The translations under genes were made by a program, and so were the position numbers. A stretch of 64,000 nucleotides of DNA from Bacteroides sp. GTDB taxonomy: Bacteria > Bacteroidota > Bacteroidia > Bacteroidales > Muribaculaceae. Position 1 is the first letter of the stretch. Each line of letters opens with the position of its first letter. The notes under the pieces were generated by a model. It did no database searches and was not told the DNA's origin. It was given only the letters and a program-made list of their open reading frames with translations. The stretch spans positions 1 through 64,000 of the forward strand of contig JAAVDN010000002.1 in NCBI GenBank assembly GCA_014801785.1, written 5' to 3'. Below, one piece after another: positions 1 to 64,000 of this stretch.

Positions 1-3
1 GGA

Positions 4-1143
4 ATGCCTATTTCTTATCGTGGCGTTTATTACTATCGTAGTGGCGCGACTAAACAAGAGTTTCGCGGGGCAGCTCTTCATCAGTTTCTCCTGAAAAAGA
101 TGGGATTGAATTGGGAGGATATTCCTTGTGATGGAGTTACGCTGGATGATATCGATGACGGTGCAATTGAATATTTCTTGGACCATGCTATCGGGGAGGG
201 TCGTATGGAACCCGAATCGCGCAAGTCCTCCAAAGAGGATGTCCTGTACAATTTAGGTCTTATTAAGGATGGTATCCCAACAAACGGCGCAGTCCTGCTG
301 TTCGGGAAATATCCTCAACGTAGATTTGTAACCTCAAGTTTCAAGATTGGCAGATTTGGTGCGGATGACGCAGACTTGTTAAGTCAAGACCAAATAGAAG
401 GAAATCTTATTCAAATGACTGATAAGATAATGCAGGTGTTAAGCAGTAAATATCTTATCCGTCCGATACATTACGAGGGATTGCAACGGAAGGAACCGTT
501 GGAAATTCCTGAAGATGCGCTTCGTGAAATAATCTTCAACAGTATCGTCCACAAATTGCAATTCGGTACGTGGAATCAGATGAGTATATATGATGACCAT
601 ATTCGTCTGTGGAATGAAGGGGTATTGCCGGAAGATTATACCGTAGAAACTCTAATGAGTAAGCATACCTCCAAACCGCGTAATCCGAAGATGGCGCAAG
701 TCTTCTACCGTGCCGGATTCATTGAGGCATGGGGACGTGGCTATGAAAAGATAATGAAGGCGTTCGACAAAGCTAATCTTAAGCGTCCGGAATTCACTGT
801 TGAGCAAGGAGGTGTCACAGCCGTGATTTATCGTGAAATTTTTATGTCTGTCAGGGGCGACAAGCACCCGAACCAAAACCAAACCAAAACCGATACAGAA
901 CCGATACAAACCGAACAAGATACCCAGAAAACTACCCAGAAAACTACCCAGAAAACTACCCAGAAGATTTTGGAGTTGATAACCCTCAACCCTTATATTA
1001 CAAGGAACGAAATGGCAATTGAATGTGGTGTAACGCCAGATGCAATTAAATTGCAATTAAAAAAATTAAAAGAAAAAGGGTTAATCCGTCGCATAGGTTC
1101 TGATCGTAGCGGTTCTTGGGAAGTAATGGATCATTCATCGTAG
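4..1143 (+). CDS. AlbA_2/Schlafen-AAA-type ATP-binding protein with C-terminal winged-helix domain; N-terminus lies upstream of the window (5' partial)
   Basis: Begins mid-family at '..PISYRGVYYYRSGATKQEFRGAALHQFLLKKMG' and contains GHKL-like 'ALREIIFNSIVHK' and 'AWGRGYEKI', then a TTQK repeat linker and a winged HTH 'ITRNEMAIECGVTPDAIKLQLKKLKEKGLIRRIGSDRSGSWEV'. The usual N-terminal AlbA_2 segment is missing, so the gene probably starts before base 1. Confidence 0.8.
   Translation: MPISYRGVYYYRSGATKQEFRGAALHQFLLKKMGLNWEDIPCDGVTLDDIDDGAIEYFLDHAIGEGRMEPESRKSSKEDVLYNLGLIKDGIPTNGAVLLFGKYPQRRFVTSSFKIGRFGADDADLLSQDQIEGNLIQMTDKIMQVLSSKYLIRPIHYEGLQRKEPLEIPEDALREIIFNSIVHKLQFGTWNQMSIYDDHIRLWNEGVLPEDYTVETLMSKHTSKPRNPKMAQVFYRAGFIEAWGRGYEKIMKAFDKANLKRPEFTVEQGGVTAVIYREIFMSVRGDKHPNQNQTKTDTEPIQTEQDTQKTTQKTTQKTTQKILELITLNPYITRNEMAIECGVTPDAIKLQLKKLKEKGLIRRIGSDRSGSWEVMDHSS
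919..966 (+). repeat. In-frame 12-bp tandem repeat (actacccagaaa x4) encoding (TTQK)n linker
   Basis: gatacccagaaa actacccagaaa actacccagaaa actacccagaag read directly. Confidence 0.9.
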
Positions 1144-1269
1144 GGTTGCGATTTTTACCTATAGTTGTAAGTGGTTATTTTTTGTAAAAAAGGGGGAGAG
1201 TGACAAAAATAGCCAAATACTTTTTGGGGACAGTGTCATCTTAGGGTTGCATTTTCTGCGCTTTCTGCA

Positions 1270-1566
1270 TTATTGCTTTCCTCGGAGTTTCTTTTGCTCG
1301 GCTTCACGGGCTTCGATGAAGTGGATCTCGACCGGGGAGAGTTGGTATTGGGTGCGCTCGCGGAATTTATCATACTCGGTGTCGGCTTTCAGCTTTGCCG
1401 CCTCTGCCGATATGCTTCCGGCATGTGTGAGCAATTCTTTTCCTGACAGCGTAAGGAAGTCATCGAGCTTCTTGCTCCAGTCTTTCGCAAGTGCGGCGAG
1501 AATAAAGGCAGCTAAACCTATCCATAGCCATAGCTGCCAATCGTCGGGGAGTTATCCGTTTTTCAT
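1270..1566 (-). pseudogene. RhuM-family C-terminal fragment fused behind a TM-like segment, with in-frame stop
   Basis: Minus-strand translation: MKNG*LPDDWQLWLWIGLAAFILAALAKDWSKKLDDFLTLSGKELLTHAGSISAEAAKLKADTEYDKFRERTQYQLSPVEIHFIEAREAEQKKLRGKQ*. 'DW..KLD.FL...G..LL.HAG.ISAE.A...A..EY.KFR' resembles the C-terminus of RhuM proteins. In-frame TAA at 1552-1554. Confidence 0.55.
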
Positions 1567-1716
1567 TATGTTTAATTATTGTAAAAAAATTTCATTAGTT
1601 TTTATAACGAACAAGACCCTATTGATATTCATAGAAAGTAAATGCCAACCTACATTGCGCAGGCTGGAATTTGCTATGTAAAACGTAGTTTATCTTTGAA
1701 TGAAATAGAATTGCTG

Positions 1717-2079
1717 CTATGGCTTATTAAAATATTCCCATTCTTCAGAATCTAATCCAAACATATCTTTTAAGTATGAACTATCAAATTTATGGTTGCC
1801 GTATGTGGAAGCAGTGGTTATATCATTTTCAAGTCTAACAATGACTGCTTCTATCGAAGTACATATTGATATATACTCGCAATTTAAGCATGAATTATCT
1901 GTAGACAGTGTACACCATCCCATCTCAGCAACCATTTTCAATTCTTTTTGTGTGGGGATGTGCTTTGCCCTATTTGTATTGTGCTCACAGTTTGCACACC
2001 CACATGAACGTGTACAAAATTCTAAATTTAATTCACATGCCATATTGAGAGAATTACTGTTAAACTTGATTATACTCAC
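1717..2079 (-). CDS. Hypothetical Cys-rich small protein
   Basis: 120 aa ORF with Cys clusters CTRSCGCANC and CTLSTDNSCLNCEYISIC; same strand as the two ORFs upstream of it. Confidence 0.5.
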   Translation of the reverse strand: MSIIKFNSNSLNMACELNLEFCTRSCGCANCEHNTNRAKHIPTQKELKMVAEMGWCTLSTDNSCLNCEYISICTSIEAVIVRLENDITTASTYGNHKFDSSYLKDMFGLDSEEWEYFNKP

Positions 2080-2185
2080 ATTCCGAGTCGGAAGTGAGTC
2101 TTAAAAATCAGACGGGAGCAAGTTGGCAGGCCACCTAATCTTCAACCCCACTCCTTAAATACGAGATACGGTGATCTCATATGGT

Positions 2186-2440
2186 TCAGAGCGTTACATT
2201 TGTAAAGTTCATTCTACCATATATATCAGCAAAACGAGCATTATAAGTTTCACCATTCAATTCAAATGAGCCGGTCTCTATAGCAGCATCATCCTCATCA
2301 GAATCTGATGTATCATGGCGTACTGTATAAAACTTTAGCCCATCAATAATGGTCACGAATAGAATGTTATGCTGTGTGTACGTAAGTCTGTTGTCATCCG
2401 GGTCTATGTACCAAGATTTTATTTTTCCGATCTTATTCAT
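2186..2440 (-). CDS. Hypothetical small acidic protein
   Basis: 84 aa ORF starting MNKIGKIKSWYIDPDD, between two minus-strand ORFs. Confidence 0.5.
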   Translation of the reverse strand: MNKIGKIKSWYIDPDDNRLTYTQHNILFVTIIDGLKFYTVRHDTSDSDEDDAAIETGSFELNGETYNARFADIYGRMNFTNVTL

Positions 2441-2476
2441 AATTAGAAGATTGAAAGTTATATTTCTTATTATTCC

Positions 2477-3604
2477 TTACTTATGCGTGTGTAAGGATTG
2501 CTTCTTATACTTTTGAGCATATTTGCTAAAGACAGATATAAATGCTTTTGCCGACTCTGTAAGGAATGTAAAAATTTCATCCTTCTGATCTTCATTTGTG
2601 TAACTCAAGTCATTTCGAGTTACACGGATTCGACAAGTTACTCTGTCATCCATGCGTTGCCAATCCAGTTTGTACGAAGAAAGAGCTTCATCTATTTCCG
2701 ATTGATACTGCTTCAGAAAATCAAAGGCTTCTTTATTCGCCGCCTTATCGCCAAAGTTTATATAGATTTCAGTAGAGGTATTGGCATTGTTAATTATAAC
2801 ATTGCATGACATACCACTTATTCCTATAGATTTTCCCAGCCAAGCATCCGGTGTGCCATTGGAAGAAGCATAGGGACCACCGATTTTCTTGTTATACTCA
2901 ATAAACTCTTGCCAATAAGCATAGCGTTTAGTACGACGAACAGCCGTCGCCCCGGCTTCTTGTGCAGCCTCTTGTTTCTTAGTCGCCATCCTAATAGTAT
3001 AATCCTCTGTATCTTTTACAGGGATAATTTGGTCGAAGTCCATCAATACTCGTCCATTGTACTGATATGGAGTGACTTTGAAGCATTTGATGTTAAGTCC
3101 AAAGTTGGAAAGCCATAAAACTGAAGAAGTAACCTCCTTCCGGAAATTGGCGGCAACGAAGAATATACGCTGAGAGTTGTCAGGATTTAGTTCAATATCT
3201 TCAATAGGTGTACCATCCATAAACTCACTGATAGATTCCTCTGCGTAAATATCTTTTCCCATGAGATATTTCTGGTAAATTTGAATTATCTGTGCTTTGG
3301 AAAGGCTTGAACAGTAGGACGCATACTTAATTGCTTGCCATGTAACATCCCGACCTGAATCATCAAGCTTGTTCTCAATAATGACGAGTCTACCTTGCTT
3401 GTCTAATGCAAGCAGGTCTAATCGCTCTTTAGTATCCGCAAAGCCATCAAATTCTTTTTGAATTATGAGCAGATCTTCCCCAAGAGAAGACGGTTCAGCG
3501 GCTATCCATTCCTGAAGATGCTTTCGCTCTTCAAGATTTAACTCCTTGAAAGTACATACATGTGCCTTTTGAAGTATATTATTATTCTGATCAAGTATAT
3601 ACAT
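2477..3604 (-). CDS. DUF4268 domain-containing protein with N-terminal PD-(D/E)XK-like nuclease region
   Basis: 375 aa; 'SLGEDLLIIQKEFDGFADTKERLDLLALDKQGRLVIIENKLDDSGRDVTWQAIKYASYCS' is a classic PD-(D/E)XK core (D-x(n)-IIENK); C-terminal DUF4268-like region. Confidence 0.8.
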   Translation of the reverse strand: MYILDQNNNILQKAHVCTFKELNLEERKHLQEWIAAEPSSLGEDLLIIQKEFDGFADTKERLDLLALDKQGRLVIIENKLDDSGRDVTWQAIKYASYCSSLSKAQIIQIYQKYLMGKDIYAEESISEFMDGTPIEDIELNPDNSQRIFFVAANFRKEVTSSVLWLSNFGLNIKCFKVTPYQYNGRVLMDFDQIIPVKDTEDYTIRMATKKQEAAQEAGATAVRRTKRYAYWQEFIEYNKKIGGPYASSNGTPDAWLGKSIGISGMSCNVIINNANTSTEIYINFGDKAANKEAFDFLKQYQSEIDEALSSYKLDWQRMDDRVTCRIRVTRNDLSYTNEDQKDEIFTFLTESAKAFISVFSKYAQKYKKQSLHTHK

Positions 3605-3615
3605 AGATGTCGTAT

Positions 3616-4028
3616 TTATTCATTAGCCGACGAATTATCTAATACTTCGCGATAGTCTTGGTCGTCGATAATTTGTCGGAGGAGATTGCGGAAGTTGCCT
3701 TGGAAACCCTCGTTCTGATTGTAATCACGATAAAGGGAGTCATCGCTGCGACGCATACGACGCATAACCGTGTCAACAATACGATTGAAAGCCGCATCGG
3801 CTTCGTCGCGGTCAGGATTCCCCACTATCTGATTCTGATATTGGGGAGTATTGACAATTTCGCGGGCTACACGATACATCTTCACCCGACGTTCATCTGC
3901 CGTCGCATCCCATCCGCTGAACCATCGTTCGTTGAAATTAGCGATGATAGTGTCGAGCTGCGACCTTACTGGATCATCAGTTCCGGCAACTTCGATGCAG
4001 ACCGGTGGAGCGAGGCGGCCGACGCTCA
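3616..4028 (-). pseudogene. C-terminal fragment of a large protein, possibly type I restriction HsdR-like
   Basis: Minus-strand frame is open upstream of the listed GTG (3885): ..RLAPPVCIEVAGTDDPVRSQLDTIIANFNERWFSGWDATADERRVKMYRVAREIVNTPQYQNQ...FRNLLRQIIDDQDYREVLDNSSANE*. Looks like the C-terminal tail of HsdR/helicase proteins and runs into the carbonic anhydrase 3' end. Confidence 0.4.
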
Positions 4029-4565
4029 GAGTGGCTTTAGGGAGCCGGTCAGGGAGTCCATGAGATAGCCGGCGACACGTACGTCTTTCGCCATCAGGGG
4101 ATGGTTCGAGATGAGGTCCACTGTCTCGCGCACAGCCTCCTCGCCGTCATCGAAGCCGTGAAGCCAGCTGTCAAGATCGATGCCGCAATGACGCATCAGC
4201 GTGATATGCTCTTCGTCGATGCCGCGTTCACGCATCAGATGGAGCATCTCCTTGGCATTCATTCCCTGAACACCGCATCCCGTGTGGCCGATGACCATTA
4301 TCTCCTCAACCCCTAACTCGTAGACAGCGACCAACAACGAGCGCATCGTCGAATCAAACGGATTGGTGATTGTCCCTCCCGCATTCTTGATCATCTTCAC
4401 ATCTCCGTTACGGATTCCTAACGCGGCGGGAAGCAACTCCACAAGACGAGTATCCATACACGTGACGATAGCTATCTTCTTATCCGGATATTTCGACGTC
4501 TCGTAACGACGATACCCCTCCGAGGCGACAAACTCCCGGTTATGTCTCAGTATCTCTTCTATCAT
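4026..4565 (-). CDS. Beta-class carbonic anhydrase
   Basis: Zn-ligand motifs 'CMDTRL' and 'GHTGCGV'; 179 aa. Confidence 0.9.
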   Translation of the reverse strand: MIEEILRHNREFVASEGYRRYETSKYPDKKIAIVTCMDTRLVELLPAALGIRNGDVKMIKNAGGTITNPFDSTMRSLLVAVYELGVEEIMVIGHTGCGVQGMNAKEMLHLMRERGIDEEHITLMRHCGIDLDSWLHGFDDGEEAVRETVDLISNHPLMAKDVRVAGYLMDSLTGSLKPL

Positions 4566-4623
4566 AGTCTTTTGCAGTTTCTCTTGTTTCAGTCATATTC
4601 CATACCCCTGCCCCACCCCTCTG

Positions 4624-4812
4624 TCACTGCCGCGCCGTCGTCTGACGCGCCGTCTCCTCGATAGCCTCGTAATGGCCCGACAGGGCCGCGAAAGGAGCGA
4701 ACTGCGCCGCCCGGTTGTAGAGCGGCATCCTTGTATGTCGCGGCTCGTAATGAGGGAGGTCGATGATTTGCTCATACTTCCCCATGACGTTATCCTCTGT
4801 CTGATTACTCAT
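4624..4812 (-). CDS. Small conserved protein found next to Y-family polymerase genes
   Basis: 62 aa 'YEQIIDLPHYEPRHTRMPLYNRAAQFAPFAALSGHYEAIEETARQT'. The 'M.L.NRAAQFAPFAALxGYxxAIxETAR' pattern is common in small ORFs next to dinB/umuC homologues. Overlaps the polymerase gene by 8 nt. Confidence 0.7.
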   Translation of the reverse strand: MSNQTEDNVMGKYEQIIDLPHYEPRHTRMPLYNRAAQFAPFAALSGHYEAIEETARQTTARQ

Positions 4813-6292
4813 GATGTCCTCCTATCTGCTCATTGCGGCTGCGCTGTGTCGCGCCGTCGCTGAAATTCAATCCCTTGAGAATAGCATTCTTGCCAAACTT
4901 CTTCTTTATATTCAGGACCACTTCCTGACGCCTCCGCTCCCTGGCGCGCCTCTCGGCTTCCTCCCGCTCCTCTCTCTCGAACTGCTCGAAATCCGTGAAG
5001 AGATCCGGCTGACGTCCTATACGGCGCGACCTAACCTTCTCTTCTCCTACCAGATGGTTGAGAGCCAAAGTCAGACGGCGCACCAGTAGATCGGGATTGA
5101 TGATACGGTCATAAAGCTCGGCAACCTTCGCTACCAGTACCGAATCGGCCGATGTCGGCTCTGAAAGATTGACAGTCCCGTGGGCATGCGCCGGAACCTG
5201 ACGCCCATACCAGTCAAGACGCACCTTCCCATGGTACTTACACCTCACGGCCGGATTCGTCAGCGACTCCACGTCATAGCCGACCGTCAGCACGAGCTGA
5301 TCCGTGACCAACCTCTTCTCGACAAGTTCGAGCGAAGCGCTGTCTGCCATCTCCATCACTACATTACGGGCCATATCCCAGGGATATGGGCTTTGCAACA
5401 CCTGCCCGCTACTGATACTCCTCGTCTCAGGCCTGTAAGCCTTGACAAGCTCCATCGTCACCGGTTCCCATCCCCACGCATGGTCGATCAGCAGCTCCGC
5501 ATTGACTCCGAACAGCTTGTAGAGAAGATCCTCGTTTCTGACCGAACATAGCGCCACATCCCCCATCGTATAGATTCCGAACGATTGTAGTCGCTCGGCC
5601 GTCCCCCGCCCCACTCTCCAGAAATCCGTCAGCGGAGTATGGGCCCAGAGCTGACGACGATAGCTCATCTCGTCAAGCTCGGCGATACGCACCCCATCCT
5701 TATCCGGAGGCATCTTCTTGGCGACGATATCCATCGCGACTTTGCAAAGATACATATTGGTGCCGATCCCTGCTGTCGCCGTGACACCGGTCTCGCGCAA
5801 AACCTCCCGTATAATCTTCATCGCCAACTCATACGGCGTCAGGCGATAGGTGTCGAGATAACTCGTCACATCCATTATCACCTCGTCTATCGAATAGACA
5901 TGAATATCCTCCGGCGCAATGTAGCGCAGATAGATTTCGTAGATACGCGCGCTATATTCTATATAGTAAGCCATCCGCGGAGGAGCGACAATATAGTCTA
6001 TCGCTATCTCCGGATGAGCGTCAAGAAAAGCCTTGGAATAAGACTTGCCCATGCGACCGCGATGGAAATTAGCCTCCTTGACCTTCTGCACAACCTCGAA
6101 CAGGCGCGGGCGTCCTCCCGTGCCGTAACGCTTCAAAGCCGGAGAGACCGCAAGACAGATTGTCTTCTCGGTCCGCGATGCGTCCGCGACGACAAGACAG
6201 GCATCGAGAGGATCAAGTCCCCGCTCGACACACTCTACCGAAGCATAGAACGACTTCAGGTCTATGGCGATGAATTGTGGTTTTCTTTTCAA
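4805..6292 (-). CDS. Y-family (DinB/UmuC-type) DNA polymerase
   Basis: 'FIAIDLKSFYASVECVERGLDPL', 'DIHVYSIDEVIMDVT', 'TATAGIGTNMYLCKVAMDI'. The listed ORF extends to 6382, but a TTG start at 6292 preceded by agagagg gives LKRKPQFIAIDLKSFY. Confidence 0.9.
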   Translation of the reverse strand: MKRKPQFIAIDLKSFYASVECVERGLDPLDACLVVADASRTEKTICLAVSPALKRYGTGGRPRLFEVVQKVKEANFHRGRMGKSYSKAFLDAHPEIAIDYIVAPPRMAYYIEYSARIYEIYLRYIAPEDIHVYSIDEVIMDVTSYLDTYRLTPYELAMKIIREVLRETGVTATAGIGTNMYLCKVAMDIVAKKMPPDKDGVRIAELDEMSYRRQLWAHTPLTDFWRVGRGTAERLQSFGIYTMGDVALCSVRNEDLLYKLFGVNAELLIDHAWGWEPVTMELVKAYRPETRSISSGQVLQSPYPWDMARNVVMEMADSASLELVEKRLVTDQLVLTVGYDVESLTNPAVRCKYHGKVRLDWYGRQVPAHAHGTVNLSEPTSADSVLVAKVAELYDRIINPDLLVRRLTLALNHLVGEEKVRSRRIGRQPDLFTDFEQFEREEREEAERRARERRRQEVVLNIKKKFGKNAILKGLNFSDGATQRSRNEQIGGHHE

Positions 6293-6348
6293 TTTATCCT
6301 CTCTTATGAGATTCTGATGGGATAGGACCGTTTTTAGGGATTCATTCC

Positions 6349-6416
6349 CCATCCTACAAGAAATGTCACCCCTATCCCGCAAGAAATATCGCCCCTATCG
6401 CGCAAGAACGTTGACA
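6349..6416 (+). repeat. Three tandem ~23-bp units related to the dispersed CCCACAAGAAATG repeat
   Basis: ccatcctacaagaaatgtcacc / cctatcccgcaagaaatatcgcc / cctatcgcgcaagaacgttgaca; compare cctgtcccacaagaaatgttaaca at 23201. Confidence 0.7.
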
Positions 6417-6424
6417 GCCTGATC

Positions 6425-7648
6425 TCAAGGAAGATAAGAATCCTTGAATCCGATGAAATAGAGGATGCCGTCAAGCCCGATTGTCGAAATCGACTGCTTC
6501 GCCGTCTGCTTCACCTTCGGCTTGGCATGGAAAGCGATTCCCAGTCCGGCGACGGACAGCATCGGCAGGTCATTGGCGCCATCCCCGACAGCGATTGTCT
6601 GCGCGATATTTATATTCTCGAATTGCGCTATGAGTCGCAGCAACTCGGCCTTCCGCTTGCCGTCGACTATCTCCCCTACATAACGTCCCGTCAGCTTTCC
6701 ATCCTTTATCTCAAGCTCGTTGGCATAGACATAATCGAAGCCGAACCGACGCTTGAGATACTCCCCGAAATAGGTGAAGCCGCCGGAAAGAATAGCTGTC
6801 TTGTAGCCGGCGCGGTGAAGGACATCCATCATCCGCTCGACACCCTCCGTAATCGGCAACGACTCGGCTATCTCCTTCATGACGCTTTCATCCAGACCCT
6901 TGAGAAGCTCAACTCTCCGCCGGAAACTCTCCCGGAAATCAATCTCTCCGCGCATGGCGCTCTCTGTTATCGCCCTGACCTGCGGACCGACCCCGGCGCG
7001 GTCTGCCAGCTCATCGATGACCTCAGTCTCGATAAGAGTCGAATCCATATCGAAACATACCAGTCGACGGCTTCGGCGGTAGATATCATCGGCCTGCATC
7101 GAGATATCGAACTCCTCCTGAGACGAAATCTGCATGAACCGCTGCTGCATTCGCTCATAGTCGGCCGGCGTTCCGCGAACCGAGAACTCGATACACATCT
7201 TCGACTTCGAATCAAACTCCTCGACAAGCTGCGGACGCCCCGTCAGGCGAACTATACCGTCGATATTGAGCTTCTGCAACGCTATCTCCTCGGCGACAAG
7301 AGCTATCTGATGGGCCGAGATCTTGCGTCCGAGAATAGTTATAATCCAGCGGTGGCGACCCTGACGACTCACCCAATCCTCATATTCCTCGACCGAGACA
7401 GGACTGAACCTTATAGTCACTCCAAGCTCGCTGGCCTTGAAAAGAAGTTCCTTCAATATTGTGCCAGCCACTTCAGGAGTTGTCCTGAAAAGGATTCCGA
7501 GCGACAGCGTATGATGGATGTCAGCCTGGCCGATATCCAGGATAGCGGCGTCATAGCGGGCGAGTATGGCGGTAAGCGACGCCGTCACGCCGGGTTTATC
7601 CTCTCCGCTGATGCTGACAAGTATTATCTCTATATTATCCTTGTTCAT
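6425..7648 (-). CDS. serB: Phosphoserine phosphatase with N-terminal ACT domains
   Basis: 'VCFDMDSTLIETEVIDELADRAGVG', 'AILSGGFTYFGEYLKRRFGFDYVYANELEI', 'AVGDGANDLPML'. Confidence 0.95.
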   Translation of the reverse strand: MNKDNIEIILVSISGEDKPGVTASLTAILARYDAAILDIGQADIHHTLSLGILFRTTPEVAGTILKELLFKASELGVTIRFSPVSVEEYEDWVSRQGRHRWIITILGRKISAHQIALVAEEIALQKLNIDGIVRLTGRPQLVEEFDSKSKMCIEFSVRGTPADYERMQQRFMQISSQEEFDISMQADDIYRRSRRLVCFDMDSTLIETEVIDELADRAGVGPQVRAITESAMRGEIDFRESFRRRVELLKGLDESVMKEIAESLPITEGVERMMDVLHRAGYKTAILSGGFTYFGEYLKRRFGFDYVYANELEIKDGKLTGRYVGEIVDGKRKAELLRLIAQFENINIAQTIAVGDGANDLPMLSVAGLGIAFHAKPKVKQTAKQSISTIGLDGILYFIGFKDSYLP

Positions 7649-7707
7649 AATTCATATTTCTCAATTCCCGAACCGACTGAAATCTTTACCTGCTGAAATC
7701 CGCCGGG

Positions 7708-8130
7708 TCAGGAGTCCGCGCAGGAAGGGCATATCCCTTTCATCATATAATTGACCGAAGAGAGGCTGAAACCGTCCGGTAGGTCGAACGTCGGAATCCG
7801 CAGTTCATCGAAACAATAAACCTCTCCGCAACGTTCACAAAAGAAATGAGGATGCAGATCCAGGTCTCCCGCAGCATGAGAATCCCCCTTGTCGGAGGCA
7901 CAGATCTCATAACGCGCCACACCACGCCCATCTTCCATCTCATGGAGCATCCCCTTGCCCGAAAGAAGCGTCAGAACCCTGAAAATGCTCGACCGCTCGA
8001 CGGTCTGCAACTCCCTCTCAAGCTCTATCAGTCCCAGAGGGCGCTCGGCCGCCAGCAACGCGCGCACAACAAGAATCCTGTTCGGCGTCTCCTTGATTCC
8101 GTATCTTTCGAGTATGGCTTCAGCTGTCAT
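7708..8130 (-). CDS. Fur-family transcriptional regulator
   Basis: 'YGIKETPNRILVVRALLAAERPLGLIELERELQTVERSSIFRVLTLLSGKGMLHEMEDG...HPHFFCERCGEVYCFDEL...GICPSCA'. Confidence 0.85.
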   Translation of the reverse strand: MTAEAILERYGIKETPNRILVVRALLAAERPLGLIELERELQTVERSSIFRVLTLLSGKGMLHEMEDGRGVARYEICASDKGDSHAAGDLDLHPHFFCERCGEVYCFDELRIPTFDLPDGFSLSSVNYMMKGICPSCADS

Positions 8131-8146
8131 CTCTCCTTTCTTTTTT

Positions 8147-8189
8147 GTCTTTGATGCAAAAATAATGTCTTTGATGCAAAGATAGCAAA
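8147..8189 (-). promoter_or_regulatory. Putative promoter of the Fur-family gene with overlapping direct repeat
   Basis: Minus strand CTTTGCTATCTTTGCATC contains TATCTTTG (TAnnTTTG). TGTCTTTGATGCAAA occurs twice, 20 nt apart. Confidence 0.5.
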
Positions 8190-8319
8190 GATTCCTCGCT
8201 TATCCGACAGCACAAGCCTCTTTTCAGTTTTTTCGTCCCTAAAAACATATAAATAACAGGTAAAAAAATTGATATTTTACCTGCTACTTAACTCCCCGAA
8301 TCCATAAATTTCATCAATC

Positions 8320-9189
8320 ATGACCCCACATAACAATCCCCTATCCATCTCCTCAGGTTATCTCCTCAACAACGGCATTCTTATTCCGCGACTCGGATAC
8401 GGCACCTATAAGACAGGCTCTCCCGAAGAATGTGCCGCCGCTGTCTCGGAAGCCATAGCGACAGGTTACCGACTGATCGACTGCGCCGCTTCGTATGGCA
8501 ACGAGAAATCAGTCGGAGAGGCCCTGCGCGCCTCCGGACTCCCCCGATGCGATCTATTCGTATGCAGCAAGGTCGCCAATACGGAGCGGGGTTACGATTC
8601 TACCCTACGCGCCTTCGAACGGACTCTTGACGATCTGGGACTGACATACCTCGACCTCTATCTCATCCACTGGCCCGTCACTCCGGCGCAGTCTCCCGAC
8701 TGGAGGAATATCAACGATAAGACCTGGCAGGCGCTCGAACGTCTTATGTCGGAGGGTGCGGTCCGGTCCATCGGCGTGAGCAATTTCACTCTCCCCTATC
8801 TCGAACCGCTCCTGTTGAAAGCGCGCCGCCTCCCGGTCGTCAATCAGCTGGAATATAACCCCGGCACAACCCAACCTGAGACCGTCGGATTCTGCGAAGC
8901 CCGCAATATACGGATAGAGGCCTGGTCACCCCTCGGACGCCAAAGAATCTTCGACAACGAAACCCTCCGCCGCATCGCCGAGGCCCACGGTCGCACCGTC
9001 GCGCAGGTATGCCTGCGCTGGGAGATGCAGAACGGCGTAATCCCGATTCCCAAATCATCCAATCCCGATCGTATCCGCCAGAACGCCGATATATTCGATT
9101 TCGAACTGACCGCTGCCGAAATGCGGACCATCGATCTCCTGCCTCCCTTCGGCGGCTCGGGACTGGCCCCGGAGACGATAACATTCTAA
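8320..9189 (+). CDS. Aldo/keto reductase
   Basis: 'IPRLGYGTYK', 'LIDCAASYGNEKSVGEALR', 'YLDLYLIHWP', 'IGVSNF', 'PIPKSSNPDRIRQN'. Confidence 0.95.
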   Translation: MTPHNNPLSISSGYLLNNGILIPRLGYGTYKTGSPEECAAAVSEAIATGYRLIDCAASYGNEKSVGEALRASGLPRCDLFVCSKVANTERGYDSTLRAFERTLDDLGLTYLDLYLIHWPVTPAQSPDWRNINDKTWQALERLMSEGAVRSIGVSNFTLPYLEPLLLKARRLPVVNQLEYNPGTTQPETVGFCEARNIRIEAWSPLGRQRIFDNETLRRIAEAHGRTVAQVCLRWEMQNGVIPIPKSSNPDRIRQNADIFDFELTAAEMRTIDLLPPFGGSGLAPETITF

Positions 9190-9212
9190 ATTATATTCCA
9201 TTATTGAAATTC

Positions 9213-9252
9213 AAGAGGCTTGCGCACCATAAAGTTCGCGAGCCTCTTTTTT
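9213..9252 (+). terminator. Rho-independent terminator
   Basis: AGAGGCTTGCG...CGCGAGCCTCT followed by T-run. Confidence 0.8.
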
Positions 9253-9498
9253 TATATCCAGGAAATATATCCGCCTATTTATGTCGTTCGCCCATTTATA
9301 TCTAAATTTTATTAACTATTTTTAACAAATAACGTTAATTCGTATCTGAAACCCGCTCCCTGCTTTAGGAAAAGGACAAACGACACACCCGAGCCTATTT
9401 CTATACTTTCTATTTGATTAACTTTGCATAGTTGTTTCACGCTCCTTTCCGGCTCCCCTCAAGCATACGCTATGAGAACCTCTCCGCGAAAAGGATAA

Positions 9499-9705
9499 CG
9501 GTTTTAAGAGTGTGTTTGATTTTAAATGGTTTTAGCACAAAGAGAGATTTCGGAGGGATTTTTCAAAGTTGAAGAGATAGCGATACGGACATCGCGACCG
9601 ATGAAACCTTTGAAAAAGAACCCGAAAGTTCCTTTGGGATAAAATCAAGAATAACCATATTTAGATAAGTTAATTCGGTTTAAAACCAAACACACTCTAA
9701 AACCG
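9499..9705. mobile_element. MITE-like element, ~207 bp with imperfect terminal inverted repeats
   Basis: Left CGGTTTTAAGAGTGTGTTTGATTTTAAA; right, reverse-complemented, CGGTTTTAGAGTGTGTTTGGTTTTAAA; no ORF inside. Confidence 0.65.
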
Positions 9706-9761
9706 GAAGACAGCTAATCAGAAATCAGGTAACGTGTATAACTCAAACGCTTTCTTTTGAG

Positions 9762-10133
9762 ATGGAAAGTCTTTCCCTTAAATCAGGCCACCAGTTCATA
9801 GAGGTCGACATCGGTGAAATCACTCATCTTGAGGCGATGGATAATTATGTAAAAATCTACCGTCGGGAGAAACCTCTGGTCATCACGCAGATCACGATGA
9901 AGGAGATGGAACGCCGCCTTCCTGCAGATCGCTTCCGTCGGGTTCATCGCTCATACATCATCGCTCTCGACCAGATCGAGAAGTATGCCCACCGCAAGAT
10001 CTTCTGTCGTCAGCCCGACCTCCGGATCCCGGTCGGAAGAAAATACCTACCCGACTTCCTCGATTACTACCGCAGTAATTTCGAGAATCCGAACGCCGAC
10101 ATCAAAAATGAATCCGGACAGATGTCTCTCTGA
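9762..10133 (+). CDS. Stand-alone LytTR DNA-binding domain protein
   Basis: 'EVDIGEITHLEAMDNYVKIYRREKPLVITQITMKEMERRLPADRFRRVHRSYIIALDQIEKYAHRKIFCRQPDLRIPVGRKYLPDFL'. Confidence 0.85.
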   Translation: MESLSLKSGHQFIEVDIGEITHLEAMDNYVKIYRREKPLVITQITMKEMERRLPADRFRRVHRSYIIALDQIEKYAHRKIFCRQPDLRIPVGRKYLPDFLDYYRSNFENPNADIKNESGQMSL

Positions 10134-10238
10134 CTTCTGATTCCGGATCTATATCATAAGCTGGTAAGGTCATAGATAACCATTATTCAAGTCAAATCCT
10201 CTATTTCAAGTCAAACCCTCTATTCAAGTCAAATCTTA

Positions 10239-10283
10239 TAAAAGGAGCGCCCCAAGCCTTATTGGACCGGGGCGCTCCTTTTA
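10239..10283. terminator. Bidirectional terminator between convergent genes
   Basis: AAAAGGAGCGCCCC...GGGGCGCTCCTTTTA. Confidence 0.85.
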
Positions 10284-10325
10284 TGTTAAGACAACGCGTT
10301 ATGTCAAGACAACGCAACCTGCAAT

Positions 10326-13300
10326 TCATGCTCCTTTCATTTCCTCCGCCGCTACGCGCCGCCGCGATTTACGCTTGGCATACCATTCAAAGATAATCGG
10401 CATCAGAAAGAGGTTAAGCAGCGTCGAGGTCAGCAATCCTCCGAGAATGACTATCGCCATCGGAGACTGTATCTCATTGCCCGACTTATCGCTCGCTATG
10501 ACAAGCGGAACCAGAGCCAGAGCCGAGGTCAGCGCCGTCATCAGAATCGGATTCAGACGGTCTACAGACCCGCTGAGAACTGTTTCCCGAAGTCCACGCC
10601 CATCCTCCTGCAGTTTCTTATAACGGGAAACCATCAGGATTCCGTTTCTGACCGCAACTCCGAAAAGTGTGATGAACCCAATTATCGAAGGTATGCTGAC
10701 GATTCCGGATGTGAAGAAGATAGCGAACACTCCTCCGATAAGGGCGAATGGAAGCGACACCAATATGATCAGAGCCAGCGACAGACTCGCGAACTCTCCA
10801 TAGAGGAGAAGGAAGATGACGGCAAGGGCGCCGAGAGTCGCCCAGACAAGAGTGCGGCTCGCCTTAGACGCATTCTCGAACTGTCCCCCATATTCCAGAC
10901 GATAACCTTCCGGCAGTTTCACCTCCTCATCCACCGTCTTGCGGATTTCGGCGACCGCTCCGTTAAGATCGCGCCCCGACACATTGGCCGAGACAACAAG
11001 CTTGCGCTGAGTGTTCTCCCTCGACACGGAATTAGGACCGGAGGTCGAGACAATCTCCGCGACCTCTCCCAAAGGCACCTTCTCTCCGGAGGGTGTGTCG
11101 ATCAGTGCGCTCCGCATCCCCTCGATACTGTTTCGGTAGTTTTCTCCCAGACGCAGGATAACATCGAAACTCCTCTGATCCTCATATATCTCGCCGATGC
11201 GCTCTCCCGAGAAAGCGGCGGCCACGAAGCTGTTGAAATCCTCAATCGTGATGCCGTGGCGCGCGAGGGCGGCGCGGTTGGCGCGAATCTGAATCTGCGG
11301 TGTCGAAGTCTGTTGCTCGACGCTGACATCGACAACCCCGGGTATACGCTCTATCCGCTCCTTTATTTCGTTTCCGACGCGCCACATTCCTCCAAGATCA
11401 GACCCGAAAAGCTTTATGGCTATATTGGCGCGGGTTCCCGACAGCATATGGTCGATACGGTGGCCCAACGGCTGCCCGATAGTTGCGACTATTCCCGGAA
11501 CATTCGCCAGCCTATGGCGCATATCGTCGAACACCTCCTCCCGGCTGCGCTCCTTTAGCTCGAAACGAACATCTATCTCAGCCGAGTTGGTCATCTGCGA
11601 ATGGGCGTCGAGATCCTCTCGACCCGAACGACGCGCCGTCCCTTTAACCTCCGGAATCTTCATCAGCTCGCGCTCCATAAGCATTCCCAGCTCATTATTG
11701 ACATCCAGCGAGACCCCCGGCTCCGCTACAGCTGAGATTGTCGCCGACCCTTCGTTGAAATCCGGAAGGAATCCCCCTCCGAAAGTGAAACAGAGTCCGA
11801 GCGCCAGACCGAAGAGAATACCGGTCGCTCCGACAGCCACCCGTTTATGAGCCAGCGTCCATTCCAGAGCGCGTCCATACCATCCGGTGAGCTTACGGAC
11901 CACTACACCCTCCTTCTCCTTCTTCCTAAGATAACTCTCCTGCGAGAGCAGGAGTTTCGAGAGAAGCGGAGTGACGGTCATCGCGACAATCAGCGACATG
12001 AAGAGACTGATGATATAGGCCGTTCCCAGAGGCTTGAGCATCCTCCCCTCCATTCCCGAAAGGAAAAAGAGAGGAATGAAGGCGACGATGATGATGAAAG
12101 TAGCGTTCAGAATCGAGGAGCGGATCTCTTTCGACGCCTCGAAGACAACCTCGAAGACGCCGCGCCGTTCCTCTTTCGGCAACTGATGGTTCTGACGCAG
12201 ACGCTTGTAGACATTCTCGACATCAATGATGGCGTCATCGACAAGGGAACCTATGGCGATACACATTCCTCCCAGCGTCATAGTATTGATATTCATACCC
12301 AACAGATGGAGAACTATGACAGTCGCCAGAAGCGACAGCGGAATGGCGACCAGAGAGATGAGCGTCGTCCTGAAGCTGTTGAGGAAGAAGAAAAGGACGA
12401 TGATGACGAAGATGGCTCCCTCTATCAGGGCCTGCCCGACATTGTTGACCGAGGTCTCGATAAAATCGGCCTGACGGAAGATGCGGGTATCGAGACGAAC
12501 ATCGGCGGGAAGAGACTTTCTTAATCCTTCGAGGGTCTCCTCTATTCTTTCGGTGACCTCAAGGGTATTGACGTTCGGTTGTTTAGAGATGGAGATTATG
12601 ACGGCGGGCGCGGCGTCAATGGTGGCGTGTCCCATCTTCTGGGCATTCCCTATGACAACGTCAGCGACCTCGCTCAGCATCACAGGACGGTCGCCATCCA
12701 TACCGACCACACTCCGTCCCAACTCCTCGGTATCCGAAGTTCTGGCGATTCCCCGCAGGGCATACTCATTACCATAGTCGCGCACAACACCTCCTGTCGA
12801 GTTTTCGGAAAACGTGCGTCCCGTCCGCTCTATGTCAGCCAGCGATATACCGCGGGCCGCCATACGGACCGGATCAGCGATAATCTGATACTGTTTGAGG
12901 TCTCCCCCGAGAATGGAGACTTGCGAGACACCCCCGGTCGATAGGACAGCCGGTTTGACAACCCATTCGGCGAGGGTACGGACATCCTGCATCGAGGTGC
13001 TGTCTGCGCGCATCCCCACAAACAGAATCTCTCCCATGACGCTCGACTGCGGAGCCATGACGGGAGTCATACCTTCGGGGAGCTGGTCGGCAACCGTGAC
13101 CAGCTTCTCGCTGACCGTCTGACGGGCCTTGTAGACATCGGCACCCCAGTCGAACTCAACCCAGACGAAGGAGACGCCCGGCATCGAGGAACTGCGCACT
13201 CGACGCACATTGGCCGAACCGTTGACCGCCGTCTCTATAGGATAGGTGACAAGACGCTCGACCTCGACGGCCGCCATCCCTTCGGCATCTGTCATGATGA

Positions 13301-13448
13301 CGACTGTCGGAGCCGTCAGGTCCGGGAAGACGTCGATATCCATCTCCCGCGAAGTATAGATACCCCCCAGAATTACGAGCAGAGCGCCGAGAATGACAAG
13401 CAGCGTGTTGCGTAGCGAGAAGCTGATGACATTATTGATAAGTTTCAT
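10326..13448 (-). CDS. Heavy-metal-efflux-type RND transporter permease (CusA/CzcA family)
   Basis: 1040 aa; 'DIDVFPDLTAPTVVIMTDAEGMAAVEVERLVTYPIE', 'MTLGGMCIAIGSLVDDAIIDVENVYKRLR', 'GLGGALS-like TM blocks'. Confidence 0.95.
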   Translation of the reverse strand: MKLINNVISFSLRNTLLVILGALLVILGGIYTSREMDIDVFPDLTAPTVVIMTDAEGMAAVEVERLVTYPIETAVNGSANVRRVRSSSMPGVSFVWVEFDWGADVYKARQTVSEKLVTVADQLPEGMTPVMAPQSSVMGEILFVGMRADSTSMQDVRTLAEWVVKPAVLSTGGVSQVSILGGDLKQYQIIADPVRMAARGISLADIERTGRTFSENSTGGVVRDYGNEYALRGIARTSDTEELGRSVVGMDGDRPVMLSEVADVVIGNAQKMGHATIDAAPAVIISISKQPNVNTLEVTERIEETLEGLRKSLPADVRLDTRIFRQADFIETSVNNVGQALIEGAIFVIIVLFFFLNSFRTTLISLVAIPLSLLATVIVLHLLGMNINTMTLGGMCIAIGSLVDDAIIDVENVYKRLRQNHQLPKEERRGVFEVVFEASKEIRSSILNATFIIIVAFIPLFFLSGMEGRMLKPLGTAYIISLFMSLIVAMTVTPLLSKLLLSQESYLRKKEKEGVVVRKLTGWYGRALEWTLAHKRVAVGATGILFGLALGLCFTFGGGFLPDFNEGSATISAVAEPGVSLDVNNELGMLMERELMKIPEVKGTARRSGREDLDAHSQMTNSAEIDVRFELKERSREEVFDDMRHRLANVPGIVATIGQPLGHRIDHMLSGTRANIAIKLFGSDLGGMWRVGNEIKERIERIPGVVDVSVEQQTSTPQIQIRANRAALARHGITIEDFNSFVAAAFSGERIGEIYEDQRSFDVILRLGENYRNSIEGMRSALIDTPSGEKVPLGEVAEIVSTSGPNSVSRENTQRKLVVSANVSGRDLNGAVAEIRKTVDEEVKLPEGYRLEYGGQFENASKASRTLVWATLGALAVIFLLLYGEFASLSLALIILVSLPFALIGGVFAIFFTSGIVSIPSIIGFITLFGVAVRNGILMVSRYKKLQEDGRGLRETVLSGSVDRLNPILMTALTSALALVPLVIASDKSGNEIQSPMAIVILGGLLTSTLLNLFLMPIIFEWYAKRKSRRRVAAEEMKGA

Positions 13449-13484
13449 TTCAGACTTTTTTTATGATGGAACTGGGAAACTCCA

Positions 13485-15041
13485 TCAATGGACATGACCT
13501 GCATGGGGATCAAGCTTGCCGGAACTCTGCGATATCTTGACCATGACCGCTCCGCGGCTGACCACTCTCTCTCCGCTTCTGAGACCCGAGACTATCTCGG
13601 TCCGCGCTCCGTCGCTGCGTCCGGTCTTCACTTCCCTCTTCTCGAAATATTCCGGCGTCAGCTGGACATAGACCGAGAAATGTCCCTCCTCGTCGATCAG
13701 CGCCGTTCTGGGAACGGTCAGCACCTCCGGTCCCCCTCCGCCGTGGACGGAGGTCTGGACATATTCCCCTCCGACGAATCCGGGTTCGTTGCGGAAAGAT
13801 ATGGTCATAGGGACAAGACCGGTTCGCGTATCGGCGGAATTGGAGCGTCCGATAACACTTCCTCCAAGCTCCGAGACTGACCAGGCGATTTCATCGCCGC
13901 TCCCCTTGACCGCTATATCGCCGACACTTCCGCCCAGACGGCGAGACTGCTCGGGAGTCAGCTGGAGGGTAACATAGACATTGTTGGTGCGAGAGACGGT
14001 CGCAAGGGTCTGGCCGGCCTCGACATACTGTCCGTTGGAGACCTGGAGAGCGGTGATGAATCCGGCTATCGGGGAGGTGACAGAGAGATTCCCCGACCCG
14101 AAACGGGCACTGTTCTTGCTGTTTGCGAGCGCAACTTCATATTCCTTTTTCGCCTGGGCGAGTTCGCTTGCGGAGGCGAGTTTATCTTTGGCCAACGCCT
14201 CGACGCGCTCCAGTTCGCTCTTAGCCAGACGCAGGGCCGCTTCTGCTTCGGCGCGTCGCACCTGCATCTCGTTGTCGGCCATATGGCTGGCATCGACATG
14301 GAACAGTGTCTGCCCGGCGCTGACCCGCTGTCCATCTGCTATTCCATTGCCGGCCATGACGACAACGCCCGAATTGCGCGCTACGATCTGACGGCTCTCG
14401 CCGCGTGCCGGCTCGACGAGTCCCATGACCGTCACTACCTCCCCGAACTGACGGGGTGAGACCTCCTCTGTCGCGAAATCAACACGCCAGCTCAGTTCTT
14501 TCGAGAAAGGAGCTCCAGTGGCGGAATGAGGAGTATGCTCATCAGCCTCATGATGGGCGGAATGCTCATCGGCAAAGATTTCAACCTTTCCGAGGCTTTG
14601 GGAAACCTCCTGGCCATTGATTTTGCCGACAAACAGAAGCTCTCCCTGACCGGCTGACATAGGCTTTATATGAAACCGCATAGTTCCGGGATTAGAGAGG
14701 TGTTCAGACTCGGTGCTATATTTTTTTGATCCGACAATAAGCTCAATCTTCCCCTCTGCCGATACGACGGGCTTGAAATCCGACAGGGTGGTGAGATGCA
14801 GGAGGAGATGACTCTCCTGTCCGGCGACAAACGGCTCCGCATCAGCATAAAACTCGCAGAGACCGCTATAGGAGACGAGACTCAGGCGCGCGTCATGGTG
14901 GTGTTCCTCCTCCCCTTCATGGTCATGGTCGTGTGTCTCTTCATGCTCATGGTCATGATCGTGGTCGTGGTCGTGATCTCCTCCGCATCCCTGAAAAAAA
15001 AGGAAGCAGAGAGCGGTCAGCAGATAGGTCAGTTTTTTCAT
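13485..15041 (-). CDS. RND efflux periplasmic adaptor (CusB/CzcB-like) with His/Asp-rich N-terminus
   Basis: Start ATG at 15041 gives lipoprotein signal 'MKKLTYLLTALCFLFFQGCGG', then 'DHDHDHDHDHEHEETHDHDHEGEEEHHHD', then adaptor core 'VEPARGESRQIVARNSGVVVMAG'. The longer ORF start (15239) reads through radA. Confidence 0.9.
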   Translation of the reverse strand: MKKLTYLLTALCFLFFQGCGGDHDHDHDHDHEHEETHDHDHEGEEEHHHDARLSLVSYSGLCEFYADAEPFVAGQESHLLLHLTTLSDFKPVVSAEGKIELIVGSKKYSTESEHLSNPGTMRFHIKPMSAGQGELLFVGKINGQEVSQSLGKVEIFADEHSAHHEADEHTPHSATGAPFSKELSWRVDFATEEVSPRQFGEVVTVMGLVEPARGESRQIVARNSGVVVMAGNGIADGQRVSAGQTLFHVDASHMADNEMQVRRAEAEAALRLAKSELERVEALAKDKLASASELAQAKKEYEVALANSKNSARFGSGNLSVTSPIAGFITALQVSNGQYVEAGQTLATVSRTNNVYVTLQLTPEQSRRLGGSVGDIAVKGSGDEIAWSVSELGGSVIGRSNSADTRTGLVPMTISFRNEPGFVGGEYVQTSVHGGGGPEVLTVPRTALIDEEGHFSVYVQLTPEYFEKREVKTGRSDGARTEIVSGLRSGERVVSRGAVMVKISQSSGKLDPHAGHVH

Positions 15042-16408
15042 TCGAATATTTTTCTGAACAGTTCGTCGATTTTTCCGACTTCGATTATATTGGCTTCCGG
15101 AAGTTTCTTCACTCCCTTGAGGTTCCCCTTCGGTATGTAGATTGTATTGAATCCGAGTTTGGCAGCCTCCGCGACCCGTTGTTCCAGTCGCGTGACGCTG
15201 CGTATCTCCCCGCTGAGCCCGACCTCCCCTATGAAACATGTTCCGGAAGGGATCGTTATGTCGAAGTTCGAACTCATGACGGCGACGGCGACCGCCGCGT
15301 CAAGCGACGGGTCCTGAATCTTGAGTCCTCCCGCGATATTGAGGAAGACATCCTTCTGGGCCAGATTGAAACGGGCCCTTTTTTCCAGAACGGCCAGCAG
15401 CATATTGAGACGCCGCTGGTCGAAACCCGTGACAGAACGTTGCGGCGTACCGTAGGCAGCTGAGGAGACCAGGGCCTGTACCTCGACAAGGAATGGACGG
15501 ACTCCTTCTGTCGTCACTCCTATGGCGCGACCGCTCATATCCCCCTCGATATGTTCCGAAAGAAGCATCTCCGAGGGATTTTTCACTTCCCGCAGTCCGC
15601 GCTCGACCATTTCGTAGATTCCGATTTCAGATGTGGAACCGAAACGGTTCTTGATTGCGCGGAGAATGCGGTAGAGATATTGCCGGTCTCCCTCGAACTG
15701 GATGACGGTATCGACGATATGCTCCAGTACTTTCGGTCCGGCAATCGCGCCATCCTTGTTGATATGACCGACCAGGATTACCGGGACCCCCGATTCCTTG
15801 GCGTAGCGCAGAAGTGACGCGGCGCATTCCCTGACCTGCGAGACACTTCCGGCCGCCGACTCGATTTCCTGCGACGCTATGGTCTGTATGGAATCGACAA
15901 CAAGGAGTTCAGGCTCCAGATTTTCGATATGGGTGAATATTCGGTCGAGGGCTGTCTCGCAGAGGATATAGGTGTTGTCCGAAACTTTTCCGAGTCGCTC
16001 GGCACGCAGTTTGAGCTGGGCGGCCGACTCCTCTCCGGAGACATATAGAATCCTGCGGTTGCGTATAGACAGGATGTTCTGGAGAAGCAGCGTTGATTTA
16101 CCGATTCCGGGTTCTCCCCCCAATAGCGTCAGACTGCCGACAACCAGTCCTCCCCCCAGGACCCTGTTGAGTTCCTCCGAAGGCATGTGGATACGCGTCT
16201 CTCCCCCTGTCTCGATTTCGGTCAGGCGGACAGGACGCGCCGTTGTCGGAGCCAGGGCGCCGCGACTCGTGCGCCCCCCTTTGCCGACGCTGACCTTCTC
16301 CTCGACGAAGCTGTTCCATTCTCCGCAGTTGGGACATTTCCCCATCCACTTGGCCGACTCATGGCCGCAGTTGCTGCAGAAATATACTGTTTTTGTCTTT
16401 ACTGCCAT
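15038..16408 (-). CDS. radA: DNA repair protein RadA
   Basis: 'FCSNCGHESAKWMGKCPNCGEWNSF', 'GEPGIGKSTLLLQ', 'KNRFGSTSEIGIYEM'. Confidence 0.97.
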   Translation of the reverse strand: MAVKTKTVYFCSNCGHESAKWMGKCPNCGEWNSFVEEKVSVGKGGRTSRGALAPTTARPVRLTEIETGGETRIHMPSEELNRVLGGGLVVGSLTLLGGEPGIGKSTLLLQNILSIRNRRILYVSGEESAAQLKLRAERLGKVSDNTYILCETALDRIFTHIENLEPELLVVDSIQTIASQEIESAAGSVSQVRECAASLLRYAKESGVPVILVGHINKDGAIAGPKVLEHIVDTVIQFEGDRQYLYRILRAIKNRFGSTSEIGIYEMVERGLREVKNPSEMLLSEHIEGDMSGRAIGVTTEGVRPFLVEVQALVSSAAYGTPQRSVTGFDQRRLNMLLAVLEKRARFNLAQKDVFLNIAGGLKIQDPSLDAAVAVAVMSSNFDITIPSGTCFIGEVGLSGEIRSVTRLEQRVAEAAKLGFNTIYIPKGNLKGVKKLPEANIIEVGKIDELFRKIFE

Positions 16409-16440
16409 TTTTCTGTTTTTTGTTCAGACTCCCCGTTTGT

Positions 16441-17244
16441 TCAGACTCCCCGCTTTCTCATCTGAAACTGCGAAAGGACGACTGCCGTCGCGGCTCCGAC
16501 GTTCAGCGACTCCCCGTGAATCTCCCCTGCCGGCGGAATGGTCAGCGGAAAAGAGACGAGGGAGCGCATCTCCTCGCTCAATCCCTTCCCTTCGTTTCCC
16601 ATAGCTATCAATCCTCCCGCCGGAAGCTCCGCCTGATAGATATCCTCCCCTTCGAGCAGGGTGCCGACAAGGGGAAGTTCCGGATTGGCTCGGACAAGGG
16701 AGGGAAGGTCGGTATAACGGACGCGAACATGGGCCAGCGAACCCATCGTCGCCTGTATGACCTTCGGATTGAAGAGGTCGGCGCTGTCATGGGATGCGAA
16801 GACTTCATGGATACCGAACCAGTCGGCGCTCCGAAGGATGGTCCCGAAATTTCCGGGGTCTCTGACGCCGTCGAGAAGAAGATAGAGGCGTCCCGGTTCG
16901 AGATGGGGAACGGTGTCATTATTTTCCTCCGGAAGATGGAAGATACCGATGACTTCCGGCGGTGTGGTCAGGTTGGATAGTTCGCGCATCTCCGCAGGGG
17001 AAGCCGACCGTAATTTGTCGCCCGCTACCCGACGGAGCTCTTCAGGGAGTGCTCCGCGTTCGATGAAAGAGCGCTCGGCAATCAGGGCTTCGAGACCGAA
17101 TGCCGAAAGGAGATCAGAGACGCTTTTTGCGCCCTCGGCCGAAAAAAGCGCGCGGCGACGGCGGATTTTCGGACTGCCGAGAGAGCGGTAGAGCTCCAGT
17201 TTGGTCTTGGAGAGAGGAAGAACCGGTATCTTTTCTAAACTCAT
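16441..17244 (-). CDS. TrmH/SpoU-family RNA 2'-O-methyltransferase
   Basis: 'LLLDGVRDPGNFGTILRSADWFGI', 'AMGNEGKGLSEEM', 'IPPAGEIHGESLNVGAATAVVLSQF'. Confidence 0.92.
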   Translation of the reverse strand: MSLEKIPVLPLSKTKLELYRSLGSPKIRRRRALFSAEGAKSVSDLLSAFGLEALIAERSFIERGALPEELRRVAGDKLRSASPAEMRELSNLTTPPEVIGIFHLPEENNDTVPHLEPGRLYLLLDGVRDPGNFGTILRSADWFGIHEVFASHDSADLFNPKVIQATMGSLAHVRVRYTDLPSLVRANPELPLVGTLLEGEDIYQAELPAGGLIAMGNEGKGLSEEMRSLVSFPLTIPPAGEIHGESLNVGAATAVVLSQFQMRKRGV

Positions 17245-17397
17245 ATCACAAAATTAGTCATTTCCGGACGCAATCCGGTTGCAACGAATAATCCTCAGGC
17301 TCAACGCAGTTTTTTTGCGTCTCGCCTGAGGATTTTCTCTATATATTGATTCAATCAGCATTTATCCCCATACTTCCCCCGGTAGAAACTCCGGTCA

Positions 17398-19587
17398 TCA
17401 CCGGATGAACAGGAGTTCGCGATATTTGGGAAGGGGCCAGATTTCGTTATCGACCATCAGTTCCAGAGCGTCGATATGCTGGCGTATCTCCTCCATGACC
17501 GGGGCAACCGTGTCATGGTAGGCGATAGCCTTCTCGCGCTCGGTCTTCTTGCGGTTGGCCTTGTGGCGATGCTCGACCATCGTCTCCACTCCCGATTTGA
17601 TAGCGGCCATGTGGTCAGCCATCTGCTCTATGGCCGCCATCTCCTGACGGGCAATCTTGTCGGCCTTCTCTCCCTTGAAGAGTTCCTTGATTTTATAGAC
17701 ATTGTCAAGGAGAAGACTCTCGTAGCGGGTCGCTGCGGGTATGATATGATTGATAGCGAGGTCGCCGAGCACACGGCTCTCAATCTGAAGTTTCTTGGAA
17801 TACATCTCCCATTTCACTTCATTGCGGGCCTGCAGCTCTTTAGGCGTATAGATTCCGACGCGCCGGAACATCTCGACTGTCTCGGGGGCCTGATAGACAT
17901 CGAAGATTTTCGGAGCGGAGGTCTCGGTGTCGAGTCCGCGGCGGGCGGCCTCCTCTTTCCATTCGTCGGAATAGCCGTTGCCGTCGAAATGAATCGGCTT
18001 TGATTCGGTTATCAGCGAGCGTACTTCGGAGAGGATGGCATGGGTCTTCTCTTCTCCGGCCTCGACACGCGCCTCCACCTTGTCGGCGAAGCTGTTGAGC
18101 TGGTCGGCGACAGCGGCGTTAAGGGCGATCATAGCGGCGCCGCAGTTGGCCGAGGAACCGACGGCGCGATATTCAAAGCGGTTGCCCGTGAAGGCAAAGG
18201 GGCTTGTGCGGTTCCGGTCGGTGTTGTCGATGATAAGCTCCGGAATCTGGGCGACCTTAAGGTCGCGGCCCTCCTTGCGGGCGAGTATTATCTCGGCGTC
18301 TATATCCTTGTTCTCTATATCTTTGAGTATCTTGGAAAGCTGCGATCCGAGGAAGATGGAGATGATGGCCGGGGGAGCCTCGTTGGCTCCTAAGCGATGG
18401 GCGTTGGTGGCGCTCATAATCGACGCTTTCATCAGGGCGTTGTGTTTGTGTACAGCTGCCATGACGTTGACGACAAAGGCGATGAACTGCAGGTTCTGCT
18501 CCGGGGTCTTGCCGGGAGCGAAGAGAAGTACTCCCTTATCGGTACCAAGGCTCCAGTTGTTATGTTTGCCGGAACCGTTGATACCGGCGAACGGCTTTTC
18601 ATGAAGCAACACGCGGAAGTTATGACGGCGCGCAACCTCGGCGATGAGCGACATCAGCAGGAGGTTATGGTCGTTGGCCAGATTGGTCTCTTCATAGATA
18701 GGAGCCAGTTCGAACTGGTTGGGAGCAACCTCATTATGGCGCGTTTTGGCCGGGATGCCGAGTTTGTGGCATTCGGTTTCGAGATCGAGCATGAAAGCGG
18801 CGACGCGCGAGGGAATAGCTCCGAAATAATGGTCTTCGAGCTGCTGGTTCTTGGCTGACTCGTGTCCCATGAGAGTGCGTCCGGTCATGACAAGGTCGGG
18901 GCGGGCATCATAGAGGGCCTCGTCAACCAGGAAATACTCCTGCTCCCAGCCGAGGTATGAATTGACATGATTGACCTCCGGATCGAAGAATCGGGCGACT
19001 CGCGTAGCGGCTTTGTCGACCGCGTTGAGGGCCTTTAGAAGGGGGGTCTTATAGTCGAGGCTCTCCCCGGTGTAGGAGATGAAGATTGTCGGTATGCAGA
19101 GCGTGCCGTCAACGATGAAAGCCGGAGAGGAGATATCCCAGGCGGAATATCCGCGGGCCTCGAAGGTGTTGCGGATTCCTCCGGAAGGAAAGCTTGAGGC
19201 ATCGGGTTCCTGCTGGACCAGAAGTTTGCCGGAGAAATTCTCGACCACTCCTCCTTTGCCGTCATGGTCGATGAAAGCGTCATGCTTCTCGGCCGTTCCG
19301 TCGGTCAGAGGATGGAACCAGTGGGTATAATGGCGCGCACCGCAGTCAATTGCCCAGCGCTTCATTCCTTCAGCCACGCTGTCGGCGAGCTTGCGCGAAA
19401 TCGGCTGTTTGTTGTCGATGGCGTGTACCAGAGCGCGATAGGTCTCCGAGGGGAGATACTCGAACATCTTCTGGCGGTTGAAGACCTGAGAGGCGTAATA
19501 TTTATCTACGCGTTCCTTCGGAAGCTCAACCTTGACAGCCTTGCGCGAGGAAGCCTCCTCGACGCTCTTAAACCTAAGATTTGACAT
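17398..19587 (-). CDS. glnN: Type III glutamine synthetase
   Basis: 729 aa; 'GWEQEYFLVD', 'KTRHNEVAPNQFELAPIYEETNLANDHNLLLM', 'LLHEKPFAGINGSGKHNNWSL'. Confidence 0.95.
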   Translation of the reverse strand: MSNLRFKSVEEASSRKAVKVELPKERVDKYYASQVFNRQKMFEYLPSETYRALVHAIDNKQPISRKLADSVAEGMKRWAIDCGARHYTHWFHPLTDGTAEKHDAFIDHDGKGGVVENFSGKLLVQQEPDASSFPSGGIRNTFEARGYSAWDISSPAFIVDGTLCIPTIFISYTGESLDYKTPLLKALNAVDKAATRVARFFDPEVNHVNSYLGWEQEYFLVDEALYDARPDLVMTGRTLMGHESAKNQQLEDHYFGAIPSRVAAFMLDLETECHKLGIPAKTRHNEVAPNQFELAPIYEETNLANDHNLLLMSLIAEVARRHNFRVLLHEKPFAGINGSGKHNNWSLGTDKGVLLFAPGKTPEQNLQFIAFVVNVMAAVHKHNALMKASIMSATNAHRLGANEAPPAIISIFLGSQLSKILKDIENKDIDAEIILARKEGRDLKVAQIPELIIDNTDRNRTSPFAFTGNRFEYRAVGSSANCGAAMIALNAAVADQLNSFADKVEARVEAGEEKTHAILSEVRSLITESKPIHFDGNGYSDEWKEEAARRGLDTETSAPKIFDVYQAPETVEMFRRVGIYTPKELQARNEVKWEMYSKKLQIESRVLGDLAINHIIPAATRYESLLLDNVYKIKELFKGEKADKIARQEMAAIEQMADHMAAIKSGVETMVEHRHKANRKKTEREKAIAYHDTVAPVMEEIRQHIDALELMVDNEIWPLPKYRELLFIR

Positions 19588-19618
19588 ATTTTACCTTTGA
19601 TTGGTGAGTTTATTGTGG

Positions 19619-20869
19619 TTATTCCGCTGTTTCGACGGTAGCGCTGAAGAGCTTGCGGAGTCTGCTCATGGCTTCTGCGGTGTTCTCCGCGGAATTAAAG
19701 CCTGTGAAACGGATATAGCCCTGCCCGAGGGTTCCGAAGCCGGACCCGGGGGTACAGGAGAGGGCGGCTTCGCTCAGAAGTCGTCCGAAGAGAGCCCATG
19801 AATCGGGTTCGTCTGCGCGGCGGGCCCAGACATAAGGAGAATCGACACCTCCCGTCACCTCGAAACCGGCTTCCCGGAGCGCCTTGCGGATAGCATGGGC
19901 GTTCTCCATATAATATGCGACGCTCTCGCGGACCTGACGGCGTCCCTCTTCGGTATAGAGTGCGGCGGCTCCGCGCTGGACGATATAGGACGCTCCGTTG
20001 AATTTGGTGCATTGACGACGGTTCCACAGTTTGCGCAGCGACACCTCGCTGCCATCGGCGAAACGTCCCTTGAGCGCCTCCGGAACGACTGTATAGCCGC
20101 AACGCATACCCGTGAAGCCGGCAGTCTTGGAGAAGCTGCGAACCTCGATGGCAACCTCTTTCGCTCCTTCGGCCTCATAGACGGAGCGCACCGTGGAGGG
20201 ATCCGTGACATAGGCTTCGTATGCCGAGTCGTAGATTATCAGAGATCCTTCGCGACGCGCATAGTCGATCCATTCCTGCAGTTCGGCCTTGGTGATCGAG
20301 GCGCCGGTCGGATTGTTGGGATAGCAGAGGATGATTACATCGGGACGCTCTTTGGGAAGACTGGGTTTGAAATCGTTTTCCGGAAGACAGTCGAGATAGA
20401 TGAGGTCGCTCCAGCGCCCCTCCTCCAGTGTGCCGCCGCGTCCGTCAATGACGTTGGCGTCAACGTATGCCGGATAGCTCGGATCTGCAACCGCGACCTT
20501 AAGACCGGGGCCAAAGATATCCCCTAAGTTTCCAAGATCACTCTTCGCTCCGTCCGAGATAAAGATTTCATCGGCCGATATATCTATGCCGCGTTCCTGA
20601 TAATCGATTCTGGCGATAGGTTCGCGAAGAAAAGGATATCCCTGTTCGGGTCCGTAGCCGCGGAAGGTCTCGGAAACAGACATCTCTTTGACGGCCTCGG
20701 TCATAGCTTCGACAGCTGCCGGAACGAGAGGACGCGTGACGTCGCCGATATCCATCCGGATGACATTGGCCTCAGGATGGGCTTCCTTGAAATGACGAAG
20801 ACGGGCGGCTACCTCCGAGAAGAGGTAAGATTCGGGAAGTATGCGGAAATTGTCGTTGACTTTAATCAT
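19619..20869 (-). CDS. dapL: LL-diaminopimelate aminotransferase
   Basis: 'MIKVNDNFRILPESYLFSEVAARLRHFKEAHPEANVIRMDIGDVTRPL', 'FISDGAKSDLGN', 'YPNNPTGA', 'EVRSFSKTAGFTGMRCGYTVVP'. Confidence 0.95.
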   Translation of the reverse strand: MIKVNDNFRILPESYLFSEVAARLRHFKEAHPEANVIRMDIGDVTRPLVPAAVEAMTEAVKEMSVSETFRGYGPEQGYPFLREPIARIDYQERGIDISADEIFISDGAKSDLGNLGDIFGPGLKVAVADPSYPAYVDANVIDGRGGTLEEGRWSDLIYLDCLPENDFKPSLPKERPDVIILCYPNNPTGASITKAELQEWIDYARREGSLIIYDSAYEAYVTDPSTVRSVYEAEGAKEVAIEVRSFSKTAGFTGMRCGYTVVPEALKGRFADGSEVSLRKLWNRRQCTKFNGASYIVQRGAAALYTEEGRRQVRESVAYYMENAHAIRKALREAGFEVTGGVDSPYVWARRADEPDSWALFGRLLSEAALSCTPGSGFGTLGQGYIRFTGFNSAENTAEAMSRLRKLFSATVETAE

Positions 20870-20944
20870 AATTTTTTCGAGATTTTTCGGGATTTATCGG
20901 GAGTAAATCGGAATTTAACTCGATTTTCTCCGATTAATTAACTA

Positions 20945-20976
20945 AAAAGGATGGCGCGCGGAGGCGTCATCCTTAT
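20945..20976 (-). terminator. Rho-independent terminator downstream of dapF
   Basis: Minus strand AAGGATGACGC...GCGCCATCCTTTTTA. Confidence 0.75.
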
Positions 20977-20984
20977 GGCTATGG

Positions 20985-21869
20985 TCAGACCATACCGGGA
21001 AAAGAACCGGGATAGTAGTCCCCTTCGGCGACAAGAACGGCGGGACCTGTCAGATAAACATGATTGTCGGCCTCGCTCCACTCGACTTTAAGGTCGCCGC
21101 CCAGAAGATGGACCGTAACCTTACGGTCCGTCAGTCCGTTGAGGACGGCGGCCACAACCGTCGCGCTGGCTCCTGTGCCGCAGGCGAGCGTCTCGCCGCT
21201 GCCGCGCTCCCATACGCGCATCGTAACCTCCTTCCGGCTGTTGACGACAACAAACTCGATGTTGGCCTTCTCAGGCCAGACCTCCGCTTTCTCAAGAAGG
21301 GAACCGGTCTTATGGACAAGTTCGTCGTCAATGGAGCTGACAAAGATGACGCCGTGGGGATTACCCATGCTGACAGCCGTCACATTGAATGTCATGCCGT
21401 TGACCTCGACCTCCTCGGAGACCATCGGACCCTCCCCGGAAACAGAGACAGGCACTGAGGCGCGCTCCAATATAGGCTCCCCCATATCGACCTTCACTTC
21501 CGAGACCTCTCCCTCCTTGAAAGTCATATCCAGAACTCTTATGCCGGCTAATGTCTCGATTGTCAGCGGGTTCTTATCAGAGAGTCCGAGGTCGTGAATC
21601 AGTTTGGCCACACAGCGAATCGCGTTGCCGCACATCTGTGCCTCCGAGCCGTCGGAATTGAACATACGCATTCTGAAATCAGCGCGGCTCGATTGCATTA
21701 TGACGACCAATCCATCGCCGCCGACGCCAAAATGACGGTCCGAGATTTTTCGCGAAAGAAGTGGTAGATTGTCCGGCACTTCATTCAGCGCCAGTATATA
21801 TACATAGTCATTGCCCGCTCCCTGCATTTTGTAGAAGTGGACAACCTGTTTGCTTTTATTCATAGTCAT
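20985..21869 (-). CDS. dapF: Diaminopimelate epimerase
   Basis: 'FYKMQGAGNDYVYI', 'FNSDGSEAQMCGNAIRCVAKL', 'GSGETLACGTGASATVVAAVLNG'; start moved to MTMNKSK at 21869. Confidence 0.95.
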   Translation of the reverse strand: MTMNKSKQVVHFYKMQGAGNDYVYILALNEVPDNLPLLSRKISDRHFGVGGDGLVVIMQSSRADFRMRMFNSDGSEAQMCGNAIRCVAKLIHDLGLSDKNPLTIETLAGIRVLDMTFKEGEVSEVKVDMGEPILERASVPVSVSGEGPMVSEEVEVNGMTFNVTAVSMGNPHGVIFVSSIDDELVHKTGSLLEKAEVWPEKANIEFVVVNSRKEVTMRVWERGSGETLACGTGASATVVAAVLNGLTDRKVTVHLLGGDLKVEWSEADNHVYLTGPAVLVAEGDYYPGSFPGMV

Positions 21870-22014
21870 ATTGGATTGTGGCTCCGATTTGTATCGGGAT
21901 TGAATCCCACAGATATGGCAGCCTTTTTTTCTAATTTGCAAATTTAGCGATTTATTTCCATTTTGACAACCATATTTTTTTTCATATCCCCCCGCACCTA
22001 CACTCCAGATTCCA

Positions 22015-23187
22015 TCAACTGCTTATCAGCTCGACAAGGATATAATCGAGCATATAAAGCCCTTCGGAAGTGGGTTGAAGTCTCGACTCGTTGAGACTGA
22101 GGAGTCCCTCCCCTATGAATCTCCGGGTCTGCCTGAGCAGTTTCTCTCTCGCCGGCGCTCCGAAACGGGATTCGAAATCGAGCAGGGAGATTCCTTCGGC
22201 GCGTCGCAGACGGGTCATCAGATATTCCTCAAGAAGCTCTTCATCTGTCAGTTCCTCAGCTTCATAATCGACATTGCCGCGAAGATATCCGCGGAGGTCG
22301 GAGGCATTGGTTCGCCGCCGGCGACCGCCGTCATAACTTGATGCCGAGGGGCCAAGCCCCAAATAGGGTGCTCCGGACCAATAGCGCCCGTTATGCAGGG
22401 ATTCGTAACCTCGACGGGCATAATTTGAGGTCTCGTATCGATACAGCGAACCCTCGCTGAGTATCACATCATTGAGCCGGTTCATCTCAGCTCCGAAATC
22501 CTCATCCGGAACCTCCAGCTCATTCTGACCCAACCGATATGTCAGCGCACTTCTCTCCTCGAAGCTCAGGGAATATAACGATATATGAGGCAAATCTGCC
22601 TCCACAGCTTTCCTGAGATTTCGCTCCCATGCCTCAGGAGTCTGGCCGGGTAAAGAATAAATGAGGTCTATAGATATATTTGAGAAGCGTTTGCGAAGAA
22701 TTTCGAGTGAGCGGGATATATGGGCCGGGTCATGGCGACGTCCCAAAAGACGAAGTTCACCGGCATCGAAACTCTGCACTCCCATACTGATACGGTTGAC
22801 CCCTCCCTCAAGCCACGCATCGGCGCGCGACTCATCGACATCATCAGGATTGACCTCTATGGTAAATTCCCGCAGCTCCTCACGTCGGAAACGCCCCTCT
22901 CTCTCCAGTATCCCGACCAGGGAGAGAAATTCCTGCGGAGGGAGGAGCGAAGGGGTTCCCCCGCCGAAATACAACGTCTCCGGTTGAAAACTCAGCTCCG
23001 AGGCGCGCGACGCCAGTTCTCCGGCGACCCCCTGCTCAAAGAGCTTCCAGTCCGCCAGGCGCGCTCCGGCGGTATAGAAAGCGCAATAGCCGCAACGGTG
23101 GTTGCAGAAGGGTATATGAAGATATATTCCTCCTCTCGCTTCCGGGAGTGAGACTGACGCCGGTGATATATGTTTATTCTCGCTCAT
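22015..23187 (-). CDS. HemW-like radical SAM (coproporphyrinogen III oxidase-like) protein
   Basis: 'GIYLHIPFCNHRCGYCAFYT', 'FGGGTPSLLP', 'NRISMGVQSF'. Start moved to MSENKHIS at 23187, because the ORF extension to 23442 reads through the repeat element. Confidence 0.92.
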   Translation of the reverse strand: MSENKHISPASVSLPEARGGIYLHIPFCNHRCGYCAFYTAGARLADWKLFEQGVAGELASRASELSFQPETLYFGGGTPSLLPPQEFLSLVGILEREGRFRREELREFTIEVNPDDVDESRADAWLEGGVNRISMGVQSFDAGELRLLGRRHDPAHISRSLEILRKRFSNISIDLIYSLPGQTPEAWERNLRKAVEADLPHISLYSLSFEERSALTYRLGQNELEVPDEDFGAEMNRLNDVILSEGSLYRYETSNYARRGYESLHNGRYWSGAPYLGLGPSASSYDGGRRRRTNASDLRGYLRGNVDYEAEELTDEELLEEYLMTRLRRAEGISLLDFESRFGAPAREKLLRQTRRFIGEGLLSLNESRLQPTSEGLYMLDYILVELISS

Positions 23188-23195
23188 AATCTCTT

Positions 23196-23567
23196 TAGAC
23201 CCTGTCCCACAAGAAATGTTAACAGCCGGGTCGCAGAAACGAGCGAGTTTGGCCTTGCAGGCGAAGGAGCTTAGCGGGCTAAGCGACTGAGTCAAAAGGT
23301 CAAAATCGTGAAGGTTCTGCGAGACCATAGGTAACTTTCTTCGGTAAAGGTTTAATAAATTTTTTACAGTTAAAACAACCCAATCCCATATTCGGCCTTT
23401 ATCGGTCAGCCTGAAAGGATGTAACTTGCGGAGGCTCGGCATCTTCCGGGGAAATTTCCTCCATCCCCTCCGGTCGCATAGCCCGCTATGCTCCCTGCGG
23501 TGATGAATGAAATTTCCGCCGAAATATGCCGCCCGGCCGTTAACATTTCTTATGGGACAGGGTCTTA
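23196..23567. mobile_element. Inverted-repeat element (MITE/REP-like), ~370 bp
   Basis: Left AGACCCTGTCCCACAAGAAATGTTAACAGCCGGG; right, reverse-complemented, AGACCCTGTCCCATAAGAAATGTTAACGGCCGGG; each arm carries a GGAGC[T/A]TAGCGGGCTA[A/T]GCGAC hairpin. Confidence 0.8.
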
Positions 23568-23714
23568 ACGGAGCTGATAACCACTTTATTCACTTTTTTA
23601 ACTCTCCTGTCAACACTTTTATCTTCATTCTCTTGGACATCCGACGATTTATCATTATCTTAGCACTTCAGTTTGCAGGTCCCCTTTCAAGACCCCATCC
23701 CCTCATCATCGCTT

Positions 23715-25586
23715 ATGGAGAAAGACTATACTCAGGAAATTGACAATCGTGTCAGACGCGTCTTCGACATCATGAGACCGAAAGTCTCTCCTGCCGATAT
23801 GGAACGCCTCGTCAACGCTTTCGAGCTTGCCCGCGAAGCCCATTCAAAACAGAAACGGAAGACGGGCGAGCCTTATATCTTCCATCCGATCGCCGTCGCC
23901 ACGATAGCGGCCGAAGAACTGCAGCTCGATGTCAATTCGGTGATTGCGGCTTTCCTGCATGATGTGGTGGAGGATACTCCATACACTAACGATGATATCC
24001 TGCGCCGGTTCGGGGAGGATGTGGCGTTTCTCGTGCGTGCCGTGACAAAACAGAAGAAGGAGAAGTATGAAATGTCGAAACAGCTCGACAATTTCAAACA
24101 GATGCTCAATTCGGTCCAGTATGACATAAGAGCCCTTCTCGTCAAGCTCGCCGACCGCCTCCACAATATGAGGACCCTCGACTCGATGAGGGCCGACAAG
24201 CAGATGAAAATCGCCGGAGAAACCGACTATTTCTATGCTCCCTTAGCGACACGCCTGGGTCTCTACAACGTGAAGACCGAACTGGAGAACCTTAGTCTGA
24301 AGTTCCGATGTCCACATGAATATTCCGAACTGGTCAAGATGATCGAAGCCGACAAGGAGAAGAACCGCAGTCGCCTCAAAATCTTTGTCGATGAGATAAA
24401 CACCCTCCTGACCTCCCACGGAATAAAATGCCGCGTCTTCGCCGAATATCGCCAGCCATACTCGCTCTGGCGCAAGATGAAAAAATACGGCGATGATTTC
24501 GACCATCTCAAATACCGTCATTTCATCGAAATAGTATTCCGCGGCGAAGAAGGGGTCTCCGAGAAAGAGATGGCCCTCAGAATATATTCCCTGCTGACTG
24601 ACCGCTTCAAGGAGAAACCGGGAGGTATCTCAAACTATATCGATTCCCCTAAAGAGAACGGATACCAGAGTTTCCATCTCAAGCTCCTTGCCGATTTCGG
24701 ACGCTGGCAGGAGGTGCATATCAGTTCGGAGCGGATGGTGCGCAATTCGCAGTTCGGTTGTCTTTCCGACCGCTCGGAGGGGAATATACGACGCTGGATA
24801 AACAAATTCCGCGACACCCTCCGCGACCTGTCGCGTAACTCACATCAGCAGGATGCCGGAGGATTTATCGAAAATGTCGTCGCCTCCTTCTATAACGACG
24901 ACATAATGGTCTTCTCCCCCCAGGGGAAACCGGTCATACTCCCCCAGAAAGCCTCAGTCATCGATTTCGCTTACGAAATTCATTCCCATCTGGGGGAACA
25001 TGCCAAATATGCCAAAATCAACGGTCGCCTCGCCCCTGTCGACACTCTGCTCCATCGGGGAGACATCGTCGAAATCTATCCCGACATCAACAGTTTCCCG
25101 GAAGAACGATGGCTTGACTTCACCGTCACCTACAAAGCGCGCAAAGCCATAAACTCATACCTCGCCAAACTCCCCAAACCGCATTATGACCGTTGCCCGA
25201 TATGTCATCCTATGCCCGGCGAGGAGGTAATCGGTTTCAAGCAGGACAGACGCGTGATGGTTCATAAACGCGACTGCAAGGAGGTCATAAAACTGGCGAC
25301 CAAACAGGGCGACAATATAGTCTCGGTCGACTTCAGAGAGGATCCGAAGGTGTTGTATCCCGTTGAAATCGAAATTACATGTGTTGACCGTTACCACATG
25401 ATCATCGACCTCGTCGACTGCATCTCCAACCAGCTTAATCTCTCTATCGGAAGCATAAATACACAGACGACAAACTCCATCGTCAATATCCGCATGACTT
25501 TCTCGGTCCATAGTTTCCAGGAGATTCAGTCTATCATCTCCCATATCAAGGCTATCCCGGATGTCGATGAAGTGAGACTCCTCTGA
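23715..25586 (+). CDS. RelA/SpoT-family protein (HD hydrolase + synthetase-like + TGS)
   Basis: 'FLHDVVEDTPYTNDDILRRFGEDVAFLVRAVTK', 'KLADRLHNMRTL', TGS 'DIMVFSPQGKPVILPQKASVIDFAYEIHSHLGEHAKYAKING'. Confidence 0.93.
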   Translation: MEKDYTQEIDNRVRRVFDIMRPKVSPADMERLVNAFELAREAHSKQKRKTGEPYIFHPIAVATIAAEELQLDVNSVIAAFLHDVVEDTPYTNDDILRRFGEDVAFLVRAVTKQKKEKYEMSKQLDNFKQMLNSVQYDIRALLVKLADRLHNMRTLDSMRADKQMKIAGETDYFYAPLATRLGLYNVKTELENLSLKFRCPHEYSELVKMIEADKEKNRSRLKIFVDEINTLLTSHGIKCRVFAEYRQPYSLWRKMKKYGDDFDHLKYRHFIEIVFRGEEGVSEKEMALRIYSLLTDRFKEKPGGISNYIDSPKENGYQSFHLKLLADFGRWQEVHISSERMVRNSQFGCLSDRSEGNIRRWINKFRDTLRDLSRNSHQQDAGGFIENVVASFYNDDIMVFSPQGKPVILPQKASVIDFAYEIHSHLGEHAKYAKINGRLAPVDTLLHRGDIVEIYPDINSFPEERWLDFTVTYKARKAINSYLAKLPKPHYDRCPICHPMPGEEVIGFKQDRRVMVHKRDCKEVIKLATKQGDNIVSVDFREDPKVLYPVEIEITCVDRYHMIIDLVDCISNQLNLSIGSINTQTTNSIVNIRMTFSVHSFQEIQSIISHIKAIPDVDEVRLL

Positions 25587-25689
25587 CCTCTCTTCGACCA
25601 TACAGCTCCTCGCCTCCACTCCGCATAACGAACATCGATATCCGCGATAACAAACGACGGAATCCGACCGGATTCCTCATTTTGATCCC

Positions 25690-27663
25690 ATGCTATCAGT
25701 CAATAATCTTTCGGTGGAATTTTCCGCCAAACCCCTCTTTTCGGACGCGAGCTTCGTCGTCAACAAAAACGACCGTATCGGTCTGGCCGGAAAGAACGGG
25801 GCCGGAAAATCCACCATGCTCAAAATAATCGCCGGACTTCAGCAGCCGACATCCGGTTCAATATCCATCCCCAACGGAATAACAGTCGGCTATCTCCCGC
25901 AGCAGATGCGCCTCGCCGACGAGACAACACTCGTCCAGGAAGCCCGCAAAGCATTCGCAGACCTCACCGACCTGCAGAAGGAACTCGAAGAGGTCAACCA
26001 ACGCGTAGCCGACGCGACAGACTATGATTCCCCCGACTACGCCGCCCTGCTCGAAAGAATGGAATATCTCCATGAACGCCTCGCGATGCAGGGAGCCGAG
26101 AATATGGATGCCGAAATCGAACGCACTCTCTTCGGTCTCGGTTTCATGCCCTCCGACCTCGACCGACCGACCGCCGAATTTTCAGGCGGTTGGAGAATGC
26201 GCGTCGAACTGGCGAAAATTCTGCTCCGTCGCCCCGACATACTCCTGCTCGACGAGCCGACGAACCATCTCGACATTGAATCTATCCAATGGCTCGAACA
26301 GTTTCTGCAGACAAAGGCCAAAGCCGTTATTCTCGTCAGCCATGACCGGGCGTTCCTCGACAACGTAACAAAAAGGACGATCGAAATAAACTGCGGAAAG
26401 ATTTATGACTATAAGGTCTCATACACCCCCTTCACAGCCCTGCGCGCCGAACGAGTCGAACAACAGCGCCGCGCATGGGAGAACCAGCAGAAACTGATCG
26501 CCGACACAAAGGATTTCATCGAGCGTTTCCGTTATAAGCCGACCAAGGCTGTCCAGGTCCAGAGCCGGATCAAGATGCTCGAAAAATTAGTCCCCATAGA
26601 GATTGATGAGGTAGACAACTCGCGTCTGCATCTGAAATTCCCCCCGGCCCCGCGCTCCGGAGACTTCCCGCTGATTGTCGAGAATGTCGGTAAAGCATAC
26701 GACTCCCATCAGGTCTTCGACCATGCCGAATTTACCCTGCGACGCGGAGAGAAGGTTGCTTTCGTCGGAAAGAACGGCGAAGGTAAATCGACTCTCGTCA
26801 AATGTATCATGGGGGAGATTCCATATACCGGTAATCTTAAGCTCGGCCATAATATCAGAATCGGATATTTCGCCCAGAATCAGGCGCAGCTCCTCGATGA
26901 GAACCTGACTGTCTTCGAGACAATCGACAATGTCGCCGTCGGAGATATACGGACAAAAATTCGCGACCTGCTCGGAGCCTTCATGTTCGGAGGTGAGGAT
27001 ATCGACAAGAAGGTGAAGGTGTTGTCGGGAGGGGAAAAGACACGCCTGGCGATGATCAAGCTTTTGCTCGAACCGGTCAATTTCCTGATTCTCGACGAGC
27101 CGACGAACCATCTCGACCTCCGGACAAAGGATATCCTCAAGGAGGCTATAAAGGCGTTCGACGGCACCGTCATCGTCGTCTCCCACGACCGCGATTTCCT
27201 CGACGGCCTTGTCAGCAAAGTCTACGAGTTCGGAGGTGGAAAGGTTCGTGAGAATTTAGGAGGTATCTACGATTTCCTGCGCTCGCGCAATCTCAACGCC
27301 CTCGATGAGCTGCAACTGAGCCGACGCGCCGACCAGACCTCCTCCTCCCCCCGACAAACACCCCAGTCCGAGCCGGATCCCGAACCTGCCCCAAGCAACG
27401 GCAAACTCTCTTACGAAGAGATGAAAGCCCGGGAACGGGCTTTGCGTAAGGCTGAGAAGTGTGTCAAGGAGGCCGAGGAGCGTATCGCGCAGCTGGAAGA
27501 AGAACAGAGCGCTCTCGAAGAGAAACTCGCGCAGGGAGAGTCCTCGCCGGAAATCCTGGAAAGCTACGAAAAGAACCGCGTCGCCCTCGACGAGGCGATG
27601 GAGACTTGGGAACAGGCCCAAATGGAACTGGACTCCAAACTTCAAGAAAGTAACCCAACATAA
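25690..27663 (+). CDS. ABC-F family ATPase
   Basis: Two Walker A ('GLAGKNGAGKSTML', 'AFVGKNGEGKSTLV'), 'LLLDEPTNHLDIESIQWLE', 'LSGGEKTRLAMIKLLL', C-terminal coiled coil. Confidence 0.95.
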   Translation: MLSVNNLSVEFSAKPLFSDASFVVNKNDRIGLAGKNGAGKSTMLKIIAGLQQPTSGSISIPNGITVGYLPQQMRLADETTLVQEARKAFADLTDLQKELEEVNQRVADATDYDSPDYAALLERMEYLHERLAMQGAENMDAEIERTLFGLGFMPSDLDRPTAEFSGGWRMRVELAKILLRRPDILLLDEPTNHLDIESIQWLEQFLQTKAKAVILVSHDRAFLDNVTKRTIEINCGKIYDYKVSYTPFTALRAERVEQQRRAWENQQKLIADTKDFIERFRYKPTKAVQVQSRIKMLEKLVPIEIDEVDNSRLHLKFPPAPRSGDFPLIVENVGKAYDSHQVFDHAEFTLRRGEKVAFVGKNGEGKSTLVKCIMGEIPYTGNLKLGHNIRIGYFAQNQAQLLDENLTVFETIDNVAVGDIRTKIRDLLGAFMFGGEDIDKKVKVLSGGEKTRLAMIKLLLEPVNFLILDEPTNHLDLRTKDILKEAIKAFDGTVIVVSHDRDFLDGLVSKVYEFGGGKVRENLGGIYDFLRSRNLNALDELQLSRRADQTSSSPRQTPQSEPDPEPAPSNGKLSYEEMKARERALRKAEKCVKEAEERIAQLEEEQSALEEKLAQGESSPEILESYEKNRVALDEAMETWEQAQMELDSKLQESNPT

Positions 27664-29702
27664 TGACTGACAACGATATGAATTTCAAAAAACTGGCCCT
27701 CGCCGCCGCGCTGGCCACTCCGATGATGGTCGCCGCCGCGGCGCCTCACGGCATCGACAAAGCTAATCTGAACCCGGCTGTCAGCCCGGCCCAGGACTTC
27801 TATCTCTACGCCTGCGGAGGATGGATGGAGAATCATCCTCTGACCCCGGAGTTCTCTCGTTTCGGAACCTTCGACCAGCTGCGCGAGAACGCTCGTCTCC
27901 AGCTGCAGGAACTGATAACCGGACTCGAACAGAATCCGGAAAGCAAGGTGAAGGGAACTAACGCCCAGAAGGTCGCTGACCTCTACGCGCTCGGTATGGA
28001 CTCCGTCCGTCTAAATAAGGAGGGGGCCGCACCGCTTCTCCCCTATCTCGAAAAAATAAACTCTATGGAGCGAAAGGACTTCGCCGACATCGTCTCTTGG
28101 ATGCACGACGGAGTGACTTCCTCTTTCTTCGGAACCGGCGTCGGGGCTGACGCCAAGAACTCCGACGTCAATATTCTTCATATTGGAGAGGTCGGTCTCG
28201 GTCTGGGAGACAGAGACTATTATCTGGAGGAAAACGAAACCAACGAGCGCATTCTGAAGGCATACCGCGAATATATTGCCAAGGTGATGGAACTCGCAGG
28301 TTATTCTCCACAGGACGCAAAGCGCGTCAGCGACAATGTCGTCAAGATGGAGACCGAGTTCGCGCGAAACAAAATGACACGCGAGGAACGCCGCAATCCC
28401 CAGGCTCGTTATAATATCCGAACCATCGACCAGATTCGCACAGACTATCCCAATTTCGACTGGGATCGTTATTTCTCCAACATGAACATCTCCGGAGTCG
28501 ACAAGGCTAATGTCGTCGGTCTCTCCTTCATGAAGTTCCTCAACGATTATCTGCCGACTCTCTCGCTGCAGGAAATAAAGGACTATCTCGCTTTTGAATT
28601 TGTTTCCGAATCCTCAACACTGCTGAGCGATCCCTTCAACGACGCCAATTTCGAGATGTTCGGACGCATTATGTCCGGAACCGAGGAGCAACAGCCCCGT
28701 TGGAAACGCGCTATGGCGATTCCAAACTCAATGCTCGGTGAAGCTGTCGGCGAACTCTATGTCTCCAAATATTTCCCGGAGGAAAACAAAAATTACATGA
28801 AGGGTCTGGTCGAGAACCTGCGCGTCGCGCTCGGTCAGCATATCGACAGCCTCTCCTGGATGTCTGACACCACTAAAGAGAAGGCTCACGGCAAACTCGA
28901 CACCTTCACTGTCAAAATAGGATATCCCGACAAATGGAAAGATTATTCCGCAATCTCCATCGATCCCGAAAAGTCTTATCTTGAGAATGTCCTGACGGCC
29001 TCGCAATGGTTCACTCGCGACAATTTCGCCAAACTTGACAAACCGGTCGACAAGACGGAATGGCACATGACCCCGCAGACCGTCAACGCATACTACAATC
29101 CGACAACCAACGAGATCTGCTTCCCAGCCGGAATCCTGCAGGCACCCTATTTCGACCTCTCGGCCGATGATGCGCAGAACTATGGCGCTATCGGTGTTGT
29201 CATAGGACATGAGATGACCCACGGTTTCGACGACCAGGGACGCCAATATGACCCGGCGGGTAATCTCAACGACTGGTGGACCGAAGAGGATGCCGCCAAG
29301 TTCACTGCCCTCGCTGACAAGCTGGTCGCTCAGTTCGATGCCGTCGAGGTCGCACCGGGTGTCCACGCCAACGGTCGTTTCACTCTCGGCGAGAATATAG
29401 CCGACCAGGGTGGTCTACGTGTGGCGCTGACAGCTTATCTGAACTCCATGAAGGATAAGGAGATGAACGACATCGACGGTTTCTCCCCCCTCCAGCGTTT
29501 CTATCTCGCCTACGCTAATCTTTGGGCCGGAAATATCCGTGACGAGGAGGTTCTGGCGCGAACCAAGACCGACCCCCACTCCCTGGGCTCTAACCGCGTC
29601 AACGTCTCGCTCAGAAATATCGAGCCTTTCTTCAATGCTTTCTCCATCAAGGAGGGAGACCCGATGTTCCGTCCTGAAGAGGAACGCGTCGTCATCTGGT
29701 AA
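27663..29702 (+). CDS. M13-family metallopeptidase, secreted
   Basis: Signal peptide 'MNFKKLALAAALATPMMVAAAAPHG', 'VIGHEMTHGFDDQGRQYD', 'LGENIADQGGL'. TAATG overlap with the ABC-F stop; alternative start at 27678. Confidence 0.95.
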   Translation: MTDNDMNFKKLALAAALATPMMVAAAAPHGIDKANLNPAVSPAQDFYLYACGGWMENHPLTPEFSRFGTFDQLRENARLQLQELITGLEQNPESKVKGTNAQKVADLYALGMDSVRLNKEGAAPLLPYLEKINSMERKDFADIVSWMHDGVTSSFFGTGVGADAKNSDVNILHIGEVGLGLGDRDYYLEENETNERILKAYREYIAKVMELAGYSPQDAKRVSDNVVKMETEFARNKMTREERRNPQARYNIRTIDQIRTDYPNFDWDRYFSNMNISGVDKANVVGLSFMKFLNDYLPTLSLQEIKDYLAFEFVSESSTLLSDPFNDANFEMFGRIMSGTEEQQPRWKRAMAIPNSMLGEAVGELYVSKYFPEENKNYMKGLVENLRVALGQHIDSLSWMSDTTKEKAHGKLDTFTVKIGYPDKWKDYSAISIDPEKSYLENVLTASQWFTRDNFAKLDKPVDKTEWHMTPQTVNAYYNPTTNEICFPAGILQAPYFDLSADDAQNYGAIGVVIGHEMTHGFDDQGRQYDPAGNLNDWWTEEDAAKFTALADKLVAQFDAVEVAPGVHANGRFTLGENIADQGGLRVALTAYLNSMKDKEMNDIDGFSPLQRFYLAYANLWAGNIRDEEVLARTKTDPHSLGSNRVNVSLRNIEPFFNAFSIKEGDPMFRPEEERVVIW

Positions 29703-29704
29703 GT

Positions 29705-30559
29705 ATGAACATATCTGATAAATCTGATATTTATGGCCTGGCGGGACACCCGCTGGGCCATAGTTTCTCCCCAGCCTATTTCAACAGGATGTTCGCCGAG
29801 AAGGATATAGCGGCCCGCTACGAACTTTTCGACATACCTTCGGCCGAGGATTTCCTGCCGCTCGTTCAATCGACTGAAAGGCTGAAAGGGCTGAATGTGA
29901 CTATTCCATATAAGGAGAGTGTCATTTCATATCTGGACGCGATGACCGACAGGGCGCGCATGGCCGGAGCCGTCAATTGCGTGGCGGTTCGCCGTGACGC
30001 GGATGGAAAACTGAGACTGACAGGAGACAATACCGACATCGAGGGTTGCCGGGAATCATTGCGCCCGCTGTTGCTCGACTGCGGATGGATTGCCACTCCC
30101 GACGGGACACTTCACGACAAAGAGGGAAACGCACCCCGCTATCCTGCCCTGATTCTCGGAACGGGAGGAGGCGCCAAAGGGGTTGCCGTCGCTATGGCCG
30201 AGTTAGGATTCAAAGCCCTGCTGATCTCCCGATCCGAATCGAAAGGTGATCTGACCTACTCCGACCTGGATCCGGAGAGCGTATGGCGCGCACCCGTCAT
30301 CATCAACGCCACACCGGCCGGAATGGCCCCCGTGACGCTTGCTGCGCCTCCCTTCCCATTTCAATATCTGAGAGGAGCCGCAGGTACAGCTCCGCGCCAG
30401 GCGGCCTTTGACCTTATCTATAATCCGGACCCTACACTTTTCATGCGTATCTGCGCAGCTCACGGTCTGGCAACTATGTCGGGACTCAGAATGCTCCATC
30501 TGCAGGCCGACGCTTCCTGGCGTTTCTGGAATGAAGAAACCATGCCGTCGCTCCCATAA
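29705..30559 (+). CDS. aroE: Shikimate dehydrogenase
   Basis: 'YGLAGHPLGHSFSPAYFNRMF', 'GLNVTIPYKESVI', 'GDNTDIEG', 'ILGTGGGAKGVAVAM', 'INATPAGM'. Confidence 0.95.
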   Translation: MNISDKSDIYGLAGHPLGHSFSPAYFNRMFAEKDIAARYELFDIPSAEDFLPLVQSTERLKGLNVTIPYKESVISYLDAMTDRARMAGAVNCVAVRRDADGKLRLTGDNTDIEGCRESLRPLLLDCGWIATPDGTLHDKEGNAPRYPALILGTGGGAKGVAVAMAELGFKALLISRSESKGDLTYSDLDPESVWRAPVIINATPAGMAPVTLAAPPFPFQYLRGAAGTAPRQAAFDLIYNPDPTLFMRICAAHGLATMSGLRMLHLQADASWRFWNEETMPSLP

Positions 30560-32009
30560 AAAGAAACCAGAGGAAAACCCAGCTCAGGTCTGTCTCCAGC
30601 TGCCATACCGTAGCGCCATCCCCTCCGACCAATGAGGCGCCGTCGGTCAGCAGACCGTAGCCGCACTCAAGGATTCTTCCCGTCATACGCGTCGGGAATC
30701 CCGCCGCGCAAAGTCCAAGATGAAAAAGGGAGACACCCATATAGAATGGAAGCAGGGGCACGACTATCAGGTTGAGAGGAAGAAATGCCAATGGAACCCT
30801 CCCGAAATAATAGGCCGTCAGAACCCATGTCGAAAGACTTGCCACCACCGGAACCAGCATCAGCGCCATCCCCTTTCTAATTCGGGGATGGCGCTCTCTG
30901 TCAATCGGATTCAGAGGCTCGACAAAAAGCAGGATAGCCGCGACGCAGACAAAACTCAACTGGAAACCGATATGCCATAACGCCGACGGATCGAAAAGAA
31001 GAATGAGTATAGCGGCGAATCCCAAAGCATTCAGACTGACACGGTCTTTCTCTATGACAAGACACACAAAAGCTATCGAAAGCATGACCGACGCCCTGAC
31101 AACCGACGGAGCGAACCCGCTCGACAAGGCGAAAAACCAGATGACAGGTATGACAGCCAGGCGACGCAGTCTCCATTTCCCCGCGATATTGAATGGAAGC
31201 AGCAACATATAGAGTAGGCCGCCTATGACTCCGACGTGCATTCCGCTGACAGCAAGGATATGGGCAAGCCCTGCGTCCGAAAGTGTGTTCCGATCCCTTC
31301 GGTCGAGCATCCCCTGTTCCCCTGCCAATAATGCGCAGACGAACCCTGTAGTCTTTCGGTTCAGACCACTTTTTTCAATCAGGATACATATCCGTTTTTG
31401 CAACTCCCTTCCCATTTCAACCAGACCTCTTTTTTTCCCATCAATCGTCCAATCGCGATTTCTGACACTCCGGTTCTCGGCTATGATCCGGGCCGGAACA
31501 GAGACCCTGTCGCCGGGCCGGAAGGGTGTGGCTCCGAATCTGACCCTCATCGGCTGACCCTCGAATCCGGTTTGCGACTCCAAAACTCTCCCCGTCGTTG
31601 AATCCTGAAGAATAACTCCTGCCAGCCGGCAATCCCAATTGTCGCCATACTGGGTCGTATTCTTTCTCTCAAGATAGAGGCGCAACCGGCTCTGCTGAGG
31701 CAGTGAGGCGCAGAACGCATCGAACCGGGGATGGTCAAAACGATTCTCTCGCAACTGGAACGAGGCCGTGAGGACTCCAAGTCCGAAAAACAAGATGAAC
31801 CCCGACGACAGACGCCAATACTTTGAAACCGAAAAACGGCGCATCCGCATCGCACCCCTCGCAAACCGGAGCGCGACAAATCCCGTTGCGATGATAAGAA
31901 GCGCCGCGACCCCTCCCGTTAGCGGGAAAGCGAAATAGCTGACAGCCAGGATCCCGGCAATGACTCCGGCCAACGGCGACAACAAGGGTATTTTGAAATT
32001 TGGATTCAT
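30486..32009 (-). CDS. ComEC/Rec2-family competence-type membrane protein
   Basis: 'SDAGLAHILAVSGMHVGVIGGLLYMLLLPF', 'SAFAPSVVRASVML'-like segment, DUF4131-like N-terminus. Confidence 0.92.
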   Translation of the reverse strand: MNPNFKIPLLSPLAGVIAGILAVSYFAFPLTGGVAALLIIATGFVALRFARGAMRMRRFSVSKYWRLSSGFILFFGLGVLTASFQLRENRFDHPRFDAFCASLPQQSRLRLYLERKNTTQYGDNWDCRLAGVILQDSTTGRVLESQTGFEGQPMRVRFGATPFRPGDRVSVPARIIAENRSVRNRDWTIDGKKRGLVEMGRELQKRICILIEKSGLNRKTTGFVCALLAGEQGMLDRRDRNTLSDAGLAHILAVSGMHVGVIGGLLYMLLLPFNIAGKWRLRRLAVIPVIWFFALSSGFAPSVVRASVMLSIAFVCLVIEKDRVSLNALGFAAILILLFDPSALWHIGFQLSFVCVAAILLFVEPLNPIDRERHPRIRKGMALMLVPVVASLSTWVLTAYYFGRVPLAFLPLNLIVVPLLPFYMGVSLFHLGLCAAGFPTRMTGRILECGYGLLTDGASLVGGDGATVWQLETDLSWVFLWFLFMGATAWFLHSRNARKRRPADGAF

Positions 32010-32142
32010 AGAGTATTGCGAATATTTATTTGAAAGCTCAGCAAGGAGGTAGCAAGGGTCAGAAAGAACCTTACTAACACAAATTTAAGGTTTTTTCTCT
32101 TCAACGCGTACAATATCGGAGAGAAATGATTAAATTTGTGGA

Positions 32143-32991
32143 ATGAAGAAATTTATAGGTGCTCATGTCAGTGTCGAGGGTGGCGTAGCGTCCGCTCCCG
32201 TCAATGCCGCCGCCATCGGCGCGCGGGCTTTCGCGCTTTTCACCGGTTCTAATGTGCGCTGGGTCTCGAAGCCGATCAGCGACGAACAGGCTGAGCGTTT
32301 CCGCGAGAATTGCCTGAATCTCGGTTTCTCTCCGGAAGTCATCCTGCCCCATGACAATTTTCTCATAAACCTCGGTTCGCCCGACTCCAAGAAACTTGCC
32401 ATGAGCCGAAAGTCTTTCCTCGAAGAGATGCAGCGTTGCGAGAAACTCGGTCTCATTTATCTCAATTTCCATCCCGGTTCGCATCTGAATCAGGTTTCGG
32501 AAGAAGAGAGCCTGGATACCATAGCCGAATCCATTAACATCACTCTCGACAAGACCTCAGGAGTGATGGCCGTCATAGAGACGACAGCCGGCCAGGGTTC
32601 CAACCTCGGCCACCGTTTCGACCATATCGCCCATATCATCTCCAAAGTGGAAGACAAGAGCCGAATCGGTGTCTGTCTCGATACCTGCCACTCTTTCTCA
32701 GCCGGATACGACCTGGCCAGCGAAGAGGGGTATCGCCGAACTTGGGAAGAGTTCGATTCCGTCATCGGCAAAGACTATCTGAAAGCTATCCACCTCAACG
32801 ACGATATGAGGGAACTGGGCTCCAGAATCGACCGTCATGCTTCCATCAACAAGGGAACCCTCGGAACCGATTTCTTCCGTCGATTCATCAACGACCCGCG
32901 TTTCGACAATATGCCGATTATCCTTGAAACTCCCGACCCGGCTCTATGGCCGGAGGAGATCGCGTATCTATACTCGCTGGCCGAATCCTGA
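32143..32991 (+). CDS. nfo: Endonuclease IV
   Basis: 'GAHVSVEGGVASAPVNAAAIGARAFALFTG', 'LNFHPGSHL', 'GVCLDTCHSFSAGYDL', 'HLNDDMRELGSRIDRHASINKGTLG'. Confidence 0.97.
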   Translation: MKKFIGAHVSVEGGVASAPVNAAAIGARAFALFTGSNVRWVSKPISDEQAERFRENCLNLGFSPEVILPHDNFLINLGSPDSKKLAMSRKSFLEEMQRCEKLGLIYLNFHPGSHLNQVSEEESLDTIAESINITLDKTSGVMAVIETTAGQGSNLGHRFDHIAHIISKVEDKSRIGVCLDTCHSFSAGYDLASEEGYRRTWEEFDSVIGKDYLKAIHLNDDMRELGSRIDRHASINKGTLGTDFFRRFINDPRFDNMPIILETPDPALWPEEIAYLYSLAES

Positions 32992-33081
32992 ATATAAACA
33001 TGCAACCGCTAAAATTTGTATCACACCATATTAGCAATGTTGGAATTTTTAACTAAATAAATAACCGTAAAAACTAATTAC

Positions 33082-34722
33082 ATGAAAGTCAAGCCGGATT
33101 TGAGCTTCTGGAAACTCTGGAACCTGAGCTTCGGTTTCTTTGGTGTGCAGATCGCATACGCTTTGCAGAGCGCCAACGTATCGCGTATCTTCACCACCAT
33201 CGGCGCCGACCCGCATGACCTGAGCTATTTCTGGATTCTGCCCCCTCTGATGGGACTAATCGTTCAGCCTATCGTCGGAACTGCCTCCGACAAAACCTGG
33301 AATCGTTTCGGACGCCGTCTCCCATATCTGATTGGCGGAGCGTTGGTCGCGATTATCGTCATGTGTCTGCTCCCCAATGCCGGAAGCATGGGGCTGACTA
33401 TCTCTTCCGCAATTATGGTCGGTCTGATAGCTCTTATGCTCCTCGACACCTCTATCAACATGGCCATGCAGCCTTTCAAAATGCTGGTCGGTGATATGGT
33501 CAACGAAAAGCAGAAAGGGCTCGCATACTCAATACAGAGCTTCCTCTGCAACGCCGGATCGATCGTCGGATATATATTCCCAATTCTCTTCGCATGGTTC
33601 GGTCTGAAAAATGTCGCTCCGGCTGGAGAGGTGCCCCCGACGGTTATATGGTCCTTCTATATCGGCGCCGCTATCCTGCTGTTATGCGTCATATACTCAT
33701 TGGTCAAAATCAAGGAATGGCCTCCGCAGCTTTACAATGAATATAACGGCATCACGGAACAACCGAAAGATGAGAAAAAGAAAAGCGACAATCTTCTGAC
33801 CCTCCTCGTCAAGGCTCCGAAGACTTTCTGGACCGTCGGTCTTGTCCAGTTCTTCTGCTGGTTCGCTTTCCTTTTCATGTGGACCTACACCCCGGGAACT
33901 ATTGCCCAGAACGCGTTCAACACCCCCGAGGTAGAGACCGTCAAGGGTTTTGAATATACCGATGCCGAAGGGCATAAGGCGGTTGCCGACTCCAAGTTCA
34001 TCCTGACTATGGACGACCAGATTGTCATTGCCAACGGCAAGGAGGAGATTGACGTCAACTCCCTCCCTGCAGGCGTAGAGCTCAAGAAGGTCGGCATCAT
34101 GAGCCATGACCCGAAGACCAACCAGCTCTTCCTCGATGAGGTCGAGAACTTCCGCGTCCCCGACCCGGCCGCAGCCCATGTAATACGCCAGGTTGAGCTT
34201 GACGCCGCAACAGAGGAATATAACGCCGCCGGAAACTGGGTGGGCGTTCTATTCGCTATCCAGGCAATCGGCTCTGTAATATGGGCCGTCCTCCTGCCCC
34301 GCTTCCGCTCCCGCAAGTTCTCATACTCCCTCAGTCTTATCCTCGGAGCCATCGGATTCATCGGAGCCGCTTTCATCCAGAATCAGTATCTCCTCTTCAT
34401 TGCCTTCGCGCTGATAGGTTGCGCCTGGGCCGCTATGCTGGCTTGGCCTTTCACTATACTGACTAACTCTCTCAAAGGAGGAAATATCGGTGCCTACCTC
34501 GGTCTCTTCAACTGCTCTATCTGCATCCCGCAGATTGTCGCCGCCCTCGCAGGCCGTTGGATTCTGGGTGCGATAAGCACTCCCACAGCTGCCGCTCCCC
34601 AGTATATGATGATGCTCATCGCCGGCATCGCTATCGCCATCGGAGCCATCTGCGTCATCTTCATCAAGGAGAAAGCCGCCGAAACAACTCCCGAAGAGAC
34701 TCCCGCAATAAGCGAACTCTAA
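33082..34722 (+). CDS. MFS transporter (SLC45/sugar-type) with inserted extramembrane domain
   Basis: 'LSFWKLWNLSFGFFGVQIAYALQSANVSRIFTTIGADPHDL', 'GTASDKTWNRFGRRLPYL'; ~95 aa hydrophilic insert before 'AGNWVGVLFAIQAIGSVIWA'. Confidence 0.92.
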   Translation: MKVKPDLSFWKLWNLSFGFFGVQIAYALQSANVSRIFTTIGADPHDLSYFWILPPLMGLIVQPIVGTASDKTWNRFGRRLPYLIGGALVAIIVMCLLPNAGSMGLTISSAIMVGLIALMLLDTSINMAMQPFKMLVGDMVNEKQKGLAYSIQSFLCNAGSIVGYIFPILFAWFGLKNVAPAGEVPPTVIWSFYIGAAILLLCVIYSLVKIKEWPPQLYNEYNGITEQPKDEKKKSDNLLTLLVKAPKTFWTVGLVQFFCWFAFLFMWTYTPGTIAQNAFNTPEVETVKGFEYTDAEGHKAVADSKFILTMDDQIVIANGKEEIDVNSLPAGVELKKVGIMSHDPKTNQLFLDEVENFRVPDPAAAHVIRQVELDAATEEYNAAGNWVGVLFAIQAIGSVIWAVLLPRFRSRKFSYSLSLILGAIGFIGAAFIQNQYLLFIAFALIGCAWAAMLAWPFTILTNSLKGGNIGAYLGLFNCSICIPQIVAALAGRWILGAISTPTAAAPQYMMMLIAGIAIAIGAICVIFIKEKAAETTPEETPAISEL

Positions 34723-34749
34723 GAAACCATTCTTCAAGAATATTTATAA

Positions 34750-34790
34750 AAGGCCGGGCCGTCCGAAAAGGACAGCCCGGTTTTTTATAC
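34750..34790 (+). terminator. Rho-independent terminator
   Basis: GGCCGGGCCGTCC gaaaa GGACAGCCCGG TTTTTT. Confidence 0.85.
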
Positions 34791-34845
34791 TCTTTTTTAG
34801 TTTTATATCGCCTTTGGGAAGTGCTCCGACATAGCTCCCGCCCGA

Positions 34846-35271
34846 TTAATCCTCCTCGTCATCCTCCCAATCGAGGAAGAACTCGTCTGCGGTCGTCTCT
34901 GCGCGGAAACGAGCCATCTCGCGTCCCTCGCGTTTCGTCGGACGACCGAGCCCTTTCTGACGATCGACGAATCCCGAGATTCTCGACATCTCAAGCAAGT
35001 CATACTGCTCCTTGGGCGTAAGGTTTTCCAGGTAGTTCTCGACAAGACGCGCCCCCAGACGATTCTGGGTCAGCTGCTTGACACGGAAGGTATAGGTGAT
35101 GGGAGGTTTGCGTACCTCTATGACCTCTCCTACCCTCACTCCGCGCGAAGGCTTGACCGCTGCTCCTCCGATAGAGACACGCCCTTTCTTGCAGGCGTCC
35201 GTCGCTATCGTCCTTGTCTTGAAAACTCGCATGGCCCACAACCATTTGTCTACTCTGACTTCATCTGCCAT
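34846..35271 (-). CDS. S4-domain RNA-binding protein (Hsp15-like)
   Basis: 'VRVDKWLWAMRVFKTRTIATDACKKGRVSIGGAAVKPSRGVRVGEVIEVRKPPITYTFRV'. Confidence 0.9.
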   Translation of the reverse strand: MADEVRVDKWLWAMRVFKTRTIATDACKKGRVSIGGAAVKPSRGVRVGEVIEVRKPPITYTFRVKQLTQNRLGARLVENYLENLTPKEQYDLLEMSRISGFVDRQKGLGRPTKREGREMARFRAETTADEFFLDWEDDEED

Positions 35272-35317
35272 AACAATACTCTTTCGTCTGTTTCTCTCTT
35301 TTCTGTTTCTCGATGTT

Positions 35318-35548
35318 TAAGACCCCATCCCGCAATTTAAGTAGCTGCTAAAAATAAATGAGCTTATAAAACGCAACTATCGCGCCGGCCAATCGGATGC
35401 GGAGTGAAGGAGCTTAGCGGGCTAAGCGACTGAACGACAAGTCCGATTGGACAAGCGAGAGCAAGTTTTATTGCTCAAGATTCATAATCAACATATATCG
35501 CTTTATTTTTAGCTGCTACTTACACCTTTCTTTTGGGACAGGGTCTTA
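35318..35548. mobile_element. Second inverted-repeat element of the AGACCC family, ~230 bp
   Basis: Left TAAGACCCCATCCCGCAATTTAAGTAGCTGCTAAAAATAAA; right, reverse-complemented, TAAGACCCTGTCCCAAAAGAAAGGTGTAAGTAGCAGCTAAAAATAAA. Internal GAAGGAGCTTAGCGGGCTAAGCGACTGA is identical to the copy at 23263. Confidence 0.75.
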
Positions 35549-35576
35549 GTATGTATTGCCGAACCTCCCGCAACCG

Positions 35577-36467
35577 TCAGTCCACCTGCGAAGGATCGAC
35601 CCGGACCATTTCCACGACCGGAGAGCCGTCGCTACCTAAAAGCACCACCCGCTCCGGCGACAACGCCTTCGCCTTGCAGGCATCCTCAAGAGCGACTATC
35701 AGTCTGGTCTCGCTCTCAAGGTCAGGACAGGCCATCCGTGTGGTCGCGATTGCGGAGAATGAGATAGAGTTAGGAGTGTCAAGATCGGTCTCTACCTTAC
35801 CGTTCATTATATTGCATCCCGTATTGCCATGAATCTTCCCCTCATCTACATCTATGACAAGATTCATCCCTTCGACATCAATCGGATCGCCGTTGATACT
35901 CTCGACATGCCATGCCCCCGTAAGGAACTCGAAGTTGCAATGAACCATCGACATCAATTGTTCTCCTCCTCCGTCGAGAAGGGTCAGATGATAGTCATGT
36001 CCCTCCAGGCTCCAGGTATAACGACGCGTGTCAGCCATCGCCTGAGCTATCTGACGGTCTGTTATTCCATCGACCCCACACATCATCATCGTCGCAGCCA
36101 TACTTGAGAAAGTCAGAGTGCTGTCCGAAGGATTGATTGTGTAGATAGCGTTGATGGTATTGCAACCATCGTTGCCGTAGACGCGCTTCGTCTCCGGATC
36201 AAACCGAAGGTATGGTGTCTTCTCCCCGACAGCCTGTTGACCCAGCACGCTTTCTATCGTCCAATCCCCCTTGACGATGCCGCGCGCTATCTCGGCGGAG
36301 TTATACGTCTTCTGTTCCACGCTCTTATGGAGAGCCTCGCGGTCGCTGGGAAGATAGACCTCCTTGTCAGATTCGGAGTTCTTATTTTTCAGTGAGGAAC
36401 ATCCCGCGAGGAATATTCCGGCCGCTATGCCGGCAAACGTCAATATATATGTTTTTCTCATTTTCAT
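35577..36467 (-). CDS. Lipoprotein with two META (HslJ-like) domains
   Basis: 'GIFLAGCSSLKN' lipobox; 'GNDGCNTINAIYTINPSDSTLTFSSMAATMMMC' and 'GNTGCNIMNGKVETDLDTPNSISFSAIATTRMAC'. Confidence 0.9.
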   Translation of the reverse strand: MKMRKTYILTFAGIAAGIFLAGCSSLKNKNSESDKEVYLPSDREALHKSVEQKTYNSAEIARGIVKGDWTIESVLGQQAVGEKTPYLRFDPETKRVYGNDGCNTINAIYTINPSDSTLTFSSMAATMMMCGVDGITDRQIAQAMADTRRYTWSLEGHDYHLTLLDGGGEQLMSMVHCNFEFLTGAWHVESINGDPIDVEGMNLVIDVDEGKIHGNTGCNIMNGKVETDLDTPNSISFSAIATTRMACPDLESETRLIVALEDACKAKALSPERVVLLGSDGSPVVEMVRVDPSQVD

Positions 36468-36510
36468 ATTTTCGATGCTTTTTTCAGCTTCTCTGATTCC
36501 GGAGCTTTCC

Positions 36511-37785
36511 TCAGTCCCCCCAGTGGCGTCGCTCAGGATATTTGGTGGGACGAAGAAGAAGGCGCAGCGAGGTCGAGTAGGAGAAATAGTTCCATACCCA
36601 GTTGAGCATCACGTTGAGCTTGTTGCGCATTCCGAGAATCGAAAGCAGATGAATCAGCATCCATATCCACCAAGCGACTCTTCCCGTCAGTTTCATTCCT
36701 TTCAGGTCTGCGACAGCGCGGTTCTTGCCGACAGTCGCCATCGACCCTTTATCCTTATAGACGAAGGGGCTCTTGAACTCCCCTTTGTTGAGGTTGCGCG
36801 CAAGATTGGCTGCCTGCTGAATTGCCGGCTGCGCGACCTGCGGATGACCGTTCGGCCAACCCTCGGTCTGCATCAGAGCAAGGTCGCCGAGAGCGAAAAC
36901 CGATTCTTCATGACCCTTGACGCGGTTGTATTCATCAACCATGATGCGACCTCCGCGCCCGACACACTCCTTGTCAAGTCCCGGCATCGGCTCGCCGCAT
37001 ACACCTGCGGTCCATATCAAGGTCTCGCAATATTCGCTGTGCCCGTCGGCAAAAGTGACGGTCTTATTGTCGTAGCTTTTCAACATGGTGTTCAGCCGCA
37101 CGTCGACCATCAGGTCCTTAAGATATTCCTCAGCCTTACGACCTGCCTTCTCACTCATAGGACCCAACAGCTTACCCGCACCCTCGACAAGAGTAATCGT
37201 CACATCATCCTGACTCAGCTCCGGATACTCGCGGGGAAGAATATCGCGTTTCATCTCTCCAAGAGCGCCCGCAATCTCAACTCCCGAAGGACCACCTCCG
37301 ACGACCAGAAAACTCAATAGCTGGCGACGCCGTTCCCTATCCTCGCATATTGCCCCGCGCTCCAGACGGTCCAGAATCTCATCGCGACATCTGGATGCCT
37401 CCGCGACGGTCTTGATACAGAAAACCTTCTGTTCCATATCAGGCATTCCGAAGAAATTATTTTTTGTGCCGGCGGCAAGCACGAGATAATCGTAGTCCAG
37501 CGTCTCATAGCTTGTAGTTATCTTTCGGTTCGCCGTATCAATGTTCTTGACATGACCCATGTGATAGGTAACCCGCTTCAGTTTCTTGAACTCGCGACGG
37601 AACGGGAAAGAGATATTGCTCGCATCAAGACCCGATGAGGCGATCTGATAGAATAACGGAGGGAAACAATGGAAGTTATTACGGTCTATGACTTTGACAT
37701 CATACATATCCTTATTTAGCTTCTTGGCAAGATTCAAACCTGCGAAGCCGCCTCCGACAATGACTATGGTTTTACGCTCAGACAT
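36511..37785 (-). CDS. Type II NADH dehydrogenase / FAD-dependent oxidoreductase
   Basis: 'IVIVGGGFAGLNLAKKL', 'VVGGGPSGVEIAGALGEMKRDILPREYPEL', 'VFALGDLALM'. Confidence 0.93.
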   Translation of the reverse strand: MSERKTIVIVGGGFAGLNLAKKLNKDMYDVKVIDRNNFHCFPPLFYQIASSGLDASNISFPFRREFKKLKRVTYHMGHVKNIDTANRKITTSYETLDYDYLVLAAGTKNNFFGMPDMEQKVFCIKTVAEASRCRDEILDRLERGAICEDRERRRQLLSFLVVGGGPSGVEIAGALGEMKRDILPREYPELSQDDVTITLVEGAGKLLGPMSEKAGRKAEEYLKDLMVDVRLNTMLKSYDNKTVTFADGHSEYCETLIWTAGVCGEPMPGLDKECVGRGGRIMVDEYNRVKGHEESVFALGDLALMQTEGWPNGHPQVAQPAIQQAANLARNLNKGEFKSPFVYKDKGSMATVGKNRAVADLKGMKLTGRVAWWIWMLIHLLSILGMRNKLNVMLNWVWNYFSYSTSLRLLLRPTKYPERRHWGD

Positions 37786-38117
37786 AATATTTGTTTATAA
37801 GTGTGTTCGTAATTGGGATTGAGGATGATAAACGGCAGGTGTCTGACAAATCCGCCAGACGACTCTTCACGCCAGTCTGCGACAACTTTCACGGAACAGA
37901 GGCCATCCTGCACGAGTCCCTCATTTGAAATTATAACAAATCTGCGCTTATTCGTTTCAATCAATTTGAAAAATTCCTTATCCCTTTCTTGTTATCTCGC
38001 CTCAGAGGCTAATACTCCAACCTCAATTTTAGACATATCCCCCACACAATGTCCATAAACAGATAACCCGACATCTTCTATTCAGAAAACATCGGGAAAT
38101 CTGACGGATACAGCATC

Positions 38118-38591
38118 TCAGGCCTCCTTCTCCTCGCCAGCAGATGTATCGGTCTCCCCCTTGAACATATAGAGAGCATTGAACCGCAACGTCTTGCCGA
38201 CCGACAGACCGACATCATAACCGGCATTGCGCTTGGTTATGCTGACAATCTTCGCTCCGGAGTAATTCTTGGAAACGTATGAACGGATCGTCTTATGGAC
38301 AAGCCCTTCGGGCACTTCCTTCGACCCGCAATCCACCGATCTCCAGGCTCCGGAGTTACTGAACTCGATTTTCGTTCCGTTCAGTAGCTTCACGTCATAA
38401 TCGGTCTTCTTGAGAAGATGTTTATCGACCTTGATCATGCTGACCAATGCCTTTGGAAAATGCTCGTCAAGCATCTCCCGGGCTGTTTCGGGCAACTGCT
38501 CGCGATTGAGCGTGTACTTGTCAAAAATCGCGTGGGCAGCCCCGAATGAGAGAAACATTACGATAAAGGTCAGGAAAAGTTTCTTAATCAT
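38118..38591 (-). CDS. Secreted PepSY-like (DUF2874-type) protein
   Basis: Signal peptide 'MIKKLFLTFIVMFLSFGAAHA'; duplicated 'LP..ar..l..hFp.A.v..ik.d......dYdV.L.nGt.IeF...G.W..vdc' pattern. Confidence 0.75.
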   Translation of the reverse strand: MIKKLFLTFIVMFLSFGAAHAIFDKYTLNREQLPETAREMLDEHFPKALVSMIKVDKHLLKKTDYDVKLLNGTKIEFSNSGAWRSVDCGSKEVPEGLVHKTIRSYVSKNYSGAKIVSITKRNAGYDVGLSVGKTLRFNALYMFKGETDTSAGEEKEA

Positions 38592-38867
38592 AAAAATAAA
38601 TTTGAAGTTTTTCCATAACCCCTCCCGGGAAACAACCTCCCGGAAAGGCCTGACCTCTACCGCGTCCCTTTACAACTAAAACATCCCCGACAATCCGAGG
38701 GTTTTCCGCTCACTCAAATTGAGATTCGCCTCGAAAAGAATATTCAGTAACAGGATAAGCAGCTGCTTAAGGAATTGGATATATCGGAATTTTTTTGTAA
38801 ATTTGCAACCGATTGAACCCCTCTGACAAAGAGTCTTATCAATCACCATAAGCATTAAGGGCGCCTC

Positions 38868-38903
38868 CACGGGTTTCGGACCCTCCGGGAGCGGACCCGC
38901 GTG
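38868..38903 (+). promoter_or_regulatory. GC-rich hairpin in the rplY 5' leader
   Basis: CACGGGTttCGGACCCTCCGGGAGCGGACCCGCGTG between a TAAATTTG box (38797-38804) and the rplY ATG. Confidence 0.4.
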
Positions 38904-38945
38904 TGATGGAAAAATAATATTATATTTTTAAGTAACACATTACAA

Positions 38946-39599
38946 ATGAAGACTTTTGAACTCAAGGCCGAACCCCGCGAGGTTACCGGCAAGAAGGCCG
39001 TCAAGGCTCTCCGCGAAGCCGGCATGATCCCCGCTGTCCTCAACGGCGGCAAAATCGTTGATCTTCCCTACACCGAAGCCCTCAAGCCGGGTGAGAAAAT
39101 CGTCACCATCGACAAAGGGGAAAAGAAAGGTATGATCACTACCGACATCGCCGTCAAGCAGGAAGATGTCCGCAAGCTCATCTACACTCCCGACATCTTC
39201 GAGATCAACCTCGAAATCAACGGTGAGACCCGCAAGGCCGTCCTCAAAGATATCGACTTCCAGCCCGTCAAGGACACCATCCTCCATCTCGACTTCCTCG
39301 AAGTTTATCCCGACAAGCCGATCGTTATGGAAGTGCCTGTCCAGATTGAAGGTCACGCTGAAGGTGTGAAGGCCGGTGGTAAGCTGACCCTTTCCATGCG
39401 CAAGCTCAAAACCAAAGCTCTCTACTCCGAAATTCCCGAGCGTCTTGTCGTCAACGTCGATAACCTCGGCCTCGGCAAAACCCTCGCTGTCGGCGACCTC
39501 CACTTCGAGGGCCTGGAGCTCATGAACGCCAAGAACGCTGTCGTCTGCGCCGTACAGCTGACCCGCGCCGCACGTGGTGCCGCAGCAAAGGCTGAGTAA
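38946..39599 (+). CDS. rplY: 50S ribosomal protein L25 (general stress protein Ctc type)
   Basis: 'ELKAEPREVTGKKAVKALREAGMIPAVLNGG', 'HLDFLEVYPDKPIVMEVPVQIEGHAEGVKAGGKLTLSMRKL'. Confidence 0.95.
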   Translation: MKTFELKAEPREVTGKKAVKALREAGMIPAVLNGGKIVDLPYTEALKPGEKIVTIDKGEKKGMITTDIAVKQEDVRKLIYTPDIFEINLEINGETRKAVLKDIDFQPVKDTILHLDFLEVYPDKPIVMEVPVQIEGHAEGVKAGGKLTLSMRKLKTKALYSEIPERLVVNVDNLGLGKTLAVGDLHFEGLELMNAKNAVVCAVQLTRAARGAAAKAE

Positions 39600-39668
39600 T
39601 CCTTTTGATTAGACAGCAAAGGCTGAATAATCTGTCTTCTCAGACAGACCAGACGAGTTTAGCCCCTT

Positions 39669-39720
39669 TACGCTTCGGAGTCACACACCGCGTGGACTCC
39701 GAAGCGTTCTCTTTTTCTTG
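39669..39720 (+). terminator. Rho-independent terminator
   Basis: ACGCTTCGGAGTC...GACTCCGAAGCGT then TCTCTTTTTCTT. Confidence 0.85.
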
Positions 39721-39737
39721 TAAGTAGATCACTACTT

Positions 39738-40382
39738 ATGATTGCCATAATAAAACATATTAAAGACTGGATACTGGACAGAAGCTATGTCGCACCTGTC
39801 CATAATCCTGACGACCCGATGAAGAAATTTCTTATCGTCGGCCTCGGAAACATCGGGGCCGAATATGTAGGCACACGACATAACGCTGGATTCATGGTCG
39901 CCGACAAACTGGCCGCTTCCTGCGATTCAAACTTCCAGTCTTGCCGATATGGCGAAATGGCTCGCGCAAAGGTCAAGAACTGCGAACTCCTAATTCTGAA
40001 GCCTTCGACTTTCATGAACCTTTCCGGGGTCGCCGTCAGATTCTGGATGAATCAGGAGAAACTACCGCTCGAAAATCTTCTGATCATCGTCGATGACCTC
40101 GCCCTCCCTTTCGGTTCCCTACGACTCCGGCAGCGTGGTTCCGACGCCGGACACAATGGTCTGAAAAATATCGCATCCGAACTTGGAACCCAGAATTACG
40201 CACGGCTGAAATTCGGAATCGGAAACGAATTTTCTAAAGGACATCAGATTGATTTCGTCCTCGGAAAATTCCCTCCCGAAGAGAGAGAGAAACTGCCCGA
40301 AATTCTTGACAAGGCCGCTGACTGCGTAAAAGCATTTTGTCTCTCCGGACCCGCCTTCGCAATGAACAGATTCAATAAATAA
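39738..40382 (+). CDS. pth: Peptidyl-tRNA hydrolase
   Basis: '[31 protein letters not shown]', '[10 protein letters not shown]', '[27 protein letters not shown]'. The start may instead be MKKFLIV at 39819-39821. Confidence 0.95.
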
Positions 40383-40389
40383 ACGAATT

Positions 40390-42369
40390 ATGAAACGCCT
40401 TCTCCCGCTGACGCTCGCAGGAGCAATCCTTCTTTGCCCTCTATCGGCACGCCCGCAGGTCAACGCCGAGCAGGTGATGATGATCGGGCGAAATGTCCTC
40501 TCGATGGAAGACTATATGCTCGCCATCCAATATTTCAACCAGGCGATCAAGGGAAAACCATATCTTTCCGACCCTTACTTCTACCGAGCCCTCGCCAAAC
40601 TGAATCTTGACGACTACAAAGGGGCAGAAGCCGATTGCTCGGCCGCTATCGAAAGGAACCGTTTCAAGACCGAAGCTTATAAGTTGCGCGGATTCGCCCG
40701 GCAGCAGCTCGGTCTCGACTCGCTGGCCATAGCGGATTATGACATCGGACTGAAAACCAATCCATACGACCGCTATTTCCTTTTTTATAAGGGGGTAGCC
40801 CAGACCTCGTCGCAAAAATATGAGGCGGCCGACTCCACTTTCTCCCTTCTTCTCAAAAGCCATCCCCAATTCGACGAAGGTCTCGCGGCGCGCGGAAGAC
40901 TGAACCTGCTGCGCGGCGACACTATCGGCGCCCTGGCAGACGCCGACAAGGCGATACGCCTTAACCGCACCCTCCTCTCGCCCTGGCTGCTGAAAGCCCA
41001 GATTGCAGCCGACAAAGCCGATTGGGCTCAGGCGACCGAGGCGATGGACGAGGCTATACTCCTACGCCCCGAGGAACCCGACTTCTATGTCAACCGCGCT
41101 TATCTGAGATATAACTCCGATGATTTCTTCGGAGCGATGGCCGATTACAACTATGCCCTTCAGATTCGCCCCGACTACACGCCTGCCCTATTCAACCGCG
41201 CTTTGCTCCGACTGGAAGTCAAAGACCTGCAACGGGCGGCCGAGGATTTCACTCGCGTCCTCGAACTGGACAACGGAAATTTCCATGCTCTCTACAACCG
41301 AGGCCTCGTATGGCTTGAACTCGGGCGATACCCTCAGGCCCTGCAGGATTTCAACGCTATCGCAACCCGATACCCGCGTTTCTATCCGGTCTATTACGCT
41401 ATCGCCGAATCATACCGCAATATGGGAAACCTGCGGAAAACGGCCGAAAATATACAGAAAGCCGATCGGTTAGTGGCAAACTATGTTTCCAATCCTTCCC
41501 GAAATCCGCTTGACCGACCTGCCATTGCGCGCGGACAGACCGGTTCGGACGAGGAAGAGCGGAAAGAGAAATCTCCCGAAGAGGTGATGGAGGAGTTCAA
41601 CCGATTGGTGACTGTCGCTCCGACAATGGAACCGGAGATGGCTTTCAACGACCGGATCAAAGGGCGCGTGCAGGACCGTAACGTTGCCGTCTCCCCTGCC
41701 GCTCCTTTCATCCTTTCACCCATACCGCCGAGACAGCAGCTGAACACCGACGCCAATTCATTCCGCGAACTTTCCGAATTCAACGGAGCCGGATATGTCA
41801 GCCCGCTATACCTCTGCGAGGCGTCCCTGACGCTGACAGATGAAGAATTCTCGCGCCTCTCAGAACTGGCGGCCACCCTTGAGAAAAAGATGACCGAAGG
41901 AGAGGCGCGCCCCGCAGACCATCTTCTGAGAGGAACAGTCCTGACCGTAATGAAAAACTATCAGGAGGCTATCACGGAATTTGACCGCGCCATCGAAGGG
42001 TCACCCCTCTTCCCCCTCGCGTGGCTCGGACGTGCGCAGGTCCTGGCCGCGCGTGGTTTCGCAGAAAACAATCTCGAACTTCAGCTGCGAGCCCTCGCCG
42101 ACCTTGACAAGGTTCTCCAAGCTAATCCCGGCAACCCATACGCATGGTTCAACAAAGCCTCGATCCACTATCTGCAGCGGGACTATGCTGAAGCACGCCG
42201 CTGTCTTGACGAAGCCATACGCCTCGCCCCCGGAATGGGAGCGGCTTGGTTCAACCGCGGACTGTGTCTTCTCCAGGCCGGAGAACGCCGCGAAGCATTC
42301 GCCTCCCTCTCAAAAGCGGGAGAACTTGGCGTAATCGAATCTTATAATCTCCTGAAACGACTGAACTGA
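40390..42369 (+). CDS. Tetratricopeptide-repeat protein, secreted
   Basis: N-terminal signal 'MKRLLPLTLAGAILLCPLSARPQ'; many TPR motifs (e.g. 'FHALYNRGLVWLELGRYPQALQDFNAI'). Confidence 0.9.
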   Translation: MKRLLPLTLAGAILLCPLSARPQVNAEQVMMIGRNVLSMEDYMLAIQYFNQAIKGKPYLSDPYFYRALAKLNLDDYKGAEADCSAAIERNRFKTEAYKLRGFARQQLGLDSLAIADYDIGLKTNPYDRYFLFYKGVAQTSSQKYEAADSTFSLLLKSHPQFDEGLAARGRLNLLRGDTIGALADADKAIRLNRTLLSPWLLKAQIAADKADWAQATEAMDEAILLRPEEPDFYVNRAYLRYNSDDFFGAMADYNYALQIRPDYTPALFNRALLRLEVKDLQRAAEDFTRVLELDNGNFHALYNRGLVWLELGRYPQALQDFNAIATRYPRFYPVYYAIAESYRNMGNLRKTAENIQKADRLVANYVSNPSRNPLDRPAIARGQTGSDEEERKEKSPEEVMEEFNRLVTVAPTMEPEMAFNDRIKGRVQDRNVAVSPAAPFILSPIPPRQQLNTDANSFRELSEFNGAGYVSPLYLCEASLTLTDEEFSRLSELAATLEKKMTEGEARPADHLLRGTVLTVMKNYQEAITEFDRAIEGSPLFPLAWLGRAQVLAARGFAENNLELQLRALADLDKVLQANPGNPYAWFNKASIHYLQRDYAEARRCLDEAIRLAPGMGAAWFNRGLCLLQAGERREAFASLSKAGELGVIESYNLLKRLN

Positions 42370-42447
42370 CCCCACAAGAAATGGAGTCCAAACTTCTGAA
42401 AGTGGAATATTTCGAGAAGATAATATTCTGAGAGTTTGACATTTCGC

Positions 42448-42480
42448 TTGCATATATACAAAATTTTCATTATCTTTGCA
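42448..42480 (+). promoter_or_regulatory. Putative Bacteroidetes-type promoter for the thrS operon
   Basis: TTG (42448-42450) N20 TATCTTTG (42471-42478). Confidence 0.55.
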
Positions 42481-42565
42481 AGTTGAACGGCAAACACACT
42501 CTCGGCGACCATATAACCTATCGCCTACCCTTTTGCCCGTAACCGCTAAATTTCATTCAAAGACA

Positions 42566-44518
42566 ATGATAAAGATCACCTTTCCCGACGGCTCCGTCCG
42601 CGAGTTCGAAGCCGGAGTGACCCCGTTTCAGGTCGCAGAAAGCATCTCGCCGCGTTTCGCCGCTGATGTGCTCGCTGCCAAAGTCAACGGCAAGGAATGG
42701 GATATCGCCCGCCCAATAGACAACGATGCCGCCATCGAACTCTTCAAATGGGATTCCCCGGAAGGTAAACATGCTTTCTGGCATTCTTCCGCTCACCTGC
42801 TCGCCGAAGCTCTCCAGGAACTTTATCCCGGAGTGAAATTCGGTATCGGCCCTGCCATCGAGAACGGATTCTATTACGACATATACCCGGGCGAACATAA
42901 GCTTACCTCCGACGACTTCGGCAAAATCGAAAAGAAAATGGCCGAACTCGCCGCAAAAAAAGAGGATATTGTCAGAAAAGATATTTCCAAGGCTGACGCC
43001 CTCAAGATGTTCGGAGACCGCGACGAAACTTATAAGTGCGAATTGATTTCCGAACTCGAAGACGGAACTATCTCCACATATACCCAGGGCGCATTCACAG
43101 ACCTCTGCCGCGGCCCGCATCTCCCCAACACCGCCCCCATCAAGGCTGTCAAGATTCTTTCCCTCGCCGGCGCATACTGGCGCGGTGACGAGAAACGCGA
43201 CCAGCTCGTCAGAGTCTACGGCATCTCCTTCCCTAAGAAAAAGATGCTCGACGAATATCTCCTCCTCCTCGAAGAAGCCAAGAAACGCGACCACCGCAAA
43301 CTTGGCAAGGAAATGGAACTCTTCGCCTTCTCTCCCACAGTCGGTCAGGGTCTCCCTCTCTGGCTCCCAAAAGGAGCAGCCCTCCGCGACCGCCTCGAAC
43401 AGTTCCTCCGCAAGATTCAGAAGGAATACGGATACCTCCAGGTCATAACACCCCATATAGGTAACAAGCACCTATACGTCACCTCCGGCCACTGGGCTAA
43501 ATACGGCAAGGACTCCTTCCAGCCCATCCATACCCCCGAAGAAGGTGAGGAGTATCTGCTCAAACCGATGAACTGCCCCCATCACTGCGAGATTTACAAG
43601 GCAGCTCCCCGCTCATACCGCGACCTCCCCATGAGACTCGCCGAGTTCGGAACCGTTTACCGCTACGAGCAGTCAGGAGAACTCCACGGACTGACCCGCG
43701 TCCGCGGTTTCACCCAGGACGACGCTCACATCTTCTGCGCACCCGAACAGATTAAGGATGAGTTCCTCAAAGTCATGGATATCATCCTCTATATATTCCG
43801 TGCCCTCGACTTCCAGAACTTTGAAGCCCAGATTTCCCTGCGTGATCCCAATAACAAAGAGAAATATATCGGTTCCGATGAAAACTGGCATCTCGCCGAA
43901 CAGGCTATCATCGAAGCCTGCGCCGAAAAGGGTCTCAACGCCCGTCAGGTAGAGGGCGAGGCCGCTTTCTACGGACCCAAACTCGACTTCATGGTCAAGG
44001 ACGCCATCGGTCGCCGCTGGCAGCTCGGTACAATCCAAGTCGACTACAATCTTCCTGAACGCTTCGGTCTGGAATACACCGGTTCCGACAACCAGAAACA
44101 TCGTCCGGTCATGATCCACCGCGCCCCCTTCGGCTCCATGGAACGTTTCGTCGCAGTCCTTCTCGAACACACCGCAGGCAAACTCCCGCTCTGGCTCATC
44201 CCCGAACAGGCAGTCATCCTCCCCATCTCCGAGAAGTTCAACGAATACGCTTTCCGCGTCGCCAAAGAGCTCGATCGCGCCGGTGTCCGCGTCTTCGTTG
44301 ACGACCGAAACGAGAAAATCGGAAAGAAAATTCGCGACAACGAACTCAAAAAAGTGCCTTACCTCCTCATAGTCGGCGAAAAAGAAGCTGAAAATGGTGA
44401 AGTTTCTGTAAGAAAACAGGGCGAAGGAGATAAAGGTACGATGAAAATTGCTAACTTTGCAGAAGCAATCAACGAAGAAGTCGCCCGGCAAACCTCCCGC
44501 GAAGAGCGCGAAGCTTGA
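42566..44518 (+). CDS. thrS: Threonyl-tRNA synthetase
   Basis: TGS '[17 protein letters not shown]', '[34 protein letters not shown]', '[11 protein letters not shown]'; start moved from 42476. Confidence 0.97.
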
Positions 44519-44564
44519 GGGCCGACAGCTTCCAAACCTTAAAAAGCACGTTTTAAAAACCTGA

Positions 44565-45290
44565 ATGGAGAAAAAACCCACCTTTGGTGGTCCTCGCCGT
44601 CCCGGCGGGGCCAGACCCAAACCGGGCCAGCGTCCGCGCCCCGGTGACCGCCGCAACGACCCGTATGCAATCAACGAGCGTATCCGCGCCCAGGAAGTGC
44701 GTCTGGTCGGCGACAATGTCAAGCCCGGCATATATCCCATCGACAAGGCCCGCCGTCTTGCCGCATCAATGCAGCTTGACCTGATTGAGATTTCCCCGAC
44801 TGCCGAACCCCCGGTATGCCGTATCCTCGACTATCAGAAATTTCTCTATCAGCAGAAGAAACGCGCTAAGGAGCAGAAGCAGAAAGCAGCTAAAGTCGTC
44901 GTCAAGGAGATCCGTTTCGGACCTCAGACCGATGACCACGACTACAACTTCAAGCTCAAACATGCGATCGGATTCCTGCAGGATGGTTGCAAGGTGAAGG
45001 CGCACGTCTTCTTCCGCGGCCGCTCAATCCTCTTCAAAGACCAGGGTGAAGTCCTTCTTCTCCGTTTCGCCAACGACCTGGAGGAATACGGCAAACTTGA
45101 GACAATGCCCGTCCTCGAAGGGAAACGCATGATTATCATGCTCGCTCCTCTCAAGCCGAAGAAGGAGAAGGAAACAAAACCTGCCTCCGAATCCAAAGGA
45201 GATCATTCCGAAAAGAAAGGCGATGCCCCCAAATCTGAGGAACCGGTCTCAAGACCCGCCTCCGACGACGAGGTGGCAAACGCTGAATAA
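44565..45290 (+). CDS. infC: Translation initiation factor IF-3
   Basis: '[66 protein letters not shown]'. Confidence 0.97.
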
Positions 45291-45352
45291 AAATAAGAGA
45301 CCGTAGGCACCATGTGCCGAGGTGAAAGTAAAACTATCTAATTTTTAAAACA

Positions 45353-45550
45353 ATGCCTAAGGTAAAAACCAACGCCGCAGCGAAAAAGCGTTTCGCTCTG
45401 ACCGGTACCGGCAAGATCAAACGCAAACACGCTTACCACAGCCACATCCTGACCAAAAAGTCGACCAAGCGCAAACGCAACCTCGACCACACCGCTCTCG
45501 TCGACGGTGCAAACCAGCGTCAGGTAAAAGAGCTCCTCAACCTGCGTTAA
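45353..45550 (+). CDS. rpmI: 50S ribosomal protein L35
   Basis: '[44 protein letters not shown]'. Confidence 0.97.
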
Positions 45551-45696
45551 GCTGCGCGTAATTACGCAAGGCCCCCGGTCCGCCGGGGAATCTTCCAAAA
45601 ATTTACGGAAGGAAAAACTAAATTCAAAACCGAATGACGGGCTCCCCAAAAGCGTCAATCAACAGGTGGCCGCCCCCATTCAAAATTTAAAAAGAA

Positions 45697-46044
45697 ATGC
45701 CAAGATCAGTAAACCACGTTGCTTCAAGAGCAAAACGCAAGAAAATCCTCAAACTCACCCGCGGCTACTATGGCTCGCGCCGTAACGTCTGGACCGTCGC
45801 CAAAAATACCTGGGAAAAAGGTCTGACCTATGCTTACCGCGACCGCAAGCAGAAAAAGCGCAACTTCCGCGCCCTCTGGATTCAGCGTATCAACGCTGCC
45901 GCACGCCTTGAGGATCTTTCCTACTCCAAGCTCATGGGCCTCATCCATAAGGCTGGTATCGAGATCAACCGCAAGGTGCTCGCTGACCTCGCAATGAACA
46001 ACCCCGCTGCCTTCAAGGCTGTCTGCGACAAGGTCAAAGCCTAA
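45697..46044 (+). CDS. rplT: 50S ribosomal protein L20
   Basis: '[70 protein letters not shown]'. Confidence 0.97.
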
Positions 46045-46112
46045 GACCCGATTCAACATCCCCGAATACGGCCCGACATCTCTTCTCCGCCGTAATTTCG
46101 ACTGACCTTATA

Positions 46113-46155
46113 AAATATCCGCGTCGTTCCTTTTCAGGAACACGCGGATATTTTT
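46113..46155 (+). terminator. Rho-independent terminator of the thrS-infC-rpmI-rplT operon
   Basis: AAATATCCGCGTCGTTCC ttttc AGGAACACGCGGATATTTTT. Confidence 0.85.
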
Positions 46156-46193
46156 GTTTTCCCCACCTGCCCCCTCCACACAAACTAACCCAT

Positions 46194-46280
46194 CCACACC
46201 AACCGCGATATCTATGCCCCCTCCACACCAACTGCGATATCTATGCCCCCTCCACACCAACTGCGATATCTATTATCTGC
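46194..46280 (+). repeat. 29-bp tandem repeat, three units (third diverges)
   Basis: ccacaccaaccgcgatatctatgccccct / ccacaccaactgcgatatctatgccccct / ccacaccaactgcgatatctattatctgc. Confidence 0.9.
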
Positions 46281-46359
46281 ACGCCCTCCCACAAACCAAT
46301 ATACATCTTACCCTCTCCACCACCAACCAATATACTTCTTACTCTCTGGATAGTTTCTT

Positions 46360-46389
46360 ATGTTTTAAAACATATATGTTCTAAAACAT
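46360..46389. promoter_or_regulatory. Pair of AT-rich palindromes upstream of the EF-G paralogue
   Basis: ATGTTTTAAAACAT (46360-46373, perfect palindrome) and ATGTTCTAAAACAT (46376-46389). Confidence 0.5.
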
Positions 46390-46435
46390 CTTTTTTTTTA
46401 TCTTTCCACAGCAAAAAGTTTGTAACTTGCAATCG

Positions 46436-46735
46436 CGATTCCTTTACGCCCTCTTTTCCTCCCTTCCTCTCTCCTTTTTCTTATTTCTCCTTTATCCTCT
46501 CTCCTCCCCCTCTTTCCTCCTGCTCTCTTCTCCCGCTCTCTCTTCCCTCCCCCTCCCTCCTCTCTCCCGCTCCTCCCTCCCTCCTCTCTCCCGCTCCTCC
46601 CTCCCCCTCTTTCCTCCCGCTCCGTCAGTGCATAAGCCGCTTGCGGCTTATCTTCCCTCCAAAACCTCCCTCCTCCCCAAAAAAGCCTCCCCCTCTCCTC
46701 AGACTCCGCCTCCTCCCTCTCTCTCAGTTACCCCT
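46436..46735 (+). promoter_or_regulatory. Extreme polypyrimidine leader tract upstream of the EF-G paralogue (candidate Rho-utilisation/regulatory leader)
   Basis: 9 purines in the 180 nt from 46441 to 46620; exact 24-bp tandem duplication 46551-46574/46575-46598; embedded hairpin ATAAGCCGCTTGCGGCTTAT at 46632-46651. Confidence 0.6.
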
Positions 46736-46749
46736 TAAAATTTACTCAC

Positions 46750-48906
46750 ATGAAGATCTACAAATCTGACGAAATCAAGAACATCGCCCTTCTCGGATCG
46801 AAGGGCTCCGGTAAAACAACCCTCGCTGAGTCTATGCTCTTCGAGTGCGGAGTCATCAAACGTCGTGGATCGGTTGACGCTGGAAATACTGTCTCCGATT
46901 ACTTCCCCGTCGAGAAGGAATACGGTTATTCCGTCTTCTCAACCCTCTTCAGCGCAGAGTTCAACAATAAGAAACTCAACATCATCGACTGCCCGGGAGC
47001 GGACGACTTCGTCGGAAACGCATATACGGCCCTTGGGGTGACCGACATTGCTGTGATGACTATTGACGCCGAATATGGCGTCGAGGTCGGAACACAGAAC
47101 ATATACCGCACTACCTCCCGCCTTCACAAACCTGTCATATTCGCCCTCAACAAAATTGACGGCGAGAAAGCCGACTATGACAATGTCATCGAACAGCTCC
47201 GCGAAAATTTCGGAAAGAAGGTTGTCCCCATCCAATACCCCCTGCAGAGCGGCCCGGGTTTCAACGCCCTTATCGACGTGTTGCTCATGAAAAAATATGA
47301 ATGGGGTCCCGACGGAGGTGTGCCGACAATTTCCGAGATTCCCGAAAGCGAGATGGAGAAAGCCGACGCACTCCACCGCGAACTTGTCGAAGCGGCCGCC
47401 GAGAACGACGAGAGCCTTATGGACAAATATTTCGAAGACGGTCATCTGACCGAAGATGAGATGCGTCTCGGAATCCGCAAAGGACTTATCGACCGTTCCA
47501 TTCTTCCCGTCATCGTTGTCAGCGCCGCCAAAGATATGGGTGTGCGCCGTATGATGGAGTTTCTGGGTAACGTATGCCCGTTCGTGACCGATATGCCTGC
47601 TCCCGAAACAGTCGATGGAATATCTGTCGCCCCCGATCCCAACGGCCCACTCTCGGTCTTCTTCTTCAAGACCTCCGTCGAACCGCATATCGGCGAAGTC
47701 TCCTATTTCAAGGTCATGAGCGGAACGCTTAAGGCCGGAGCCGATCTGGAAAACGTTTCGCGCGGCGGCAAGGAACGTCTTGCCCAGATCTTCACAACCT
47801 GCGGCTCAATCCGCCAGCCCGTCGAGTCTCTCGAAGCCGGTGATATGGGAGCGGCTGTCAAGCTGAAAGATGTCAGAACCGGTAACACCCTCGATGAAAA
47901 GGGTTGCGACTTCCAGTTCGATTTCATAAAATATCCGGCGCCGAAGTTCGTCCGCGCTATCAAGCCTAAAAATGAAAGCGATGCTGAAAAACTCGCCGGT
48001 ATACTCACCCGAATGCACGAAGAAGACCCGACATGGCTTGTCGAGCAGAGCAAGGAACTGAAACAGACCCTCGTCAAAGGACAGGGAGAATTTCATCTGC
48101 GCACTCTCAAATGGCGCATCGAGAACAACGAAAAACTCCCTGTCGAGTTCTCCGAACAGAAGATTCCCTACCGCGAGACTATCACCAAAGCTTCCCGCGC
48201 CGACTATCGTCATAAGAAACAGTCGGGAGGTTCCGGACAGTTCGGTGAGGTCCATCTGATTGTCGAACCTTACACCGAAGGTATGCCCGAACCGGATTCC
48301 TACAAGTTCGGCAACCAGGAGTTCAAGCTTAATGTCCGCGACAAACAGGAGATTCCTCTCGAATGGGGAGGCAAGCTGATTGTCTACAACTGCATCGTCG
48401 GCGGAGCTATCGACGCCCGTTTCATCCCCGCTATCGTAAAGGGTCTCATGGACCGTATGGAACAGGGTCCGCTGACCGGCTCCTACGCACGGGATGTACG
48501 CGTGATGATTTACGACGGTAAGATGCACCCCGTTGACTCTAACGAAATTTCCTTCCGCCTCGCAGGGCGAAACGCTTTCTCAGAAGCTTTCCGCAACGCC
48601 AATCCGAAGATTCTGGAGCCTATCTATGATGTAGAGGTGATGACACCCGCCGACTCGATGGGTGATGTCATGAGCGACCTGCAGGGACGCCGCGGAATGA
48701 TAATGGGTATGGAGTCTGACCACGGCATCGAGCGTCTCAACGCCCGGGTGCCCCTGAAAGAGATGGCAAGCTACTCCACTTCCCTCAGCTCCATCTCCGG
48801 CGGACGCGCATCCTTCTCCATGAAGTTCGCCGATTATGAACTCGTCCCCTCCGATGTCCAGGAGAAACTCCTTAAGGAGTATGCCGCTACCCAGACTGAA
48901 GACTGA
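46750..48906 (+). CDS. Elongation factor G paralogue (EF-G2/FusA2-like)
   Basis: 718 aa with full EF-G domain layout. Altered G motifs: G1 'GSKGSGKTT', switch I 'EKEYGYSVFSTL', G3 'DCPGADDF' instead of DTPGHVDF. Confidence 0.9.
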   Translation: MKIYKSDEIKNIALLGSKGSGKTTLAESMLFECGVIKRRGSVDAGNTVSDYFPVEKEYGYSVFSTLFSAEFNNKKLNIIDCPGADDFVGNAYTALGVTDIAVMTIDAEYGVEVGTQNIYRTTSRLHKPVIFALNKIDGEKADYDNVIEQLRENFGKKVVPIQYPLQSGPGFNALIDVLLMKKYEWGPDGGVPTISEIPESEMEKADALHRELVEAAAENDESLMDKYFEDGHLTEDEMRLGIRKGLIDRSILPVIVVSAAKDMGVRRMMEFLGNVCPFVTDMPAPETVDGISVAPDPNGPLSVFFFKTSVEPHIGEVSYFKVMSGTLKAGADLENVSRGGKERLAQIFTTCGSIRQPVESLEAGDMGAAVKLKDVRTGNTLDEKGCDFQFDFIKYPAPKFVRAIKPKNESDAEKLAGILTRMHEEDPTWLVEQSKELKQTLVKGQGEFHLRTLKWRIENNEKLPVEFSEQKIPYRETITKASRADYRHKKQSGGSGQFGEVHLIVEPYTEGMPEPDSYKFGNQEFKLNVRDKQEIPLEWGGKLIVYNCIVGGAIDARFIPAIVKGLMDRMEQGPLTGSYARDVRVMIYDGKMHPVDSNEISFRLAGRNAFSEAFRNANPKILEPIYDVEVMTPADSMGDVMSDLQGRRGMIMGMESDHGIERLNARVPLKEMASYSTSLSSISGGRASFSMKFADYELVPSDVQEKLLKEYAATQTED

Positions 48907-48933
48907 GACCATACCGTAACGATATAACTGTCA

Positions 48934-48972
48934 CACCCGGCAACGCTTCGTAAAGCGTTGCCGGGTGCTTTA
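48934..48972 (+). terminator. Rho-independent terminator
   Basis: CACCCGGCAACGCTT cgta AAGCGTTGCCGGGTG CTTTATTT. Confidence 0.85.
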
Positions 48973-49010
48973 TTTATTCAGAACTTCTTGACCTTGAACG
49001 TTACAAGTAG

Positions 49011-50159
49011 TTATGAGAGCTTGCGCGCTCCGTCGCTTATGACAACAGGATAAACCTTCGGCTCATGACCATATTTTTCTTTGAAACGACTGACGGCAGT
49101 CTCGACAAAACGGTCGCGCAGATCCTTACGGACAAGATTGATGGTGCATCCGCCGAAGCCTCCTCCCATGATACGCGAACCGGTCACGCCGCATTCCTTA
49201 GCGACATCATTGAGAAAATCAAGCTCCTCGCAACTGACCTCATAGTCCTTTGAGAGTCCGCGATGGGTGGCATACATCAGCTCGCCGACACGCTCATAAT
49301 CCCCCTCCTTAAGCGCATCGCTGACGCCGAGAACACGTTCCTTCTCCTCGATGACGAACTTCGCCCGACGATAATCCTCATCCGAAATCTCACCACGGAC
49401 ACTCTCCAGCATCTCCTCTGTAGCATCGCGAAGGGTCTCTACACCTAATCGTCCCGCAACCCGCTCACATGATTCCCTTCGTTTGTTATAGGGAGAATCG
49501 GCAAGCTCATGCTTAACCCGCGAATCAACGAGAATCAGTTCATAATCTTCCGGCGCGAAAGGAAAATACTCAAAATCCATCGACCGACAGTCGAGACGAA
49601 TCAGCTTTCCTTTCTTACCCATCACGGAGGCGAACTGGTCCATGATTCCGCAATTAACTCCGCAATAGTTATGCTCTGTGCTCTGCCCTATTCGCGCGAG
49701 CTCTAACTTGTCAATGCTGTTTCCATTGAATATATCATTGAGGGCATAAGCGAAACAACTCTCCAGAGCAGCCGAGGAACTCAGACCGGCGCCTAAAGGA
49801 ACGTCTCCGGAAAAAACTGCGTCAAAACCCTTCACCTTTCCACCCCTCTTCTGAATCTCGCGGCAGACTCCGAAGACATATCTTGCCCAGGACTGCGAGG
49901 GCGCGTCCTCTTCGCGAAGACCGAATTCGGCTTCCTCGTCAAGATCCAGGGAAACGACACGCACCCTGTCAGACCCGTTGGGAGCGATGGCAGCCATGAT
50001 AACCTTGTCGATGGCCCCGGGAAAGACAAATCCTCCGTTGTAGTCAGTATGTTCTCCGATTAAGTTGATACGTCCTGCGGAAGCATAGAACGATGGTTCT
50101 GATCCGAATCGGGACTCGAACTCATGCAAAATCCTTTCTCTCATCATATTATTTTCCAT
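49011..50159 (-). CDS. galK: Galactokinase
   Basis: 'GRINLIGEHTDYNGGFVFPGAIDK', 'GAGLSSSAALE', 'GSRIMGGGFGGCTINLV'. Confidence 0.96.
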   Translation of the reverse strand: MENNMMRERILHEFESRFGSEPSFYASAGRINLIGEHTDYNGGFVFPGAIDKVIMAAIAPNGSDRVRVVSLDLDEEAEFGLREEDAPSQSWARYVFGVCREIQKRGGKVKGFDAVFSGDVPLGAGLSSSAALESCFAYALNDIFNGNSIDKLELARIGQSTEHNYCGVNCGIMDQFASVMGKKGKLIRLDCRSMDFEYFPFAPEDYELILVDSRVKHELADSPYNKRRESCERVAGRLGVETLRDATEEMLESVRGEISDEDYRRAKFVIEEKERVLGVSDALKEGDYERVGELMYATHRGLSKDYEVSCEELDFLNDVAKECGVTGSRIMGGGFGGCTINLVRKDLRDRFVETAVSRFKEKYGHEPKVYPVVISDGARKLS

Positions 50160-50399
50160 AGTAGTTGTTTTTCAGTTTTTCATAGTATTTAAGCTCCATA
50201 CATTGCAGATAGGAAGCGTCCACCGTGATTCCAGGTGGTGAGAAACAGACATGGAGCTGGACGAGGAATCTATTTCTAACTGTCTAACAATATGGACTCT
50301 TATCTTGTTGAACACCAATTCGTATTGTTACATCCTTGTTACCGATTAATTCATATTCGTTACACTTTGTTACATATTTTTTAATTCGCATTCTAACTC

Positions 50400-50430
50400 T
50401 TGACAAACCAATTTTTTCCTATTAACTTTG
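50400..50430 (+). promoter_or_regulatory. Putative Bacteroidetes-type promoter diverging from galK
   Basis: TTG(ACA) at 50400-50402, 20-nt spacer, TAACTTTG at 50423-50430. Confidence 0.45.
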
Positions 50431-50850
50431 CCATCGTTTTCAGGGGAGCTCCTCCGGAACTCTTCCGACAACGACAGAAAACTTTATTCCTTTATCAAAT
50501 CAAAAAACACCGTCATAAGATTCAAAACACCGAAAACAGATTCTTCCTTTATCGAAAGAGACAGAGACCGGAATCCTCCCACAGAGAAATAGCCCTACCT
50601 CCCTATCTTCTTTCTGCAAAAGACAACAAGCAAAACACATAGATAAATCAGATAAGACACCTGAAGATATAACCGGTCAAGAATCCACCTTTCAGCCACC
50701 CGCTCCTTTATCAATCGTAGAAAGAAATGAACGCCGTCCGAAAATCCGATCACTCTCTCCCCCGCATTAGTTCCCCGCCGGTTGCATCATCGCTCCAAGC
50801 GAGGAAATTTGAAAAAAGAATAAGGTGTTTATATCTACGATAAAGGAAGA

Positions 50851-50902
50851 AAAGACCCGGACCTCTGCGAGACGCAGCGATCCGGGTCGAAAATTTTTCT
50901 TT
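50851..50902 (-). terminator. Terminator downstream of the TolC-family gene (possibly bidirectional)
   Basis: GACCCGGA tctctgcgagacgcagcg ATCCGGGTC flanked by A- and T-runs on both sides. Confidence 0.75.
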
Positions 50903-50914
50903 CGGAGAGAGTTC

Positions 50915-52102
50915 CTACAACAGACGCAGCTGAGTCATCAGACTGCTGTAAGAGCTTTGGAGCTCAATGTAATCCATCTCCGCCTCAAGATAATAATTCC
51001 GTTCTGTAAGATAGGTCAGAAGCGTAATCTGGCCGGCTTCAAAACTTTTGCGCAAAAGCATTTCCGGTGAAGTAGTGTCAAAGACAGGCCCCAGTTCGTC
51101 GAGACTCCTCTTCAGACCCTGAAGACGTTCGACCATTCTTTCTGCCTCAACTCTCTTCTCCCCCATGAGAGCCAGCATTGCCCCTTCGGCCGACTCTACT
51201 TGCAACCGGGCGGCCTTCTTACGGCCTCGCTGGGAAAATAGCGGGAGACTTATTCCGATTCTGCCTCCGTTGAAATGCGACCCCTCTTCGTAAGCATGGA
51301 TGTAACCTAAGGATATTTCAGGAAAAGATTCACTCTTTACTCTCTTCATTCCGGCCTCCGCAACGCCGAACTCCATTGACGCGAGCATCATATCCGGAGA
51401 ATTTCTCCAATACTGTTCCCAGTCCACTGCATTTCCGGGGGCGGCGAGATCAAATTCTATTTCCTGCTCCTCCAAATACGCGTCTACCCTTTGACCGACA
51501 ACGGCGCGGATAGTCCGTGCCCCCTCTCCCATCGCGTCGCGCTGTTGCTGAATAGCCGCCATAAGGCGTCCGCGTTCAATCGAAATCTTCGATTCGTCCA
51601 GAACCGTCGCACGACCGTGCTCGCTCATAATCGATACAAGCTCTCCCATCCGTTCGGTTGCCTCAAGCTGTTTTTCAAGAAGCTGAATCTTACGGCGCGC
51701 CGCAATATAGCTGTTGACGCCCTCAGCCATCTCTCGCATCTTCCCCCTGCGCGACGCATAATATCGAGCCATCGCCGCGAGACGAAGCGCCTCCCCTTCG
51801 TCTCGACGTGCCTTATAGGCCCCCGGCCAGTCGAAACTCCAGCTCAGCGAAGCGTTCCATTTGTTCTCTCCACCTCCGGAACTCCATAGACGCTCCCCTT
51901 CTATCTCGGGATCGGAAAAGTTAGCGAGTGTCGAGCTTTCCGCTATCTCAGAAATCATCTGCAGAGAATCCGACTCGATGCTCAGAGACGAACGGCAGAA
52001 TGATTCTAAAGCTTGTTCAATACTGACCGCTCCCGCGCTGACCGGAAGTGAAAGTAAGAAAAGGGCACCTATGCTTTTTCTTATGGAAGAATAGATTTTC
52101 AT
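50915..52102 (-). CDS. TolC-family outer membrane efflux protein
   Basis: Signal peptide, 'LSWSFDWPGAYKARRDEGEALRLAAMARYYASRRGKMREMAEGVNSYIAARRKIQLLEKQLEATERMGELVS'; outer-membrane efflux repeat architecture. Confidence 0.85.
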   Translation of the reverse strand: MKIYSSIRKSIGALFLLSLPVSAGAVSIEQALESFCRSSLSIESDSLQMISEIAESSTLANFSDPEIEGERLWSSGGGENKWNASLSWSFDWPGAYKARRDEGEALRLAAMARYYASRRGKMREMAEGVNSYIAARRKIQLLEKQLEATERMGELVSIMSEHGRATVLDESKISIERGRLMAAIQQQRDAMGEGARTIRAVVGQRVDAYLEEQEIEFDLAAPGNAVDWEQYWRNSPDMMLASMEFGVAEAGMKRVKSESFPEISLGYIHAYEEGSHFNGGRIGISLPLFSQRGRKKAARLQVESAEGAMLALMGEKRVEAERMVERLQGLKRSLDELGPVFDTTSPEMLLRKSFEAGQITLLTYLTERNYYLEAEMDYIELQSSYSSLMTQLRLL

Positions 52103-52339
52103 ATCCTAACGTATTTCTTATAACTGCCGGCTTTCGTATCGCCAACCCCTTTGCTATCGCCAAAGAATTGTCAAAGACGCTCTTAACTATAACCATCATT
52201 TTCCGATGATGGAAGCCGCAATGTAAATTTAGAGAAATTATCCCAGCTTCACAATCATTCCTCCCCTCACAAGTTAAACATGCAACCCGTTTGCACACTA
52301 TACACGGGAGTTCGGGAGTGTTAGCGGAAAACATGACCG

Positions 52340-52398
52340 CTGAAAAAATCGAGAGAATCGGGAATAATCTCGATAAACCTCGATTATTCCCGATTCTC
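52340..52398 (-). terminator. Terminator downstream of the DUF5723 gene
   Basis: Minus strand GAATCGGGAATAATC...GATTATTCCCGATTC followed by TCTCGATTTTTTC. Confidence 0.7.
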
Positions 52399-52451
52399 CG
52401 ATTCTCCGATTCTTTCGATTTAAATTTCCTTTCCCAAGCGGGACTATTGCC

Positions 52452-53819
52452 TCAGAAGGGGAAATTGATGCCAAGGAAGACGTCGGCGTTCGAGTTGAGG
52501 GGGATTCCCTGCTTGGCGAGTTTGCCGAGCGTGTGGTCCATGCCCAGGAACATATTGAAGCCCGGAGCGTGGAGGTTCAGCATCCAGCCGAAACCTGCCC
52601 CGTAAGTACCGGCAACGCCGTTGATATTAGCCGAGAAAAGCTTGAAGGGCTGCCAGTTGGCCGACAGACGGAACTCAGTCGCCGTCATCGGACCGGCGAA
52701 ACGGGTTGAGTTCAGAAGACCGAACTTGATTTTGCGATATACCGGCAACTCGTAGGCCACGCCGATATTCATTGTCGCCTTGAGTCCGTAGGTATGGCTG
52801 CCGATGTTGCCGCAATCCTCCATCTGGTAAAGCTCTGAGAAATCGTCGCGAATACGATCCCATTCGTCGCTCGAACCCTCACCGCTGACCTGGAAGGTGT
52901 AAGCATCTGTACGTACGGAGCGCCTACCCATCGTCGAAGCCTTGTAGGTATCCGAGAAGCTGATGAAACCGAGGTCGAGAAGGGCGAACGAGAAGGTAAA
53001 ATCCTTCCACTTGTATTCGCCGCCGAGATCGAACGCGAGACCGAAGCCATTCGGAGCGGAGAAGTCGTCGATATTGGCGCCGGAAACATAATTGCGGTTC
53101 GTATGCTCGTTATAGTCAGTATCGTAGCGGAACCCCTTGACCATAGAATAAATTTCTGCATCGGTCACGGCATTCCAGCTGTTTTGATCAAGCTGAAGGT
53201 AAGCTTCATTGAATTTCGCTTGGATGGCGGCAATACCTACCAGGAACTTCACGCTCGCACCCACACGCAGTCCGGGCACCTGCTTGATCTGGCGCGAATG
53301 GTTGAGCGCTATCTCGGCGTATCCGACAGCATCCGCACGAACATCGCTGATATCGTATGTCTCGTTACCCACTCCCTCTTTCATAAGAGAGAACAAGGAT
53401 TTCGGAACGCTTACATCCGCCTGTGCCACTGCATTGATACCGATTGTATTGTAACCTCCGAAAGCCTTGAAGCCGAAATCGATAATTCCGATTTTGGCGC
53501 CGGCACCGATCTTATTGTTGTTCTTGAAGTTCTTCATCGCCTCCGAGACAGATATGGAGGGATTGGTGAAGAGCATCGTCCGGCCGTTGTTGTAGCGGAC
53601 AACGTCAGAGACATGGAAGTTGCCGTGAGCCCCGACATTAATGTTTCCGAGTCCGGGGAATCCTACATATCCCTTGTCAGAACCCTGAAATGCAGGATTC
53701 AGCTGATGGGAATAAGTGTAGTAGTCCATGAAATAACCCGAATTGACCCCCTGGGCCATTGCCGGGAGAGCGGCGGCGACCATCGCCGCGCCGATGAAAT
53801 GTCTGAATATAGGTTTCAT
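52452..53819 (-). CDS. DUF5723-family outer-membrane beta-barrel-like protein
   Basis: Signal peptide 'MKPIFRHFIGAAMVAAALPAMAQG', 'YYTYSHQLNPAFQGSDKGYVGFPGLGNINVGAHGN', alternating beta-strand pattern. Confidence 0.75.
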   Translation of the reverse strand: MKPIFRHFIGAAMVAAALPAMAQGVNSGYFMDYYTYSHQLNPAFQGSDKGYVGFPGLGNINVGAHGNFHVSDVVRYNNGRTMLFTNPSISVSEAMKNFKNNNKIGAGAKIGIIDFGFKAFGGYNTIGINAVAQADVSVPKSLFSLMKEGVGNETYDISDVRADAVGYAEIALNHSRQIKQVPGLRVGASVKFLVGIAAIQAKFNEAYLQLDQNSWNAVTDAEIYSMVKGFRYDTDYNEHTNRNYVSGANIDDFSAPNGFGLAFDLGGEYKWKDFTFSFALLDLGFISFSDTYKASTMGRRSVRTDAYTFQVSGEGSSDEWDRIRDDFSELYQMEDCGNIGSHTYGLKATMNIGVAYELPVYRKIKFGLLNSTRFAGPMTATEFRLSANWQPFKLFSANINGVAGTYGAGFGWMLNLHAPGFNMFLGMDHTLGKLAKQGIPLNSNADVFLGINFPF

Positions 53820-53833
53820 GTCGTCAGTTGGGG

Positions 53834-55657
53834 TTAGAAGTCGGTTTCGTAATATCCGTCAACAGTTATGCGAAGATCGGAGAGAGTTATCGTCTGGTCG
53901 GGAGAAAGGGCTTTCTCATCGGTGTCAGCAGCCACTACAGCGCGGTAGTTGATGCCGTCGATTCGGTTGAAAGGACGGTTATCGATGCCGACAATCTCAA
54001 GGGCTACTGTCTGCGAGGCGCCCGGAAGAAGTTCTATACCCTGGATACATTCGCCGATGCGGACCCCGGCCTCATCGACGGGATAAGCGCTGAGCGTTAC
54101 AGTCACCGGAAGCGTATTTGTCGCCTGGGCCGTCAGATGCAGACGGCTGACATACAGCTTGTCGAAGTCTTCGGACGCCAGTCCGGTCTCGGTCTTGGAA
54201 TAGACGATTCTCGAACCGTCACGGAAGCTGAAGGGTGTATAGAAGGTATATGAGCCCTTGAGGGGAGCGATTGTGCCGGCGTTGGTGTCAGGCCCGTTCT
54301 TGACCGGGAATCTCTTCGCGTTTCCATAGAAATGGAGGTCGAGAAGTTCGACGCCGATCTTATCGGGAAGCCCGAGGGAATGATTGATATTGAAGCTCGT
54401 CAGGATATTGGAAAGCTCTGTGAAGGTGTAGCGGGCCGGATTGGGATATTTGTCGAGCATGGCGAGATCCTGCGTGTCCGGAGCCATCGCAATGTTGTAG
54501 ACCACAGGTCCGCGGTCCCAGCCGACATTGAACATCGGCGACAGGTGTTGCTCCCCGTCCTGCGCCCAGAGGGAATTGAGGGCGAGCTGCCCGCGCAATC
54601 CTGTCTGATAGTCTGCCGTCGTGTTGAGCGCTCCCACATATATCTGCGGGTTGCCGAGAATCAGCTGCGTCTCCGGGTCGTCGAGAAATTCGGGAAGGCC
54701 GGAAAGATCGATGGGGTCGATGATGATTCCTTCAAGGGGATAGTCGAGCTCTCCGGAGAAAGTGGCGACATAGAAGGAGGCGACATCATACTGCGACTCA
54801 AGATTGAAATCGGTGGGAAGAGTCTGCGACAGACGCGGTGTCAGCAAGATACTTCCCTGCGCGCGAAGACCGAGACTTCCGCTATATTCCAGCTCCCGAT
54901 TGGCGATATCGATGCCGGCAACAGAGGTGTCGAGGCGCGTGAACTCCAGGCGTATCTCTATGGCGTTCTGCGAAGAGGAGAAATCGATGCTCTCGTCAAG
55001 GGTCAGCAGTCCGGTCTCGGGATTATAGGTTCCGTGGTTACAGCGGGCCCCTTGGTTGTCTCCGTAGTAGAGTCCTTTAGGAAGATCTACCTGCGCTCCT
55101 CTAAACTCCACCCTTCCTATCATTGAAGCCAACGAGGAGGGGAAAACAAGGCGTATGGTTATGGAAGCGGGAGAGACCGTCGTTACCTCTGTCAGGCTTC
55201 TGACGGCTTCATCGATTCCTTCGGCCTTGAAATCGAAACGTGAGGCCAGACTGCTGATTATTGGATATTCCACGGCGAAATCCTCCACGACCACGCGGCG
55301 CGCAGAGGTCTGCGACCTCCCCGAGACTGCGCTCAGCGAGATGGAGGTAGGTGCTATGGCCGGAGATACAATCTGAATTGGATTGACGCTGACAGCGTCT
55401 GTAGAAATCTCTCCCGATTTCTCAATGGCGTACACCTTAGTGCCCCCGAACTCGACAACGGAGATGTTCTCGTTTCCTTCAAGGTCAATGATATTTTCAA
55501 GCACGATTGGCTTAAGATTGAGGGGAACCGTAAGGTCATTGACTGTTATGCGTGTCGTGGTGTCTATGTCGTCGAAGTCGTAGTTATCGTCGACACACCC
55601 GGCAAGCAGTAACGGGGCGGCCGCGAGGCAACCCATCTGCCAGTATATTCTCTTCAT
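53834..55657 (-). CDS. Large hypothetical lipoprotein, in tandem with the DUF5723 gene
   Basis: 607 aa; lipobox 'LAAAPLLLAGCVDDNYDFDDID'; 14 nt gap to the DUF5723 gene. Confidence 0.75.
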   Translation of the reverse strand: MKRIYWQMGCLAAAPLLLAGCVDDNYDFDDIDTTTRITVNDLTVPLNLKPIVLENIIDLEGNENISVVEFGGTKVYAIEKSGEISTDAVSVNPIQIVSPAIAPTSISLSAVSGRSQTSARRVVVEDFAVEYPIISSLASRFDFKAEGIDEAVRSLTEVTTVSPASITIRLVFPSSLASMIGRVEFRGAQVDLPKGLYYGDNQGARCNHGTYNPETGLLTLDESIDFSSSQNAIEIRLEFTRLDTSVAGIDIANRELEYSGSLGLRAQGSILLTPRLSQTLPTDFNLESQYDVASFYVATFSGELDYPLEGIIIDPIDLSGLPEFLDDPETQLILGNPQIYVGALNTTADYQTGLRGQLALNSLWAQDGEQHLSPMFNVGWDRGPVVYNIAMAPDTQDLAMLDKYPNPARYTFTELSNILTSFNINHSLGLPDKIGVELLDLHFYGNAKRFPVKNGPDTNAGTIAPLKGSYTFYTPFSFRDGSRIVYSKTETGLASEDFDKLYVSRLHLTAQATNTLPVTVTLSAYPVDEAGVRIGECIQGIELLPGASQTVALEIVGIDNRPFNRIDGINYRAVVAADTDEKALSPDQTITLSDLRITVDGYYETDF

Positions 55658-56052
55658 TATGTCTGGATGTTGGTTGTTAAAAACTATTGGAATTGAGGTC
55701 CGTAAAATTTGGAGTCAGTGGGTTGGACCTTTGTTCCGCGATTCATTAATTTATATATCCTCCCTTCCAAATCGGTTTCCGGAAACAGGCAACTGACACT
55801 CCGGAAACTTATACCCGGTATTAACTGACTGCAAATTTACAATTTTTTCTATATATTCCTACTATTTTCTAAACATAGAATCACGTCAACAACATATTTA
55901 TGAGTTTTTTATGACCCCGCCCCTCAAGAACCGGAACAGTCTGACGCAATATTCCGGACGCGTTAGAATCGGAAGAGGCCGTGACGGGGAGGTATGACAT
56001 CCTGAGAAAACTATTTTCTATATCTATTCGGAGAAAATTCGGCCAAATTTGT

Positions 56053-56060
56053 TATCTTTG
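56053..56060 (+). promoter_or_regulatory. TAnnTTTG -7 box
   Basis: gtTATCTTTGcg about 67 nt upstream of the ATG at 56127. Confidence 0.5.
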
Positions 56061-56126
56061 CGAAAACAGCTCTTCGAGAGTTATCTTAGAGTGTGTTACT
56101 CGCATTAATTCATAAACCGATTATAA

Positions 56127-57029
56127 ATGAAACCCACACTTTTTATACTTGCTGCAGGAATGGGAAGCCGTTATGGCGGTCTCAAGCAGCTTGACGGCCT
56201 CGGCCCTTCCGGAGAAACTATCATGGACTATTCCGTCTACGATGCCCTGCGCGCCGGATTCGGAAAAATCGTTTTCGTAATCCGCCACGATTTCGAACAG
56301 GAGTTCCGCGAGAAGGTTATAAGCAAATATGAGGGACACGTCCCTGTCGAGGTTGTCTTCCAGGAGATAGACGCTCTTCCCGAAGGTGTCTCACGCGATC
56401 CGGAGCGCACAAAACCCTGGGGCACAGGGCATGCTGTCCTGATGGGCAAGGAGGTCATCAAGGAGCCGTTCGGCGTCATAAATGCCGACGACTACTACGG
56501 AGCCGATTCGTTCCGCATCCTGGCCGACTTCCTGCGTTCCGTCGAAGGTAAGAAGGGGGAATACTGCATGGTCGGCTTCAACATCGAGAACACCCTGAGC
56601 GAAAACGGAGGTGTTTCACGCGGTTTCTGTCAGGTCTCACCGGAGGGTTTTCTGACCGGTGTCCAGGAATGCCATGGTATTCAGCGCAAAGGGGAGGAAC
56701 TGATTCAGGTCTTGCCTGACGGCTCTGAGGCCCCCTTCCCGGAGGATGCCAGCGTCTCGATGAATATGTGGGGTTTCACACCCGATTTCTTCGATTACTC
56801 CATGGAGGCCTTCCTCGCTTTCCTCGCTGAGCATTCTATGGAACTGAAATCGGAGTTCTACATCCCGACCGTGGTCAATAATCTTATCAAGGAGGGAAAA
56901 ATCACACTCAAGGTCCTTCCGACACCCTCTAAATGGTTCGGCGTCACTTTCGCGGCTGACCGTCCGGCTACGGTCGCTATGTTCCGCAGTCTCGTTGACG
57001 CGGGAGTTTATCCCGAAAAGCTTTTCTGA
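56127..57029 (+). CDS. Nucleotidyltransferase (NTP_transferase-type sugar nucleotidyltransferase)
   Basis: 'PTLFILAAGMGSRYGGLKQLDGLGPSGETIMDYSVYDALRAGF', 'GTGHAVLMGKEVIKEPFGVINADDYYG'. Confidence 0.88.
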   Translation: MKPTLFILAAGMGSRYGGLKQLDGLGPSGETIMDYSVYDALRAGFGKIVFVIRHDFEQEFREKVISKYEGHVPVEVVFQEIDALPEGVSRDPERTKPWGTGHAVLMGKEVIKEPFGVINADDYYGADSFRILADFLRSVEGKKGEYCMVGFNIENTLSENGGVSRGFCQVSPEGFLTGVQECHGIQRKGEELIQVLPDGSEAPFPEDASVSMNMWGFTPDFFDYSMEAFLAFLAEHSMELKSEFYIPTVVNNLIKEGKITLKVLPTPSKWFGVTFAADRPATVAMFRSLVDAGVYPEKLF

Positions 57030-57063
57030 ATCATACACAGGATTTCCACCCGAAAAATTTCCC

Positions 57064-57094
57064 CGACCGTTAGCATTTCTTGTGGGACGGGGCT
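57064..57094 (-). repeat. Solitary terminal segment of the AGACCC repeat family
   Basis: cgaccgttagcatttcttgtgggacggggct, matching ggccgttaacatttcttatgggacagggtct at 23535. Confidence 0.75.
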
Positions 57095-57169
57095 TCGGGG
57101 GAGAATCTGAACGGAGCCGGACAAATCGTTTTTCAGTCCGGCTTCCTTTCATCTTTTTTTCTTTTTGTA

Positions 57170-58204
57170 ATGACAGACAGAACAAAAATACTCGTCACCG
57201 GAGGAACAGGATATATCGGCTCCCATACTGTCGTCGAACTTCTCGAAGCGGGATATGACGTCGTCATAATCGACAATCTCTCGAACTCAAACCGCGATGT
57301 TCTTGACGGAATAGAGAAGATAACAGGACGACGTCCGGAGTTCGTCGAGGGAGACTGCACCGACCTCTCTACCCTCCGAAATCTTTTCACCAACTATCCC
57401 GGCATAAAGGGTATAATCAATTTCGCCGCTTCCAAGGCTGTCGGAGAATCAGTCGAGAAACCGTTGCTCTATTACCGCAACAATCTCAACACTCTGATCA
57501 ATCTGCTCGACCTGATGCCGGAGTTCGGAGTCAAGGGGATAGTGTTTTCATCCTCATGCACCGTCTACGGCGAACCGGACGTCAACCCTATCGACGAGAC
57601 GGCTCCAATCAAGCCGGCGACCTCCCCATACGGAAACACCAAACAGATATCCGAAGAGATAATAACCGACTACATTGCTTCCGGAGCTCCTATCAAGAGC
57701 ATTATCCTGCGATATTTCAATCCGGTCGGAGCTCATCCCTCGGCGCTAATCGGCGAACTTCCCAATGGTGTGCCCAATAATCTGGTTCCCTATCTGACCC
57801 AGACGGCGGCGGGGTTGCGCAAGGAGCTGACCGTCTTCGGACGCGACTACAACACTCCCGACGGAAGCTGTATCCGCGACTTCATCGATGTCGTTGACCT
57901 GGCGAAAGCCCATGTCGTCGCCATGCGCCGTATGCTCGACGGTCAGGACACTGACGCCATAGAGATTTTCAACCTCGGAACGGGGCGCGGAGTATCAGTC
58001 ATCGAGCTTATCGACGCTTTCGAAAAAGCCACCGGCGTCAAGGTTCCTCATCGTTTCGGAGAGCGCCGCGCCGGAGACATAGAAAAAATCTGGGCCGTAC
58101 CGGCAAAAGCCAATGAGGTGCTGGGCTGGAAAGCGGAGATTCCGATCGAAGAGACTATGCGCAATGCCTGGGCATGGCAGTGTCATCTTGCTGAGAAGAA
58201 ATGA
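57170..58204 (+). CDS. galE: UDP-glucose 4-epimerase
   Basis: 'KILVTGGTGYIGSHTVVELLEAGYDVVIIDNLSNSNRDVLDGIEKITGRRPEFVEGDC', 'SSSCTVYGEP', 'SPYGNTKQISEEI'; start moved from 57080. Confidence 0.96.
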   Translation: MTDRTKILVTGGTGYIGSHTVVELLEAGYDVVIIDNLSNSNRDVLDGIEKITGRRPEFVEGDCTDLSTLRNLFTNYPGIKGIINFAASKAVGESVEKPLLYYRNNLNTLINLLDLMPEFGVKGIVFSSSCTVYGEPDVNPIDETAPIKPATSPYGNTKQISEEIITDYIASGAPIKSIILRYFNPVGAHPSALIGELPNGVPNNLVPYLTQTAAGLRKELTVFGRDYNTPDGSCIRDFIDVVDLAKAHVVAMRRMLDGQDTDAIEIFNLGTGRGVSVIELIDAFEKATGVKVPHRFGERRAGDIEKIWAVPAKANEVLGWKAEIPIEETMRNAWAWQCHLAEKK

Positions 58205-58920
58205 CCGGACTTGTTGAGTCGATTATATCTGACCTGCTCTCGACAGAGGTCAGCCTCGGCAACGCTGTTTTCCGGTTGATTCTAAGCATGGTATTAGGCG
58301 TTCTTGTCGGCGCCGAGCGCAAACGCAAGGGGCAGATTGCAGGCGTCAGGACTTTTGCTCTCATTTCTATGGGGGCTTGTCTGGCGATGCTCCTGTCCAT
58401 TTATGTCCCTCAGGTATATCTCGGGCTTAAAAACGGAGACCCGGGACGCATCGCCGCCCAAGTCATAACCGGTGTCGGTTTTCTCGGCGGCGGCGCGATG
58501 ATCCACATGAAAGGTTCCGTCCGCGGACTGACTACTGCGGCCGGAATATGGATGACGGCTACCATCGGAATGGCCGTCGGAGTCGGGATGTACTGGTGTG
58601 CTATTATCGCGACAGCCCTTATTCTCATTACTCTGATTTTTTTCGAAATCATAGAGCATCGCCGCAATATGGGACTGGAGAACAGGGCCCTCAAACTCCT
58701 GGTCGATGGAATAGTCGAGGATATAGAGCCATATATTAAGGTCTTCGACGGACACGGAATCCATCTTTCGACATATTTCCTCGAATATGACTATCAGCAC
58801 TCGGAAACGGAGCTGAACTTCATGATTCTCGCTCCGACCCACCGCAACTATATCCCCATGTTCGAAGACTTGCGGAGACTGGGACAGACAAAGAGCCTGA
58901 CGCTCGCCCGACCGACATAG
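58201..58920 (+). CDS. MgtC/SapB-family membrane protein
   Basis: 'VFRLILSMVLGVLVGAERKRKGQIAGVRTFALISMGACLAMLLS', 'RIAAQVITGVGFLGGGAMIHMKGSVRGLTTAAGIWMTATIGMAVG'; ATGA overlap with galE. Confidence 0.93.
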   Translation: MTGLVESIISDLLSTEVSLGNAVFRLILSMVLGVLVGAERKRKGQIAGVRTFALISMGACLAMLLSIYVPQVYLGLKNGDPGRIAAQVITGVGFLGGGAMIHMKGSVRGLTTAAGIWMTATIGMAVGVGMYWCAIIATALILITLIFFEIIEHRRNMGLENRALKLLVDGIVEDIEPYIKVFDGHGIHLSTYFLEYDYQHSETELNFMILAPTHRNYIPMFEDLRRLGQTKSLTLARPT

Positions 58921-58988
58921 ACCCCGTCATAATTTTCCCGGACCTTTATTTCCGGACATGCAAAAGCACGTCCTTACTTTTTGAACGC

Positions 58989-60113
58989 TTGAAATTTTCT
59001 GATATAACCGGACACGAAGAAATCAAACGTGACCTGCGCCAAATGGTCGACGCAGACCGTATTCCCCACGCCATTCTCTTCTCCGGCCCCGCAGGGGTCG
59101 GCAAGATGATGATGGCGCGGGCTTTCGCGCAGTATGTCCATTGCTCTTCCCGCAACGCCGGAGAACCATGCGGCATCTGTCCCTCATGCCGACAGCATCT
59201 GGCCAATTCCAATCCTGACCTCCATTTCATATATCCCGTAGTCAAGAAGAAACTGAAGGCTCCTCTATCGACCGACTATATCGAGGAATGGAGAAAAATG
59301 ATAGCCGAAGAGCCTTTCATGAGGCGTGACAGATGGCTCGCATTGCTCGATGCGGGAAACAGCCAGCCGATTATATACGTTTCCGAAGCGGAGGAGATAG
59401 CGCGTACCGCCCCATTATCCTCATTCGCCTCCCGTTACAAGATTTATCTCATCTGGCTCCCGGAGGCGATGAATCCCGAAACGGCAAACAAACTGCTAAA
59501 GATTCTTGAAGAACCCTGGGATGACACTATCTTCCTAATGGTCTCCAACAATCCGGAGAAGTTACTGCCGACAGTCTATTCCCGTACCCAGAGGATTCTC
59601 TTCCGTCCGCTCGAACCTCAGCAACTCGAAAAGATTCTGATTCTTCAACGCGGCGTCGAGAAAGGAATAGCGGAAAGAATATCCCGAATTTCGGAAGGGA
59701 GTCTGTTTAAGGCCGAAGACCTGATGCAGGCTGACGGGGAGACCGAGGAATCGGCCGAATGGTTCCGCACAATCATGCGCAGTGCCTACGCCCGCAAAAT
59801 GAAACGTCTTCTCCAGCTCTCTGACGAGATTGCGGACAAGGGGCGCGAACGTGTGCTCCGTTTTCTGAACTACGGCGCCATGATGGTTCGTGAGAACTAT
59901 ATCTATAATCTGCGTCAGCCTCTTCTCAACGCCATGACTCTCTCCGAGGAGCAGTTCGCAACCCGTTTCGCCCCTTTCATCAACCATAAGAACGTCGAGG
60001 GACTGGCAGGGGAGTTCACGCGCGCTTCCAATGAGATTGCCCGCAACGCCAACGCCCGAATAGTTCTTTTCGATATGTTCATCAACATAACCAGATATAT
60101 CCGCCTCCAGTGA
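58989..60113 (+). CDS. holB: DNA polymerase III delta' subunit
   Basis: TTG start; 'FSDITGHEEIKRDLRQMVDADRIPHAILFSGPAGVGKMMMARAFAQYVHC', 'CGICPSCRQ', 'NKLLKILEEPWDDTIFLMVSNNPEKLLPTVYSRTQ'. Confidence 0.93.
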   Translation: MKFSDITGHEEIKRDLRQMVDADRIPHAILFSGPAGVGKMMMARAFAQYVHCSSRNAGEPCGICPSCRQHLANSNPDLHFIYPVVKKKLKAPLSTDYIEEWRKMIAEEPFMRRDRWLALLDAGNSQPIIYVSEAEEIARTAPLSSFASRYKIYLIWLPEAMNPETANKLLKILEEPWDDTIFLMVSNNPEKLLPTVYSRTQRILFRPLEPQQLEKILILQRGVEKGIAERISRISEGSLFKAEDLMQADGETEESAEWFRTIMRSAYARKMKRLLQLSDEIADKGRERVLRFLNYGAMMVRENYIYNLRQPLLNAMTLSEEQFATRFAPFINHKNVEGLAGEFTRASNEIARNANARIVLFDMFINITRYIRLQ

Positions 60114-63100
60114 TTTCATTCCTCCATTCCGTCGCCCGGGGATATGCCTCCCGTTACGGTGATCTCTCGGATTTCTGCTTCGTCTTCCCTAACAAGCGAA
60201 GCGCCACTTTCTTCCTCAGCAAGCTCCGTCAGGAAGCCTGCGACCACCCTATGGTCGCCCCCGAGACTACATCTATCGCTGAACTCGCCCAGGCTCTCTC
60301 CGACCGCCTGGTAGACGACCGCATCGACCTTCTATTCCGACTTTATATCGTCTATTGCCGAAAACTCGGCCAGAGTCCCGATGACCAGTCGGAGGAAGCC
60401 GTGACATTCGACAGCTTCTGCTCATGGGGTGAGATAGCGCTTTCCGACTTCAACGAGGTCGATATGTATGGAGTTGACCCCGCAAGTCTTTTTAAAAATC
60501 TGACCGACCTGCGCGAAATCGCCGCTGACTATCTGACCGATGAGCAGAAACGACTGATGGAGGAATATTTCGACTATCAGGCTGGGAGCAGCGGCGCCGA
60601 CTCCTTCTGGCAATCATTCGAACCGATAGAGAATATGAGCGGTGTCAAGAAGAATTTCCTCTATCTCTGGCAGACTCTCGGGGAGCTATACTCCGAACTT
60701 CATGCCGGACTGGAGAAAGAGGGACTGACCACCATCGGTGGCTCATACCGTCTCGCTTTCGAGAATATGCAGAAGGAGGATTTCCGGGAACGCCTCTCCT
60801 GGAAGAAGATGGTCTTCGTCGGCTTCAACGCCCTTTCCCTGGCCGAGAAGCGGATTTTCTCACGTTTTCAGGAGATGGAGGGACCCTCGGGACCCGATGG
60901 GCCGGAACCGCTTGCCGATTTTCTATGGGACGGAACCGGAGTCATTCTTGGCGAAGAGCCGCTCATCGAACGGAGTTCCGCCGCGCGCTTCCTCAACTCC
61001 AACCGGCGCGAGTTTCCTTCTCCGCAATGGATGGAGCCGTTCCTCCATCTCTCAGACGCATCGGGAATACCGGAGCGTATACATGTTGTTTCCTCTCCAT
61101 CCAATTCTCTGCAAGCCAAGATTATCGGAAATCAAATCCGGGAATGGTATCCGGATTATATCGATTCCTTGACCCTGGACCCGGAGAATCGCGACCCGAA
61201 AATCCGCAATCCGTTCCGCGATGCTTCGGTCGCTGTCGTCCTCCCTGACGAAAATCTTCTTCTCCCTCTCCTTTACTCCCTCCCCAAGGGTCTGAAGGAT
61301 GTCAACCTGACCATGGGTTATCCGTTGCGCCTGACCGCCACTCTCTCTTTCGCATCCCTATACCGGCAGTTGCAGTTGCATGTCGGCCATTCCTCGCGGG
61401 GGTTATATTTTTTCCGCAAGGATGTCGAGCGTATTCTGGGACACCCTTATTCCCATGCTGTCTTAGGGGCAGCCAAGGTTGCCCAAATCAACACCCGAAT
61501 CGCCGAACTCCACCGTCATGCTTTCTATCCGCAGGACTACGCCGATATTGCCCCTTTGATAACTGACTTCCTGATTCCTCTTCCTCATAAGGCACCGGCT
61601 GCCGAGGGAGCCCGGAATCTCGACACTTTGCTTGCCCTTATCGACTCGCAGCTCCAGGAACATTCCGGAGGTGTGGTCGTCAAAGCGCGCCTCGACAGGG
61701 AGCATATCGCCAAATACCGTAATGCGCTGGCGCGCCTGATGGATTCTGTCGAGGAACACTCTATTTCCTTATCCGCCCACACCTTCTTCCGACTTGCCGA
61801 CCGTCTGCTCGGAAACGAACATGTGCGCTTCAAGGGTGAACCTCTTTCAGGCCTGCAGATTATGGGTATGCTGGAGACCCGTGCCCTTGATTTCGAGCGT
61901 ATTATAATCCCTTCGGCCAACGAGAAGATTCTTCCCCTCAAGGGGCGCACCCGTTCCTTCATCCCCAACTCTCTGAGAGCTGCTTACGGTATGCCTCCGA
62001 TGGAACATCAGGAAAATCTGGCCTCTTATTATTTCTACCGTCTGATTTCCCGCGCCAAGGAGGTCATACTTCTCTACGACTCCCGAACCGGCGGAGGATC
62101 CGGCGGAAACGATATCTCCCGATATATTCTCCAGCTCAAACATCTGTACGCTCCGGGACGCCTCACTTTTGAAGAGAAGTCGTTCAGCATCGAACCCTCC
62201 CGCCCGCGTATCGAACAGATTCTCAAGACTCCGTTTATTCAGGAGCGCCTCCGAAGCTTCCTTGACCGCTCACAGAAGCGATATATGTCGGCTACTGCCC
62301 TCGAAACCTATCTGGGTTGCGGGATAAAGTTCTTCTACGAACGTCTGATGAATATTAAGACCGACACGGAACCCTCGGAATATATCGACCATAAGACGCA
62401 GGGAGATGTGGTCCATGAGGTAATGATGCAGTTGTATATGCCGCAGGGACAGGAGGGAAAGCTTCTTAAGCGTCCTATGCTGGTGACGGGAGAGATGATT
62501 CGGAAAATCCTTGATCGTCCGGAGGCATTGCTGAGACTGGTCAGCCGCTCCATCAACCGTCATCATTACCATCTTGACGAATCGAGACTCGATTCCCCGC
62601 TCCCAGGCGCGGCCGGACTGGTTGCTCCCAGACTGGCGAAATGGATTTGCGATGTGCTGCTCCATGATATGGCATACACTCCTTTCTCAATCCTCGGGCT
62701 CGAACTGAGCAATACCGTCCCGTATCGGTTCGGCGACGGAAAGGAGGTAAACATGAAATTTATCATCGACCGCCTGGATATGATCACCGGTCCGGACGGT
62801 AAAGAGATAGTCCGTATCGTTGACTATAAGACCGGTTCAAGCGTGGAGATGGATTTTTCGGAGTTCGACCTCAGGGAGGCGGCCGAGGATTACAGAAAGA
62901 AACCCGCCATACAGCTCCTCCTCTATGCCGAGCTGCTGAACCGATGGCTGCTCTCCAACTCAATGGATGAGAAAGATCCGGAATTGGTCATATATCATAT
63001 TCCGGAGATGGAGGGTCAGAAAGCCGAAAGGAGAATCCGTCTGGAGGATCCCCAGGCAAGCACCCCCGCAAAACGTGCGTTCCGCGAACAGACCTTCCGC

Positions 63101-63235
63101 GACCTTGACCAGACTTTCCGCCAACAGCTCGACAGCGTCTTCTCCGAGCTTTTCGATCCGGAGGTGCCGTTCAAGGCGGCCGAGAATCCGGATGTATGCC
63201 GTTTCTGCGAACTCAGGACGCTCTGCGGCAGATAA
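60110..63235 (+). CDS. AddB-like PD-(D/E)XK nuclease family protein
   Basis: 1041 aa; 'RYMSATALETYLGCGIKFFYERLM', 'VRIVDYKTGSSVEM', terminal 'CRFCELRTLCGR'; 4-nt overlap with holB. Confidence 0.88.
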   Translation: MISFLHSVARGYASRYGDLSDFCFVFPNKRSATFFLSKLRQEACDHPMVAPETTSIAELAQALSDRLVDDRIDLLFRLYIVYCRKLGQSPDDQSEEAVTFDSFCSWGEIALSDFNEVDMYGVDPASLFKNLTDLREIAADYLTDEQKRLMEEYFDYQAGSSGADSFWQSFEPIENMSGVKKNFLYLWQTLGELYSELHAGLEKEGLTTIGGSYRLAFENMQKEDFRERLSWKKMVFVGFNALSLAEKRIFSRFQEMEGPSGPDGPEPLADFLWDGTGVILGEEPLIERSSAARFLNSNRREFPSPQWMEPFLHLSDASGIPERIHVVSSPSNSLQAKIIGNQIREWYPDYIDSLTLDPENRDPKIRNPFRDASVAVVLPDENLLLPLLYSLPKGLKDVNLTMGYPLRLTATLSFASLYRQLQLHVGHSSRGLYFFRKDVERILGHPYSHAVLGAAKVAQINTRIAELHRHAFYPQDYADIAPLITDFLIPLPHKAPAAEGARNLDTLLALIDSQLQEHSGGVVVKARLDREHIAKYRNALARLMDSVEEHSISLSAHTFFRLADRLLGNEHVRFKGEPLSGLQIMGMLETRALDFERIIIPSANEKILPLKGRTRSFIPNSLRAAYGMPPMEHQENLASYYFYRLISRAKEVILLYDSRTGGGSGGNDISRYILQLKHLYAPGRLTFEEKSFSIEPSRPRIEQILKTPFIQERLRSFLDRSQKRYMSATALETYLGCGIKFFYERLMNIKTDTEPSEYIDHKTQGDVVHEVMMQLYMPQGQEGKLLKRPMLVTGEMIRKILDRPEALLRLVSRSINRHHYHLDESRLDSPLPGAAGLVAPRLAKWICDVLLHDMAYTPFSILGLELSNTVPYRFGDGKEVNMKFIIDRLDMITGPDGKEIVRIVDYKTGSSVEMDFSEFDLREAAEDYRKKPAIQLLLYAELLNRWLLSNSMDEKDPELVIYHIPEMEGQKAERRIRLEDPQASTPAKRAFREQTFRDLDQTFRQQLDSVFSELFDPEVPFKAAENPDVCRFCELRTLCGR

Positions 63236-63241
63236 AAAATG

Positions 63242-63277
63242 GTAAGGCCCCGTTCTCACTGAGAGCGGGGCCTTCTC
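63242..63277. terminator. Bidirectional terminator between convergent genes
   Basis: AAGGCCCCGTTCTC actga GAGCGGGGCCTT. Confidence 0.85.
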
Positions 63278-63310
63278 TTATCTATTACATGAAATATCTC
63301 TTACATGAAA

Positions 63311-64000
63311 TCAGCGCATCCCTTTTCCGGCGGCGCGGGCCTGACGCATGGCGTTCATCAGCTTGGCCGGATTCTTGGCCGCCGAGGTCGCCTTGCGCAT
63401 CATGTCGCGGCTCTGCTCGAATTGCTTGATCAGGCGGTTGACTTCCTGAAGCGATGCGCCGGAACCACGCGCGATACGCTGACGACGGCTCGGGTTCTTG
63501 AGCAACGAAGGATCGCGACGTTCGGCAATAGTCATAGAATTGATGATGGCCTCGATTCCCTTGAAGGCGTCGTCGCTTATCTCTACATCCTTCATAGCCT
63601 TGCCGATTCCCGGAATCATACCTATGAGGTCCTTGAGATTTCCCATCTTCTTGATCTGCTGAATCTGATTCATGAAGTCCTCGAAATCGAACTTGTTCTT
63701 CATGATCTTCTCCTCCAGCTTGCGGGCCTCCTTCTCGTCATAGAGCTCCTGAACGCGCTTTGCAAGCTCAACGACGTCTCCCATGCCGAGGATACGGTTG
63801 GCCATTCCCTCGGGGTTGAACTCCTGGAGGTCCTCCATCTTTTCGCCGGTGCCGATGAACTTGATGGGCTTGTCAACGACAGTGCGGATCGAAAGAGCCG
63901 AACCGCCGCGGGCATCACCGTCAAGTTTGGTCAGGATAACTCCGTCGAAGTCGAGGCGCTCGTTGAAGGTGCGGGCGGTATTGACAGCGTCCTGACCCGT
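63311..64000 (-). CDS. ffh: Signal recognition particle protein Ffh (3' part; truncated by window end)
   Basis: M-domain 'DFEDFMNQIQQIKKMGNLKDLIGMIPGIGKAMKD' plus upstream in-frame 'TGQDAVNTARTFNERLDFDGVILTKLDGDARGGSALSIRTVVDKPIKFIGTGEKMEDLQEF' running off the window. Confidence 0.95.
   Translation of the reverse strand, partial: TGQDAVNTARTFNERLDFDGVILTKLDGDARGGSALSIRTVVDKPIKFIGTGEKMEDLQEFNPEGMANRILGMGDVVELAKRVQELYDEKEARKLEEKIMKNKFDFEDFMNQIQQIKKMGNLKDLIGMIPGIGKAMKDVEISDDAFKGIEAIINSMTIAERRDPSLLKNPSRRQRIARGSGASLQEVNRLIKQFEQSRDMMRKATSAAKNPAKLMNAMRQARAAGKGMR

Follow-up and report, generated by a model that had tools for sequence, protein, structure and literature searches.

The region upstream of the EF-G2 gene (fusA2) in the window, by which we mean the whole 64,000-nt stretch of DNA that was analysed, probably combines a Cur-activated fusA2 promoter with a lineage-specific leader that has grown by low-complexity C/T expansion. 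We give this reading a probability of about 0.58. The feature itself is real; its promoter logic is ordinary and its leader is unusual (Table 1).

Table 1. Features of the rplT–EF-G2 region, in positions of the window.
Feature	Position	Strand	Remarks
rplT	45697-46044		TIGR01032
Probable terminator of the thrS-infC-rpmI-rplT operon	46112-46160 (about)	+	inverted repeat AAAATATCCGCGT / ACGCGGATATTTT, then T-rich
Tandem array, period 29	46189-46273		2.9 copies, GATATC in every copy
Tandem array, period 31	46289-46347		1.9 copies
Cur/BT4338 operator copy 1, TATGTTTTAAAACATA	46359-46374	+	0 mismatches to the published core TATGTTnTAnAACATA
Cur/BT4338 operator copy 2, TATGTTCTAAAACATC	46375-46390	+	1 mismatch; canonical spacing (48) to the -7 box
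Predicted Bacteroidales -7 promoter element, TAACTTGC	46423-46430	+	48 nt from operator copy 2
Polypyrimidine tract (mRNA strand)	46441-46620	+	core 46449-46618
Exact 24-bp tandem duplication	46551-46605	+	31-nt match run at period 24
33-nt block with perfect 9-bp palindrome	46620-46652		exactly two genomic copies
Hairpin, ATAAGCCGCTTGCGGCTTAT	46632-46651		3' of the tract
Second pyrimidine-rich stretch	46653-46727	+	
Start-proximal G-poor, A/T-rich block	46728-46749	+	resembles GTTAACC..TAAAATCTTTACCGC of several relatives
EF-G2 (fusA2) coding sequence	46750-48906	+	718 aa, intact; NF058620

The EF-G2 Gene and Its Upstream Region

The gene downstream of the leader matches NF058620, the Bacteroidota EF-G2 model, with 1294.7 bits (cut-off 1000), which bears out its earlier naming as an EF-G2 paralogue. 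The genes infC, rpmI and rplT lie 5' of the leader region, and the interval from rplT to EF-G2 holds no credible gene, as the original prediction had stated. A 103-aa frame does cross the tract (46427-46738), but stop codons require purines and their scarcity keeps the frame open, so that a coding reading was dropped. The probable terminator behind rplT was read by eye; its long loop made a simple terminator scan pass over it. The two tandem arrays between this terminator and the Cur operators had been overlooked by the earlier reader.

A Probable Cur-Type Promoter

In Bacteroides thetaiotaomicron, fusA2 is the gene that depends most on BT4338 (Cur) under carbon limitation, and the operator consensus of this regulator is wwwTATGTTnTAnAACATAwww (PMC6989115). 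The fusA2 mRNA of that species was found to be up 238-fold (PMC10294740). The window carries this operator twice, as one 16-bp tandem duplication (46359-46390), and no Cur operator core was found in shuffled sequence. Among the leaders of relatives, a doubled operator occurs elsewhere only in L395, likewise with 16-bp spacing. An operator with at most two mismatches is present in 171 of 187 related EF-G2 leaders, and in 170 of the 187 a TAnnTTGC-type -7 box stands 48-50 nt from the operator start. The window shows both parts of a fusA2 Cur promoter, the operator match and the -7 element at the fixed spacing of 48 nt; the original prediction had passed over the tandem operators and the -7 box alike. 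Since this anatomy is that of 170 relatives, the transcription start is predicted at about 46436, immediately 5' of the tract, and the tract is thus probably transcribed. A second promoter between the tract and the ATG was also considered and dropped, as there is no TAnnTTTG or TAnnTTGC box in 46431-46749.

A link between EF-G2 and starvation had been proposed before on the strength of the tract. Two copies of the operator known to drive fusA2 in B. thetaiotaomicron (PMC6989115) make such a link very likely, and by this analogy the known Cur operator, rather than the tract, would explain it best. The likeness to the Cur-activated fusA2 promoter of B. thetaiotaomicron (PMC6989115; PMC10294740) extends over the EF-G2 gene, the operator consensus, the type of -7 element and the carbon-starvation logic. 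The window differs in that its operator is doubled and lies about 250 nt farther from the start codon, because the leader has expanded.

Composition of the Leader

Purines make up only nine of the 180 positions in 46441-46620 (A3 G6 C101 T70), exactly as counted earlier; window-wide, 180 bases contain on average 87 +/- 10 purines and the lowest count is 8. The best pyrimidine segment score is 128, whereas none of 20 shuffles exceeded 20. Two features described previously, the exact 24-bp tandem duplication and the hairpin 3' of the tract, were recovered at the positions given in Table 1. The second copy of the 33-nt block is found on contig C15 of the same assembly (G000, about 48478-48510; L002:1521-1553), where it is intergenic with pyrimidine-rich flanks. 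The block is therefore a repeat with two copies rather than an EF-G2-specific element.

The leader consists of 51% C and 6% G, has 140 YC steps of 312 and is almost unstructured, with a minimum free energy of -11.9 kcal/mol over 314 nt. An intrinsic-terminator attenuator was dropped: the hairpin is followed by CTTCCCTCC, which holds no T run, and the terminator scan gave none in the leader. A known RNA family or riboswitch was dropped as well, the one Rfam match being a sub-threshold chance match on the opposite strand.

Leaders of Related EF-G2 Genes

The leader was compared to those of 187 related EF-G2 genes, with 319 leaders as controls. At about 314 nt it is far longer than in the relatives (median 64, maximum 176 nt). 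Pyrimidine segments scoring at least 20 were found in five relatives, namely L378 (G167; 55), L366 (G147; 40), L422 (G129; 31), L012 (G007; 24) and L014 (G036; 20), and a purine segment scoring above 14 in no leader of the comparison. This comparison of EF-G2 leaders, which the original prediction had called for, had a divided outcome: the long tract is not conserved, being absent from 182 of the 187 relatives, and smaller expansions on the sense strand do recur (5/187). An EF-G2-wide conserved long tract was accordingly dropped. Nearly all of the 182 leaders without it have the Cur promoter.

Two measures set EF-G2 leaders apart from controls, with p-values that are too small because the relatives are not independent: the motif CTCTCC occurs in 29/187 EF-G2 leaders vs 8/319 controls (Fisher p=1e-7), and scores of at least 20 in 5/187 vs 0/319 (p=0.007; the window, picked for its tract, stands outside the numerator). 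No such tract was found in dnaK and gap leaders.

Many relatives have short C/T elements of 9-14 nt, and several carry CCCTCTCTTCCC or CCTCCTCTCC 3' of the start site, ahead of a block like GTTAACC..TAAAATCTTTACCGC. In a tree built from 44 EF-G2 genes, at least four changes are needed to account for the pyrimidine-expansion trait. The window falls in a well-supported clade of 11, its exact place therein being weakly supported, and this clade has 63-nt leaders that bear CCTCCTCTCC or a close variant. L366 and L378 belong to a separate clade, where relatives bear CCCTCTCTTCCC-like seeds. This pattern suggests repeated growth out of short C/T elements. The tract of the window is not directly traceable to a seed, because even the nearest EF-G2 has no more than 86% identity. 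Folding of single leaders gave a mixed picture as to a conserved hairpin: hairpins take similar positions in some relatives, but their sequences differ, and two of the longer-tract leaders show little or no hairpin.

Pyrimidine Tracts Across the Genome

Pattern searches found about ten further long pyrimidine tracts in the window's genome, located in leaders, 3' of stop codons and in a few coding regions, and facing either way. Pyrimidine runs of at least 32 occur in 31 of 42 genomes of the genus and 40 of 119 of the family, in varying counts; the window's genome is among the richest. By our own arithmetic, chance would give about 0.001 such runs per 2.5-Mb genome. As tracts are so widespread in the genome and its relatives, they are mostly a genome-wide low-complexity trait, and their occurrence in both orientations and just 3' of stop codons is as expected of growth at the DNA level. 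The tandem arrays and the doubled operator show that duplications arise readily in the intergenic region.

The strand distribution is uneven. With genes called approximately by a codon-usage model and any replication-strand effect included in the counts, intergenic tracts of the family that could be assigned to a downstream gene have the pyrimidines on the mRNA strand in 49 cases and the purines in 21 (p=0.001), or 24 vs 6 with one vote per genome (p=0.0014; loci without a recorded genome counted singly). Tracts in coding sequences have the opposite bias (47 purine-sense vs 4 pyrimidine-sense). The strand bias and the enrichment in EF-G2 leaders thus amount to more than a purely neutral process predicts, among relatives that are not independent, and the recurrence and strand bias of the tracts hint that effects at the RNA level matter.

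Bacterial simple-sequence and low-complexity intergenic expansions resemble the tract in their tandem duplications, their restriction to lineages and their variability between genomes. The tract differs from them as an imperfect C/T mixture with an mRNA-strand bias and no pure short-unit repeat. A literature search confined to open-licence papers found nothing on intergenic simple sequence repeats in Muribaculaceae.

Two further observations were made during the survey. Long tracts, of pyrimidines and in some cases of purines, start at a stop codon or at most about 25 nt 3' of it in many genomes of the Muribaculaceae, in both orientations (L261, L262, L268, L291, L293, L310 and L318). Also, two contigs of one genome (G000: C10 and C20) have near-alike intergenic regions with a long pyrimidine tract (L218 and L224), each flanked by a similar divergent gene pair.

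How the Leader May Have Arisen and What It May Do

We propose that the leader lengthened from about 64 to about 314 nt in this Muribaculaceae lineage, by an expansion that may have started at or near the short pyrimidine element common to many related leaders. Carbon-starvation control would be exerted at the promoter by Cur, if Cur acts here as in B. thetaiotaomicron. The tract, transcribed if the -7 box is used, would be almost free of structure and would leave the start-proximal block intact; its most likely effect would therefore be none or a modest quantitative one. The pyrimidine bias of the mRNA strand may reflect tolerance at the RNA level, since purine runs in a leader would presumably be worse, or else a weak advantage. 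In our reading the expanded leader is tolerated or mildly tuning.

Alternative Explanations

The original prediction saw in the leader a candidate Rho-controlled switch. In such a Rho-dependent attenuator the C-rich, G-poor RNA would load Rho, and transcription would end before the EF-G2 start codon unless translation, an RNA-binding protein or an altered Rho activity in starvation intervened. We consider this unlikely, although it is the best of the alternatives. By its composition, the leader RNA would be an excellent Rho ligand: it has the character of a rut site, being untranslated, unstructured and far richer in C than in G 5' of the gene. The genome encodes Rho (G000:C11:60325-62487; 599 bits to TIGR00767), a protein of about 720 aa in which a large insertion stands N-terminal of a conserved core that starts at about residue 320-360. 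In size and insertion it resembles the Rho of B. thetaiotaomicron, which has 722 residues with a disordered insertion of 301 residues and forms condensates in carbon starvation, where its termination activity is raised (PMC13269538). The sense-strand bias and the recurrence of tracts in EF-G2 leaders are also in line with a role of Rho.

Several points argue against it. Firstly, what connects the leader to Rho is its composition; no termination site and no regulatory partner were found. Rho-dependent mRNA-leader attenuators (reviewed by Kriner et al., 2016, as cited in PMC13269538) share with it a long, C-rich, G-poor, unstructured and untranslated leader in an organism that encodes Rho, and the likeness is one of composition, with a tract that is not conserved. 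Secondly, the tract is missing in 182 of 187 relatives that retain the Cur promoter nearly throughout, which means that it is not a general or conserved switch. Thirdly, carbon starvation, the very condition under which Cur turns EF-G2 on, reportedly makes Rho more active, so that a naive Rho site would oppose the induction. The roc mRNA leader of B. thetaiotaomicron (PMC10294740) is another Bacteroidales leader tied to Cur-dependent carbon control, but that leader has a demonstrated regulatory effect; the likeness considered here is one of context.

Somewhat more doubtful is a positive RNA element, where S1 or an RRM protein, or else an sRNA, would bind to the unstructured leader and raise the translation or the stability of the EF-G2 mRNA. 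Ribosomal protein S1 prefers pyrimidine-rich RNA, the leader is nearly free of structure with its start-proximal block retained, and EF-G2 leaders show an excess of CTCTCC on the mRNA strand. In B. thetaiotaomicron, fusA2 mRNA co-purified with the sRNA MasB, which counts toward this explanation, albeit without a convincing site (PMC10994844). Most relatives, however, manage without the tract.

A DNA-level element seems improbable. It would be either a triplex (H-DNA), as was suggested before, or a contingency tract subject to slippage, through which EF-G2 expression would differ from cell to cell. The DNA is of the polypurine-polypyrimidine type and has tandem duplications inside and around the tract. 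Beyond this composition nothing favours a triplex, as the best mirror arm of 15 is inside the range of shuffled sequence (mean 12.6, max 23). In addition, the repeat is imperfect, without a pure short unit.

The gene order of the locus bears on the quality of the assembly. Among the sampled relatives, mostly Muribaculaceae metagenome-assembled genomes retrieved via EF-G2, the order rplT-EF-G2-galK is absent and EF-G2 is located elsewhere: rplT or galK was near EF-G2 in 0 of 137 EF-G2 loci, and EF-G2 or galK near rplT in 0 of 29 rplT loci, for which 1.5 kb was examined. In L127, the neighbours of EF-G2 are a HemN-like gene and a gene for a Crp/Fnr-family regulator; we did not name the latter Cur, as it scored under all named NCBIfam cut-offs and this position is rarely so occupied. 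The simplest reading of the order in the window is a rearrangement 5' of the promoter, and a chimeric contig is unlikely. An assembly or binning artefact in this draft genome (75.6% complete), to which the unusual order might point, is very improbable, given that the promoter, the tract and the gene fit together as a single whole, that independent genomes have smaller tracts at the same place and that the change in gene order is located 5' of the promoter.

Implications

Our reading of an ordinary Cur promoter with an expanded leader would mean that in Muribaculaceae, as in Bacteroides, starvation acts on EF-G2 through one and the same Cur promoter, whose anatomy is precise in 170 relatives. 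Transcription of the stop-codon tracts of this family on the pyrimidine strand, should it occur, would make them good candidates for Rho-dependent 3' ends. EF-G2 leaders repeatedly gain C/T runs on the mRNA strand, and these form a graded series of natural lengths, from about 10 to about 170 nt. One could speculate, with little confidence at present, that this repeated growth is selected and that the length of the leader, together with its C content, is an evolutionary dial for how strongly Rho or S1 modulates the Cur-driven EF-G2 output. The length series is direct test material for Rho and S1 effects in leaders of Bacteroidota.
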